DNA of 64,000 bases. Origin: Siphonodentalium dalli (lineage: Eukaryota; Mollusca; Scaphopoda; Gadilida; Siphonodentaliidae). The stretch's first letter is position 1. Every line of letters begins with the position of its first letter. Where the stretch lies: assembly GCA_032622095.1 (NCBI GenBank), contig CP136061.1, forward strand, positions 126,988,754 through 127,052,753, read 5' to 3'. The notes below the pieces were generated by a model that saw only the letters and a list, made by a program, of their open reading frames with translations, made no database searches and was not told the DNA's origin. Positions 1 through 64,000 of the stretch are shown here, piece after piece. A program made the position numbers and the translations under genes.

Positions 1-331
1 GCCTCACATTTTTTTCTGACGGAAACGGACAACGTGCATGGGTGATTAGTCGTTATAATATTTATATCTTGCCAGGCGACGAGTCCCAGTACAACTGGAC
101 TAGCTATATACACCACGCGAGTATCTAACCATATAATCGTTTACCATCCTCTCCAACGATCAGAACATACATCGTGGCAAAACCAAAGAAACAAGTCGAT
201 TTACATGAATGTCATACTGATTGTTCATGGATAACGGACTGGGGGAAAAAGTTGTTCCATTATACTGAATCAGTTCGAGTTCCATATATTTGTTGATAAG
301 GACATTAAATATTCAGTAATCTTGTCTTATA
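1..331. other. Upstream flank of the lectin gene
   Basis: The stretch is AT-rich and non-coding. It must hold the promoter and 5' UTR of the lectin gene, but I see no convincing TATA box or initiator that would fix a transcription start. Confidence 0.3.
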
Positions 332-1093
332 ATGTTACCGACCAGTATGATAAACAGGAAAATAACATTAATAGTTGTTCTAACATTTGTGTGTGTTTCC
401 ATGTGCACAGAGAGGATGATCAAATGGGAAGAAGTTTCCAGACTGACAGACACAACTTGTAATGTCTGCATTCTCGCGGTTTACCTTGTACGCTCGAAGA
501 TAGAATGTTCTCTCAGCTGCTCGGGTGACGAACGTTGTAAATCGTTTTCATATACCAATATGCAGGATTACCAATGCATGCTCCATACATGCGTGCCAGA
601 GAAGTGCGATTGCGTCTCAGAAGGAAAAAGAGTGAAACATTACAATACCATCGGAAGAACGCCTTCAAGACTACCACCAGCGCCATTCAATGTGTCTGGG
701 TACATATTCGAAGAGAGAATAGCTGGGTGGTATAAAATAAAAACCACAGAGATGGACTGGAACCAAGCACAATCTGATTGCATTGGCGATGGTGGTCATC
801 TGCTTGTTATCCACTCACAGGAGGCACAAGATTGGTTCACTTGTCTGTTAAACTTGCCTTCGTATTCTAGTAACGAATATGCTATAGACGGCACAGATCT
901 AAACCAGGAAGGTGTCTGGTTACTCCACAACGGGAGTGCGATGGTGTGGGGAGGATGGGCTGCAGCACAACCAAACAATAAAGATGGAAACCAGCACTGC
1001 AATAGAATGACCTATAGATGGGACTTCAACTTTAAATGGAACGACGACTATTGTTCTGATGTCTCGTGGTCCATATGCCAGATAGACCAGTAG
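332..1093 (+). CDS. Secreted PAN/apple-like plus C-type lectin protein, single exon
   Basis: This is a 253-residue open frame from ATG to TAG with no intron. Residues about 10-25 form a hydrophobic signal peptide. A second in-frame ATG at 347 also precedes it, so either start gives a secreted protein. Residues about 28-105 are Cys-rich (C43, C46, C59, C63, C69, C82, C87, C92, C94) with a C-K-S-F-S-Y stretch typical of PAN/apple domains. Residues about 130-253 are a C-type lectin domain: W133, the D-C of helix 1 (C150), the W-G-G-W core, Q-P-N at 213-215, C223, W-N-D at 236-238, C241 and C249. W-N-D is the usual second Ca2+-site motif. Q-P-N replaces the textbook E-P-N (mannose type) or Q-P-D (galactose type), so sugar preference cannot be predicted. 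Such proteins usually act as secreted pattern-recognition or adhesion lectins; that role is inferred. Confidence 0.85.
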   Translation: MLPTSMINRKITLIVVLTFVCVSMCTERMIKWEEVSRLTDTTCNVCILAVYLVRSKIECSLSCSGDERCKSFSYTNMQDYQCMLHTCVPEKCDCVSEGKRVKHYNTIGRTPSRLPPAPFNVSGYIFEERIAGWYKIKTTEMDWNQAQSDCIGDGGHLLVIHSQEAQDWFTCLLNLPSYSSNEYAIDGTDLNQEGVWLLHNGSAMVWGGWAAAQPNNKDGNQHCNRMTYRWDFNFKWNDDYCSDVSWSICQIDQ

Positions 1094-1510
1094 TTCACCA
1101 TATATGTGGATGAATAGCCAGTTAGCCGACCAGTGAATTTGTGGCTTCGTCTGATAAAACAACCGTTTGGGACTTAATTCGCCATATCGACCAGATTGAC
1201 CACCATCTTAATTTGGGGACGTCGTCAATCCGAAGTGTTACTGGATGCAACACTAAAATATAAAATACGATTCAATTCAATTCAATTCAACTACGACATT
1301 TATACAGACTCCTTGTGTGTGGTATCCCGACCCAACGGGCTCACTTTGGACGTGGAATCCCCACCCAAGAGATAAATTTTGAGCGCTACGAAACACAATA
1401 GACAGAAGTGATTTTTTGCTAACGAGTTTGGTACGTATCTCAGCCAAGACCATGCACGTGGTGTCACACAATGCAAGAGCTCAATTTTGAGCGGGACGAA
1501 CAAACTTGAT
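1094..1510. other. Lectin 3' flank, no gene seen
   Basis: The frames are short and closed. There is a small CAATT-type microsatellite near 1271-1290. No canonical AATAAA lies close behind the lectin stop codon. Confidence 0.3.
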
Positions 1511-2006
1511 GTACGGGCGACGTTCGTTGCAGAAATATTCATATTTGTTAAATCGCCATCAACAGGAGGAATATTAAAACATATATAGTTTTGTTCAGAT
1601 GCCAAACATAATCAGCGCGTAAATAGTATATTGTCGTCAAGACTTATATGTATACGATGGTGTACGTAAACAAGAGCCTGCTCGTGTTACAGAAGTTGTG
1701 CTTCTGTTTACATAACACAGCGCAATTCTATTGTTTAATTATTATTAATCACACAAAAATGATACAAATGCTCTGTAGTATTTCCATATCAGACAAACAG
1801 AAACAAATAACGCTATGTTTACTATATCCGGATCTAAACAAAGCCAGGAAACGTAACGTTTTTTGCTTTTGTTTGCACAACAAAGGGCTGATTGGTATAA
1901 GAACAAGGTCTGTCTATATTTTACTATTCTTTCTGTCTATGGTGGTTTTTGACGGATGTGAGTATTTTAACAGCATACCCAGCGCCAACGCCACCCGTAT
2001 CTTTAA
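1511..2006 (+). mobile_element. TTAA-bounded MITE, family R2, left end worn
   Basis: This matches 30714-31246 along its length, starting at the CGTTCGTTGCAGAAATATTC stretch and ending in CCCGTATCTTTAA at 2006. The TTAA at the left end is no longer recognisable. The paired AACGCTCTTT motif seen in other R2 copies is decayed here (AACGCTATG near 1809). The 124-codon open frame over it is an accident of the repeat. Confidence 0.65.
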
Positions 2007-2530
2007 GTATCCTAACCAATGATGGCGCCTTTAACATGCATGTTTATATAATTATGCCTTCATGTTGATGATAAATACATTTTGTGTATAATAAAATGTG
2101 TACCTCAACCAATGATGACGCATTTGATATGAATGTGTGTATAATGCACTTAATACGCACACGGTTGAATAGCGAAATATACTTATAATCGGGGTTCATG
2201 GTTATAGCTTTTGGATTGAATACCAATTGCTATCTAATCGTGAACCCGATTAAGATATTGTTCTATGTCTAATCGACTTTGGCGTATTGGCTAATATAAT
2301 GATGACTTGACGTTAAAGATTAATAAATATTGATATATAGATTTACTGACAGATACGCCCACTCGGGGCCGATGTCAAAACAATTATATAAATAAAATGT
2401 GATTATATAAGTGTAGTAACATAAATATATTAATTTTCAATGTTTGGTGATTCCCACCGTTTATGTAGAAAGAGTTGGAACATGTTGCAGATGATATTAC
2501 ATGTTTTGGGTTAATCATTTCTCAAGTTGA
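2007..2530. other. AT-rich repeat debris
   Basis: No gene is seen. 2145-2255 resembles 45165-45245 (shared ACGCACACGKTTGA and TCGGGGTTCA words) and folds back on itself through GGGTTCATGGTTA and its complement near 2235-2250. It is probably a worn MITE. Confidence 0.35.
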
Positions 2531-2830
2531 TTAAGAATTTCTGTTTGTCAGCCATATTATTAAAGGTTTGAATATTATCGTTATTTCCGCAAATAAATGC
2601 TCTCTTAGATTTGTATAAATGGGGCATCGCCTAATGAAGTGTTCTTCGGTTTCTGCCTCCATTCCACACTTTTTTGCAAATTCTCTCATTAGCGGGACTT
2701 AGGTTGTTTGTGTGTGCCTTTCTCAATTTCTAAACTATGGTTGCTAATCCGAAACTTTGTGAAAGATAAGTCTGAAACAGCATACATGATCAATTTTTAA
2801 GTTATCACAAATTTTTCGAATTTATTTCAA
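2531..2830 (-). pseudogene. Non-LTR retrotransposon ORF2 3' end, frameshifted
   Basis: On the minus strand one frame reads F-R-I-S-N-H-S-L-E-I-E-K-G-T-H-K-Q-P and, after a frameshift near 2690, another reads K-K-C-G-M-E-A-E-T-E-E-H-F-I-R-R-C-P-I-Y before a stop at 2531. The C-x2-C-(x)n-H-F-(x)4-C arrangement after an E-K-G-x-H-K-Q-P block is the usual tail behind the reverse transcriptase of jockey/CR1-like LINEs. The same block occurs at 3822-4127 and near 25290-25440. It is dead, because of the frameshift and the missing upstream part. Confidence 0.65.
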
Positions 2831-3300
2831 GGCTTTATCACCACTTTTGAAAATTTCTTTATTTATAGGGACTCCCGAGTCAAACGACCATTTATCTGGT
2901 TTAATACGTTCTTCTGATACATTAGCAGATTTAATGTGTATCATAAACTGTACCTCAACACATGATGACCATGAACATACACCCTTAGCATTCCATGTGT
3001 AATGAAATACCACAGGTATGCGTTTATCAGACATTTTTTTAGGTGACATCAGGATTGTCGATTATTTAGGCTCACAATTCAATCTTTATCCACTAATATT
3101 TCAGTTGGAGTTTGAGATCCTAAATGGGGACCCACATTGATCCCTCTTTAAAGAACGTGATATTGATACAAAATAGAACAATCATACCATTTTGTTCAAG
3201 TCAATTGTGTTACCCACTGCCGAGGCTACATCCTCTTATATGATTGCACATATATTGCTTATTTTGCATCATATAGTAATGACACGGCGGGAAGTTCACC
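2831..3300. other. No gene seen
   Basis: The stretch may hold further worn LINE sequence on the minus strand, upstream of the remnant at 2531-2830, but no reverse transcriptase block can be recognised in it. Confidence 0.25.
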
Positions 3301-3366
3301 TCTTCCTTCCACCCAAACTATGACCCAAACAACTTGTTTGGGTCAGAGTTTGGGTGGGAGGAAGAT
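3301..3366. repeat. Near-perfect 66-bp hairpin
   Basis: Two arms of about 30 bases, built on CCACCCAAACT and GACCCAAACAA, are nearly perfect reverse complements with almost no loop. It stands alone, with no recognisable element around it. Confidence 0.7.
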
Positions 3367-3469
3367 GTCCAGGCCTTGGTGGGAAGCGAATGGATATATA
3401 ATGAACTAACCCGTTTCGAAGAATACATTGAAGGTGCATGCTATACTCCGGTATCATACCCCACCCCAA

Positions 3470-5210
3470 AAATGAATATATGATATCACACAATCGAATA
3501 TTTGATATCATAAAACGTTTTAGGATATCACAAAATGGTTTTAAGGTATCAATACTTCCAAGTTGTGATATCATTAATTAATTAATTCATTTTTGATATC
3601 ACAAAATCGAATTATTGATATCGCAAAATGGTAAGCATTTAGTGATATCAACAATTCGATTTTGTGATATCAATAAATAGAAAGCGGCATAACTGAACTA
3701 CTATTCCTTCAACATTTTGTTATATCATTAAATCATTTTATGATATCATAAAGTTGAATTATTGATATAACTAAATGCTTACTTATTTTGAGATAACAGA
3801 ATCAGTAACCATGTACTTGCTATAGAAAAGGGGCGTCATTTACAGCCCCCAGTAAAATTAGAAAATAGAAAGTGTGTGTTTTGCTGCGATGATGTCGTAG
3901 AAGATGAAATACATTTCCTTATGGAATGCACTGCATATTCACAACTACGAAGAGAGCTTCTCGAATCAATGATTAACCATAATCCGAATTTTCAACGCAT
4001 TAACGCCAACGATCAATTTACTACTATATTGACAAATGACTGTCCCACTCTAACACGAATAATATGTAAACTGATCCGTCGCTTCTTCGATAATCGTGCT
4101 GAGCAAATAACAGTTAGGAAACCATAAATATGATACATGATCCTGAGACTCCTTGTACATCTTAGCATATTATGTAATTTTGTTCTTGTATATTTTATTA
4201 TCACATATTTTGTATATCCATTGTATTAGCAAACTGTCCTCGTGTGGATGTTTTTTGACAATAAATCATTATATATCTATCTATAGTCGATTTTGTGATG
4301 TCACAAAATGAATTTATGATATCACTACTTCCATTTTATGATATCTTAATATCATTTTGTGACTTCACTTATTGCCCAATATTTTATGATATCACAAAAT
4401 TGATTTATTGATATCACTAAATGCTTACTATTTTGTTATATCAATAATTCTATTTTGTGAGTGTTTGTGATATCATAAAATACTTGCAAGGCCCGTCTGT
4501 GTTACAGTAAATCGTGGTCGGTGATTAGTGAACTGCCAGTTGGGCCACATGTTTGATATCCAATATATATTGGCCTATAACGCACAGACCCCAGTAACAC
4601 ACAGACCGTAACACGAAGTCACAAATTGTTGACCTAATCAGACTTAATCAACAAAAAGCGGTCAGCAGAATAATTGGTCGTGCTTTTAAAAGTTAAGCCG
4701 AATTGCATCTGCATGAAGCCTGTTATTTATGTCGACCACGTTATCGTTGCTATGAGGTAGGGAAATCTTATATTGGGCTGACTTAATGTACTTAAAATCA
4801 TTTTGTGATATCATAAACTATTTATTGATATAATATATTCGATTTTGTGATATCATATAATTATTTATTAGTGATATCATAAAATGAATTATTGATATCA
4901 ATAAATAGGTAATAAATCGAAGAACGGTGCCCCACGAATCCGCGAATTAATGATATCATAAAAATAGAATATGACATCATAAAAGAACTAGTATTTATTT
5001 ATATCTAAAAATGAATATATGATATCACAAATTCGACTTAAGTGATATCACAAAATGAATATATGATATCATAAAATCGAATATGTGATATCACTAAATG
5101 CTTACAATTTTTATGATATCATATATTCGATTCCATGATATTTTATATTCATTTTGTGATATCACAAAATGAATTGTTGATATAACAAAATAGGTAATAA
5201 ATAGAAGACT
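3470..5210. repeat. Degenerate satellite of GATATC-centred units
   Basis: Dozens of units of roughly 15-25 bp of the type TGATATCACAAAATGAAT alternate with their near complements in three blocks: about 3470-3800, 4285-4490 and 4790-5210. GATATC is itself palindromic, so the array reads alike on both strands. The first gap is filled by a LINE fragment. The second gap (4495-4790) holds unrelated sequence with CTGTGTTACAG-like words in both orientations. Confidence 0.7.
3822..4280 (+). pseudogene. LINE ORF2 3' end with 3' tail
   Basis: An open frame from 3822 to the stop at 4125-4127 reads K-G-R-H-L-Q-P-P then C-V-F-C-C-D-D-V-V-E-D-E-I-H-F-L-M-E-C-T-A-Y-S. This is the post-RT C-x2-C / H-x4-C tail of a jockey/CR1-like non-LTR element. 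A 3' UTR-like stretch follows and ends near GACAATAAATCATTATATAT at 4260-4280. It is strongly 5'-truncated and sits cleanly inside the GATATC satellite, so it looks like an insertion into it. Confidence 0.7.
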
Positions 5211-6295
5211 GGTATACTCGCTGCAAATCCCAAAAATAAGACAATGTTATTTATTGTCCACCAAAATTAATGTTGTCCAGTCGTCAACACCAATCACCAA
5301 GTTCAGATTCGTGATGAGAAATGGATCAGATGCAACACTGTCAGGGAACGGGCGCATATTTTGATAACGTGGATCACTAACTGTAATTGTAAATGCTGGC
5401 TTTGGGTTTTCGAAACCTCTCTACTGACAATGAGAAATAGTACATGTTATAGGTAATTATTACTTCCATTGCTTCAAATTATATATGAATCGCCCTCGGA
5501 TAGAAGTTTTTCTGTTTTATTACGCTCAGACTTGATTGATAAATTATATTTATTCATGGTTTGGGGTGGAAATTAAAATTTTGACCCAAAACTAAGGCCC
5601 TTCAAAAGATAAAAACGCTGTTTAGTATTCACTGCCAATGGGCAATGAAACCACAAACGCTCTTCGTCATCGGTGTTCCGCCCCACCAAAATTCATAATC
5701 TGGTGAAACTATATACCTCTCTCGAAAGTTGATATCTTGCCCCCAAAACCCTCTCGAATCGGCTAATAATATCGATGCCATTATTACATGCACTAGAACA
5801 TCTTAAACAAATTGCCTGACAGTTTTGTGATTCTACGTACGCAGACTCAAAGAAAAGACTTCGGGTGGAATTCAGCCTCGTCGCAACACATCCAGAAGTG
5901 CCTATAGCGATTGACATGTTTCGTTTGCCACAGGCTCAGCAGGAAGGGGAATTTTGATGTTTAGTTGCAAACTGTTGAATGAAGCACCCAACATGATAAA
6001 CACAAAAGGCTTTTCCAACCCAATGCATACCTGTTGTTCTGGAATTCCGTATATAGATCAATCCTATATATGTGGTCGCTCGCATGGCGTTAGTGATCAT
6101 AATAGGAGAGGTGATCGAAAATCGGTCTTTAGTTCCTCACACGACGTTCTATTGAAACTAACTTTCTATAGGAAAGACCGTTGGGCTCATCGACGCTCAT
6201 GTGTCTACATGGACAATGGCATTCATTACACGCTTGTTCCAAGAATTACACTGTTCCAACTGTTCCATATTTACAACACCGTACGGAACACGCCG
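5211..6295. other. No gene seen
   Basis: The short open frames on both strands (for example 5693-5917 minus and 5954-6346 plus) carry no recognisable domain. One AACGCTCT word lies at 5656-5663. Confidence 0.3.
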
Positions 6296-6322
6296 CTGAC
6301 GTCTCTCAGAGTGACACATGTG

Positions 6323-6791
6323 TTAAAGATGCATTATCCGAATTAACGCTCCCAAATTACTATTTCTTTGGCTTCGGGGTAAAACAAAATAGTTGATTCG
6401 AGTCGAGGAACCCACATATCAAACCTCAGAGTGAATAGATATCGATTTTTGAAGTTTGTTATTTCTCGAGATGTGCAATTATTTGTGGCCCAGAACTCAG
6501 TCGTCAAACCGGCGGTCTCGGACAAAATTGCGGATGAAGATGGATAACTCTAAAATCAAGTGGTAATACGGCAAAATTTCGTGATACTCAAGTGATAATG
6601 CGGCCATATTTCGTTGAACAAAATGTTGATAAATAACACGTGTTGGGAAATTTGATACCATAGTTGACATTGGTGAGCATTATTTTGTTGCAATTAATTT
6701 ATTCTGATAACTAAAGCATATTTTGAAGAAATGTTGTTATTGTTGTATATTGATGATATGGGGACCGTCTGATCGGATTGAGTACCTTTAA
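6323..6791 (+). mobile_element. TTAA-bounded MITE, family R1 (copy in A)
   Basis: It starts TTAAAGATGCATTATCCGA, and its right end reads, in reverse complement, TTAAAGGTACTCAATCCGA. The two ends are imperfect inverted repeats, each bounded by TTAA. Other R1 copies lie at 11770-12238 and 36832-37317, with inverted parts at 37884-38155 and 58605-58775. Confidence 0.7.
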
Positions 6792-7002
6792 TGGCTTTGT
6801 CGATACGAAGCAGAATGACCACTAACTGATTATACATTCGAGATGGATATATTATAGTTTCTATATTCTTAATTATTGGATATATCTTGGCAGCTATAAC
6901 AAACACATTGGTTCATCGTACAAATGTCGGAAACGAGACTGAAACCCGTGCACTCCCCAATCTTAACTTTGGGTAATATTGCCCCGGGCATGCATGCATG
7001 TA

Positions 7003-7530
7003 CGTAGATCATGCCATGAATCTCTACTATCGCTAACGCCCGTAAAGATCATATTCCACCAGTACAAAACCTGGGAACTTTTTGAAGTTTGGACAGGGAA
7101 CCTTATAAAATCGAAAAAATAACAAATGGAATATATTTCTTTGTTATTATCTCTTTCTTAATAACGTACTTCACTGTAGCTGATGGTCCCATCTCAAATT
7201 TCACGATTTAAGTGACTTTGTGAGCGATTTTGCTTTGCGTTTCTTACAAATTATGGATTTTTTCCTGGGTTATTCATTTAATGTTTATTGCCATATGGGC
7301 TCTCAAAAGTCACAGAAAAGCATGCAATTTTGAGTTCGGATCTTCACATATAGTGAAGTACACTATTAAGGAACATATAGTCATTAGGAAATATATTCCC
7401 CGTGTTATTTTTTCGACTTTATAAGGTTCCCTGTCAAAACTTCAAACAGTTTCCAGGTTTTGAACTGGTGGAATATGATCTCTACGGGCGTTATAGCCAT
7501 AGTAGATAATCATGGCATGATCTACAGCCA
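7003..7530. mobile_element. Foldback element with ~140-bp arms (copy A)
   Basis: The left arm (about 7003-7140) and right arm (about 7365-7530) are reverse complements with few mismatches, sharing words such as GATCATATTCCACCAGT and GACAGGGAACCTTATAAA. About 230 bp lie between them. The same structure recurs in copy B at about 12450-12990. No transposase is encoded. Confidence 0.75.
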
Positions 7531-9499
7531 ATGGTATAGCTTCGAACTAAACTTTGATGCGAAAACGACAGTGAATGCTTATACAATGTGTCCATGCATT
7601 TTATGTTCGGAGTGACCTAGCCTGACTGATACCCGATTATTTAGTCATTTTACAGCAAGAAAAATTATTTATTTACTGTCAAAAGGCGGATGTTAAAATT
7701 ACAAGTTTTAAGGCTTAAAATTGTTGAAAATATGGAGGAATTTTTAATGTTTGAGCTGCAGAAAAAAATGCTTGTGTGTCGTCGTGTCCACCCCTCACCC
7801 TCATGCGTACTCGGGATTCTTTGTTACCCCCCCCCCCCCCCACACCAACTTTCGGTCGAATTTTGTGCAAATGGAATTTCTCAGTACGGTTCAGAGGAGA
7901 ACTTGTAGAATACCTGGCTACCAAAGACCTTTCCGAATGCATGTCTTGACAAAACTGTTAGACTAAATATTATCTTAAATACCCGGAAGAAATTGGCAAA
8001 GAAGCCGTTATGGTCTCAAAATGTGCGGACTGGCTTATTGAACAATATATACAAAATCCGCTTTGGGGATAATTCCCAATTTAACATGGTGTCAAAAATG
8101 GCAGCTGGTATCGGAAAATGCTGAATTTCTGCGTATAGCTGCACCAGTTAATGACAAATTCGTAATACATTGAAATATACACAAACAATACTTTGTCGCA
8201 AACCATGCATATCTCTAGAATGTCTGTCCCAAAATGGCCGCCAAAATCGAATGAAATATAAATTTTGTGCAAAATTGAATAACTAGTCTTATGCGAGGAA
8301 GAATGATTGCAGAGTAAGTGTGAAACGTTTGATCACAGATGTACGATTCTCTATAATGTATCCACACTAAAGACATGGGAATCCATACTTGGGGGGTGAA
8401 TTTTCTATGATGCATATAACAACATGATCGAGGGGTGTGTTTTGCTTCAAGTGGACCACATGTTGTCAAAATTATATTAAAAATATATTTTTGGCTTAGC
8501 CAGGTGCATGAGCCGAGGCGATTCTGCTCGACTGAAATGGTATGAAAGAGACAATAATACTATTTCGGATGCCATGCAATTGGTGTCTCGAGGCACTAAA
8601 AGTGGGAGAGTGTGACGAGGTATACTAATATTACCATGCCCGCAATGTTCACTGGGTCGAAGACTGAAATGTCTGAAGGGTGCTTCCATCTGTTTTTATT
8701 GGTTAAAGCTTAATAATATTTCGAACATGTCTATGTTCTTTGGAATTATTTATAGAGTGCCGTGTAGTCCACAAGATAAACACACAAAGATACTATAATT
8801 AAAGTTTATAGTTATAACAGAAGGGCGTGGGACAAACACTCAATTGCATATGAACGATAGACCCATTAGTGCATGCTCCCATCAGTAGCAAAGACCACAA
8901 AGGTATCAAACCACTCGACACTCATTGATTTTTCTATTTAAATACGAATATCATTAAAATGGAGAAAAACGCTCCCAAATGGAATGTTTTTTTTTCTCTC
9001 TTCATTTTGTTTTAAAGAGTCAAGAACAAGGATTCATATGCCCTATTTCATTTTCATCGCCAATGTTGTGTAAATATATCCAGTGTTACATGGTTATCAA
9101 TTTATTGAGTTAAAAATTACCTCAAATTTCTCATTTCATTACGCCAGCTCTGAATTGCAGACAAATTACATGCAATGAACATACATAGATGCATAAAGTA
9201 ATAATTGTATTGCAAAATCTAGTGAGAACATTTCTGAAACATCGAAGACCTTCATTTCTCTTATTATTCCTGGTAAGAAACATGGTGTTGCAATTAGTTC
9301 AAGCTAAAACCATAAATGTTCTGAACTATGCATTTCTTTTTTTGGATTTTTAAAATAAATAATTAAACTGTTTTCTCCATTGTTATTTGATCCAAATGTC
9401 ATTACTATATGTATAGGCAAGAACCGTGCAATTCAATCTATGCATTTAAAGGTTCATTTTGGCTTAGAATGGGCTCAACCATCCTCATATTCAAGTTTC

Positions 9500-10290
9500 T
9501 TCTCCATGGAGGTAACATCTTTGTGCTCGGTCACTCTTGGAGGGTACTTTGTCCACCAAGATTGTCAGAGTGCCATCACCCGCAGATGGTTAATTGTACC
9601 TCTCTTGAGTGATATGTTGCCTCCCCGGGGAGGCAATATCCTAATGCTCAACTGATGCTACTCAGTCTCTCTTGATGGGTAAATTTGCACACCAAAAGTG
9701 TCAGATTGGCTGTCCAAAAACTGCAAGGTTGCCTATCCAGGGAGGTAAAATATGAACTCTCCATGGAGGGGTTGGCCAAACTGCACCCCGGAGGTGCACT
9801 ATTTCACCACCCTTCCAAAAGGGTTAGATTATAACCACTCCATGGGGGGGGGGGGGTCTTTGCCCCTCCTGAGTGATAATGTATATCTCCCGCTGAGTGA
9901 CAAATTGTGCTTCGACAGGGATGCATTTGACTCCCATTGAGGGACAAATTGTTCTTCCACAGGGATGCACTTTAATCCCATGGAGGGACAAATTGTTCTT
10001 GACTCTTTGACAGGAGGTGATTGACCCCCACTGAGTGGCAAATTGTTCTTCAACAGGGATCCAATTGACTCCCGTGAGGGACAACTTGTTCTTCGTCAGG
10101 GAGGTACTTGACCCCCGCAGAGTGACAAATTGTTCTTCAACAGGGATGTACTTGACACCCGTTGAGGGACAAATTGTTCTTCGGCTGCTATCACTCCAAT
10201 AGCCTTTTGTAGAGGTGGTTAAATAGTGCACTACAAGAGATGCAAATATTGCCTCTCCGATGAGCAATATCGCATCTCCACTATTTAGAG
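9500..10290. repeat. Array of mini-palindromes and ~57-bp minisatellite (copy A)
   Basis: The block is a string of short imperfect palindromes of CCC-N-GGG type, such as CTCCATGGAG and TTGCCTCCCCGGGGAGGCAA. From about 9890 it becomes a minisatellite of roughly 57 bp whose units alternate ACAAATTGT with CCC-N4-6-GGG stems. About 18 such stems can be counted. Copy B has the matching array. Confidence 0.7.
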
Positions 10291-10784
10291 TGTCCCACGA
10301 GGGAGCAAGCGAAAGCAGGTATCACACAACGGTTAAATCTGGACTATTGGGCGCCCAAAAACGGAAAAAATAACGCAATTTTATCTTAACTGTTCATCTT
10401 GAATAGTGTGATATATGTGTGCTTAAACGGTTAAATGGGATTTAATAGGGGTATATTGATTCTGTGACATTTTCTATAAACGAAAATATATGTACTCAAG
10501 AGCAGTCTCACGAATGTGACCAGTCATAATTTATTTTGATACCTGCAACATCAAAGGTTTAAACAGTCACTGCTATAGAACAGTATGAGAGATATGCATA
10601 TACAAGAGTACTGAGTAAAACGTAGATTATATTGTCCGTGTCTCAAAACAGTAGTCGCATTGACATGTTTCTGGACCTCGACCAATCCGACTCAAATTTG
10701 GTATGAAGGCCTTCTTTGATCCCGGGAACAATATGGGCGGGTCCAATTTCACATGCGACCGTGTCCTTGACTTTGCTCATAAAC

Positions 10785-11741
10785 ACTCATGTAGGCATGT
10801 TTCTGGTAAAGAAATCCCTAAATAGCCCGGACGAAGTCGGGCACACCATCTATAGTCTATTATATATTTTGGAACTTCTGTCTGTCTGTATGAGTGTGTA
10901 GTGTATGTGTTATATATAGACTCGAAAACTGCTCGCTCGACCGGTGATAACAATCGTGCCTGCTAAACTAAAAAATGATCCGGCCATAAATACGGGCTGT
11001 TGGGTGTGCCGATGGATTCAAATTTGAAATCCAAGCTGGCTGCTGTCGGCCATGTTTTTCATGGAAAATAATTGATAGCTCCCATCTATAGGTCACCCTG
11101 AAGGTAAATGTGAAGTTTGGTGAAGATAGGACGAGGGATGCGGCCTGTAGGTGTTGACGGACGGACGTCAGTCCGTCGGGCGTAATGCTATGCGAATAAT
11201 TTTAGTGATACTTGTTTTAGGGGGTAGCAGGAAGACAGCCCGATAGGGCTAGGCTAACCCCCAACAATATATACAGCATTTATATTATTATATGTTACTG
11301 TCATTGTATTATTGATGTGTATATTGTAAATAAATTATCCTATCCTATCCTATGACGTGCCTTTCCGGATGATAACTTTAGTAAGTCTGAACTGAATTAC
11401 TTAGATTTGGTATGTGGGTTTACTAGCACAAAATACAGGTCAAGTTTGAACTTAGCTTCCGCCCGCCAATTTTTACCAGAGATACATGTACAGCCCTTTT
11501 TGTTGGAATTTGCACTTAATTTTCGTTTCCGGATGATAGCTTCAGTAAGTCGGAATTGATGGAATGAAATTTGGTGAGTTTACTAGCCCAAAATACAGGT
11601 CTAGTTCGAATTTGGTTTCCGCCCGCCAATTTTTGCCGGAGTTATAGTCCTTGTCGACTTAGACCTGATGATTATTTTGATTTCCGGGTGATAACTTTAG
11701 TTTACTTATCTGGTGGTTTTCAAATTTGGTATACGCATTAC
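10785..11741 (+). mobile_element. Helitron-like 3' end joined to a second 5' end
   Basis: About 10791-10855 resembles a Helitron 3' terminus: hairpin GCCCGGACGAAGTCGGGC, then a short spacer and CTATAG. At 10856 a new unit starts TCTATTATATATTTTGGAAC, like a Helitron 5' end. The interior carries ~150-bp satellite units with an AAATTTGGTATGTG core. The piece matches 21104-21990, is broken off at 11741 where copy B begins, and holds a younger insertion at 11193-11354. Confidence 0.55.
11193..11354 (+). mobile_element. SINE/LINE-tail-like insertion with ATCCT repeats
   Basis: Compared with 21104-21990, this 162-bp stretch is extra. It is flanked by CTATG on both sides (11188-11192 and 11350-11354), which fits a target-site duplication. 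It ends in TGTAAATAAATTATCC followed by repeated ATCCT, like the 3' tail of a non-LTR element. Confidence 0.65.
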
Positions 11742-11769
11742 GTTGACGTCTCTCAGAGTGACACATGTG

Positions 11770-12238
11770 TTAAAGATGCATTATCCGAATTAACGCTCCC
11801 AAATTACTATTTCTTTGGCTTCGGGGTAAAAAAAAATAGTTGATTCGAGTCGAGGAACCCACATATCAAACCTCAGAGTGAATAGATATCGATTTTTGAA
11901 GTTTGTTATTTCTCGAGATGTGCAATTATTTGTGGTCCAGAAATCAGTCGTCAAACCGGCGGTCTCGGACAAAATTGCGGATGAAGATGGATAACTCTAA
12001 AATCAAGTGGTAATACGGCAAAATTTCGTGATACTCAAGTGATAATGCGGCCATATTTCGTTGAACAAAATGTTGATAAATAACACGTGTTGGGAAATTT
12101 GATACCATAGTTGACATTGGTGAGCATTATTTTGTTGCAATTAATTGATTCTGATAACTAAAGCGTATTTTGAAGAAATGTTGTTATTGTTGTATATTGA
12201 TGATATGGGGACCATCTGATCAGATTGAGTACCTTTAA
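11770..12238 (+). mobile_element. TTAA-bounded MITE, family R1 (copy in B)
   Basis: This is the counterpart of 6323-6791, carried along with the segmental duplication. Confidence 0.7.
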
Positions 12239-12449
12239 TGGGTTTGTCGATACGAAGCAGAATGACCACTAACTGATTATACATTCGAGATGGATATATT
12301 ATAGTTTCTATATTCTTAATTATTGGATATATTTTGGCGGCTATAACAAACACATTGGTTCATCGTACAAATTTCGGAAACGAGACTGAAACCCGTGCAC
12401 TCCCCAATCTTAACTTTGGGTAATATTGCCCCGGTCATGCATGCATGTA

Positions 12450-12990
12450 CGTAGATCATGCCATGAATCTCTACTATCGCTAACGCCCGTATATAAAGAT
12501 CATATTCCACCAGTACAAAACCTGGGAACTTTTTGAAGTTTGGACAGGGAACCTTATAAAATCGAAAAAATAACAAATGGAATATATTTCTTTGTTATTA
12601 TCTCTTTCTTAATAACGTACTTCACTGTAGCTGATGGTCCCATCTCAAATTTCACGATTTAAGTGACTTTGTGAGCGATTTTGCTTTGCGTTTCTTACAA
12701 ATTATGGATTTTTTCCTGGGTTATTCATTTAATGTTTATTGCCATATGGGCTCTCAAAAGTCACAGAAAAGCATGCAATTTCGAGTTCGGATCTTCACAT
12801 ATAGTGAAGTACACTGTTAAGGAACATATAGTCATTAGGAAATATATTCCCCGTGTTATTTTTTCGACTTTATAAGGTTCCCTGTCAAAACTTCAAACAG
12901 TTTCCAGGTTTTGAACTGGTGGAATATGATCTCTACGGGCGTTATAGCCATAGTAGATAATCATGGCATGATCTACAGCCAATGGTATAG
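12450..12990. mobile_element. Foldback element (copy B)
   Basis: This is the duplicate of the element at 7003-7530, with the same inverted arms and only minor differences. Confidence 0.7.
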
Positions 12991-15019
12991 CTTCGAACTA
13001 AACTTTGATGCGAAAACGACAGTGAATGCTTATACAATGTGCCCATGCATTTTATGTTCGGAGTGACCTAGCCTGACTGATACCCGATTATTTAGTAATT
13101 TTACAGCAAGAAACATTATTTATTTACTGTCAAAAGGCGGATGTTAAAATTACAAGTTTTAAGTCTAAAAATTGTTGAACAATATGGAGGAATGTTTTAT
13201 GTTTGAGCTGCAGAAAAAAATGCTTGTGTGTCGTCGTGTCCACCCACCACCCTCATGCGTACTCGGGATTCTTTGTTACCCCCCCCCCCCCCCCCCCCCC
13301 ACCAACTTTCGGTCGAATTTTGTGCAAATGGAATTTCTCAGTACGGTTCAGAGGAGAACAGCTGGATATTTAGTTTGGACACCCCTCCTAAAGAAACCAA
13401 AGCCACGTCTTTTTTGCCCGACTTGTAGAATACCTGGCTACCAAAGACCTTTCCGAATGCATGTCTTGACAAAACTGTTAGACTAAATATTATCTTAAAT
13501 ACCCGGAAGAAATTGGCAAAGAAGCCGTTCTGGTCTCAAAATGTGCGGACTGGCTTATTGAACAATATATACAAAATCCGCTTTGGGGATAATTCCCAAT
13601 TTAACATGGTGTCAAAAATGGCAGCTGGTATCGGAAAATGCTGAATTTCTGCAGTATAGCTGCACCAGTTAATGCCAAATTCGTAATACATTGAAATATG
13701 CACAAACAATACTTTGTCGTAAACCATGCATATCTCTAGAATGTCTGTCCCAAAATGGCCGCCAAAATCGAATGAAATATAAATTTTGTGCAAAATTGAA
13801 TAACTAGTCTTATGCGAGGAAGAATGATTGCAGAGTAAGTGTGAAACGTTTGATCACAGGTGTACGATTCTCTATAATGTATCCACACTAAACACATGGG
13901 AATCCATACTTGGGGGTGCATTTTCTATGATGCATATAACGACATGATCGAGGGGTGTGTTTTGCTTCAAGTGTACCACATATTGTCAAAATTATATTAA
14001 AAATAGATTTTTGGCTTAGCCAGGTGCATGAGCCGAGGCGATTCTGCTCGACTGAAATGGTATGAAAGAGACAATAATACTATTTCGGATGCCATGCAAT
14101 TGGTGTCTCGAGGCACTTAAAGTGGGAGAGTGGCTCCGCCCAGTTGTGACGAGGTATACTAATATTACCATGCCCGCAATGTTCACTGGGTCGAAGACTG
14201 AAATGTATGTAGGGTGCTTCCATCTGTTTTTTATTGGTTAAAGCTTAATAATATTTCGAACTTGTCTATGTTCTTTGGAATTATTTATAGAGTGCCGTGT
14301 AGTCCACAAGATAAACACACAAATATACTATAATTAAAGTTTATAGTTATAACAGAAGGGCGTGGGACAAACACTCAATGGCATATGAACGATAGACCCA
14401 TTAGTGCATGCTCCCATCAGTAGCAAAGACCACAAAGGTATCAAACCACTCGACACTCATTGATTTTTTCTATTTAAATACGAATATCATTAAAATGGAG
14501 AAAAACGCTCCCAAATGGAATGTTTTTTTTCTCTCTTCATTTTGTTTTAAAGAGTCAAGAACAAGGATTCATAGGCCCTATTTTCATTTTCATCGCCAAT
14601 GTTGTGTAAATATCTCCAGTGTTACATGGTTATCAATTTATTGAGTTAAAAATTACCTCAAATTTCTCATTTCATTACGCCAGCTCTGAATTGCAGACAA
14701 ATTACATGCAATGAACATACATAGATGCATAAAGTAATAATTTTATTGCAAAATCTAGCGAGAACATTTCTGAAACATCGAAGACCTTCATTTCTCTTAT
14801 TATTCCTGGTAAGAAACATGGTGTTGCAATTAGTTCAAGCTAAAACCATAAATGCTCTGAACTATGTATTTCTTATTTTGGATAATATAATTAAACTGTT
14901 TTCTCCATTGTTATTTGATCCAAATGTCATTACTATCTGTATAGGCAAGAACCGTGCAATTCAATCTATGCATTTAAAGGTTCATTTTGGCTTAGAATGG
15001 GCTCAACCATCCTCATATT

Positions 15020-15840
15020 CAAGTGTCTTCTCCATGGAGGTAACATCTTTGTGCTCTGTCACTCTTGGGGGGTACTTTGTCCACCAAGAGTGTCAGAGTG
15101 CCATCACCCGAAGATTGTTAATTGTACCTCTCTTGAGTGATATGTTGCCTCCCCGGGGAGGCAATATCCTAATGCTCAACTGATGCTACTCAGTCTCTCT
15201 TGATGGGTAAATTTGCACACCAAGAGTGTCAGAGTGGCTGTCCAAAAACTGCAAGGTTGCCTCTCCGGGGAGGTAAAATATGAACTCTCTATGGAGGGGT
15301 TGGCTAAACTGCACCCCGGAGGTGCACTATTTCACCACCCCTCCAAAAGGGGTAGATTATAACCACTCCATGGGGGTCGTCTTTGCCCCTCCTGAGTGAT
15401 AATTTATATCTCCCACTGAGTGACAAATTGTGCTTCGACAGGGATGCACTTGACTCCCATTGAGGGACAAATTGTTCTTCCACAGGGATGCACTTTAATC
15501 CCATGGAGGGACAAATTGTTCTTGACTCCCGTTGAGGGTCAAATTGTTCTTCGACAGGAGGTGCTTGACCCCCACTGAGTGGCAAATTGTTCTTCAACAG
15601 GGATCCAATTGACTCCCGTGAGGGACAACTTGTTCTTCGTCAGGGAGGTCTTGACCCCCACAGAGTGACAAATTGTTATTCAACAGGGATGTACTTGACA
15701 CCCGTTGAGGGACAAATTGTTCTTCGGCTGCTATCACTCCAATAGAGAGGCATGTTAGCCTTTTGGAGAGGTGGTTAAATATTGCACCTCAAGAGATGCA
15801 AATATTACCTCTCCGAGGAGCAATATTGCATAGCCACTAT
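15020..15840. repeat. Array of mini-palindromes (copy B)
   Basis: This is the counterpart of 9500-10290. The palindromic cores are retained, while some units are lost or gained between the copies. Confidence 0.65.
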
Positions 15841-16337
15841 TTAGAGTGTCCCACGAGGGAGCAAGCGAAAGCAGGTATCATACAACGGTTAAATCTGGCG
15901 CCCATAAACGGAACAAATAACGCAATTTTATCTTAACTGTTCATCTTGAATCGTGTGATATATGTGTTCTTAAACAGTTTAATGCGATTTAATAGGGTTA
16001 TATTGATTCTGTGACATTTTCTATAAGCGAAAATATATGTACTCAAGAGCAGTCTCAAGAATGTGACCAGTCATAATTTATTTTGATATCTACAACATCA
16101 AAGGTTTAAAAAGTCACTGCTATAGAACAGTATGAGAGATATGCACATACAAGAGTACTGAGTAAAACGTAGATTATATTGTCCGTGTCTCAAAACAGTA
16201 GTCGTATTGGCATGTTTCTGGACCTTGACCAATCCGACTCAAATTTGGTATGACGGCCTACTTTGATCCCGGGAACAATATGGGCGGTCCAATTTCACAT
16301 GCGACCGTGTCCTTGACTTTGCTCATAAACCCTCATT

Positions 16338-16580
16338 TCACCCAACCTTGTGTGTTTATCTCACAGTTGTTTCTGAAATGATCTGTGTGTCGACTGAGAA
16401 CACATGGAGGATTTGTGTAAATGTTAGCCCAAACTACATTTCGAAGTAACGACGGCTTTGTTGTTTATTTCGAGGAATAATACCGCATCAGATGAATTCA
16501 GCCCAAATATACTGACAGGTGTCGAGGGTCTAACTCTATACTGAGCAATAAAATGTGATATAATAAATACCGAGTATATT
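16338..16580. other. Flank of duplication B, no gene seen
   Basis: This is unique AT-rich sequence directly after the end of the duplicated segment. Confidence 0.3.
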
Positions 16581-16589
16581 TAATTTAAC

Positions 16590-17165
16590 ACCAATGGGTG
16601 GTTTATGTGCGTTTAAGAGTGTATTTATGCCTAAAGCAAAGTGTAATAACGATCTTAAAATGAATTGGCCGGTATATTTTATTAGTTATCAGGGTTACCA
16701 GGGTCGTAGTAGCATAAATTACAATATATCTTATTTTTATGCTAAGATAATTGCGTGGTTATTTGTTATGGCTTGATCGGTATTGAGGTTAACACAAATC
16801 CCATATATCGAAATTCCAAATATGGAAATTGACTTGCGCATGCGCAAAACAGATACAATGGTCTTACTAAAAACGAAGCAATAAACGATTGATAACAAGA
16901 AACACCGACCCAGTTAAATAACGACATTAGATGGCGGTGTATTGCGTCTTTAAGAGTGTGTTGATGTCTAAATCATGTGATTAAGTAATTAAAAATTATT
17001 TCGCCTACATATTTCGATAATTATCAGGTCCGCAGTTCGATCATGAAACAATATTTCTGACTTGTATGTTAAGACTTTAATTGCTTGGTAATTATTGAGA
17101 TTGCAGTTTCCGTATATGGCAAGTCCTTATTTGGAAGTTTCTTGCGCCTGCGCAGAAATGATAGA
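16590..17165 (+). repeat. Ancient ~330-bp tandem duplication ending in CArG + NRF1-like sites
   Basis: The two halves (about 16590-16860 and 16925-17165) align weakly: TTTAAGAGTGT near the start, then ATTATCAGG. Each ends with a CC(A/T)6GG box (CCAAATATGG near 16822, CCTTATTTGG near 17130) followed by a GCGCxTGCGC word (TTGCGCATGCGCA, TTGCGCCTGCGCA). The second type of word matches the published NRF1 consensus. Whether these are working regulatory sites is unknown. Confidence 0.45.
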
Positions 17166-17747
17166 ATTCCATGAAGACGTCGCCATTTTTGTTATTAGTC
17201 CAGGCAGAGAAGTTTTTATTGACTTGTTTCATTTATTTAATTTATGATGGCGATGTTATTTGATCAATAATAGTCAATTTTGTGTTGATAACACGATGGT
17301 AAGATCAGTTCTGCAAATATCCACCGCACCTCAGAAGTTGATTTGTATAATCACAGATTTCAATGATCCTTTGTTCTTATACTAATAATAATACTATTAC
17401 GCGTTGGGCGGATCTACTGGTTATCCGTAACTTTTTGATTATCTCCCCTGATCTCGTTAGGTGATCACGTGACCCAATACAAATGTCAGCTACCATGAAA
17501 ATTAGAAGATTCATCGTTTGCGATACAAAACGTAACTAAAATGGCAATTTTATTGGAGGAAAAATATAATTTATTTTGCGAATGCAATGTAAACCTCACC
17601 GCGAGGATATGCAATATATAAAAGTGTTTATGGGTGGCTAAATCAAGCAGATATCGCCAGTATTGTTGCCTGCATTGTCTCTGTTTAGTTTTTTGCCTTC
17701 TGGAAGTTCTGCCAAGTTCTGCAACTTAGTGTATTTTAAAACCTGAT
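17166..17747. other. No gene seen
   Basis: No domain is recognised. A short frame near 17560-17625 (L-F-C-E-C-N-V-N-L-T) might be part of the decayed transposase that follows. Confidence 0.25.
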
Positions 17748-17899
17748 ATGTTTGCTCTGCTTCTTTCCATGGTGGCTAATAGAGAAGCAGGATACCAACA
17801 TGAGATTATCAATAATCAGATAATAGCAGCCGAAAGACAGTCAATTACCTTAAGGTATTTGGCTACTGCCACTACTGGTACGTACTTCTCGTAGATCGG
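17748..17899 (+). pseudogene. PIF/Harbinger-like transposase scrap
   Basis: A frame from the ATG at 17748 contains N-N-Q-I-I-A-A-E-R-Q-S-I-T-L-R-Y-L-A-T-A-T. This resembles the conserved 'ERL-VTLRFLATGDS' block near the N-terminus of DDE_Tnp_4 (ALP1/HARBI1-like) transposases. The frame closes at 17899 and no DDE catalytic part follows. A chance match cannot be excluded. Confidence 0.4.
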
Positions 17900-18330
17900 T
17901 TGTTAATTATCTTCGTCAATGATGTCATGTCACGCTTGTTAATAATTCATTTGTTCGGAAATACTTATTGGGGGTAGAAACGTATAAAATTGAATTACCA
18001 CCACTTCCAAAAACAACACCGATAAACAATAACGCTCTTTTCTGTTCCATGCAATGGAAATGGCTATTTATTGTCCTGATATCAGTGATATAAATGAATG
18101 CCTATTAGTATTATCCTGAAATAAATTTATGCCACTTTGGCGAACATGGGAACCACGGTACAATGTATGCCATTTAGGCACACTTCAGAGTGAAATCAGG
18201 GCTTATATTTCGGCGAGAATCCAAATCTAGATTCTCGTAAATATTCTCGCAAATTACCCTGGATTCTCGTGTAAAAGTATATATGGATTCTCGCAAAATC
18301 AGATGAAATATATGCCCTGGAAATATAGCA
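17900..18330. other. No gene seen
   Basis: The stretch has a single AACGCTCTTT word at 18031-18040 followed by a TTCC-N6-GGAAA core, and short direct repeats of GATTCTCG between 18215 and 18295. Confidence 0.3.
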
Positions 18331-19299
18331 AATCGTTTAATGCTTTAGAATTTTTGTTTTCGGAGATTTATATATATGCTTAAAGACATATTATGGACTT
18401 GTTATGGACTTTTTCGGGTGCGAGAAATTGATAAGTTAGTGCTCAGGCACTTTGCCAACCTGGGGAATGTTATCATTCTACTAACATCACTGAAAATTTC
18501 CAAAAAAATCTACCACACAACTTCATAGAGAACATCGTCTGAACTACTCCAAATTGTAAATATTTACATCTCGATTCGGGGCGCAACTATCGGCTATAAT
18601 TTAAACAAAAATGATTTCGCCATCGAGAGTCATTGCATTTAACTAATATATAAGAATGACGTTGTGTATCATCCATTTGGATTAATATTCGTAACAAATA
18701 ACTACTTTGAGAAAGATTATTCTTAATTTCTATTTGATCACTCTGCCCGGTGTCTGCCGGAGTGTTTCACATCACTTTAATCAAGGAAGACTGTTCAGAA
18801 AAACTTCATTTCAAGAAATCGTTTAATGCTTTAGAATTTTTGTTTTCTGAGATTTGTATATATGCTTAAAGACATATTATGGACTTGTTATGGACTTTTT
18901 CGGGTGCGAGAAATTGATAAGTTAGTGCTCAGGCACTTTGCCAACCTGGGGAATGTTATCATTCTACTAACATCACTGAAAATTTCCAAAAAAATCTACC
19001 ACACCACTTCATAGAGAACATCGTCTGAACTACTCCAAATTGTAAATATTTACATCTCGATTCGGGGCGCAACTATCGGCTATAATTAAACAAAAATGAT
19101 TTCGCCATCGAGAGTCATTGCATTTAACTAATATATAAGAATTACGTTGTGTATCATCCATTTGGATTAATATTCGTAACAATAACTACTTTGAGAAAGA
19201 TTATTCTTAATTTCTATTTGATCACTCTGCCCGGTGTCTGCCGGAGTGTTTCACATCACTTTAATCAAGGAAGACTGTTCAGAAAAACTGCATTTCAAG
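18331..19299 (+). repeat. 486-bp tandem duplication
   Basis: 18331-18816 and 18817-19299 are head-to-tail copies differing at only a few positions. Both begin AATCGTTTAATGCTTTAGAA and end near CATTTCAAG. The duplication is recent and carries no credible gene. Confidence 0.9.
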
Positions 19300-19370
19300 A
19301 CCACCAAACAACTTTCCCTTTTAGGGAAACCACATATTTCCAAAGATGTACTTCTTCCATTTTGCTATCA

Positions 19371-19640
19371 AAGACCGAAAAATGTCGATAAACTAGATAT
19401 CCAAATACCCACTAAGGGCCCCTATATCTTGAGATATTAAAGACCGAAAATGTCGTTAAACTATAAAGACCGAAAAATGTCGTTAAACTAGAGATCCAAA
19501 TACCCCCTATATCTTGAGATATTATAAAGACCGAAAAATGTCATCAAACTATTAAAGACCGAAAAATGTCGTTAAACTACAAAGACCGAAAAATGTCGTT
19601 AAACTAGAGATCCAAACATCCCCATCCCCTATTTTTTGAG
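19371..19640 (+). repeat. Minisatellite with AAAGACCGAAAAATGTCG core
   Basis: Six to seven copies of AAAGACCGAAAAATGTCGTT occur, some followed by ACTAGAGATCCAAATACCCC, giving a two-level repeat. Confidence 0.8.
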
Positions 19641-19929
19641 ACAATAATGAACGAAATATGTCGTTACACCATTAATACATAATTTGTGTTTATGAAAGTC
19701 TGGCACCCATTAGCAGTTTGTTTTCAGTACATTTTAATATTCATTGGAACGTAAACAATTATTCGCTGACAGAAATCATGTTAATATTGCCTTTCGTTAC
19801 TGGTTTCCTCGACTCAAATATTTCTCACTGCTCAATACTTATAATTAAAAAAAATGTTCTGTGTTTTGTGTCACTTCTTAATAGCATTCTGTATTCTGCT
19901 ATTGAAAAGAGAAAAAGTTGCAGTATACC

Positions 19930-20429
19930 TTAAAGTTACGGAAGGCCTTGGTGGGTATCCTGTGAACATATTTCCACCTGTCAAAAACCGCTACAAACGA
20001 AAATAATATTCAAATATAGACAGACTTTGTTAATATACAAATGAGAAATATCTCATAAACAGTATGTTATTGTCGTAAATTTGACGATTGTTATGTAAAC
20101 AAAGCATAAAAAGTTACTTTATTGGTGTTTCTTTATATTATGATGGTACACATAAAGAGCGTTCTTTGTTGCTCAATTCCTTATTTGGAAATAATAAAGA
20201 GCGTTTATACCAGTTGTGTGTGATTAGCCAGTATAGCATTGTGCTGCCTTCTATAACACAATCAGACTCTTGTTTAGGTAAAATTTAGTAGGTCTTTATG
20301 TAAGCATGATGTTTACGCGATAGTGATCGTATATTTGAACCAAAATGTATGCGTTTTAATATTTTTCTGTTTACGGTGTTTGGACCAAATATGATTATTT
20401 TCGACAACTAAGCCCTCTCGTCCCTTTAA
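19930..20429 (-). mobile_element. TTAA-bounded MITE, family R2, diverged copy with both ends
   Basis: In reverse orientation this aligns over its whole length with 30714-31246 at clearly lower identity. Both termini keep TTAA (19930-19933 and 20426-20429) and the inverted-repeat flavour TTAAAGTTACGG / TTAAAGGGACGAG. The internal pair of AAAGAGCGTT words (20154 and 20196) with CCTTATTTGG between them is perfectly kept. Confidence 0.7.
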
Positions 20430-21103
20430 TATAATTAATATAACATCCCTCATCCAATAATCTCCAAATTGTTGAAAAAAATGCCCCCCCCCCCCCCCGC
20501 CCGCCGACATTTACCTCTGATTTTTTTTGTTGATCATCGGTCCACACCAAAATTGAGCACACGTCCCAATATAATATACCTATTTAAACCGAGTATACAC
20601 GGTGGTGTAATAGATCAACCGTTAATTTAACCGTTTAGGTAGCATATTTCCACGTATACGTTATCACGACAAATCCCTGTTGATCTGTTATTAATGAACC
20701 AAACAATTAACATGTCAACACACTCTGGCCCGCCAATGCTACAGTGTATAAACGTAACGGGATAAATATGCACATTATATTGGCAGCTAACGAGAACATT
20801 CATCACCAGCAATCTGCTCACCCCTTTCAGCCGATACGATAGAAACTAAACGATTTGTTACTTCTAATTACCCGTACTCAATTACACTACTTGCGTGTTA
20901 ATAAAGTACGACCCCATTACCACTAAAGGTGAAACATGGGATTTAGAACATTAATATTCACTCTCACATAGTTCCACATTCAAGGTTCGTCTTGTGTAAT
21001 CGTATGTCAGTTATAACGTTGTGAAACTGCAACCGAACTGAATTATTCTATGCTAAATAGTTCATGGGTGACCTGATGCGTGCATCTTAGTTTTCTTGTG
21101 TAT
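20430..21103. other. No gene seen
   Basis: The stretch has a poly-C run near 20483-20497. The remainder is unique and AT-rich. Confidence 0.3.
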
Positions 21104-21990
21104 GCATGTTTCTGGTAAAGAAATCCCTAAATAGCCCGGACGAAGTCGGGCACACCAGCTATAGTCTATTACATATTTTGGAACTTCTGTCTGTCTGTAT
21201 GTGTGTGTATGTGTTATATATAGACTCGAAAACTGCTCGCTCGACCGGTGATAACAATCGTGCCTGCTAAACTAAAAAATAATCCGTGTGCCGATGGATT
21301 CAAATTTGAAATCCAAGATGGCTGCTGGCGGCCATGTTTTTCATGGAAAATATTGATAGCTCCCATCTATAGGTCACCCTGAAGGTAAATGTGAAGTTTG
21401 GTGAAGATAGGATGAGGGATGCGGCCTGTAGGTGTTGACGGACGGACGGACGTCCGTCGGGCGTAATGGTATGACGTGCCTTTCCGGGTGATAACTTTAG
21501 TAAGTCTGAACTGAATGACTTAAATTTGGTATGTGGGTTTACTAGCACAAAATACAGGTCAAGTTCGAATTTAGCTTCCGCCCGCCAATTTTTACCAGAG
21601 TTACAGCCCTTTTTGTTGGAATTTGCACTTAATTTTCGTTTCCGGATGATAGCTTCAGTAAGTCTGAATTGAATGGAATGAAATTTGGTGAGTTTACTAG
21701 CCCAAAATACAGGTCTAGTTCGAATTTGGTTTCCGCCCGCCAATTTTGGCCGGAGTTATAGTCCTTGTCGACTTAGAATTGATGATTATTTTGATTTCCG
21801 GGTGATAACTTTAGTTTACTTATCTGGTGGTTTTCAAATTTGGTATACGTATATTACTCACGTGAAAATAAGGGTCAAGTTCGAATGCATAGTTATGGTC
21901 CTTGTTGACTCATAATTTGACGATTATTTTTGGTTTCCGCGTGATATATAGCTTTAGTTATAGTTACATTATCTGTTTTAAAATTTGGTA
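21104..21990 (+). mobile_element. Helitron-like 3' end joined to a second 5' end
   Basis: The architecture matches 10785-11741. Hairpin GCCCGGACGAAGTCGGGC and CTATAG end at 21164, then a unit starts TCTATTACATATTTTGGAAC at 21165. About four ~150-bp satellite units follow, each with an AATTTGGTAT core and the CCGCCCGCCAATTTT block in the early ones. The 3' end of the second unit is not recognised. Confidence 0.5.
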
Positions 21991-23070
21991 TATGGATTAC
22001 TCGTTATGGCCATTTGTTGAAATTATCACGGGCGTATTATGTCACGCCCTTGCTTTCTTCTTGATTATATATTTGGAGTTATTCTCTGATAAGAAAATAT
22101 ATTATTGTGACAAAAAATACGTCGAATTTTTTAAACCACCTCCAAATGCAATTTTTTAACTCTCATTTTGGAGAATATTGGAAATATTTTAATTGTTCTA
22201 GTTGGAAGATTCATTGGTCACGCTTTTCCAGTCGGTGTGTGGCTCAAAATATCGGCGAAAGTATCCATGTTTATTATTACTTTTTACACTAGTTTTTATA
22301 AATGAATTATCCACTTTCCAAAATCTTAACAATTTGTATGGTTATGTTCCTGGAACAATTGTGTCTACGGTATCATTTCCACTTTCTCCTTAAATTCTGG
22401 TTTTGAGTCGCCTGATTTATTTCGGCAAAGATTATTGACATGCCACATGAATAACACGTGCAGTTTAAAATTTCATTTCTGGCACAAAATAAGTTGTGAA
22501 TTTCAGACCAAACGTCTGTTGAATTTGTTTTGATGCTTTGATATTTCAACCAGTATCAGTTGCTTGAAAATTTCCAACCTTTTCAAAATTACACGTTGCA
22601 ACAAGAATCGCCGGGTGGGGGGGAGGGTGCTTAAAGGAGGTGCAGTTGGAAACTCCAATGTGGACCGCCCGCCCCCATAACGGAGACCCTCTAGTATGCG
22701 CGCATCTAAAAGATTGTTAAATAAACTCAATTAACATCTTAAATCTTTATGTTGAACTTATTAACAGAAGTGTCCTTCATATGAACCATTATGACATGGT
22801 AACCAAGTACCTACTCGTTATTGAATATGTTGTTACCACAGGGTTTATCATGAGGGGCAACATATTTGGCAATTTTAACGTGAACTGATTCCAAAACAAG
22901 CATACGCGTATATACGAAACACTGCAAATAACCAACCGTATTATAGGCTTGCCTATTGGCGTCTAATAACGAACAACTGAAATTAATAATCCGATTTGTG
23001 ATTCAGAATAACGATACTTCGGATTGACGAGTCGTGGGAATGACGAAAACTATCAGTCAGTTGTGTTGCT
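21991..23070. other. Intergenic, downstream of GNB1L; no gene seen
   Basis: The short open frames have no domain. A G-rich stretch lies near 22612-22630. This is where the GNB1L 3' UTR must lie (minus strand), but I see no clear poly(A) signal. Confidence 0.3.
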
Positions 23071-23711
23071 TCATTTATACACATCCCATAAGCTAATCAA
23101 CGAATCGTCCGATCCACATGCAAGAATATTGTCCGCCGAGAAAGCCAAAGATCTCACGTTCTGTTTGTGGTAAGACAGAACAGCCAACGGTTTTAACTTC
23201 TTCATCCCGAATATTCTTACATTCCCGCCCCATCCCGCGAGAGCAGAGATCATGTCGTCTGTGCGAATTGTGACGGCAGCGAATCCCGCGTTTGCGACAT
23301 TGACTTGACTTGATTCTGTAATCCGAGTGCTGTCGATCATCCAGCTACATATCGTTTCGTCTGTAGAACCGGAAATGCCCTTTTTTGAAGACATCGAATA
23401 GTCCATACACATAACTGATTCATTATGGGGTTTAATGGAGCATACTGCATTCGGCGATCGTATGTCCCAGAGCATTATGGAACCATTTTCGTATCCTACA
23501 ATAACTTCACTGGGTCCGGACTGACGTACAGCCATACACATGCCATGTTTCTGCGATTGTTCTGATGGTAACATTGAACACGTCTTGGATCGTGATCGTA
23601 AATCGAACACGTCTATTTGTGATGTCACTTCGCTGGGAACCACCAACAAACTGCTTTCACCTCGAAGAAGGCAACAGCCACAGAAACTAAGAGACGATGA
23701 CGGCAACGCAC
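23071..23711 (-). CDS. GNB1L: GNB1L coding exon 2 (last)
   Basis: The exon is 641 bases, starting with the two bases that complete the glycine codon and ending with TGA at 23073-23071. It carries the remaining WD40 blades up to the D-V-Y-K end. The open frame runs on upstream to 23931, but that part is intron. Confidence 0.88.
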
Positions 23712-26700
23712 CTGTGAATACACGAAAACCAACTTTATTATAGGGTTGCCTATAAAATAGCGGGATAATAACTTGTTTTTCATTTCTTTGTATGCGGAGT
23801 ATATCTGAGCTAAAAATCCAGATGTTATTGAGAATTAAGAAAAGTTCCAACACTAACCATTCACATTGGTTGTCTAACATACAATGTGGCCTTATTCTAA
23901 ACATATAACCACTGCACAAAAATGGTGACAAGCATGATCCAAATAATTATAGGCCAATTGCCCTTAGTAGCTATTTTGGCAAACTTTTCAATAAGGTCTT
24001 AAACACGAGAATAAATTCCCATTTGGAAGACAATGGTCCCATAAGTGATAATCAATTTGGATTCAGAAAGCAACGAAGCACGATTGACAGTGTGTTCATT
24101 TTACGAACGATAATTAACAAGTACAAAACAATTAAAAACCTATGTATGCTGTGTTTGTGGACTTTCGGAAAACTTTTGACTCAGTAGATATGTCGATACT
24201 GTTTGAAAAACTTAAAAGGATTGGAATACACGGGCAACTTTTGAGGATTTTATCTTCGTTATACGCCTCAAGTTATTATTCAGTCAAAATGTCTGCCAGT
24301 ATTGGTCCCTCAATTCTATCGACTTTTGCGTTAGACAAGGGTATTCCTTGTCACCGACATTATTCAAAGTTTTCATAGATGATATAAGTTCAATTTTTGA
24401 CAGATGATATAAGTTCAATCTCTGCCGCTCACTAAATCATCTCCTTTTTGCAGATGATTTGGTAATGTTCTCGGAATCACCAAGTGGTTTACAAACATGT
24501 ATTAAACAATTAGAAGAATATGCAATAAATAATCATCTTCAAATAAATCTGAGAAAAAAAAAATGCATGGCCTTTCGACAACGTAAAGTGAAAACAGATA
24601 CTTTATACCATATTGGCGAAATACAATTGGAAATGGCAGACGAGTATACATACTTAGGTATTACATTAAGTTCTACTGGGAGGATGACAAAACACAGGAA
24701 AACATAAGTTCAAAAGAAGTAAAAGCTATGTTTTTCTTAACACATTTAATAAAGTCACGGATAAACTTAACTCTAAGTACAAATTGTAAGTTATTCGATA
24801 AACTTATTAAACCCATTCCGTTATATGGTTGTGAAGTTTGGTCAGCCGATCTAAATTTTCGTTGTACTGATAATTATGTAAACGAATATTAGGTATAAAC
24901 CAGAAAGCATCTAACTATGCTTCTAGAGCCGAGCTATAGGTCGGTTCCCAATAACCAATGAGGCGATTGTTCAGATTTTCAAATATATGAGTAGAATTTC
25001 GCAAATAAAAGTTACAGGTATACTTTCTGATTCATTCTCTGAATCACTAAACTGTACATTACCCAACACTTGGATTCAAATTTTAGCAACATATAACATA
25101 AAAGTTAATAACATCTGAAAACCAATTGCAAATGACAAATATATAGCGAATGATTTGAAATCAAGACACATCGAGAAATTTATACACGATATATACGATG
25201 GTGATATAAGCTTCGTACGTATAGATCTATTAAGGATAAGTATATAATGGAACCTTTCCACGATGCAACGAAGCGCGAGAAATGTTTACAAGACTTTGTA
25301 TTAGTAATCACAATATGGAAATAGAAAAAGGTAGACATAAACAACCGAAAATTCCAGTTCAAAACAGATTGTGTACAATGTGCGATCAGGCACGTGTTGA
25401 AACTGAATATCATTTTGTTATCGAGTGTAGTGCATACTCTTAACTCAGGGCAAGATTATTTCGAGTTATTCAAGAAAATAACGGTGAATTTTGAAAAATG
25501 AGCGATTTTGAAAAATTTCAAACGATTATGAGAAATTATGATGCAAAGTTATAAATACCGTATGCAACATGATCCGGTTGTTCTTTCTCAGAAGGGGGTC
25601 TTTGAAAGTTTAGTAAATTATAGTGATAAACCTGAGAAGTTATTGATGGTCGTTGAATGACGATGCATTGCATCAAACAGTTACATTGAACACAATTTAT
25701 GATCGTTTGTATTTACATGTTTTAAGTTTTAATTCATTATGTAACTTGCAACTGCATATATATCTGGTTTATTGCAATAAATAGTCTATTCTATTTTTTA
25801 TTTCTGTGTTCGCAGCATATCAGCATAGATCAGAATACTATATGCATTGAGCAATGTTCAGAAATTAACCCTCCTGGGATCATGTTTTAATTGAAAATCA
25901 TGGGGTGGGGCATATTTTAATTAGTTTATTTGACCCTCGTGGGACTATATTTTATTTACCCCCCCCATAAACCATAGTTTAAACAACACTGATGACACCA
26001 TATTTTAATTTTAATTAACCCTCATAATGGACCATATTTTAACTTTAATTAACCCGCATGTTACCATATTTAATTGACCTACATGTACCATATTTCAATT
26101 AACCCCCATGGGTCCATATCTGTATTAACCCTCATGGGACCATATTTCAATTAACCCTGATCGGTTATGGGACCATATTTTAATTAACAATCATATTACC
26201 GGTTTAATTAACCCTCATGTGACCATATTTTAATTTACCGTCATCGGACCATATTTTAGTTAACCCTCTCTGGATGTGACCACATTTTAATTAACCCTCA
26301 TGTGAACATACATGTATTTTAATTAACCCTCATGAGAGACCATATATTTTCAAAGTTGATATCAAGAGTACATTACCTGAGGCTATTCTTAGATCACAAT
26401 TACACCCTTTTATGGTGTAGATCGGCAAGTATATCGGGCCCTGTTGTAGGGGGCGATGTACTAAAAGTGATTAAAACGTACTTAGTATTTGCGTACTTGG
26501 ATGGACTTAATGTGAGTAAAAACGCCTCGGTATTTGCGTACTTGAACCATGTAATGAAGATCGACAAGTTTGGCCTGAATATTATTCTGCATGCTATTTC
26601 GTGCACTATTCAGACCTCTAATTCAATAGAAATTAGAACAGGTATTTGCGTACTTGGATGGACTAAATGTGAACAGAAACGTACTCGGTGTTGCGCAATT

Positions 26701-27821
26701 GAACATTGTAACGAAGATTGAGAGCTTCTTGCCTGATTATTATGCTACATGTTATTGCATGCACTATTCATATGTCTATTTCAATAGCAATTAGAACAAA
26801 TAACAAGGAAAAGATACATGCCAGTCGAAAACAATTCAGATGTCGTACATGTATATAAGAGAATCGAGAAACCAACAGTATAGTGTGTTTGTCGCGAGCT
26901 GGCAGCGCTTCAACATAATAATGTGTCCATCGTCAAGGCGTTCGTCACTTTGTTTGGCAATAGGAGTGTTGTATTGGTGTATCAATGCAATGACCGTTGC
27001 ATGTTTGACGATGAACATTTCAACTAATTGGAACGTATTCGCTCTTTGTGAACACATACACGTGACATATGGTGTGTAAATATTTCAACGATCGGGACAT
27101 AAATAGTATATGTCACCTCAAAGCGACATACAAGATTCACGAGTTTCAAAAATTAAAACATCAAAATTTCAACAACAAACATAGTCTACAGAGACTTATT
27201 TGAATAATTGCCTTTCTTGTAAATATTTATTGATAATTATGTGGCTTCTATATATATATAAATCAAAGAATGAAACTATCCCATTTCAGTCTGAACGTCC
27301 GCTGTTGGGGACAAAAAATGGAATATTTCATATCAAAACAGACCAAGCATGGTGGCACTTAAATTACAAACAATGAAACATATTGAATTATAGTCGGAAA
27401 GTTCAAGACAATGGTATGAATTATAGTTAATGTTGATCAACATTGCCCAAGTGTTGATGCAGTTGAAATTCGAAAGCGAATAAACTTATTCGAGACATAT
27501 TGGCCAATTAAGTCACTGGTTTTATATACCTATTTTTGAAAACCCTCCGCCGGAATCATGCCACATGTTGGTGACTCCATCTCTTCCCTGAGACAGCAGC
27601 CTTCCATCGTCCAACGTGTCTAACCACAGGACACTACAGTCGTTGTGTGCATCTAGTCTGTATTTCGTCCGCCTTGTAGATTCATCCCACATGTGGACAA
27701 CCCCGTTCTGACATCCAGAAATAAGCCAGTTCCCAGACGTTTGCGAGAACAGAAGACTTGTTACTGGGGAATCCGTGCCGCGGAGGATGTAGAAAGGATC
27801 TGGAGGGTGGGGATTCTGCAT
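23071..27821 (-). CDS. GNB1L: GNB1L, WD40-repeat protein, two coding exons
   Basis: The exons are 27821-27530 and 23711-23071. They join in frame (exon 1 leaves one base, exon 2 supplies two) to give 310 residues; the human protein is 327. The donor is AATAG|GTATAT and the acceptor TTCACAG|GTGCG. Exon 1 reads P-P-D-P-F-Y-I-L-R-G then L-I-S-G-C-Q-N-G-V-V-H-M-W and L-L-S-Q-G-R-D. Exon 2 holds V-G-Y-E-N-G-S-I-M-L-W-D, G-I-S-G-S and S-D-D-S-L-I-S-L-W-D-V-Y-K. These are landmarks of GNB1L, including the start and end. The family is a seven-bladed beta-propeller related to yeast Asa1; it works with the TTT co-chaperone in PIKK kinase stability (family knowledge). I chose the ATG at 27821 because an upstream in-frame GTG is not a start and TTCATTTCAG directly before the ATG looks like a 5' UTR acceptor. 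Confidence 0.88.
23935..25795 (+). pseudogene. 5'-truncated LINE with decayed reverse transcriptase
   Basis: It lies in the GNB1L intron, antisense to the gene. Frames read D-P-N-N-Y-R-P-I-A-L then I-S-D-N-Q-F-G-F-R-K-Q-R-S-T (23935-24140), F-V-D-F-R-K-T-F-D-S-V-D (24142-24378), A-D-D-L-V-M-F-S-E-S with Y-L-G-I-T-L-S-S-T-G (24450-24707), Y-G-C-E-V-W (near 24825), and the C-x2-C / H-x4-C tail (25290-25440). These are the ordered RT blocks of a jockey/CR1-like non-LTR element. The usual A-D-D box is present, but frameshifts and stops separate the blocks. The 3' end is near CAATAAATAGTCTATTC at 25780. Confidence 0.85.
25870..26345 (+). repeat. Minisatellite in the GNB1L intron
   Basis: Roughly 14 degenerate copies of a ~27-35-bp unit occur with core CATATTTTAATTAACCCTCA. 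The unit is AT-rich, with variable insertions between copies. Confidence 0.8.
26478..26800 (+). repeat. ~160-bp tandem duplication in the GNB1L intron
   Basis: Two diverged copies start at TATTTGCGTACTTGGATGGA (26488 and 26642) and each ends near a run of the type TCAATAGAAATTAGAACA. Their 129-codon open frame has no domain. Confidence 0.7.
26801..27529. other. Remainder of the GNB1L intron
   Basis: No exon or repeat could be recognised. The intron donor GTATAT lies at its right edge (27529). Confidence 0.3.
27530..27821 (-). CDS. GNB1L: GNB1L coding exon 1
   Basis: The exon is 292 bases, 97 codons plus one base, and encodes the N-terminal proline-rich start and the first WD40 blades. The intron behind it is 3818 bp. 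Confidence 0.85.
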
Positions 27822-27952
27822 CTGAAATGAACTCACTTCGTAATTATGTCTATATACTCAAATTCTACGAAGTGGAATATTTGCAGTGATATTAAAGCGT
27901 CATTTGACCCTCGTATGGATGGTTTTGTCCTTAAAGGGAAATAATTAAGTGT

Positions 27953-28880
27953 CAGACGCACGTTTTGCCAAAATTTCATGGTAATTAAAAATGGATTTCC
28001 TCAAACTGTCAGGAATTGTTTTGTTAAATTTGGAACAAGCGATTATTGTGACACATTATTTAAGAACAATTGGATATTATAGCCACCTTCACGTTATGGC
28101 ATGAAAAATATTTATAATTTCGCTGTTTTCAGATACCAAGAACTCGTGTAAAATAGATATGTGCGGTTCATATATCAATTATATTATATCATGAGAGGAG
28201 ACTTAATTATTCTTGATTCGTGAAATTTAATGATTATTTTCATTTAGAAAGGCGACTACCCATAAATAATTTTCTATATTTGAGAATTTTCATGACATGC
28301 CTGTTGACCAATGAACAATTGGGCTGAGATGAGTTCTGGGTCATGGTGTTCATAACCAAGTTAAAGCTGACCACCAAAGCGGCAGTCACACGAAGTTACC
28401 CGAAGTGTGTATTTTTCTTCCTGCTAATAATGTAAACAATGGCTGCCACAAGGCACAAGACGTATTCCAATTTACATCCTTTCCTTGGTTAGTAGAAACG
28501 TGTTATTTTCAGGACACTAAATCGTCTTTTCAATGAAGTATGCTACAGAATTTAATAGAAATAAGTAATAATGATCATGATTGTAACTGTCAGCTGGTCA
28601 GTGTCTGCTGAGTTTTTAAAGTGCACCTATCTGCCTATTATGTTGAAATGATGTTTTTCAATGATACATGCCACATCATACATCATACACGCTCTGTAGC
28701 CCCCAAACATGGTTACAGTGACTGTTTTGTCATCTCTTAATAATTGCTCAGGTTCTACATGAAGACGAAGATGATGATACGTGAAATTCAGGAATTTTCG
28801 CCAGTTAGATCCAGACTAATTCTTTATTGAAAATATCTTGCCATTTTTGGCTGGATTTATGTACAACGTGCGTCCCCCTT
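27953..28880 (+). mobile_element. MITE family R4, long copy
   Basis: The ends carry GTCAGACGCACGTT and its complement AACGTGCGTC. Internal sequence matches 58329-58604 in reverse: near 28030 the AAGCGATTATTGTG block, near 28835-28865 the TTTTTGGCTGGATTTATG block. It lies just upstream of GNB1L, so it may overlap that gene's promoter. Confidence 0.5.
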
Positions 28881-29872
28881 AACTTAGTTGGCAAGAAGAC
28901 AGTTAATGACTGTTTAGACGCCAGTCAGTCTAGAGAGATCAATAAATAATATGCCCTTTAAAGTCTAAACCACATACTATACGATTCTAATGTATTTAAA
29001 TGCATTCTGATTCACTCTCACTCAAACCAAGTTAGTTTTCTAAACTGTATTTAATTCGTTTCGCAAAACCCATTTGGTCAAATATTGAGATAAACCACGA
29101 TGATCTCTCCTCGTCACAGGGCAGGGAAACCTAATTGTTTCCGATTTACCAACATTCCTGGAAATATGTTGCCGACTTGTAACCATGGTGCCAGCCATCA
29201 TCAAGAACCAGAAAGACAGAATCTTTACAAAGTTCAGGAAGCTGTTTATGCAGTTTATGTGCAAATAATGGGACGAAACTCATATTTGTACTTGGCCTGT
29301 ATTTTTTGTCTGAGAAACACATACCAACGTTTGGTTCTGATAAAATAATCCAAACGGGGTTATCGGTCGGAGACAAAAATGTTATGAAATTGGGTAAATT
29401 CTAAGTCGTAAAATAAAAAATACATAGGAAACGCTCTGTTATCTTTAATCGTTTTATTAATTAGCTACAGGTTATCTGCCGCAATAAGTAGAAAGCTGCC
29501 CGCATCATACGTAACAAAAAGTCGGTCAATAAGTAGAAAACGCGGTGAAACTCACCGGTAATTGGCATTCCGTAGTACTATCTTTGATCATAGCGAACCA
29601 CGTATTTAGCTCGGCAAAAAATATTAGTTCTACCGAATATTGTTTAACCTCCTTGCAAGATTCATTCTCGGTGAGTTTTAAAATTTGAATTTATCACATA
29701 ATTAACCCACAAAACAGCTTCATAATTATTGGTAAGACACATGTGTAATATTAGCGCGTGCAATGACGTCACGCCATTATTTAAATGACTATGCGGTTGC
29801 TGAAGTTTATGATTCTTGTTTTACTTCCAGTTGCTTCGCGTTTATTTGATCACGTGATAAAAGGTATCTCAA
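28881..29872. other. No gene seen
   Basis: Overlapping open frames around 29040-29376 on both strands show no domain and are treated as chance. Confidence 0.3.
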
Positions 29873-29997
29873 ACTCGTTCTATTTTATACGTAATTTACC
29901 AACCTCGTCCAGTAAATTCTATTTGAGCCTCGGTAAACCTCGGCTAAAATCGAATTTAGTGAACTCGGATGATAAATTTCGTATAAAATAGAAACTC
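29873..29997. repeat. Diverged ~125-bp palindrome
   Basis: The arms start at ACTCGTTCTATTTTATACG and end at CGTATAAAATAGAAACTC. The centre has CCTCGG words in the same layout as the palindrome at 32522-32655, to which it is related. Confidence 0.65.
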
Positions 29998-30119
29998 ATG
30001 TGAGATCCTCTATATATCAGTACTATTAACGAGCTGATGCGCCACACTGACCGTTAGAGGCCAGGCCAATACGACATACCTCGGCCAATTTGGAAACAAC
30101 CAATTAATAACATATAATA

Positions 30120-30600
30120 TTACATGATCCTAACCTTATTCAATTCAATAAACCATTCTATAAATTGTAACATTAAACGTTCGTTTAATAACAGTAAATA
30201 GTGCCAGGTGACCTTTGACTTCCGGTCTGTTTACGCTACGTACGTCTCCAAATACTATAGCTTCCAATATTTTTCCAACAAACTCTGATGAAGAGTTTGA
30301 AATGTTAGTTCATTAATTATATGCCATTAAATACGACACAGAGCCTTTATTTATCTGGGACTATTTTTTTAATTTACGCGGGCAAACAACGCACATGCAG
30401 TTATGTGAAACGTGATCGCATGCATCATAGAAGCCAATGTTAGTTCCACGTCCCATTTGTTGATTTAAGTATGTTTTATCGAGGTTTTGGATCATGTGAT
30501 AAATAGAATCTACAACTCGTCCCTTTATATCCGAATTTACAAAACTCGTCCAGTAAATTATGTATAAACAGGGGACTCGCTGTAAATCCTCTATATCTAT
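30120..30600 (+). repeat. Repeat R3, copy 1 (collapsed palindrome at its end)
   Basis: The repeat aligns with 32125-32670 through words such as CAGGTGACCTTTGACTTCCG and CTTCCAATATTTTTCCAACA. Its end matches the left arm of the palindrome at 32522-32655, then jumps to the far end of the right arm, so the centre is missing. Confidence 0.75.
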
Positions 30601-30713
30601 ATATGGAACTCATTTTCAAGGCATGCTTCAACTAATATACTGCCCAAAAACGCATACATGTAACTCGAAATATCAAAACATCTGGTGCTGCACAATTTCA
30701 CTTAAAAGTATTT

Positions 30714-31246
30714 TTAAAGGCACGGGCGGCGTTCGTTGCAGAAATATTCATATTTGTTCAAATCGCCATCAACGGAAGGAATATTAAAATATATATAGTT
30801 TTGTTCATATGCCAAACATAATCAGCGCGTAAATAGCATATTGTCATCAAGACGTACGACGGTGTACGTAAACAAGAACCTGCTCGTGTTACATACGTAT
30901 CGCTTCTGTTTACATAACACAGAGCAATTATATTGGTTAATCACACACAGATGTTATAAACGCTCTTTATTATTTCCATATATGGAAAACAGTAACAAAT
31001 AACGCTCTTTATGTTTACCATATCCGGATCTAAAAAAAAAAGCCAGGTTCTGTAACGTTTTTTGCTTTTATTTACACAACAAAGGAAAAACATTTGACAA
31101 TAACATACATAATGCCATATTTCTGATTGGTATAAGAACAAAGTCTGTCTATATTTTACTAATCTTTCTATTCTGTTTATGGCGGTTTTTGACGGAGCTG
31201 AATATCTTATCAGCATACCCACCGCCAACGCCGCCCGTATCTTTAA
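30714..31246 (+). mobile_element. TTAA-bounded MITE, family R2, best copy
   Basis: It is 533 bp. The left end is TTAAAGGCACGGGCGGCGTT, and the right end in reverse complement is TTAAAGATACGGGCGGCGTT, so the termini are inverted repeats bounded by TTAA. It contains the AACGCTCTTT pair at 30959 and 31001 with CCATATATGG (30976-30985) between them. No open frame of note. Confidence 0.8.
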
Positions 31247-31442
31247 AAGATAGAGTTCCATATAAAAAAACATTCAGCAAAAAATAAAAATAACTACATC
31301 TTATGTCCCGGTTCATGGAACATTATTGGTGAATATAATTATTTCCTTGTGACAGAAGCTCCTGTTTCCTGTTCTCTCTGACTCAAAATTAATATTTTAT
31401 CCCCAAATCTATACATAAAGTTCAGGGATGAGATATACCTCT

Positions 31443-31880
31443 TTAACCCTTTACCCAACAGAACGGCCCTGTGCCAATGCATTCTCTTATATATGCGAGT
31501 CGACCATAGGTCGCCTCGCATATATAAGTGAATGCATTGGCTTAACAGATATTAAAAATTATAAAATTGTCAAAGAATGTAGAAAAATATTATAAAAATT
31601 GTAAAAAAAATGTAAGAAAAAATTATAAAATTGTTAAAGAATGTAAGAAAAAATGGTAAAAAGTGCATTCTCTTATATATGCGAGGCGACCTATGGTCGA
31701 CTCGCATATATAAGAGAATGCATTGGCACAGGGCATAACTGTAACCATCACAATGTGGTCAATGAACCGGTTCCAATGATATCCATATTTGTATGGTGTT
31801 ATTGAGACAGACCGAAGATATTTTAGGCTGTTGAAGCTTTATTTGGGCGTTTTTGGCCGGTTTGTTGGGTAAAGGGTTAA
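31443..31880. mobile_element. piggyBac-type MITE with two internal palindromes
   Basis: It is 438 bp, bounded by TTAA on both sides, with perfect 18-bp termini TTAACCCTTTACCCAACA in inverted orientation. The CCC start and TTAA target are hallmarks of piggyBac-class elements. It contains two strong palindromes (31473-31541 and 31664-31727) built on CTCTTATATATGCGAG. Right behind it, 31877-31925 is a scrap of an inverted R2 end that shares the same TTAA. Confidence 0.85.
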
Positions 31881-32124
31881 AGATGCGGGCGGCGTTGGCG
31901 GTGGGTATGCTGTTAAAATATTTCTTAGAAAATTAGACTCCGGTTAGCCGAATGCCGAAGAAGATCGCCTGACACGTTTCTATATACAATTGTTGGAATC
32001 ACCAAACCTATATGCACAATACAATACAATAAATGTGGGGTGGGGTGTCAGCCATGATAAGTTGTAGATTCACAATTTATATTTTAAAAACGCATGGGAA
32101 ATAGAGATGTCAAGATATTTATTA

Positions 32125-32670
32125 TCCTACCCTTATTCCATTCAATAAACCCATTCTATAAAGTGTGATATTAAACGTTCGTTTAATAACAGAAAATAGT
32201 GCCAGGTGACCTTTGACTTCCGGTTTGTCGTCTGTTTACATTCTGTATGCTATGTCTCAAAATACTATGGCTTCCAATATTTTTCCAACAAACTATAATG
32301 AAGGAAGTGTTTGAAAAGATGTCATTAAATATACGCTATTAAATACGCCAAAGAGTCTTTATCTATCTGGGACTATACAAGGACAAACAACGCATAGTTA
32401 AGTGAAACCGTACTGAAACGTCATCGCATGCCTTATAGAAGCCGATGTTAGTTCGCGTCCTAATTGTTGATTTAAATATGTTTTGTTGAGGTATTGGATC
32501 ATGTAATAAATAGAATCTACAACTCGTCCCCAGTTTATAAATAGCGGAATTTACAAAACTCGTCCAGTAAATTAGGTCTGGACCTCGGCAAAGGCTCGGT
32601 CCAGACCTAATTTACTGGACGAGTTTTGTCAATTCCGTCATAAACTGGGGACGAGCTGTAGATCCTCTAT
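32125..32670 (+). repeat. Repeat R3, copy 2 (intact palindrome at its end)
   Basis: This is a direct copy of 30120-30600 about 2 kb away, ending in the intact 134-bp palindrome. Confidence 0.75.
32522..32655. repeat. Long palindrome, 134 bp
   Basis: The two ~60-bp arms are nearly perfect reverse complements (ACTCGTCCCCAGTTTAT at the left, ATAAACTGGGGACGAGCT at the right) around a CTCGGCAAAGGCTCGG centre. It would extrude as a cruciform or transcribe into a long hairpin. Confidence 0.9.
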
Positions 32671-32774
32671 ATAGTATGTACGTATTGTCCATGTATTGTC
32701 CGGAGTATATACAGTGTTTGGTCACGAACATTCTGCAAATAGAGTCATTAATTCAAGATAAATCTAACGTCATG

Positions 32775-33638
32775 TAGGGGAGACCCGGGCAAAGCGGATC
32801 ACGTAAGGTTTTCTTGTACAAAATGCAACCGGCAATCAGAAATATTAGCAGTCAGTTTCTAATCATGATGGCATAGCATTTGACGTAGGATGCATTCAGA
32901 TGCATCTATTGGTTTGGTTGCTATGGTGATTTTTAATTTTGATCCGCTTAGCCCGGCCTTCGGGCAAATCGGATCACCACACCGGGCAAAGCGGGTCAGC
33001 AAACGAATCCTTCTGAAAATGCAATACTACTCAACTAATCATATACTTTTCAGTTTTATTTATGACAACTATACATATTTATTGCAAATAATTAAAATCG
33101 GGTTTTTTCAAACATTCAAATTTTTCAATTATGGACATGCTCCGACAAGGCACGAGTTTTATCGACCCATCTTATTAAAATTGTCCAAATTCACTTAATC
33201 CACGCATGTGTACCGGAAGTTAGTCGTGTTATGAATGATCCGCTTTGTCCGATCCGCTTTGCCCATAGCACATCTTTTATAGTCCGGGGTATTACGAGGG
33301 TGTCCTATCGAATTTTAGCAAATTGACATATTGTCTTATTCCACACATGTATTGCCTAAGGCACCGACAACATTTATTCGTGTAGATGGATATGTGATCA
33401 TCGACCTGCGCAATAGATATGCGCAAACGCACAATAATTATAAATTTGGTAAAATCGTAAAATGTCGACGAAAATGTTCTACTGGGCTACAACATTTTAG
33501 TATACCTTGTTCTCTGTGGAAATGTATAAATACTAACCCAACACGAAACGACCTTATTCTAAAATACGGATAGATAAGGAATAATTTGATAGCATTGAAA
33601 TAATAAAGGTGATCGGCTTTGCCCGGGTCTTCCTAGGT
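32775..33638. mobile_element. DNA-transposon derivative with iterated CCGGGCAAAGCGG motifs
   Basis: The terminal inverted repeats start TAGGGGAGACCCGGGCAAAG on the left and, in reverse complement, TAGGAAGACCCGGGCAAAGC on the right; TA may be the target duplication. Subterminal copies of GGGCAAAKCGGATC lie at 32958-32998 and inverted at 33236-33268. The 102-codon frame inside has no transposase features. It is about 864 bp and non-autonomous. Confidence 0.75.
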
Positions 33639-34941
33639 CAACATGACCGCTTTCGCAGGTTGCTGCTTTCAGTAGAAGGATACGCACTACGTTCATGACT
33701 GAACTAGGGTCTTCCCTACTATATAACATCCATATGGGGGTTTGAAGCCTGAAATTATAGGCATATACCGGTACATGTATAATTGCTCGCTTCCCGGTTC
33801 CGGTGATGAAAATCAGTGGATAAATAGGTAATACGTCCTAACTTCTGACGGCCATAATTCACGAACGCCTATAAAGCAATTCAAACTGTAGAATTAGCAA
33901 TATTCGTCATGGAATATTAAAGAGCGTTTCTCGTTCAACAGTTCCCAATATGGTAAATATAAAGAGCGTTTAGCTCACTGAACTGATCGAACTGAATTTT
34001 AAAAGCTCGGAAATTTCTATGATTTTAGCAAGTTTCAGAGTACATAAGTTATCACGCATGTATTTCTCGACCTAGCTATCATTTCCGTATATATGAACAC
34101 GTCAATTCCCAACACTGAGACCGCTGAGCTTACCGTGAAGTCATGCGAGAGGGCTGATGAGTTGGGAGGTTCAGATAGTGCTGTGTTGAAAATATAATAA
34201 CAACTATCCACACATCAATGTTTCACAATTCTTTTTCTGTCAGACAAGTTTTCAGAATTCGTAATGAAAATATGAGCAAGTAATGAGCTATATGTGGGGT
34301 AATATGAATGCCTGGTATGCCGACACAATCATAGCAAATGGTGTCCATATTTAATATCATAATTAAGCTAGGGCACTTATATAATTAAACCAGGTTCAGG
34401 TAGTTTGTTTTTAAATTTGTTTCGCCATACATGTAAACTATATCAAAAGCGACATACTGGTGATTAACATTCGGTTGTCTGATGTTTTTGCGAACAGATA
34501 ACATTTTAGTAAAAATGCACCAAAATTCACTTTGACGTCAATTTTTTTTTTAATTCGTTAACCGATCAGTAACTTGCCCTATTTTAGTGGGAACCGCAAT
34601 GTGTACATGGAAATTGAATGCATGACTCAAACAAATCAGGCCGAATCATTGGATCGCATTGCGGTGCCCATATTCCCATAGTGACATGATAGTGTCCATA
34701 CGTACTACGTTAAATACCGCGCTTTAATACCCTAATTATTGGGGCAATAAAATGTTTTGATTCCGGAAAATCGAGGGGTCTTCGGCCAACACACACAACA
34801 TCTCCGAGAACTGCGAATGCGACTTGCCGGGCAATATTTATTTAATCTAACAAATGGTGAAACAGACTATATCGGTCTGGTATTCAATCAATGTTGGACA
34901 CAAAATTTTAATACCAGCCTAACACGTCAAAGCGCCAGTGG
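33639..34941. other. Intergenic, upstream of the stress-protein gene
   Basis: No gene is seen. It holds the AAAGAGCGTT pair at 33919-33928 and 33961-33970, exactly 42 bp apart, outside any recognised R2 copy. The short frame at 34757-34948 has no domain. Confidence 0.35.
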
Positions 34942-34949
34942 TATTTAAA
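34942..34949 (+). promoter_or_regulatory. Candidate TATA-like box of the USP gene
   Basis: TATTTAAA lies 51-58 bases before the start codon. It would fit a short 5' UTR of some 25 nt, but nothing else in the sequence confirms it. Confidence 0.25.
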
Positions 34950-34999
34950 CCGGGTCTGGTATGCTTATAGAGTTGTAACAACACATTCTTACCGTAAAG

Positions 35000-35075
35000 A
35001 TGGCTGACGCTCCGAATTCACGAGTGGTGGTTTTGGCTTATGATGGCAGCGATCATTCCAAATACGCTTTCAACT
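35000..35075 (+). CDS. USP coding exon 1
   Basis: The exon is 76 bases and encodes M-A-D-A-P-N-S-R then the first beta strand and the D-G-S loop. The ATG context is GTAAAGATGG, with the preferred A at -3 and G at +4. The donor is CAACT|GTAAGT. Confidence 0.9.
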
Positions 35076-38000
35076 GTAAGTCTATTTTTAGTGCAGTCAC
35101 TCTCGGGGAAATGAGACCTTTTGACGAAAACATATTTTAGGCCACACCAAAGTGATTCCCGGTTCTGGCGTGTGCCGGTGAAGTGCCGGTGAAATATGTT
35201 CCGGACTTCCGCGCGATGATGACCAGTGCTGCATACTCTTGATAGCTTGTGTTTAAAGATCTTTAACCATTGTTTCAGATATTAGACTTTAACAATTTGT
35301 TTTATTAAATACTCATTGATAAGTAGTTCCCTCAGGAAATGTTGATATAATAAGTTCAACAAATATCCCGCCGTTTGTTGAACTTATTATCTCAACATTT
35401 CCCATAAATATTAATAGGAATCCTTCTGCTCTTAATTGCATTATCTGCTTGTCCGTCTGTCGTTTGCTTTTTTTCCACTGAACATCCCTCCAGATAATCA
35501 ATAGAAAGTTGCAATCTATACATTTATAACTGGTAGAAGAATCAATTTAAATAAATTGTTAAATAAAAGTTATATTACTTTGTTATTAATTGTAACAACT
35601 TCGATGACTATATATTGTTATGATTTACCGAGTACGTGTAGTATTTTGTATATATGTATATATGTTTGCATGTTCCATGTCAATTCGTGGCTAGCAATAA
35701 ACTCATTCACGTATGACATTAGTGTTCCACTGCGTCGATGTTGTTTTTTGAATGTCCAGCACGGGCCTTCATTATGGCCTACCCAGTAAAATTTTCGAAA
35801 GTTTTATTTTTCAATTTACTCATGCGTTATCTACGTTTGTTTTAGCTATGGCCGAAATCTTGAATTTATGTCAACGGGATTAATAGGCTTAATATAAAAC
35901 CTCATTTTCCATGCAACATCGGTAAAATGAATCGAACATGTCACACTCTTCCAATTAGCGACCGGTGCGAACCCATTTCCGCCCGGATTTGCAGCCAGTT
36001 ATTCAACTTGCATGGTTCGTACAGCGTCTTCACAAAGACGTGATACGTGTGGTGAGGCTTTATTCCGTATTGATTCGTTTACGGACAGTCTACATTCTTC
36101 CCACATGTATAGGAGGCATACAATAAATATAATAGCAATTTCACAGCTGGGTTCAATGTTTCGTTCGGAAGGTAGACAAACGCTCTTTATTTTTATCCTA
36201 TCGGGAATAAACTAACAACGTTCTTTATTGTTGTTCCACCCTGTGGATTTTTTGTTTCTAAATTGTATGACGTGACCTGACCTGACTATTGTTTTGTTTG
36301 TGGAATTTAAAGTCCGTAAGCGAGTATTTGAAGTATTTGTCGACTTTTTTTATTTGAAAAAAAGCATTCAATGACCTCTGAGTTTACCATTCCAGGGCAT
36401 ACCTGGGTTTGACGCCGACAGTGATGTATTCCCCTGGTATTGAATTCATAATAGAATCGCTTCCAGCGTATGACCCGCTCGAAATTAATCATGGGACGCA
36501 CCTAGATGAGTGTTGTAAATGTGGTTACTGTCTCGCACATGTAATTTTCACAAAATTTAAAGTTAAGAATCCATCTTGATTCTTGAAAAGCTTGATTGAT
36601 TTTTAACCCGTGCTCCGGTTATCCGTGACGTATTGTTCGTCTATTTGTGCTGGTATACCGATTAGTAAAGCCGCATGGAGGTTTGCGCTCCAAAATACAC
36701 TAATAATATTCGCTGTTGAATGTTTCCCCGGCATCGAAATATAGGTCGATAAATACACGAATTATACCTTTAATTCTACGAGCAATATTTGTCCCATGCA
36801 GAAAGACGCATTGAAGTCATAAAAACAGCTGTTAAAGATGCAGTATCCGAATTAACGCTCCTAAATTACTATTTCTTATGGCTTCGGGGGCCCGGTAAAA
36901 AAAATATTTGATTCGAGTCCGAGGAACCAACCCATCAAAGCTCAGAGTGATCAGATATCGATTTTTAAAAATTGTTAGTTCTCGAGATGTGCAATTATAT
37001 GTGGCCTTGAAACACGTGGTCAAACGGGCGGTCTCGGACAAAATTGTAGATGAAGATGGATTAACTCTAAAATCAAGTGGTAATACGGCCAAATTCGTGA
37101 TACTTAAAGTGCACATGATTATTCGGCCATATTGTGCTGAATTCGACCATATGTTGTTGATAAATAACATATTTTGGGAAATTTGATACCACAGTTGACA
37201 GCCCTGTGGTTAGCATTATTATTTTGCAATAAATCGATTCTGATAACTATAAAGTGTATTTTGAAGAAATGTTGTTGTTGTGGTATGGGGACCATCTGAT
37301 CGGATTGAGTATTTTAACACGATGTTTGTGTCCCAAACAAAAACACCCATATGCATGGCATGGAACAGAAAATTCCTGATCTTGTACAAATAAAGAGCAT
37401 TTGGTTCACTTCTGTGCGAAAAATTGAAAACAGCTGGAAAATGGCTGCATGTGTCAATGGCACACATTTTTTCAGAGCATATGAAGCCGGTATATCAATA
37501 TTTCGTGTATTTGTCAATAAATTACCTCCTTCCAAATTACATAGACATAATTTGGAAGCTCAAATGGGCCATGTCCGCTTAATTATTACTTAATATATGT
37601 TTGTATTCTTGGCATGAGTTTTCCACAATAATGTACAAGCTAAACAACCATGCAACTCCAGTAACTATGCACAAGGGACATGCATAGCGTATATATACAT
37701 AAATAGAACGTTAACTTGTTTATCTGTCAGTGTTGTTTGCATGGGTCCGCGAATCAGTCTACAGGGTGCGTGAACCCGGACATCGTAACCCACCGAGTGA
37801 TGGCGATCAATAAATTCTGTCTCCAATCAACATAATTGATATAACAGAGTGGCTGGAAGTATGTATACCAATTATAGTGGTACTTAAAGCTATTCAATCC
37901 GATTTGATGGTCCCCATATCATCAGATTCCAACAACAACAACAAAATTTGAAATGCCTCTTCAGTTAACAGAATAGATTAATTGCCCAACAATAATGCTA

Positions 38001-41000
38001 ACCACAGTCAACTATGGTATAACATTGCCCAAAACCTGTTATTTATCAACATTTTGTTCAAAGAAATTTAGCCGGATTGTCAAATATCTAACACACAAAG
38101 CCACTTGATTTTTAATAGAGTTATCAATCTTCATCCGCAATTTGGTCAGAGGCTGCCAAAAAGTACCGGTTATTGTAAATTATTAACTGCCATACAAAGT
38201 ACATGATCTGAACTATAGTGCAAGGCTCCAATGAGTATTTAATAGAGACCAATACTACGTCAAGTCAATACTAACAGAATGTTAGTTTGTGCTGAAATTT
38301 GTAAACATTGGAAATATATAGTTGCTTTTGTTACTAGATTATATTGAAACAGAAAATATGTTACATTCTTTTCCGTTACCAACGACCACTGTCCATAGTT
38401 TAGACCACTCTGACCTATATCTGGCATACACAGTTGTAAACCCAGAACACCGTTCCAGACATAATTGGATCCATAATTGATTAGCTTAATATCGCACGGC
38501 TGAGGTCGCGGAGTGATAGTATACATTCCTACTACGTGTTTGTTCACTTAACGGTAATTTATTTACTGGCTGATGTACCATATGGTATATTTGCTCAACT
38601 TACGAGTGTCATGTAGACGATAACCCATCCCCAACTATTCTGTACACACTTACACACGTGCAATATGACTGAGCACGTTCACAGTCTCACACTTACGCAC
38701 GTGCAATGACTGAGCACGTTCACAGTCTCACACTTACGCACGTGCAATGACTGAGCACGTTCACGTGGGTGTGCCCACGCGTCGTGGTTGCCTTCATGTG
38801 AGAATCCTCGATTTTATACGCCAGTTTCGAAACATTATGTTCTTGGTTCGCCTGTCCGTCCTTTGTCGGCACGTCTGTCCGTTCACCGCCATGTTTGACT
38901 TTATATTACCTCCAGACTGCTGACTACTAACGATATTGTGTGTGTAGGATTATGATATCACAAAATGCACGTGATTCTGCATCGTTATTGGAACACACAT
39001 TTATTAAAGGAGTACTGTACACTAAATCCTACCATTTATGGGACCATCTCCTTTTATACTCAAAAGAATATATGCAACACAAAGGAACGAATTTGTCATG
39101 AATTAGTGTAAAATGCACAACATAGTAATTATAAGTGTAACTTTGCTCTAATAATAATAATGGCTCAAATTCATTCATTCTGTTAAGTATAAAAGGAGAT
39201 ATTCCATAAATGGCGGGATTTATTGCACAGTACCCCTTTAAGCTCACCAAGTATGGATTCAATTATGTATGGTATGGTGACCTGCATGGGGTTATACACC
39301 TGCTTCTGCCAGATATAGGACAACAACTTGAAACCACACATATTATAGAATGTTCTTTGTCATGGTATGTTGATCACATCTATAACACTATATAATGTAT
39401 ATTTTCATGGTATGTTGATCACATCTATAACACTATATAATGTACATGTTCATGGTATGTTGATCACATCTATAACACTATATAATGTACAGTTGCATGG
39501 TATGTTGATCACATCTATAACACTATATAATGTACATTTTCATGGTATGTGTTGATCACATCTATACCACTATATAATGTACATGTTCATGGTATGTTGA
39601 TCACATCTATAACACTATATAATGTACATTTGCATGGTATGTTGATCAAATCTGTAACACTATATAATGTACATTTGCATGGTATGTTGATCACATCTAT
39701 AACACTATATAATGTACATTTTCATGGTATGTGTTGATCACATCTATAACACTATATAATGTACATTTTCATGGTATGTTGATCACATCTGTAACACTAT
39801 ATAATATAATTTTTCAGGGTATGTTGATCACATCTGTAACACTATATAATGTACCTTTTCAGGGTATGTTGATCACATCTATAAACCCGATGACAGGCTG
39901 ATAGCTGTTTACTGTTCCGAATACAAGGGGTTAGCCACGCAACGTTAGTATAGAGTTAACGCCCGTAGCGGCTTTACACATTGTGTTCATGATTTTATTT
40001 TTATTTAGGAAGGAGGGAGTCTCAGGGAGTTTTGTTTGTCCACTGTTACTCGAATTAAACATGGTATGATGCTTTCTGTGTCAATGAAAAATAAATAAGC
40101 CTGTTGATTCCCTCACACACACATTATTAACCGGAACCAAGTAGCCATACCTGTCTGTAAAATGTCCCTTTTGAATTTAGAATTTGTTGCGAACCGATGT
40201 TGTGACTTTAAATGGCTTTAAACATTGTGTTCATGATTTTATTTTTATTTAGGAAGGAGGGAGTCTCAGGGAGTTTTGTTTGTCCACTGTTACTCGAATT
40301 AAACATGGTATGATGCTTTCTGTGTCAATCAAAATAAATAAGCCTTGTTGATTCCACCACCCACATGTTATTAACCGGAAACAAGTAGCCATACCTGTCT
40401 GTAAAATGTCCCTTTTGAATTTAGAATTTGTTGCGAACCGATGTTGTTGCTCTGGCGACGTTGCTTAACATATGGCTGAACACCGAACTCAAGCATAATT
40501 TAATCTATATAGTGAACTGAAATAAACAATTTCAGTGATTGACATCTATAGTCGTTTTATTTTGAATGCAATCTGCCTTGATCTTTGAATGGCCATCCTC
40601 TTTTCGGCCTTGTCGTCTCCAAATTTGTGTTGAGTCATAACTTGCGATGCTTTCAGCTATCATGTCGGCTGATCCAGCCCTAATAGAAAGGATGATCGAC
40701 GACGAAAAGGAACGATCACTGTCCGTAGCTCATAACATTGAAGAAATGATGAAAGCCAAAAATGTAAGTCTTGTTTTCTTTTCAACTCACAGAAATCCCA
40801 CTTGACACCGTAGACGTAATTTGAATAAACGAGATCACTGAGTCGCTACCATGTTGGATCCATCCAGCCCCGTTCCGCGTAGCCAGTGTTCTGTAGTAGC
40901 ATTCCATATATGGAATTCATGAATATTCAAAACTCCTTATATGGAATGCTACTCCAGAACTTTGACCTGTAGCACTTAAACCGCGGAATGGGGGCTGGAT

Positions 41001-43741
41001 CGATCCAATATGGTAGCGACTCAGCGATCTCGCGTTTCAGGCAGATTCACTTTGATTTGAGTGTGGAGCAATAAAATCGACCCACTTATATGAGGTATCT
41101 TTTCGTGGTGAGACACATTAATGTGAGTGCATTTGGGGTGTAACCATTAAAGGCCCACTTAATTTTCGAATGCCCAAATTACATTATACACAACATATTC
41201 CATATTACATACCATTTGGAAGAGGAACCAAAACATATATGCCACCACAATACGGAACAGCTGTGGCATAGGAGTGTCCACCGAGTGATAGAGATTCTCA
41301 GATTCACACAACTTGTGACCCAAGACTTTCCCCGTCGGTTACACCAGAATGCATCACAATTCACAACTAAGAGATATAGTTATTCCACTTCCCTTGAGAA
41401 TAATAAACTGGCAGTACAGACCGGTTCTAAATTAAGCGCAGAACACATATATGGAATGTGTTGTATATATATGTGAGCTGTGGATTAAAAAATTAAGTGG
41501 GCCTTTAATCGTGATATATGTGTGTCGCGATCATTCTGAAGAATCTTTTATTCTCAAATTTTGGTATATTTCGTCGGCTAAAGTTATTAATCAAACAGTT
41601 CTTACACGATTGGAACTGCTATTAACTCCTATGTACAGATTACATCTTCACTCAATATGCACACCACAATTAAATTCTAAATTGTATATACAGTTCCTTG
41701 GTAGATGTGAGTGATAAATCTAGCATTCAAAACTTGTGTCCACCTAAAGTTAGAGGATACATTAAATTGGTTCAGTGGGATTATATAAACTGTGGCGTGA
41801 AATGGTACTAGTATGATATTGGAAATGAGAAATGGAATTATCATTAATACCAGGTCACTGCAGGTTATAATTTCAATATTTTTTATTATTATATGATTAT
41901 AAGTTTCTTTCCCCAATTCCTATGTTAAAACGTAAAGAAACAATGAGATATCTAACGATGTTCACCTCATTAATGAAACAACAGGTTAATAACAGTTCTG
42001 AGTGACGTCAGATACTTCAAAGGTTAACATAACTTATTATCAGACCTGGAAATAGATCAGGTTTCCCATCGACGTTCAACGTCACAACGTCTTGTCCAAT
42101 CAAAGTGTGTTTCATATAATAAAACAGTTATCGCATGCGATAATTGTATATTATTATATGATCATAAGTTTCTTTCCCAATTCCTATGTTATAACATAAC
42201 GAAAAAATAGAGATATCTAATGATGTTCACCCCATTAATCAAACAAGAGGTTAATAACAGTTATGAGTGACGTCAGATACTTCAGGGGTTAACATAACTT
42301 ATTATCAGACCTGAAAATAGATAGCATTTTCCCAGCGACGTTCGACGTCACAACGTCTTGTCCAATCAAAGGGCGTTTCATATAATAAAACAGTTATCGC
42401 ATTGTTTCTTGGTTGACACGAGGAATTGCCAGCCCTTGAAAGTCAATATTCACCTCGGCCTACGGCCTTGATGAATATTGACTTCCTCGGGTTGACAATT
42501 CCTCGTGTCAACCTCGAAACAATGCGATAACTGTATAATATCGAAGTGAATCGTGATACGCATATCGGATCGTGAGCAGAAATCGCGATAAATATCGTAT
42601 CGTATAGCAGGGGTTTCAAACATTTGCTGAAGTAATGTCCATAACTGCAACATAGAAAAAGGTATGAGACTGAATTACATCAAAATATGTCATTTGGGCT
42701 TGAAATAATCAAAAGTTGAGTAAACTAGATGCTACGAAAGCTGCGTACCAGTCATTTTGGGGGTTGACACTGTCATAATCTCATTGGAGTTTTCCCCATA
42801 GTATTGCATATCAATTTGTTATAGACTCCCAAGTTAGAAGTTCGAGAAAGAGAAAGCTTGGATTAAGTCCCTGAAATATCATGGCGAATTTCGGGAACTT
42901 CGACAGAACTGCATTGTTGTTTGAACTTTATGCTTGAAATGTTTCAATCAATTAATATAAATTGTATTTAGAATTCCTTCAAGTTATCGCATCGGCGGGA
43001 CAGTTTTACGGGCTATTTTTATGTGTACCCATACCATAGTATGGTACACATAGTGTCGACGTCCAGATTGACCACTCGTCGTTCGTCCGTCCGTTCGAAT
43101 TTGGGTTTGATCCGTTTTTTTAACGCATTTATGGCTTATGGATTTTAGCGTCCAAGCTGAAAATAGCTGATCACTATCGTCAAGGTATGGGTTAAACATC
43201 TGCCGATCGTGATCGGCCTCTCATTAGAACATAAATCCGCACGAAAACGTTCAGAGCATAACAAGAAGGAGGACTCTACCTTGCTAAGTTGTTATAGCAC
43301 TATAACTCACGACCTTACGATAGAAATAAACCACTTTGAATATACATACTAGTATTCCTTTATAGACAATAATATACCCAATATTAAGTTTTAACTGTAC
43401 TTTATTCACAAAATAGCTATTTGTAGTCTTGAAATCGGGGTTTATAAAAATGATGTTGTAATTGTCGCCCGGAAGAGATAGACCATCTTTAACAAATACG
43501 AGTATTCGTTTGTCTGCAGGTCACGGGGAAAATCATAGCCTTACATGGAGATCCAGGCGAAGCTATCGTCAAGGTGTCAAAAGAAGAGAAGGCAGTTCTT
43601 ATAGTCACCGGGACCCGAGGACTGGGTACGTTCAGACGGACCGTCATGGGAAGCGTTAGTGATTACGTTCTGCACCACTGTCACGTGCCTGTCGTCATCT
43701 GCCGTCATCCAGATTTCCATCACCACCATCATGACAAATAA
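35000..43741 (+). CDS. Universal stress protein (UspA family), four coding exons
   Basis: The exons are 35000-35075, 39863-39943, 40657-40763 and 43520-43741, 486 bases in all, giving 161 residues. Phases fit at each join: T|GG makes W26, C|CT makes P53, and the third junction lies between codons. Donors are GTAAGT, GTTAGT and GTAAGT; acceptors are TTTTCAG, CTTTCAG and TCTGCAG. The fold starts V-V-V-L-A-Y-D-G-S (D15 in the nucleotide site) and continues W-Y-V-D-H-I-Y. It ends with G119-x2-G122-x9-G132-S133, the ATP-binding signature of UspA proteins of the MJ0577 type, then V-P-V-V-I-C-R-H. Length matches the family. The tail carries five histidines (155-159). These cytosolic ATP-binding proteins are linked to stress responses in many animals; the exact role is not known. 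ATTAAA at 43921 could be the poly(A) signal. Introns 1 and 3 are crowded with MITEs. Confidence 0.92.
35076..36831. other. USP intron 1, first part
   Basis: Apart from the worn MITE at 35325-35530, it contains AACGCTCTTT at 36179 and a near copy AACGTTCTTT at 36217. No further exon is recognised. Confidence 0.3.
35325..35530. mobile_element. Worn MITE with strong hairpin (USP intron 1)
   Basis: 35335-35403 is a palindrome with ~30-bp arms: GGAAATGTTGATATAATAAG at the left, its complement at the right, and TATCCCGCCG as loop. The following ~120 bp resembles 54717-55116, including a matching hairpin, so both belong to one family. Confidence 0.6.
36832..37317 (+). mobile_element. TTAA-bounded MITE, family R1 (USP intron 1)
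   Basis: It is 486 bp, with TTAAAGATGCAGTATCCGA at the left and GGATTGAGTATTTTAA at the right. It is diverged from the copies at 6323 and 11770. The 92-codon frame over it is not kept in those copies, so it is not coding. Confidence 0.7.
37884..38155 (-). mobile_element. R1 MITE fragment, inverted (USP intron 1)
   Basis: It begins TTAAAGCTATTCAATCCGAT, the R1 right end in reverse, and fades out near 38155, so the far end is missing. With the copy at 36832 it makes an inverted pair about 570 bp apart. Confidence 0.65.
38648..38770 (+). repeat. Minisatellite with CACGTG-like cores
   Basis: It is nearly three copies of a ~46-bp unit with TTACGCACGTGCAATGACTG and GAGCACGTTCACAG. Confidence 0.8.
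39004..39241. mobile_element. TTAA-bounded MITE, 238 bp (USP intron 1)
   Basis: The left end TTAAAGGAGTACTGTACACT and, in reverse complement, the right end TTAAAGGGGTACTGTGCAAT make imperfect inverted repeats of about 60 bp. Each is bounded by TTAA. Confidence 0.75.
39361..39859 (+). repeat. 45-bp minisatellite that copies the start of USP exon 2
   Basis: Eleven units (nine of 45 bp, two of 47 bp) run head-to-tail and end exactly at the exon-2 acceptor. Each unit carries GGTATGTTGATCACATCT, the first bases of exon 2, preceded by a pyrimidine-rich stretch and CAT where the real exon has CAG. Only the last unit (39815) has CAG. A transcript spliced there would read [10 protein letters not shown] and stop. 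Confidence 0.92.
39863..39943 (+). CDS. USP coding exon 2
   Basis: The exon is 81 bases, reading [20 protein letters not shown] after the junction. Its first ~22 bases are repeated in the minisatellite directly upstream. The donor is CAAC|GTTAGT, chosen because it keeps phase with exon 3. Confidence 0.88.
39969..40446 (+). repeat. 244-bp tandem duplication in USP intron 2
   Basis: Two copies start at GGCTTTA and share TTTTATTTTTATTTAGGAAG and ATTAAACATGGTATGATGCT. Both copies contain a pyrimidine-AG that could act as a cryptic splice acceptor. Confidence 0.8.
40657..40763 (+). CDS. USP coding exon 3
   Basis: The exon is 107 bases and encodes the middle helix, from [13 protein letters not shown] to E-M-M-K-A-K-N. 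The acceptor is GCTTTCAG and the donor AAAAAT|GTAAGT. Confidence 0.9.
40833..41033. mobile_element. 200-bp foldback hairpin in USP intron 3
   Basis: Almost the whole stretch is one imperfect palindrome. The outer arms carry CTGAGTCGCTACCATGTTGG and its complement, the inner arms AGTAGCATTCCATATATGGA and its complement. Confidence 0.85.
41147..41508. mobile_element. TTAA-bounded MITE, 362 bp (USP intron 3)
   Basis: The termini are TTAAAGGCCCACTTAATTTT at the left and the same in reverse complement at the right, 20 identical bases bounded by TTAA. The 86-codon frame inside has no domain. Confidence 0.85.
41884..42404 (+). repeat. ~265-bp tandem duplication in USP intron 3
   Basis: 41884-42149 and 42150-42404 are head-to-tail copies sharing GTTAATAACAGTTNTGAGTG and CACAACGTCTTGTCCAATCA. 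Copy 1 ends in a short palindrome, ACAGTTATCGCATGCGATAA. Copy 2 enters the long palindrome at 42390. Confidence 0.85.
42390..42534. repeat. Long palindrome, 145 bp (USP intron 3)
   Basis: The ~70-bp arms begin ACAGTTATCGCATTGTTTC and end GAAACAATGCGATAACTGT, with CCTCGGCCTACGGCCTT at the centre. Confidence 0.9.
42535..43519. other. USP intron 3, last part
   Basis: No exon is seen. 43020-43200 has GTCCGTCCGTTCG and TTTGGGTTTGATCC words of the kind found in the Helitron-like interiors elsewhere in the window. Confidence 0.3.
43520..43741 (+). CDS. USP coding exon 4 (last)
   Basis: The exon is 222 bases with TAA at 43739-43741. It contains the H-G-D-P-G-E-A-I strand-loop, the glycine-rich ATP-binding loop and the histidine tail. 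Confidence 0.92.
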
Positions 43742-46700
43742 CGTCATCGCGATGCAGTATTTATACAATTAATGTGCTATTTTTAATACAATATGCAGAC
43801 GAAGTTTTCTTTGCCTTTATTTGATATTACCGCGGTTTTGATTTGTAAACTTATAACATCGACAGTCAAGCACTATATAAACTATGCTGGATACTATATT
43901 ATTCAGTACTCTGGGGATCAATTAAAATAAGCACACAAATATGCTTATTATTTTTTGTAAATGTTGCCAACCTGTATGGTGTCTATTTGGGAATGTTTGT
44001 TTATTTTTAAATTGGGATCTATAACGTTGGCTATACTGCAGGCACATGCATGTTGCTGGATATATGTTTGGTATAACTCCTATGACAAAATAACATGTTC
44101 TAAAACTGTTCCCAATGAATTTCTGCATTTCTCCTCACATGATTTCATACACCTTGACAGTGTTGCTTACTCTGAAATGGTCTAAATTTTTGACAATTGT
44201 GGACGGTTTGTGTCATATACATGCACTTATCGTTGGAACATTTGAGTTGGAGAAATGTATATCATTGATGGAATAGTATAACAGACTGGCTTGCTTCCAT
44301 GTTGGAAGTTGCCATCCTGAACTGTAATTCCGCCCGCACTCTTATTGGCTTCAGCAGAATTGTCCCTCTTGTGTACTATAATTATTCGGACCCGTATATG
44401 CTTCTTTGGACCCCGAGAGTAGGGAGACAGCTATGTTCTATTTCTGTGTTATATTGTACTTGATGGGCGAAGTTATAAGTATTCTAAACATGTCCACTGT
44501 TTAGTAATGATATATGTGCTGCGATTAAAGACGAAGTGTCAACTTACGCCTCCACACTGGTATGTATCCATTCACTCCTAATGTTATTGAAAATGACTAT
44601 ACGATACCAATAATAATACATGTAATAATAATTTATTTTATATAACCGTAAAACCACAGGTGCGCTCGAAAACGGTTTACACAATTAATACTGGCACAAC
44701 ACGTGCGATAAAATATTTACACACAAGTAATCTAACTTAAATATATAACATATAATACCATCTGCATATAAGCATAACAGTTTAAAAATATATAATTATG
44801 GCAAAGGGAACAGGTTGCCGATGTTAGAATATATACAAATCAGTGAGGTGAGGGAACAATTTCGAAGTGATCTCAAATAATTTTCGTGTGAGTATTAAAA
44901 CGCTGAGCCGTATATGAAACGGAAATAGTTAAGATCACATGGCAGCGGATATATAAAACAGAAACACAAATTCGACCACTCGCATGCGACAACTAAGGTC
45001 GAGATAAGGAATGAAAAAAATGGTAAAAAATCACATCGATATATGGACATTTGAAATGTATCTTAAAGGCTCGAGTTCCTTCCATTGGCAATGTCGATTG
45101 CGGCCAACCTATCTATGTGATTTAATTTTTGGAATTGAAACAATCAGTTTGACTGATATTTCACCTAATACGCACACGTTTGACTACCAAGAAGCAATAG
45201 TCATCAGTCGGGGTTCACGATTAGATGGCTATTGGCATATAATCGCCACTACGGGAGGCACGCGTGGTTTCGATTGAATATCATATTTAATCTGAAGGGT
45301 AATAACTCTATAAAGAATGTACTTTGACGAAATAACGGCGATTTGTATGTGAAATTGCAACACCACAATAGATCAACTCTGGTGAAATATAAGTCACCAC
45401 AACATCAGTATATATATCACTGCGTGCTATTGAAATATCGTGGAAATTGTTGCTTTATATTGAACGACGAACTATGCAGTGCACCCAACATGCGTGCCGG
45501 GGCCGATCTCGTATATGGACCGAATTCGTCTGATCCGCTATTACCCCGGCTTCAGACTGAGATATTTAAGAATATAATGTGATTGGCGAATAATTAGTTT
45601 CTCATTTTATGGATTATGATCAGATCATATAGAGAACAAAAACTGAACTCCCAAAATCAAAGAAAACCATTTCAGTTTCAATTTCTTTTAAGAATGGGCT
45701 TTCGAAACTTGCAAGTCACCTGGCCACTCCTCGTCCCTACAACCAATCTTTCGATGTCGATTTCGTATTCGGTTTCGCTGAAATTTGTAAGACAAAGTCT
45801 ATAGTCACATCGCTGTATAAGCACTTTGTATATTATGCATACTATATATAAACTTTGACACCTCTCACAAATACACTTTAATTAGATCGGTTTTTTCTTT
45901 CTCCATAATGGCGTTCTTTTCAATGATGTCAGCAGGGCGTGAAGAAATGAAAGGCTGTCCTAATTCTGTTTGGAGACACTTGATATTATGAAATGCTAGT
46001 TCATTTGTACTTTTATTTTTATTTGAAATCTTACACAAGAGGCAATTATAAAATGTAAATCTGATATTGTGCATGCGTATATATGTCTGTATAATTATCA
46101 TCTTGATCCCATTAACCAGTTTGTGTTATAATGTGTTAACTTTAAATAATGTTTCCAACTTTCCAATGTTATCAACCTTCTGTTACATTGACCTTTATAT
46201 TATGCTAAACGTTCACTAACTTCAATCGGCACAACAATGTCATGCAGTATTATCATATGAAGTGAATCTCGAATACAAAATGTAATATCCGCTTAAAACC
46301 CCGTGGCGGTTTGAACCATGACATTACGTTCGCTTTGGTCCGTCCGGGGATAAAAATAGTCGATAAATATATATGTTAAATACTTTATACGAACTTTACC
46401 TGAAATATAAACCCTACTTTACTTTGAAACGAAGTCTACCTTATATAATATTTATATATGGACTTTTTGGATATATATCGGATGAATTCTTGAAGAGAAT
46501 TTCCAATCTCACCCATGGCAGGGTCCACTTGCATTCGTAATGTCGATAATGCTCAACTTATGTTTTCTGCTTCATTGCTTTACATTTTACACAACGTTTT
46601 CGTTTATGTTTATTGATACATGTGGTTGATGAAGGGATATTGATGTATGTTCATATTAAACCAATAAACAACAATCATTACACTATATATAATATCGGAT

Positions 46701-49609
46701 ATTCGTCTGAATTGTCCCCTTTCGCCACATTCCGCGCCTACAATGCTGTTGCTAAGGACAAGCTACTGATTGAAATAGACAACGGGCCAGTCTAACGCGT
46801 GGAATACGGCAACGGATAGGTTCCAATTTCGCCCTTCAAAGATAAGACTATAATGCTCTGGGAAAATGTTATCCCTGCAGTAGTCAGGCGGCTACGTTCT
46901 ATTTCCAAACAAATTTCGAGCAAAAATTCTCATCGGGTTAGTTAGTTGCCAATGAGACGTGCCGTACTATAGCCATGCCGCATTAAATAAGGCCGCTACA
47001 CTTGCCTAACAATGGACCTATCCGTAGGTACCGCCCCAATTTCAAGTATAGCCAATGAGCCGATAGCGTAATCGCCGAAGCGATATGTGCCTGCCTAGTG
47101 ATATGAAAGACACCACAAGCGGCTCCTTAACAACCATTGTAAGCCATAGGGAATTTACGAACACGAGAGCAAAATATGTGTTAAAAAGCTACAATGGTGT
47201 TGAAATGTACATGGGGAACATGTCCGGTTGACGAATTATATTTATACACATGTTTTAGTTCTTTTTTCCTAAAAAAAAGTAACTAAGACATCTGTTTACG
47301 CTGGATTAAACAATGTCAACGACCACACTCGGATCCTAATGTTATTTAAATTCCAATATTAATATAACAGATTTCAAACTAAAACGTGGAAATTGTAGTC
47401 CCGATCGAATATGCGTTATGAATATTAATTATGCCGCGAGTATTTGTTTTATGTGAAGTATTTTTCGTTACAAATGTATACATGTGTTGCTGTTATAACA
47501 CCGTGATAATATTGAGTTCAAATGTCTGCTATTCACACTAGCCTGTAGGATCTCCTGCGCTCCTGCGAACGTTTTACTGAATCCATTTGAGAATCTAAAG
47601 CTTCCTCCATATTAATGCGACAATGTACGTGTAAATGAGAATCAACAGATGTTTTCCAAGAGAATTACACGAAATTTCACACATTGCACGTGCTTCGCGG
47701 TGTATATACACGAAACCTTCACCGAACGAGTTCACTTTGTGCCATTGTTGCCACATGGCAACATGTAACTGACTCCATGATAGTCGGCGTTTTCTTTAAT
47801 GTACTTTAATGACTGCAAAATAGGATGTGGAATTTTAAAAGACCATTATTTGATAATCCTTTGCATCCGGTCTGATGTCACCGGGGCTCATGCAGGACGC
47901 TCGAGGTATGGGAAACTGATATCGTTATATTTATTTCGACAAAAGAGGGATTATAGATTTATTACCACATGTACAGCTCCGTTTGGTTTATTTTATCAAG
48001 GTGTGAACTATAAGCTTAGCTTCGATATTAAATTTACTATTTGATATTGAAGTTATATAATGGCTTCATTTACACAGTTTGATTCAACGTAAACATCGAT
48101 CTTTGTTGGTAATCGGAAATGGCCTAACAATCACACCTGTTTTTTGGTTTAAATCTGGTTCTATTCTGTTTATATCTACGACAGTCACTTTTACAAGATG
48201 CATATATATATATATACACACATAGGTATCTTGCAAATCGTGAAACTCAGAAAGAAGCATCGTGTTACATAGCGTTTAACAACACAGTCCCTTCTCATCG
48301 GAAGCCATTTTAGTAATGAATATGTAGCGAGATTGAGATGGCTTGTGGTGCTTAGTAACAGTAACCATGTAGCCTATTGGTGGGCGGTACGTACGGATAG
48401 GTCCATTAACACTCGGTGTTATGTGGAGTTTATCAACCGACTGACTATACTTGATGTTTCTCGTCAGAAACGGTCTCCCGCCACACCGTGAGGAATAGTA
48501 TAGTCTGATGATGCTTGATGGGCGAAGTTAGAAATAAATCTAAACGTCTCTATTATAACTGTCTCTGGTTATGCACCACGGACGCAAACAGTACATGAAC
48601 AATAGACTGTTTGTTTCAAACTAGATACACGTGCTTCGTGGATGAATATTTCATTCTTAACAGTAGCTACCTGTCACAAGACACTTCGCATAATGAAGTT
48701 ACTGATAAGAAATACGAATAGCCAAATTAAATAGAAGTGATAAATGTTTCGGACGGTCCAAAAACATTTTCGCAAATTGACGACTACGAGCCCTTGTGAG
48801 AAAATCGTGCGATACAAACTTCTTGCCACTCGCAGTAAGGTGATATGCTTCTGTTTGCCGTTATTATTTTGCACAACAAGTGTGTTCTTATGGCATTGCC
48901 AGTGGCGATAGCAATTTAAGGACACAATCTCAGAGTCAACTCCCACATTGACGACCATAGAAACGATCTCCAACGTATTAATATGTGATTTATTTGTGAG
49001 TTCTGTTTAAAATCCGAAGCCGTAATCGTAACTACGGAACTGGTAAAAATAACTTTATGTTTGCGAAATAAAGCATGCTAGGTCTTTGGGGCAATTTTTT
49101 ATAGATATGTTGCGGGTCAACAGACCATGTGATTCACAATTAAGTTATAGCCAATTATATGTGACACTTTTTTCAAAATCCAAGTAATTTTTATTTTCAT
49201 ATAATGACCTTTAATTTGATATGTATAACCTTTGTTGGAGCGGGGTGCAGCCAACTTCTAAACGAGAGGCTTTCTGATAATTGGCACAGGGACAAAAACG
49301 AGAACCGGGGGTTCGAGTTTTACCTCGCGGCACGACAAACGACTGCAATAACGTTAACATGTTCACAATACTGTGCTCTATGTTCATTGCACACCCTGAA
49401 AATTGTAGCGTGTTAATATACTAAAATTTAGGTCCATGTTATTTTATTTAATTGAACAAACGTGCTTAATGTAGACTATACCTCATAATTAAGTGAATAC
49501 ATTTTCTTTTAAAGTTGACGTCGCCAATGACCTTCTTGGCGTAATGGGTTTGTATTGTTCAAGAACAATACACAATTGTTTATTGAACGTTTTGACATTT
49601 TCTATAATT
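43742..49609. other. Long gene-poor stretch behind USP
   Basis: The frames are short, and none (for example 45011-45277, 46613-46795, 47799-48044) shows a domain. 45165-45245 shares words with 2145-2255. TGGACCTATCCGTAGGTACC near 47005 recurs inverted near 48380-48406. TTGATGGGCGAAGTTA occurs at about 44461 and 48517. These point to worn dispersed repeats. Confidence 0.35.
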
Positions 49610-49725
49610 TGCTGTATAGTCAAAGTCTTCTCGTAGTCTTCCAGCTAAGATATTGGGATAGCTAGATGCTGGCATTTAGTCCGAGTTCGCGCCCTATGCA
49701 TTCTTATCACACGAGTTAAGCGTTA
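49610..49725 (+). repeat. Left arm of a ~3-kb spaced inverted repeat
   Basis: AGCTAAGATATTGGGATAGC, GATGCTGGCATTTAGTC and GTTCGCGCCCTATG recur as reverse complement at 52640-52760. The two arms face each other around the Helitron-like array. Confidence 0.85.
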
Positions 49726-49753
49726 ATGACCCGCTCAAATAAAACCACAATTA

Positions 49754-50278
49754 TCTCATATATATTTTGAAGACCTCTGTCTGCCTGTCTGTTTGCCTGT
49801 CTGTCATTTATACAAATCTATGATTCTCTACCGATCGGGATGAAACTTGGTACGTGTGTGTAGTTTGACCAGGCGGTCGTCGTTGTCGTATTGGTGAGCC
49901 CGTGCGGCGCCCGTGCAGCGCATGCGCAGACGAGATCTCGGAAACGGGTGGAGCTATCGACTTGAAATTTGCTATGTGAATGTATCTTGCCCGGATACGA
50001 ATTTTATCTCGTCGCCGAGCCCGTGCGACGCCCGTGCAGCACATGCGCAGACGAGATCTCGGAAACGGGTGGAGCTATCGACTTGAAATTTGGTATGTGA
50101 ATGTATCTTGCCCCGGATACGAATTTTATCGGGTCGCCGAGCCCGTGCGACGCAAGCTTCGCGCAGACCAGATCTCGGAAACGGGTGGAGCTATCGACTT
50201 GAAATTTGGTTTTTGAATAGCTATCGACTTGAAATTTGGTTTTTGAATAGCCCGGACAACGTCGGGCTCATCGGCTAG
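49754..50278 (+). mobile_element. Helitron-like unit A
   Basis: It starts TCTCATATATATTTTGAAGA after an A, and ends with hairpin GCCCGGACAACGTCGGGC, a short spacer and CTAG at 50275-50278. Inside are three ~118-bp tandem units (49885-50217) with TCTCGGAAACGGGTGGAGCT, much richer in CpG than the surroundings. No Rep/helicase is encoded. Confidence 0.6.
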
Positions 50279-51329
50279 TCTACTATATATTTTGAGAACT
50301 ACGTATATAAATATATGAAATTTCGTATATAAGTGTAAAAACACACGGGGATCGTCGACGTCGCATTTTGGGCGAGCTCTGGGCACTCCTTAAAGTGCGA
50401 CCTTCGTTTCGATACGAGGGTTTCGCTATCGATTCACCCGAGATCCAAGAGGCGTAAAACTCTACATTTTTTTATATCTGATAATGTATATATTTGTTAT
50501 CCATATTCACTTCAAACTGCTAAACCCGTTGAGCCAAAACTTGCAAATACCTTCCAAAATATAGAATTTACATTTTCTCATATATACCTTTCTTGTTACG
50601 GCTGTAATTTCGATACATTCATATAAACAAGCTCTAAACGTACACCCCTCAATTCGTGCTAACTCACGCAACTTGTCTCGCTGCTGAACATTCAGTAAAT
50701 ACGAGGCAGTGCGATACGTCCCCGAATCTGACGGGACTTCCACTGCCTTATCGGGTCACCCTCAAGCCGTCAATGCCAACAACAACGACATTGTTGCAAT
50801 GTGAGAATCTTCGGGTGGCTCCCAAGCCGTGAATGCCAACAACAACAACGACATGGCTGCTGAAACTTCAGTAAATACGAGGCGGTTGATACGTCCCCGA
50901 ATCTGACGGGACTTCCAATTTATCTTGATTAAAAAGGCAGAATTAATTTATCGGAAAACAAAACATGCGTGTTGTGTCATTCTTATGTCTGTCGTTCCTA
51001 GGTTTTCATCGGGTCAGTTTTTCCGCCCGATGTACCTTAAATCATACATCTTTTAGGGACGGGTACTGCGTGTTGTGTGAAACATTCTTATGTCTGTCGT
51101 TCCTAGGAACGGGGAAAATTTTCATCGGGTCAGTCTTAACCTTCAAACGGGTACCCACAAATTATATATTGTGACCCCGACATGACCTTGACCTTGAAAA
51201 TGATCAATTCAAGGTCAAATCGGGTAAAATATTGAAAAACCCAAAATTAACTCATTGAAAAACACAAAAAAAACATTAAAAATTGTCATGTTTCGGACCA
51301 AAGCCGCCAGTGGCGGGCTAACCTGCTAG
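50279..51329 (+). mobile_element. Helitron-like unit B
   Basis: It begins TCTACTATATATTTTGAGAA directly behind unit A, and ends with hairpin GCCGCCAGTGGCGGGC, then CTAG at 51326-51329. Inside is a ~190-bp direct duplication (about 50685-50915, sharing CGTCCCCGAATCTGACGGGA) and a TTCTTATGTCTGTCGTTCCT repeat pair. Confidence 0.6.
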
Positions 51330-51964
51330 TCTACTGTATATTTTGAGAACTACGTATATAAATATATGTGTATATTTGTCCTCTATAGACTCTAAAACGG
51401 CTGACTCGATGGAGCCCAAACTTTCAATCTATGGGTAAAATCCCTCGGGAATGGTCATAGCGGCGGTCCCAATCATCAAAATCACCGTCAACGGCACGGC
51501 GGGGGTTAATCGGGTTGATAGTTAAAGAGCGTTCCTATCCGCAGTGTAGTTGATAAAGAGCGTATGTGCGTAATGTGATTCTTACTTCTGTACACGGGCG
51601 TCAGCGTCGGTGAGCGTGTTGTGTGTATCTTACGTACTTGGTGCTTCCTAGGAACTGGGATCGGGTCAGTTTTTCCGTCCTATGTGATCTTCACCTTGAA
51701 ACGGGTACCCACAAATGATATATATATATATATGTGTATGTCCTTTATAGACTCGAACCGATTGAGCTCATGGGCGGGTTAAATTGTGACCCGACCTGGC
51801 CTTGACCTTCAAAATTATCAATTCAAGGTCAAATCGGGTAACACTGGCGGATTTCGACGAATTGAAAAAAATAGTTAATTTGTTTAATTAATTAAAAAAA
51901 TTAAAAAAGCTTTTTCGAACAAAGCCATGAGACGAACCACGCCAGTGGCGGGCTAACCTGATAG
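51330..51964 (+). mobile_element. Helitron-like unit C
   Basis: It begins TCTACTGTATATTTTGAGAA directly behind unit B, and ends with CGCCAGTGGCGGGCTAACCT then GATAG, a variant of CTAG, followed by T. The array as a whole sits between A and T, the usual Helitron target. It shares the CAAGGTCA-rich block with unit B. Confidence 0.55.
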
Positions 51965-52639
51965 TATGAAATAAAATATCACAATTGCGACAATAAACGG
52001 ATATTTTCCGCAGAAGACATGCTATTTGATCTGAAACCCACATCAGTTGTGAATTGAAAGCGGTAATTTAATGTGAAAAGAGACATTTACCGCAGTGTTT
52101 ACATATTTTTAAAAGTATGCGAACTCAGTTGACCTCGCGAACTGCGTTCGGCATTTTCCGGTGAAAATATTCCGTAGATTTTCGATCAACCACGCACGAT
52201 GAATTCTCCATTGTAATCGTAATTAACGTGTCAATAAATAAATACATACATAGATTAAGTAAATATTGAAGATATAAATGTAATACATTAAATAAATTAC
52301 GGTAATTACAACCATCTCACAGTGTAAACACAACGACCATTAGAATAATATGGGGCCTGCCATTTTGTTTGTATCGAAATTCGTCTCGGCCAAAACAAAC
52401 TCCGGATTATGCCGAAGTTCTTCGGAACACTTCGGCTTTCACTTAAAACGTAAACAAACATATAAAAACAGCGATGTTGGTGACAATCAACCGGGATATT
52501 CTATGTGTAATTTAACATGAAAGTTAGATTATTATACACAATTATGACCTTATGATCTTTCCGATGTACATAGCATCATGTATTGATTTGTTAGGTAAAT
52601 CGAGTAAAATACACCACAGATTCCCGTCACAGATCCTGG

Positions 52640-52760
52640 GCGTAACTCGTGTCATAAGAATACATAGGGCGCGAACTCTGACTAAATGCCAGCATCTAGC
52701 TATCCCAATATCTTAGCTGGTTTTAGTACGAGAAGACTTGGACTAGGGTGCAATGAACAT
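52640..52760 (-). repeat. Right arm of the ~3-kb spaced inverted repeat
   Basis: This is the reverse complement of 49610-49725, about 90% alike by eye over ~110 bp. Confidence 0.85.
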
Positions 52761-53491
52761 GTATATTTTATTTATTTGCACAGGAGCTTGATGCGTGTTC
52801 GATAGTAAATTTGATACTGTTGTGATTCAAAGGGAGATCATTTAATAAGTTAAAATGTTATCACATGTTTCTTCTGAGCAGAAAAAATATATATCTAGAA
52901 CTAAATTAAATCGAAAATAAGCTGAATTATTATTGAAACCGAAGCTAATATTGAGAGATGTGTCTACTCATTCGTTTATTAGTGCAAGTATAGATTCACT
53001 TTGGTGGTTAACACGCTCTTCTTTTGAAATCCAGGAAGTGTCATTTGAAATAGTTGCTGAAAACTACAATAACTGTCCCCAGAAAATAAACCAGTACTTG
53101 TATACTAGAAAATTGTTTTAGAGTTTCAATCACTCAAAAGTTTGAAGATGAAGCTTGATTTCTGGAAGATCTCGATTTGAAAAAGTTGCTATGACTCAAC
53201 ATTGATATAAGCATTATCTGCGCATCTATATAATTTACATGATTATAATGATGACAATAAAAATCGTCCTATTAGTGCGCGTGTATTCATACCGGATGTC
53301 AACATATTGGCTATCTGTTTCTAATTCGTTATCGGTGTGTCGACTAACTCAAGTGCTATGTTTATCTTACATTTACCCCATGGCTGTTCAGAAGGTGAAG
53401 ATATAACAAAGAAAATATTGACATATTCTCTATTTGAACGATAAGCTATAAACAACTGACTTTAAACATAGACTTGTAATAAAAGTTCCCA
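52761..53491. other. No gene seen
   Basis: This is AT-rich unique sequence. The 62-codon frame at 52933-53121 has no domain. Confidence 0.3.
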
Positions 53492-54012
53492 ATATCACGG
53501 TGGGGAATCACGTGGTTTCGACGTTGGTGAGTACCACGCATTAAAAATGGCAGAGACGAGCGCAAACGCACAAAAACATAAGGTATGAGGAACTGACGTA
53601 AGACACAGCATTTTGACTGTTACGAGCATATTTCAAGTTTATTTTAAAAACAAGTTGATGTGGTAGCTTATTTGTTCCGAAACACTCGGCAGTTTTCTAT
53701 AACATTCTGACCAAAGTTACCAGTCGGGGGTTCGTGGAACACACCACTCCATATATCTAGGATAATCCCTCGACTGACAACTTTGGTCAGAATGTTAGAG
53801 CAAACAACTGTGAGCTTGGACACAATTGAGGTATCAGCTTCTTTGAAAAATAATATAGCAGATGGTTGTAGCTGCCAAAATACTATGCAATATGTCATTG
53901 CCTATAGTGTATTACCCTTTTCCTCGTCTCTGGTCGCATTTGCGATCTCTCGGCCATTTTGAGTGAGTGATACTCATCAACTCGAAACCACGTGATTCCC
54001 CATCGTGAATAT
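53492..54012. mobile_element. Foldback element with nested palindrome, 521 bp
   Basis: The outer arms of ~85 bp share TGGGGAATCACGTGGTTTCG in inverted orientation. An inner palindrome (53701-53797) has arms ACATTCTGACCAAAGTTACC and its complement. No coding frame of note. Confidence 0.8.
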
Positions 54013-54716
54013 AGTGAAATTCAAACGGACGAAAATGTTTAGATTAACGAGACAGTATTACTCGTATAATTGAATCTCAAACATCAAAATGAGTATTTCT
54101 CAATTCTCATCGACTATAACGTCAACCAAATTAATAAACGACATACACTGTAATAAATAAGCCCAGATAAATGAAGCTTGGTACTTTGGACCGAAACTTT
54201 CTAACACAGTATAGTTATCTCCCATTCGTTTCACTTTCTAACATAATACAGTTGTCTCCCATTCGTTTCATTTTCTAACAGAGTACAGTTGTCTCCCATT
54301 CGTTTCATTTTTACACTCACTCTGCTCTAACCAAGGAAAATAACTCTGATACATGAAATTTGACGGCATGCACACACCGAGATAAATTACAGCTGATATT
54401 TCGTATAATCCCATACTGAGCTATCTTAAATTTCCATTCACGCCATTTCGTATATTGTCAGTATGCAAAATGATTGCTGAAAAGGTTAAGCATTTGCGGC
54501 ATGTTAATTGGTGAAAACGGCCACGGTATAGTTTCTGATAGTTGGACAATTACGTTAAAGGTAATGCACAAACTAAATGTCAAATTTAACCGCGAACGTG
54601 AGCACTCAATACAGATAAATATTCTGTAACATTTCCCAAGAGAGAAATCAGTGAACAGTCTCATCAAAATTTAGTTAGTCTGTCTATGCATATCATACTG
54701 TTGAGGGTACACGAGT
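54013..54716. other. No gene seen
   Basis: A short triplicated stretch lies at about 54195-54310 (GTCTCCCATTCGTTTCA three times). Otherwise it is unique. Confidence 0.35.
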
Positions 54717-55116
54717 TTAACCCTGTCTCTACTATAAACGCATTGACGAGTATTTCCTTCAGGAAATGTTCAGATAATAAGTTCAACAACAAACGGCCAC
54801 AGGTCATTTGTTGAATTTAATATCGAAACATTTCCCTCCAATAAATAAGACTTCTTCTGTACGTGTATGATTTGTCGTCTGCATTGATTACCCGAATGCG
54901 AAAATTAATTAGAAATGGCTAACAAAAAAACGTATCAAATCACTGGTCAAATGGCGAAAAAAATGGCTAAAGGCATTTACTCCCTGGCACACATAGACAG
55001 CGTGCATAGAAGACAGTTGCGTTGGATGAACACCCCTCCAAATTAATAACAGACCATTACAATTTATACATTTATAACAGTGCATGGGAGGATCCATTTA
55101 GGAGAGAAAGGGTTAA
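54717..55116. mobile_element. TTAA-bounded MITE, 400 bp
   Basis: The ends are TTAACCCTGTCTCT and, in reverse complement, TTAACCCTTTCTCT. An internal hairpin with GGAAATGTTCAGATAATAAG matches the one at 35335-35403. Confidence 0.7.
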
Positions 55117-55400
55117 TCATATTACAGATGTTTCGCAAAACTCACGGTTAGTTACGACCACGTTTATAGTACAACGTCATAAAATTATGCGGACGTTCTA
55201 AATGTATAGCCGTGATGTCATAACCGTCACAACGGCTAGGGTATCAAATCTTTCGGTTTGTATCAAACACTTCATTTAAAGATACAGACACTCAGTCAAT
55301 TACTGTTGTTGGATCATACATGTACATGCAGCCATCACTTATAAAGCCTGGGTCAACCATCCTGAATTGATTTGATTGGAATATACTGTACGCATTGTGG

Positions 55401-55561
55401 TTAACCTTTTCAGTGCCAAGTCCGATTTTTTTATCAACCCATATTTCCTTGATCATTTTTCAAATTTATTGATTATAATAATGTGATACATTGATGGAAA
55501 GAGCTCTTAGAGCTTTTTGTAGAGCTCTTACAAAAATCGGACTTGGCATTGAAACGGTTAA
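55401..55561. mobile_element. TTAA-bounded MITE, 161 bp
   Basis: The terminal inverted repeats of ~29 bp (TTAACCTTTTCAGTGCCAAG at the left, TTAACCGTTTCAATGCCAAG for the right end) are bounded by TTAA. It is a short, well-kept element. Confidence 0.85.
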
Positions 55562-56320
55562 TCTGGTAGATCGTGGAAAACTAAAACCTCACTGCGCACG
55601 ATTATCCCTGCATGCAATGCCGTATACCCTAATAGTCGTCGTTATTTTTGCGAAACAAATGCTTTAGTCCTACATGAATTTTACAACTATACTGGTAGCT
55701 AAATGTATAGTCGTAGCTTTACCAGTGAATTGCGAAACCTCTCTATTTGCACTCGAATACGTATACCCCATTAGTAATATGTGAGTTCATTCCTTAGAGA
55801 ATGAAGCATCGAAATATTTATGAGGCATCGGATCTCTCATATATACTAACGTCTGGGTGCATAAAGACACTGATCCAAACGCGCACAATATAGAGACATC
55901 AATGTCCGTATAGCACAAATTTTATGAGTTCAATGTATATATTTGCTCAAAAGAACAGGAAATAACTGGGGTTCTTTTAAGGTTATGAGTACCAGAAGAG
56001 CAAATGTGCGTTGAAACAAATATGATGGTGACTTAAGCATGCCGAATAACATGTTGGTGCCACGTGATACACCGACGGTGTCGGACTATTTATTTGTGCT
56101 GTTCACATTTGGGTAACAACATATTCTTTGTATTTATTTATCTAGTCCTGTTTCTACCACGATTTTCTGGTGGTGCGGTGGTTATTGTGGTGGCAAAAGT
56201 AATGAGATCATAATGTGATAACAAATTTCAGCACTAGGATGATTTGTGGCCACGAGTCCATGAAATATGCGCTGGTCTGACCGGTGCACGCTCGAAGGTC
56301 GGTTAAAATATTACTGAATA
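55562..56320. other. 3' flank of the Gly/Cys-tail gene
   Basis: No gene is seen. The 3' UTR of the minus-strand gene should lie here. Confidence 0.3.
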
Positions 56321-56943
56321 TCAACCACCACAGCCACCGCAACCACCACCACACCCGCCGCAACCACCACACCCACCACAACCACCACACCCACCACAAC
56401 CTCCACACCCACCAGCGTCACCGAAATCGCCGGCATCGGCCGTGTCGCCCGTCTCTGCTGTACCGTCACATCCCATCTCGAGATCTATTTCGTCAAACTC
56501 CATATCAGCGTAATCGCAATCGACGTATATCCCACCATAGTATGTATTCTTATAACGATCACGGATATACTGGTTCGACGGAACTCCCATCCCATGTCCA
56601 GCAGCAACAATCAGAGCGAGGCTCTCGGAGGGTATCGTCATCACGTCATGTGCTCCGCGTATGTTGGATGTGTTCGGTTTTGTCCTCGGTTCACACAGAA
56701 CATGCAGGAGAGACACGGTAAATGCGAGAGCGAGATTCTCAGCAACCTCGTTCTGAGATGTATCAACTTCTATCATTCCGGTTTTGAGATTAATGCTTGA
56801 GCTGTCTATGCAAAACCTGTAATTCTTCTCGAGATAAGCCAGTCGGATGTGCTCCCATTTGGAAGTGGAAAATTTGTAGAAATGCACGGACAATGTTCCA
56901 GGCGACCCTCTTTTCCCTGTCTTTGCTGGCTGACCATGGCTCC
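56321..56943 (-). CDS. 3' coding exon of an unrecognised protein with a Gly-Gly-Cys tail
   Basis: On the minus strand an acceptor TTATTTCCAG|GG at 56944 opens a 623-base frame (two bases plus 207 codons) to TGA at 56323-56321. Upstream exons are not identified, so the protein is partial. The part seen has a folded-looking N-terminal segment (W-E-H-I-R-L-A-Y-L-E-K-N-Y-R-F-C-I-D then N-L-A-L-A-F-T-V-S-L-L-H-V-L-C), an acidic stretch, and a tail of eight or nine G-G-C triplets ending G-G-C-G-G. The frame stays open well past chance, and the mixed composition before the tail speaks for a real gene. I do not recognise the family. The Cys tail could bind metal or carry lipid, but that is only a guess. 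Confidence 0.6.
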
Positions 56944-57742
56944 CTGGAAATAAAAAGCAACACAATGACTGCATAGTATATTACATATACTGTATATATT
57001 ACATATACTGTATGCTGATCAGCCGGCCGATACGATATCCCATGTTTTCGGAAACGAACACAATGAACGGCTTTGGGCTTCATTTGCATTATACTGTTTC
57101 TTACATGTTGATTTATGTGAAATTGAGGGGAAATGTACGGTGAGTAAAACTTAATGTCCGGGTGGAGGGGCGTCCGACTGGGGAAATATTCGGATAACTA
57201 CTGGCCCTGGTCGTCCTATTTAATGACAGGATTTTGGAAAGTGACAAACTTGCCGAGTTTAATAGAAAATTTCCGATTTAGATCTTACAAAGATGTTAAA
57301 CATGTATGCCACTGAGAAAGAGTAGTTACTTTGTCAAGATGTCTATTCTATATGCGTTTGGCGGCTAAAGACAAAGTCATATAAACAAAGTCGGACAACG
57401 CAAAACAAAGGCTAGTGAAGAATGGGTTGTGATTTGGTTGCGTTCCATTGAGTATATACATGGATGCAAGTTCGGTCTGACATGTTCGAAAGCGTTCCAC
57501 ATACAAAATTGTCCGATCAACTTGCATCCATAGTTCACTGAACCCAACAGCATTACCAATATCTTAATAATATGTTTCGACTTCCTATATATGCTCAAAT
57601 AATTGTACCATGCATATATTACTTCGATTGTGTTTTTTATTCAACAATGAGTGATAACTTGACATTGTTTTAATTTGAATCCCTTAAATTGCTATAAACC
57701 CTCATTCGGGCGTATATGATAATAAAAAGGATTTGGGAGTAA
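56944..57742. other. Intron or upstream flank of the Gly/Cys-tail gene
   Basis: No further exon is recognised on the minus strand. A short direct repeat TATATTACATATACTGTAT occurs at 56975-57010. Confidence 0.3.
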
Positions 57743-58132
57743 TTCTGGGCAATTCTATCACCCCACAGAGCTGGTGAAGCAATTCCCACAGAATGCTATA
57801 GATTTAATATATCTGGGGTACAGTTTTCTACCCTATATTGTTTAGAGTGTAGGCTTCATCCACAAGTTACCCTGGCACGAACCGATATACCGCGCGATAC
57901 CAGATATCAGACTTATGTGAGCACAAAATTTGTTCCTTGTGTCAATAATTTAGCGTTCGCAACCAATGAAACACGAATAAGAGCAGAGAAATCGATAATT
58001 ACTCAAACTGTAATCATTCTCCGTGACAGAGAGGTCGACTACTTCCCTTATATTGAAACGAACATGAATAATATTGAGTCTGTATTAGATTTGTATTCTG
58101 GCGAACAAGACATAATTAAATGGCCGAGATGA
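57743..58132 (+). CDS. Open frame of 129 codons, possible last exon
   Basis: The frame is open between the stops at 57740-57742 and 58130-58132. A possible acceptor CCCCACAG lies at 57761-57768. The residues are mixed (C-L-E-C-R-L-H-P-Q-V-T-L-A-R and V-D-Y-F-P-Y-I-E-T-N-M), with no domain I recognise. One open frame of this length by chance is not surprising in 64 kb, so this is a weak call. Confidence 0.2.
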   Translation, partial: FWAILSPHRAGEAIPTECYRFNISGVQFSTLYCLECRLHPQVTLARTDIPRDTRYQTYVSTKFVPCVNNLAFATNETRIRAEKSIITQTVIILRDREVDYFPYIETNMNNIESVLDLYSGEQDIIKWPR

Positions 58133-58328
58133 ACCAGGCAGGACTGCACGCGTCGTTTCTAGAGGCCGAGTTTCATTTGCTTGTCATGTACGTCGCTTGA
58201 AGATTGAAATTATCAACTCTGGAAAACTTCATATGCCCCCTCCCCGTTGATACCATGCACAGAGTCCCAAATATTGTAATCTTCCAAAATACACGTTAAC
58301 ATCCCATTAAGTCATCAATGTTGACATA

Positions 58329-58604
58329 AAGGGGACAGACGCACCTATTGCATAAATCCAGCCAAAAATTGCAAGAGATTTTCAACAAAGAGTTGCTCTG
58401 AAACAGTGAAATTTTTAATATTTCTCATGCCATACAAGTAAATTAAATGAGGTTGTCATTTCCAACGAGTTGATGTATCTGAAATATTGTGCCACAATAA
58501 TCGCTTGTACCAAATTTCAAAAAGAAATTCATGACTGATTTGAGAAAATCTATTTTGAAATACCAGGATTTTTTTGGCAGAACGTGCGTCTGACGCTTGA
58601 AGGT
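58329..58604 (-). mobile_element. MITE family R4, short copy
   Basis: The ends carry GGGGACAGACGCAC at the left and GTGCGTCTGACGC at the right, as inverted repeats. The interior matches the ends of 27953-28880 in reverse. Confidence 0.6.
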
Positions 58605-58775
58605 ACTCAATCCGATTTGATGGTCCCCATATCATCATATTCCAACAACAACAACAACAACAAAATTTCTTGAAATGCCGCTTCTGTTATCAGAATCGAT
58701 TAATTGCCAAAAATAACGCAAACCACTGTCACCATATATAGTATAAACTTGCCCCAAAAGTGTTATCTATCAACA
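58605..58775 (-). mobile_element. R1 MITE fragment
   Basis: It starts AAGGTACTCAATCCGATTTG, the R1 right end in reverse, and breaks off near 58775. It is wedged between two R4 copies. Confidence 0.65.
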
Positions 58776-58779
58776 TTAT

Positions 58780-58995
58780 CCATAAAAAATTGCAAGAGAT
58801 TTTCAACAAAGATTTGCTCTGGAACAGTGAAATTTAAATATGTATCATGCCATACAAGTAAATTAAATGCGGTTGTCATTCCAACGTGTTGATGGATCTC
58901 AAATATTGTATCACAATAATCGCTTGTACCAAATTTCAAAAGGAAATTCACGACTGATTTGAGAAAATCCATTTTGAAGTACCAGGAAATTTTGG
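58780..58995 (-). mobile_element. R4 MITE fragment, second copy
   Basis: This is a direct copy of 58365-58575, sharing TTGCAAGAGATTTTCAACAA and AATCGCTTGTACCAAATTTC, with some ten percent difference by eye. Confidence 0.7.
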
Positions 58996-59600
58996 CAGGT
59001 ATATTATGTGATCGCAAGCCCTGCCATTTTATTTGCAAATATACGTATTTTGGCAAGTTGGGCAATACCTCTCATCTCGACCATGCACGTGGCTAGAGAA
59101 TTTCCGTTGGGGAGGGGAGGGTCCATATTAGAACTTTCAACTGCACCCCTTTAAACTACGCCGAAAGTCCGCGAAGTGTTATTTGCACCCTTTAGTTGTT
59201 GATATTTTCAAACTGGTATCTCAAGCTTTCCAACTTTAGGACATTTCCGAACACCCCTATGTATATACTGTTGGCGCATTGCCAACATATGGTTACGTCG
59301 GTGCAAAACTTTGACCGGAAGTTGGAACATATTAGACATGTGGTCTAAAAGCAACAAATTTCACATTGAATACTTGTTGGGAAAAACCAAACTATCATAA
59401 CAATTTCAACTTATTTTGGTCTGAAATGTTCAACTTGGTCCATGTACGAAAAATTCCCACTCTCTAAATTATTTTTTACAAAATTGGTTGAAATTATCCA
59501 CCCCACTCGCTACGTCCCTGATCTCGACGAACAACATGCACCGAAAGTACGCAAAGCTGAGGTTCATGACGGGAGCTGCGCTGATGCAGCATTATAAATA
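58996..59600. other. No gene seen
   Basis: The frames are short. A G-rich stretch lies near 59109-59121. Confidence 0.3.
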
Positions 59601-59803
59601 TCCTGTGCCAGTGTCTTCTCTTATATATGCGGGTCTCCCACATGGAGCCTCACATATATCAGAGAATGCACTGGCTTACAAGGTCAATATAAATAATGTT
59701 AGGTCAATGTATTCTCTTATATATGCGAGACTCGCACAAATAAGAGAATGCATTGGTACAGGGTTTTCGCAAAATTTCATGAAGCTCCAGTCATGGAAGG
59801 GTT
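59601..59803. mobile_element. Worn relative of the 31443 piggyBac-type MITE
   Basis: It holds two diverged versions of the CTCTTATATATGCG palindrome (59606-59675 and 59708-59757), and ends GGAAGGGTTAA. The left end is lost. Confidence 0.6.
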
Positions 59804-60533
59804 AATGCTCGGATTACCTGACAGAACAGGACCACCCTGGACGTACCGATCGCGTGCAATCTATCGCCATCAATAAACCAGCTGCCTTCTTGATCTCATA
59901 ACTTATTAACGCTCTGTTTGCAGTGTTCAATTTTAAATTTGATTAATTTGAAAGCATTCAATATCGGGCGAGATGGCAACTGTCGCGGGGCGAATACTGG
60001 CAGTGGAATTAAGGTCGGTGGAATTAAGGGCAGTGAAATTGAGGGCAGTGGAATTAAGAGTAATGGATTAAGGAATTAAGGGCATTGGTTCGATCACGAA
60101 CTAAACAAAAACCGTATGGGTGAAGGTCTAGTTGAAGTTGCACCCCAGTCTGCTATATATAACCGATCGTCGGATGGGTACTGGTCCGAAAAATCTTTTG
60201 GCCAATATATTGGCCAATTCTAATTTTTTTTTGGCAAACTAAAACAAACTTTGGCCAAATTAAATCCTCATTTTCTGGTGTCATTATTAATGCATATTTT
60301 TGTTTTATTTAACATCTAACATTCTATATAATTATGTCCATACATTCAAATACCGTGTCTAGACTATTTTAATCACATCATTGTTACTTGACAATATTAC
60401 ACTATACACACCATCTGCCATGCAGCGTTATGACAGACAGAGGATTCATTAGTGTTAAGTCTTATCACTGATGTATTGTATTTGGTGGCCCATTGTTTGA
60501 TAGTGCACTGCCATTAGTGCATTTTGTTGCACA
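59804..60533. repeat. Unique sequence with a 16-17-bp minisatellite
   Basis: 60000-60090 has about five copies of GGCAGTGGAATTAAGG. The rest shows nothing. The word AACGCTCTG occurs at 59908. Confidence 0.5.
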
Positions 60534-60830
60534 TTAACCCTTTACCCAACAAACCGGCCAAAAACGCCCAAAATAAAGCTTCAACAGCCTAAAATATCTT
60601 CGGTCTGTCTCAATAGAACCATACAAATATGGATATAATTGGAACCGGCTCCTTGACCACAGTGTGATAGTTACAGTTATGCCCTGTGCCAATGCATTCT
60701 CTTATATATGCGAGTCGACCATAGGTCGCCTCGCATATATAAGAGAATGCATTGGCCATTTTTTCTTACATTCTTTAACAATTTTATAATTTTTAATGTG
60801 TTAAGCCAATGCATTCTCTTATATATGTGA
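60534..60830 (-). mobile_element. piggyBac-type MITE, truncated copy
   Basis: It starts TTAACCCTTTACCCAACA, follows the reverse of 31443-31880 including one intact palindrome (60690-60756), and breaks off inside the second palindrome near 60830. Confidence 0.8.
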
Positions 60831-61013
60831 TGATACCCCGCCTGTTTGGTGCCAGTCTAGACAGTTTGACCTACATTCTCTGCAGTACTACCGTTGGTGT
60901 TTGACCTATATTCTCCGCCCACGCGTCGGTCTATTTGCGGTTTATGATCCCCATTAGAATATTATTATACGGAAGGGATATTTTTGGCCGGACATGTTCA
61001 GACAAGTTCGGCC

Positions 61014-61200
61014 TCAAAACTTCAAAAATTTCAAAAACTTCAAAAACTTCAAAAATTTCAAAAACTTCAAAAATTTCAAAAACTTCAAAAACTTCAAAAA
61101 TTTCAAAAACTTCAAAAATTTCTAAAATTTCAAAAACTTCAAAAATCTCAAAAAATTTCAAAAAAGTTTAAAAACTTCAAAATACTCTAAAATTTCAAAA
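61014..61200 (+). repeat. 9-bp microsatellite TTCAAAAAC/T
   Basis: Some 18 copies of TTCAAAAAC or TTCAAAAAT occur, trailing off into A-rich sequence. The frames across it (K-T-S-K-I-S and E-V-F-E-I-F) are repeat artefacts. Confidence 0.9.
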
Positions 61201-61439
61201 AACTTTTCAAAAAGAAACAAAAATGAAAAACTTTAAACAAAATTCATAAATTAAAAAACTATGAAAAACTGAAAAAACTTCAACTTTTTCTAAAATTCAA
61301 AAATAATTTAAAATTAACGGTCTTTTAATATATCTAACCCACTGCCACTTCTGAGGGTTCCACACTACACCTGATGGGATATTGAGTGGTCTACACACGT
61401 CTCCTAAACCCTAGAATAAGATCCAGCCCATAAGAAACT

Positions 61440-61580
61440 CTGCCTCCTGCAATGCCTGTCATTCGAATCTGACGCAATCCCTACTTCTGGCGCAATGCCT
61501 GAGTCATTCGAATCTGGCGCAATCCCTACTTCCGGCGCAACGCCTGAGTTATTGGAATCTGACGCAATCCCTCGTGAAAC
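61440..61580 (-). repeat. 45-bp minisatellite, in phase with codons
   Basis: There are about three units with CGCAATCCCTACTTC and GCAACGCCTGAGT. The period is 15 codons, so the minus-strand frame repeats A-P-E-V-G-I-A. No start, splice site or domain supports a gene. Confidence 0.65.
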
Positions 61581-64000
61581 ATACCGGCTGACTCCACACC
61601 CATCGGCTAAGCGTTGTATCACATGCTTATTATTTGATCATATCGTGGAAATTCAATGTTTTGTCATCACTCATGAGATATAACCCATATCCACTGAAAA
61701 AGGGTGGATATCCTCTATTTATTCATAATTTTTCTTTGTTATCTTTTTTTTATCCCTCTTTTTTATCTACCACTTCCTGTTTTTATTCGCTCTTCTTTTT
61801 CTTACAACTTCTAATCCCTCATAATCTTCGAATATCCACTTTCATCTCCAAGTTTTTGAAAAAATTCCTTGTTTAGTAGCACCTCCAGATGGGCTCTATA
61901 GAATTTGAACGAAGCATCCATCTTGGATATTACTCTTTCTATGACTAAATCCGTTAGCACGCTCTACAGATGTCATATAGGTAGCACGCTCTACAGATGT
62001 CCTATAGGCCTCTTCACATCTTGTTTTCCGTAATTTATTCATTAATAATCGCTCCATTGACTGTAACAAATTAAATTACCCCCTCCCCCTGTATTGAGAA
62101 TACAGCCTTGATTATTAATATTTCCTGCTTTCATGGTGTGCATGTTCCTTGGGACATCTTTGCTAATGTGAAGCCACACCTATTATATATATATATACAA
62201 CTTTAAAAGCCCGCGAAAATATTACTCATATTATACACTTCCCTTTGAAGACCTTTGTATGTGACAATGATCCGTAATATTGTTTCTAAGTGACACTGGC
62301 CAGTGAAACTGATACTACGGGTATGAACTAGCCAACTTCACATCGTAACAATAATAAAAGGGACACTTCATCTATATCAGTCTCAAAACGTGTTGGTACA
62401 CATCTGTGTGGAAACTAAAACCAATCACTCTTCGTCCGTCATCCGTACATCATTGTAATATAATTTTCTCAGAAACCACGGGATCCCTTTGGCTGAAATT
62501 TGGTCTCAACATGGGATCAGAAATTATCCATGGAAGACAACAGTGTCCGTGTGGGGAGAAGCTTCGTAGTGTTTCGCTGTCGCCATGGTGTTTGTTTGGG
62601 TATAGGCATGGGTGGTGAGTGTGGTTCTCATATGGTCTGAACTAGCCTTTACTGACTGAGGTCATTTAGTGCACATGTCATCACTTCACTGATAACCATT
62701 ATATGGTCAAATCCCTACACTATCAAACGCAATGTTTCAATAATGGGTTTTCTTAAAATTTTGACTAAATATTGGTTATATTATACGCATCAGCGATCCT
62801 TCTTAATAACGCTCTGTATATTTTCAAACGCATTGCACTAAATGGGTTTGGAATAGCCACACAGGAAAGGAGAAACTGAGGTCCTAGGTAGGTCGACTGC
62901 ATATAGCAGTATATATGGGGTACAGACATGGACAGCAATGGGTTCCTCGTGGCTTCTGGCCTACACATGACATATTAAAGTTAACCACACCCATCGGCGC
63001 GCCTTTAATGGGCTATGAAGCGCCATACAGGCTCGAATCATGGCCTTCGCCATGTGTTTCTATTTGAACCCACATTAGTAACTAAATAAAATCTTTCTCT
63101 CCAGGTTGTTTCACGCCATAACCTTGATTTGGAAAGCTTGAAGGGCTAATTAAGCTTCAATTTAAATCCCAACATTATTTGAAGAACGTATCTGGCTAAA
63201 CATGTCCACCATAGTAAGCTCATTTAATTCAAAGAGCTTCACACATAGTCCCACTAGTAATGATGTGTCGTTATTTACTGCAGAAATGGTCATATATATA
63301 AAATACAATACAACACATTTTGGTCACATACCTTAAAGGTGCACGTCACTTTCGCAAGATATCTAACTGACCATGTATAGAGTGGAATGACATGTCGTGT
63401 ATCAAATGTATAATCAGTTCCAGTATTTCGTCCATAAGGCAGTTTTGGTTGTAACATCATTGTGTATGACGGTTCATTCATATGATACCTTAGCGGTTGC
63501 ACACGATACTGTCTGTTGTATTTTATGTCTTATATCATGTATATTAATTGCTCCATGGATGGTAGGAGTATGGCATTGGTGTCTGGTTCTTCGATGTATT
63601 CTAGTCATAGTTCATTCATATTATTACTCTAAAATCTCCATTAAATGGAGAAACTAAAGAGCCCATATTATGTAGACTAGTGTATAAATACTTACTTCAT
63701 GCATTATTTTCATCAAGTATATGTATTATAACTCCCATCAAGATAGGCTGTTATACAGAGGAAACAAAGCGTGTACCAAGTGACAGGCTGTACCAAGTGA
63801 CAGTCTCATGTCACGAAAGGCCTACTATGTGGACACATGTTCTTATCAAAACGCTCTATTATGTAGGGGGTTATCAACCATCGGTCTGGAAAAGGCATAC
63901 GAGCGGAACGCGTGTATACACATTTATTCGATGTACTCTTTAATCTTCGATTTCTCTTTATTGTCGTTAATTTATAGCATTATTAGTAGGAATCTAAACT
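61581..64000. other. No gene seen
   Basis: The frames are short and without domains. AACGCTCT words lie at 62808 and 63850. A short direct repeat TAGCACGCTCTACAGATGTC occurs at 61954-62001. Confidence 0.3.

Follow-up and report, generated by a model that had tools for sequence, protein, structure and literature searches.

A question raised by this locus is whether a row of altered copies of an exon's own start, placed directly before that exon, reflects selection against decoy splice sites or is the product of tandem duplication that pays no regard to exon edges. The window (the whole stretch of DNA analysed, 64,000 bases) is part of a 2.23-Gb assembly in nine contigs, and its + strand carries a universal stress protein (USP) gene with 4 coding exons and an uninterrupted frame of 161 amino acids; the exons and array features of this gene given below are all on that strand. 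The coding part of exon 1 (35000–35075), placed by the joined frame and the Pfam Usp match, ends ...AAC T|GTAAGT in phase 1, and is followed by exon 2 (39863–39943), exon 3 (40657–40763, from the joined reading frame) and exon 4 with the stop codon (43520–43741, from the joined frame and the Usp family search). The protein passes the curated Pfam Usp (PF00582) cut-off of 24, with 96 bits over residues 8–150. A family search of the assembly returned nine last-exon matches, one of which is this gene.

Anatomy and source of the USP array

The last roughly 520 bases of USP intron 1 are a tandem array (39344–39887, from TRF and the unit starts) of about 12 copies of a 45-bp unit, the last copy being the true start of exon 2. 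TRF reports 39344–39884, a 45-bp period, 11.9 copies and 92% matches. Each unit comprises about 20 intron and 25 exon bases; its exon-derived portion, GGTATGTTGATCACATCTATAA, is the same as the first 22 bases of exon 2 and is full or nearly so in the upstream units. Twelve unit starts of the form CA[T/G]GGTATG were found, ten with CAT followed by two with CAG. Units 1–10, with CAT in place of the acceptor, begin at 39361, 39406, 39451, 39496, 39541, 39588, 39633, 39678, 39723 and 39770 and extend to 39814; unit 11 (39815–39859) has a decoy acceptor with CAG (39815–39817), and the CAG of unit 12 (39860–39862) is the true exon-2 acceptor, the sole one of the 12 unit acceptors that yields the USP frame. 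The sequence-only reading had described eleven head-to-tail copies of the acceptor region before exon 2, of which ten carry CAT and the last CAG; the copies are real and lie where it placed them, the order of CAT and CAG is seen in the sequence, and the acceptor at 39817 gives the translation that it reported, with an in-frame TAA after ten codons. One extra CAG, absent from that reading, lies within the array (TGTACAGTTG, 39490–39492), with little pyrimidine in front of it.

Units are spaced at 45 bases, except that the spacing is 47 after units 5 and 9, each of which has an extra TG. Across the 11 upstream units, and excluding this 2-base insertion, we counted 5 differences in 242 exon-derived positions and 12 in 253 intron-derived positions, and the idea that the exon-derived portion is the better conserved inside the array was dropped as not significant (Fisher P = 0.14). 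Of the 17 bases that precede the first CAT, 13 agree with the unit (binomial P about 1e-4), a level also reached at 14 of about 63,400 other window positions, and the array therefore comes to about 12.0 copies of 45 bp.

Searched against the 2.2-Gb assembly, the unit gave one DNA match. The unit pattern with at most 3 mismatches gave 11 matches genome-wide, all inside the array, with none on the other strand and none for a reversed control, in assembly-wide searches of a kind that can miss matches. The unit was accordingly rejected as a dispersed repeat family, a second locus not having been found in the assembly by these searches, which may miss matches. As exon 2 lies inside a continuous match to the ancient Usp family, the array is derived from the exon, and an origin of exon 2 from the array is ruled out. 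We looked for older traces at 39001–39340 and in a duplication in intron 2, and found decayed units in neither at a level better than shuffles. That duplication (39970–40447) is a 244-bp tandem duplication with 95% matches, which starts 26 bases past exon 2 and contains no boundary copy. For the ancestral state we turned to the eight paralogous USP genes: the 10 kb upstream of each last-exon match showed no convincing exon 2, and none of their exon-4 acceptors (0 of 8) has boundary copies. A protein search with exons 2–3 returned only the exons of this gene. Direct repeats of AAACC around the inferred founder segment, seen by eye, were too short to count.

Elsewhere in the window are two related 44-bp arrays (9887–10183 and 15410–15726) with acceptor-like TTCTTCGACAGG units, apparently in a duplicated segment; no gene was identified at either. 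TRF arrays with a period of 10 or more cover 4,136 of the 64,000 window bases.

Boundary copies at other exons

We surveyed 115 exons from three families for similar copies: 15 kinase exons (600 bases of flank, short open frames), 60 tyrosine phosphatase exons (200 bases) and 40 P450 exons (150 bases). This is a small sample, hand-picked from match lists before the flanks were seen, and the 19 of 115 matches that contain stop codons were kept in the counts. A PF00069 control of 30 loci was one cluster of near-identical kinase copies (L009–L038) and was excluded from all counts. Dozens of near-identical kinase copies, many about 2.4–2.9 kb apart and each with its domain match in one open frame, were observed on G000:C2 at about 149.83–150.59 Mb.

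Self-comparison revealed a direct repeat reaching from inside the match to outside in 15 of the 115 exons. At least 14 exon bases are copied across a splice edge in 11 of the 115 (one uncertain), or 8 after merging paralogues. The cases are uneven by family (2/15 kinase, 9/60 phosphatase and 0/40 P450), and paralogues share arrays. Five are on the donor side (L046, L047, L063, L076 and L105), with 30 to 103 exon bases copied, and six on the acceptor side (L096, L098, L108, L109, L111 and L113). At L098 an open frame continues upstream beyond the presumed acceptor, which leaves the edge uncertain, and at L047 the single further copy lies about 400 bp downstream and is not head-to-tail; both were counted. 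Set aside were L040, with its copy 640 bp away, L147 and L151, which repeat the end of the coding region, and L077, L145 and L056, in which the unit holds little or no exon. Two of the counted cases illustrate the form that such copies take: in L063 a stretch made of the last 43 exon bases and AAG|GTATCG has four occurrences in total over the piece read, and in L113 the true TTTCAG|TGACGGTATTGGT has four copies and a partial fifth upstream of it.

The two kinase cases have features of their own. L046 (G000:C1:34053166–34054677) has a donor-side array of 55-bp units at 865–1108, decaying to about 1450, in which the unit consists of the last 41 exon bases plus ATAG|GTAGGT; six downstream copies were aligned, with GT in all. 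At L047 (G000:C9:73010557–73012020) there is, in addition, a 28-bp unit present at least 23.6 times (1–661), with CAGGTTAAT in many copies; this array is without exon sequence and stops 5 bases before the kinase exon acceptor CAG (667–669).

To place these cases in context we computed repeat coverage with equal 150-base flanks, for which the ends of matches only approximate exon ends. Local direct repeats cover 1,470 of 34,500 bases (4.3%) of intron flank and 133 of 26,868 bases (0.5%) of exon interior. Match edges are repeat-covered in 4–7 of the 115 exons, which is the range found further out, and none is covered 60 bases inside; neighbouring offsets are non-independent and the cases are few. 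Because edge coverage is similar to flank coverage, nothing suggests that repeats are drawn to edges or kept away from them. Exon edges look like the intronic repeat background, as if duplication ignored splice sites and was tolerated. Duplications across an exon edge may survive because one intact edge still adjoins the exon.

The state of the copied splice sites was examined in a phosphatase acceptor series of 55 loci (56, minus L072, which is a different exon with no recognised acceptor), of which 31 were chosen for an exon position shared with array-bearing exons and were excluded from prevalence. Upstream copies were detected at 17 of the 55 loci, 27 copies in all, and AG is kept in 24 of the 27, counts that are non-independent because paralogues share ancestry; some of the paralogues may be pseudogenes. 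Shuffled upstream sequence gave 0 copies in 1,100 trials. Within the 260 bases read, copy number in close paralogues varies from 0 (L176) to 5 (L178), a sign of array turnover. The paralogues L113, L111, L108 and L174–L178, all on C1, form a natural series for the study of such turnover: between 0 and 5 upstream copies were detected at each, and most of the copies retain an intact TTTCAG or similar. For 26 of the 27 copies, a frame continued from the phosphatase decoy runs into a stop, either within the extension or in the 20 codons that follow; the exception is a copy without AG. The acceptor copy at L098 also keeps AG. On the donor side, GT is present in 14 of 15 copies at five loci, the fifteenth being unaligned at GT. 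The share of copies with AG or GT may be raised, since copies found by alignment to the true edge miss strongly decayed ones. At the surveyed loci, intact decoys are the rule and the USP array is the exception.

Probable founder spread, decoys and splicing

For the state before the array, the order of events and the use of splice sites at USP, we infer the following course. A 45-base segment spanning the intron-1/exon-2 boundary would have been tandemly duplicated, with the functional acceptor role staying with the exon-proximal copy. In one early upstream copy CAG would then have become CAT; slippage or unequal exchange acting on this AG-free copy would have produced most of the array, probably with duplication of a block of four units. 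The pre-mRNA would present a dozen TAAC-containing sites, which we take to be branch-like, together with short T runs, and the exon-proximal AG would be used, so that the array would normally be removed with intron 1 by splicing at 39862. The CAT units are contiguous (1–10) and the CAG units 11 and 12 lie at the exon end; one G-to-T change therefore suffices for ten CAT units. The TG insertion common to units 5 and 9, four units apart, and the higher TRF score of a 182-bp period (928, against 892 for the 45-bp period) point to block duplication. The earlier reading had offered two explanations, spread from a unit with CAT or selection against decoys with CAG. The contiguity of the units favours the first, a single CAG-to-CAT founder that would have spread and so account for the USP pattern; the second, together with the description of the decoys as 'disarmed', finds no support, given that AG is kept in the great majority of phosphatase copies and GT in the donor copies.

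The case for selection is as follows: CAG units would truncate USP, and hence only CAT units would have accumulated. AG is absent from 10 of the 11 upstream units, and the longest AG-free run of the window (39491–39815, 325 bases) lies inside the array, although a run of this length arises because one AG-free unit is repeated. If used, units 5 and 9 would give shifted frames of 89 and 83 codons, and the other nine of the 11 upstream units would each be read for 35 codons before a stop. Against this, one founder change covers all ten CAT units, CAG is retained in unit 11 and another CAG arose at 39490, and the phosphatase copies keep AG even though reading on from nearly all of them meets a stop. 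Single changes that create AG in a unit are 20 of the 135 possible; the units depart from their consensus at 17 places, two of which give AG (one in unit 3, and the CAG of unit 11 if counted as derived). Gain of AG within the array is about at the chance level, with no visible depletion, at low power, and the evidence for selection against AG is weak. We consider it quite unlikely that selection shaped the array. An assembly artefact, in which mis-assembly of reads or haplotypes would have produced the tandem copies, is extremely unlikely: the array is known from a single assembly, but its units differ by substitutions and by a recurring 2-base insertion, other loci have similar arrays built of different units, and diverged versions of an array are present in phosphatase paralogues.

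Two further explanations concern the splicing signals that the unit carries. Duplicated 3' splice sites compete, and transcripts with an early stop are degraded by nonsense-mediated decay when the stop is well upstream of an exon junction. Only two AGs in the array, at 39817 and 39862, are in what appears to be a good context. The decoy at 39817, if used, would add 45 bases with TAA, and the product should be degraded. This CAG might thus act as a poison acceptor, with some transcripts extended by 45 bases, stopped early and degraded, and with the array tuning the level of USP. Unit 11 combines CAG and a short T run with a TAAC-containing upstream context like that of the true site, and the stop is well upstream of the exon 2/3 junction; by contrast, RT-PCR of amphioxus genes with comparable arrays suggests, in the available text of that study, that regular splicing is undisturbed (PMC3087553). 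Such a role at USP is conceivable but rather unlikely.

A donor-like G|GTATGT is present in all 12 units, with U1 pairing of −4.8 or −5.7 kcal/mol, similar to two of the gene's own three donors (−4.9, −1.3 and −4.9); the sequence-only reading did not mention it. The motif is probably a consequence of the protein sequence, as an exon that encodes Trp-Tyr-Val, and is split from the preceding one behind the first base of the TGG codon, starts with GGTAYGTN. Between units 11 and 12 a 44-base intron-like stretch, GTATGT...CTGTAAC...CCTTTTCAG (39819–39862), has a donor U1 pairing of −5.7 kcal/mol. The unit could accordingly be regarded as an incipient intron (GTATGT ... TAAC ... TTTTCAG), the copied acceptor edge, with an exon that starts GGTATGT, making new donor–acceptor pairs and offering a route to intron gain, as in potato RdRp, where an intron was gained via a duplicated intron–exon edge with a cryptic exonic donor (PMC4974935). 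This is very unlikely for the USP unit: the acceptor is absent from ten units, the intron between units 11 and 12 would be only 44 bases long, and the complete USP protein needs none.

The USP array is very probably a tandemly duplicated intron-1/exon-2 edge in which a CAT founder has spread, and part of a wider pattern, such that the genome would make many short tandem duplications regardless of exon edges and the USP array would be one case among them. Edges may be duplicated about as freely as introns and yet be spliced correctly past up to 5 near-identical upstream acceptors that have an intact AG and lead to stops, a proposal that we put forward tentatively and at somewhat less than even confidence. 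If true, the exon-proximal choice among duplicated 3' splice sites is reliable at many loci and a first-AG rule is insufficient.

Relation to mirages and other repeat-bearing genes

'Mirage' is the amphioxus term for an exon–intron boundary minisatellite, with Adh3, TnC and PGBD5 named in the available text of the two reports (PMC3087553, PMC3902484). The USP array joins this known kind: its unit holds intron and exon bases and the array ends at the true exon-2 edge (39860). What is new is the shared loss of AG and the apparent commonness of boundary copies in this genome. In the literature under open licences we found no report of mirages outside amphioxus, among sources seen in part, which is weak evidence of absence; our survey suggests that boundary copies are not rare in another animal genome. 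If the tentative proposal on freely duplicated edges holds, mirages would also provide, outside the cephalochordates, a store of splice-site variation across the genome. Near-identical splice-site arrays are natural competition experiments, in which acceptor, pyrimidine run and exon start are repeated up to five or more times, with or without AG, and splice-site choice, decoy tolerance and intron gain become testable by ordinary RNA-seq. Gene predictors may mis-set exon edges at such arrays.

As far as the accessible parts of the two amphioxus reports describe them, mirage units are likewise made of intron end and exon start, or of exon end, beside the true exon, and the USP unit of 45 bp falls within the 10–72 bp of amphioxus Adh3 (PMC3087553, PMC3902484). 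AG or GT signals are described there in many, not all, amphioxus units (PMC3087553, PMC3902484), whereas ten of the eleven upstream USP copies share one AG loss. The USP copies outnumber the units of BflGb6, given in the same partial text as 6 and 3 in two haplotypes and 150–160 bp each, and the host of the USP array, unlike that of the amphioxus mirages, is a 2.2-Gb genome in nine contigs. The boundaries of the BflGb6 cluster are reported, in the sections available, to escape homogenisation (PMC3087553, PMC3902484); in the USP array the 5' edge matches the unit at 13 of 17 positions, unit 10 is the most different (4 differences), and the inner unit 7 is as divergent as unit 11 (3 each).

Other systems resemble the USP array in part. 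In potato RdRp the duplicated intron–exon edge also includes a branch site, a pyrimidine tract and an acceptor, together with a cryptic donor from the exon (PMC4974935). At USP, by contrast, no new intron is required for the frame, and 10 of the 11 duplicated acceptors are dead. Internal tandem repeats in human segmental duplications are similar in that expanded minisatellites change the lengths of exons and introns (PMC2812944); there the repeats change exons or make introns, whereas the copies at USP lie in the intron and leave the exon as it was. A paper on flatworm USP (PMC5793430) holds nothing bearing on USP intron 1 in its available sections. The earthworm metallothionein gene, like USP a small stress-response gene, also has a long minisatellite array in intron 1 (PMC12783039), and its monomers, unlike the USP unit, are described in the accessible text without mention of exon-edge sequence (PMC12783039).
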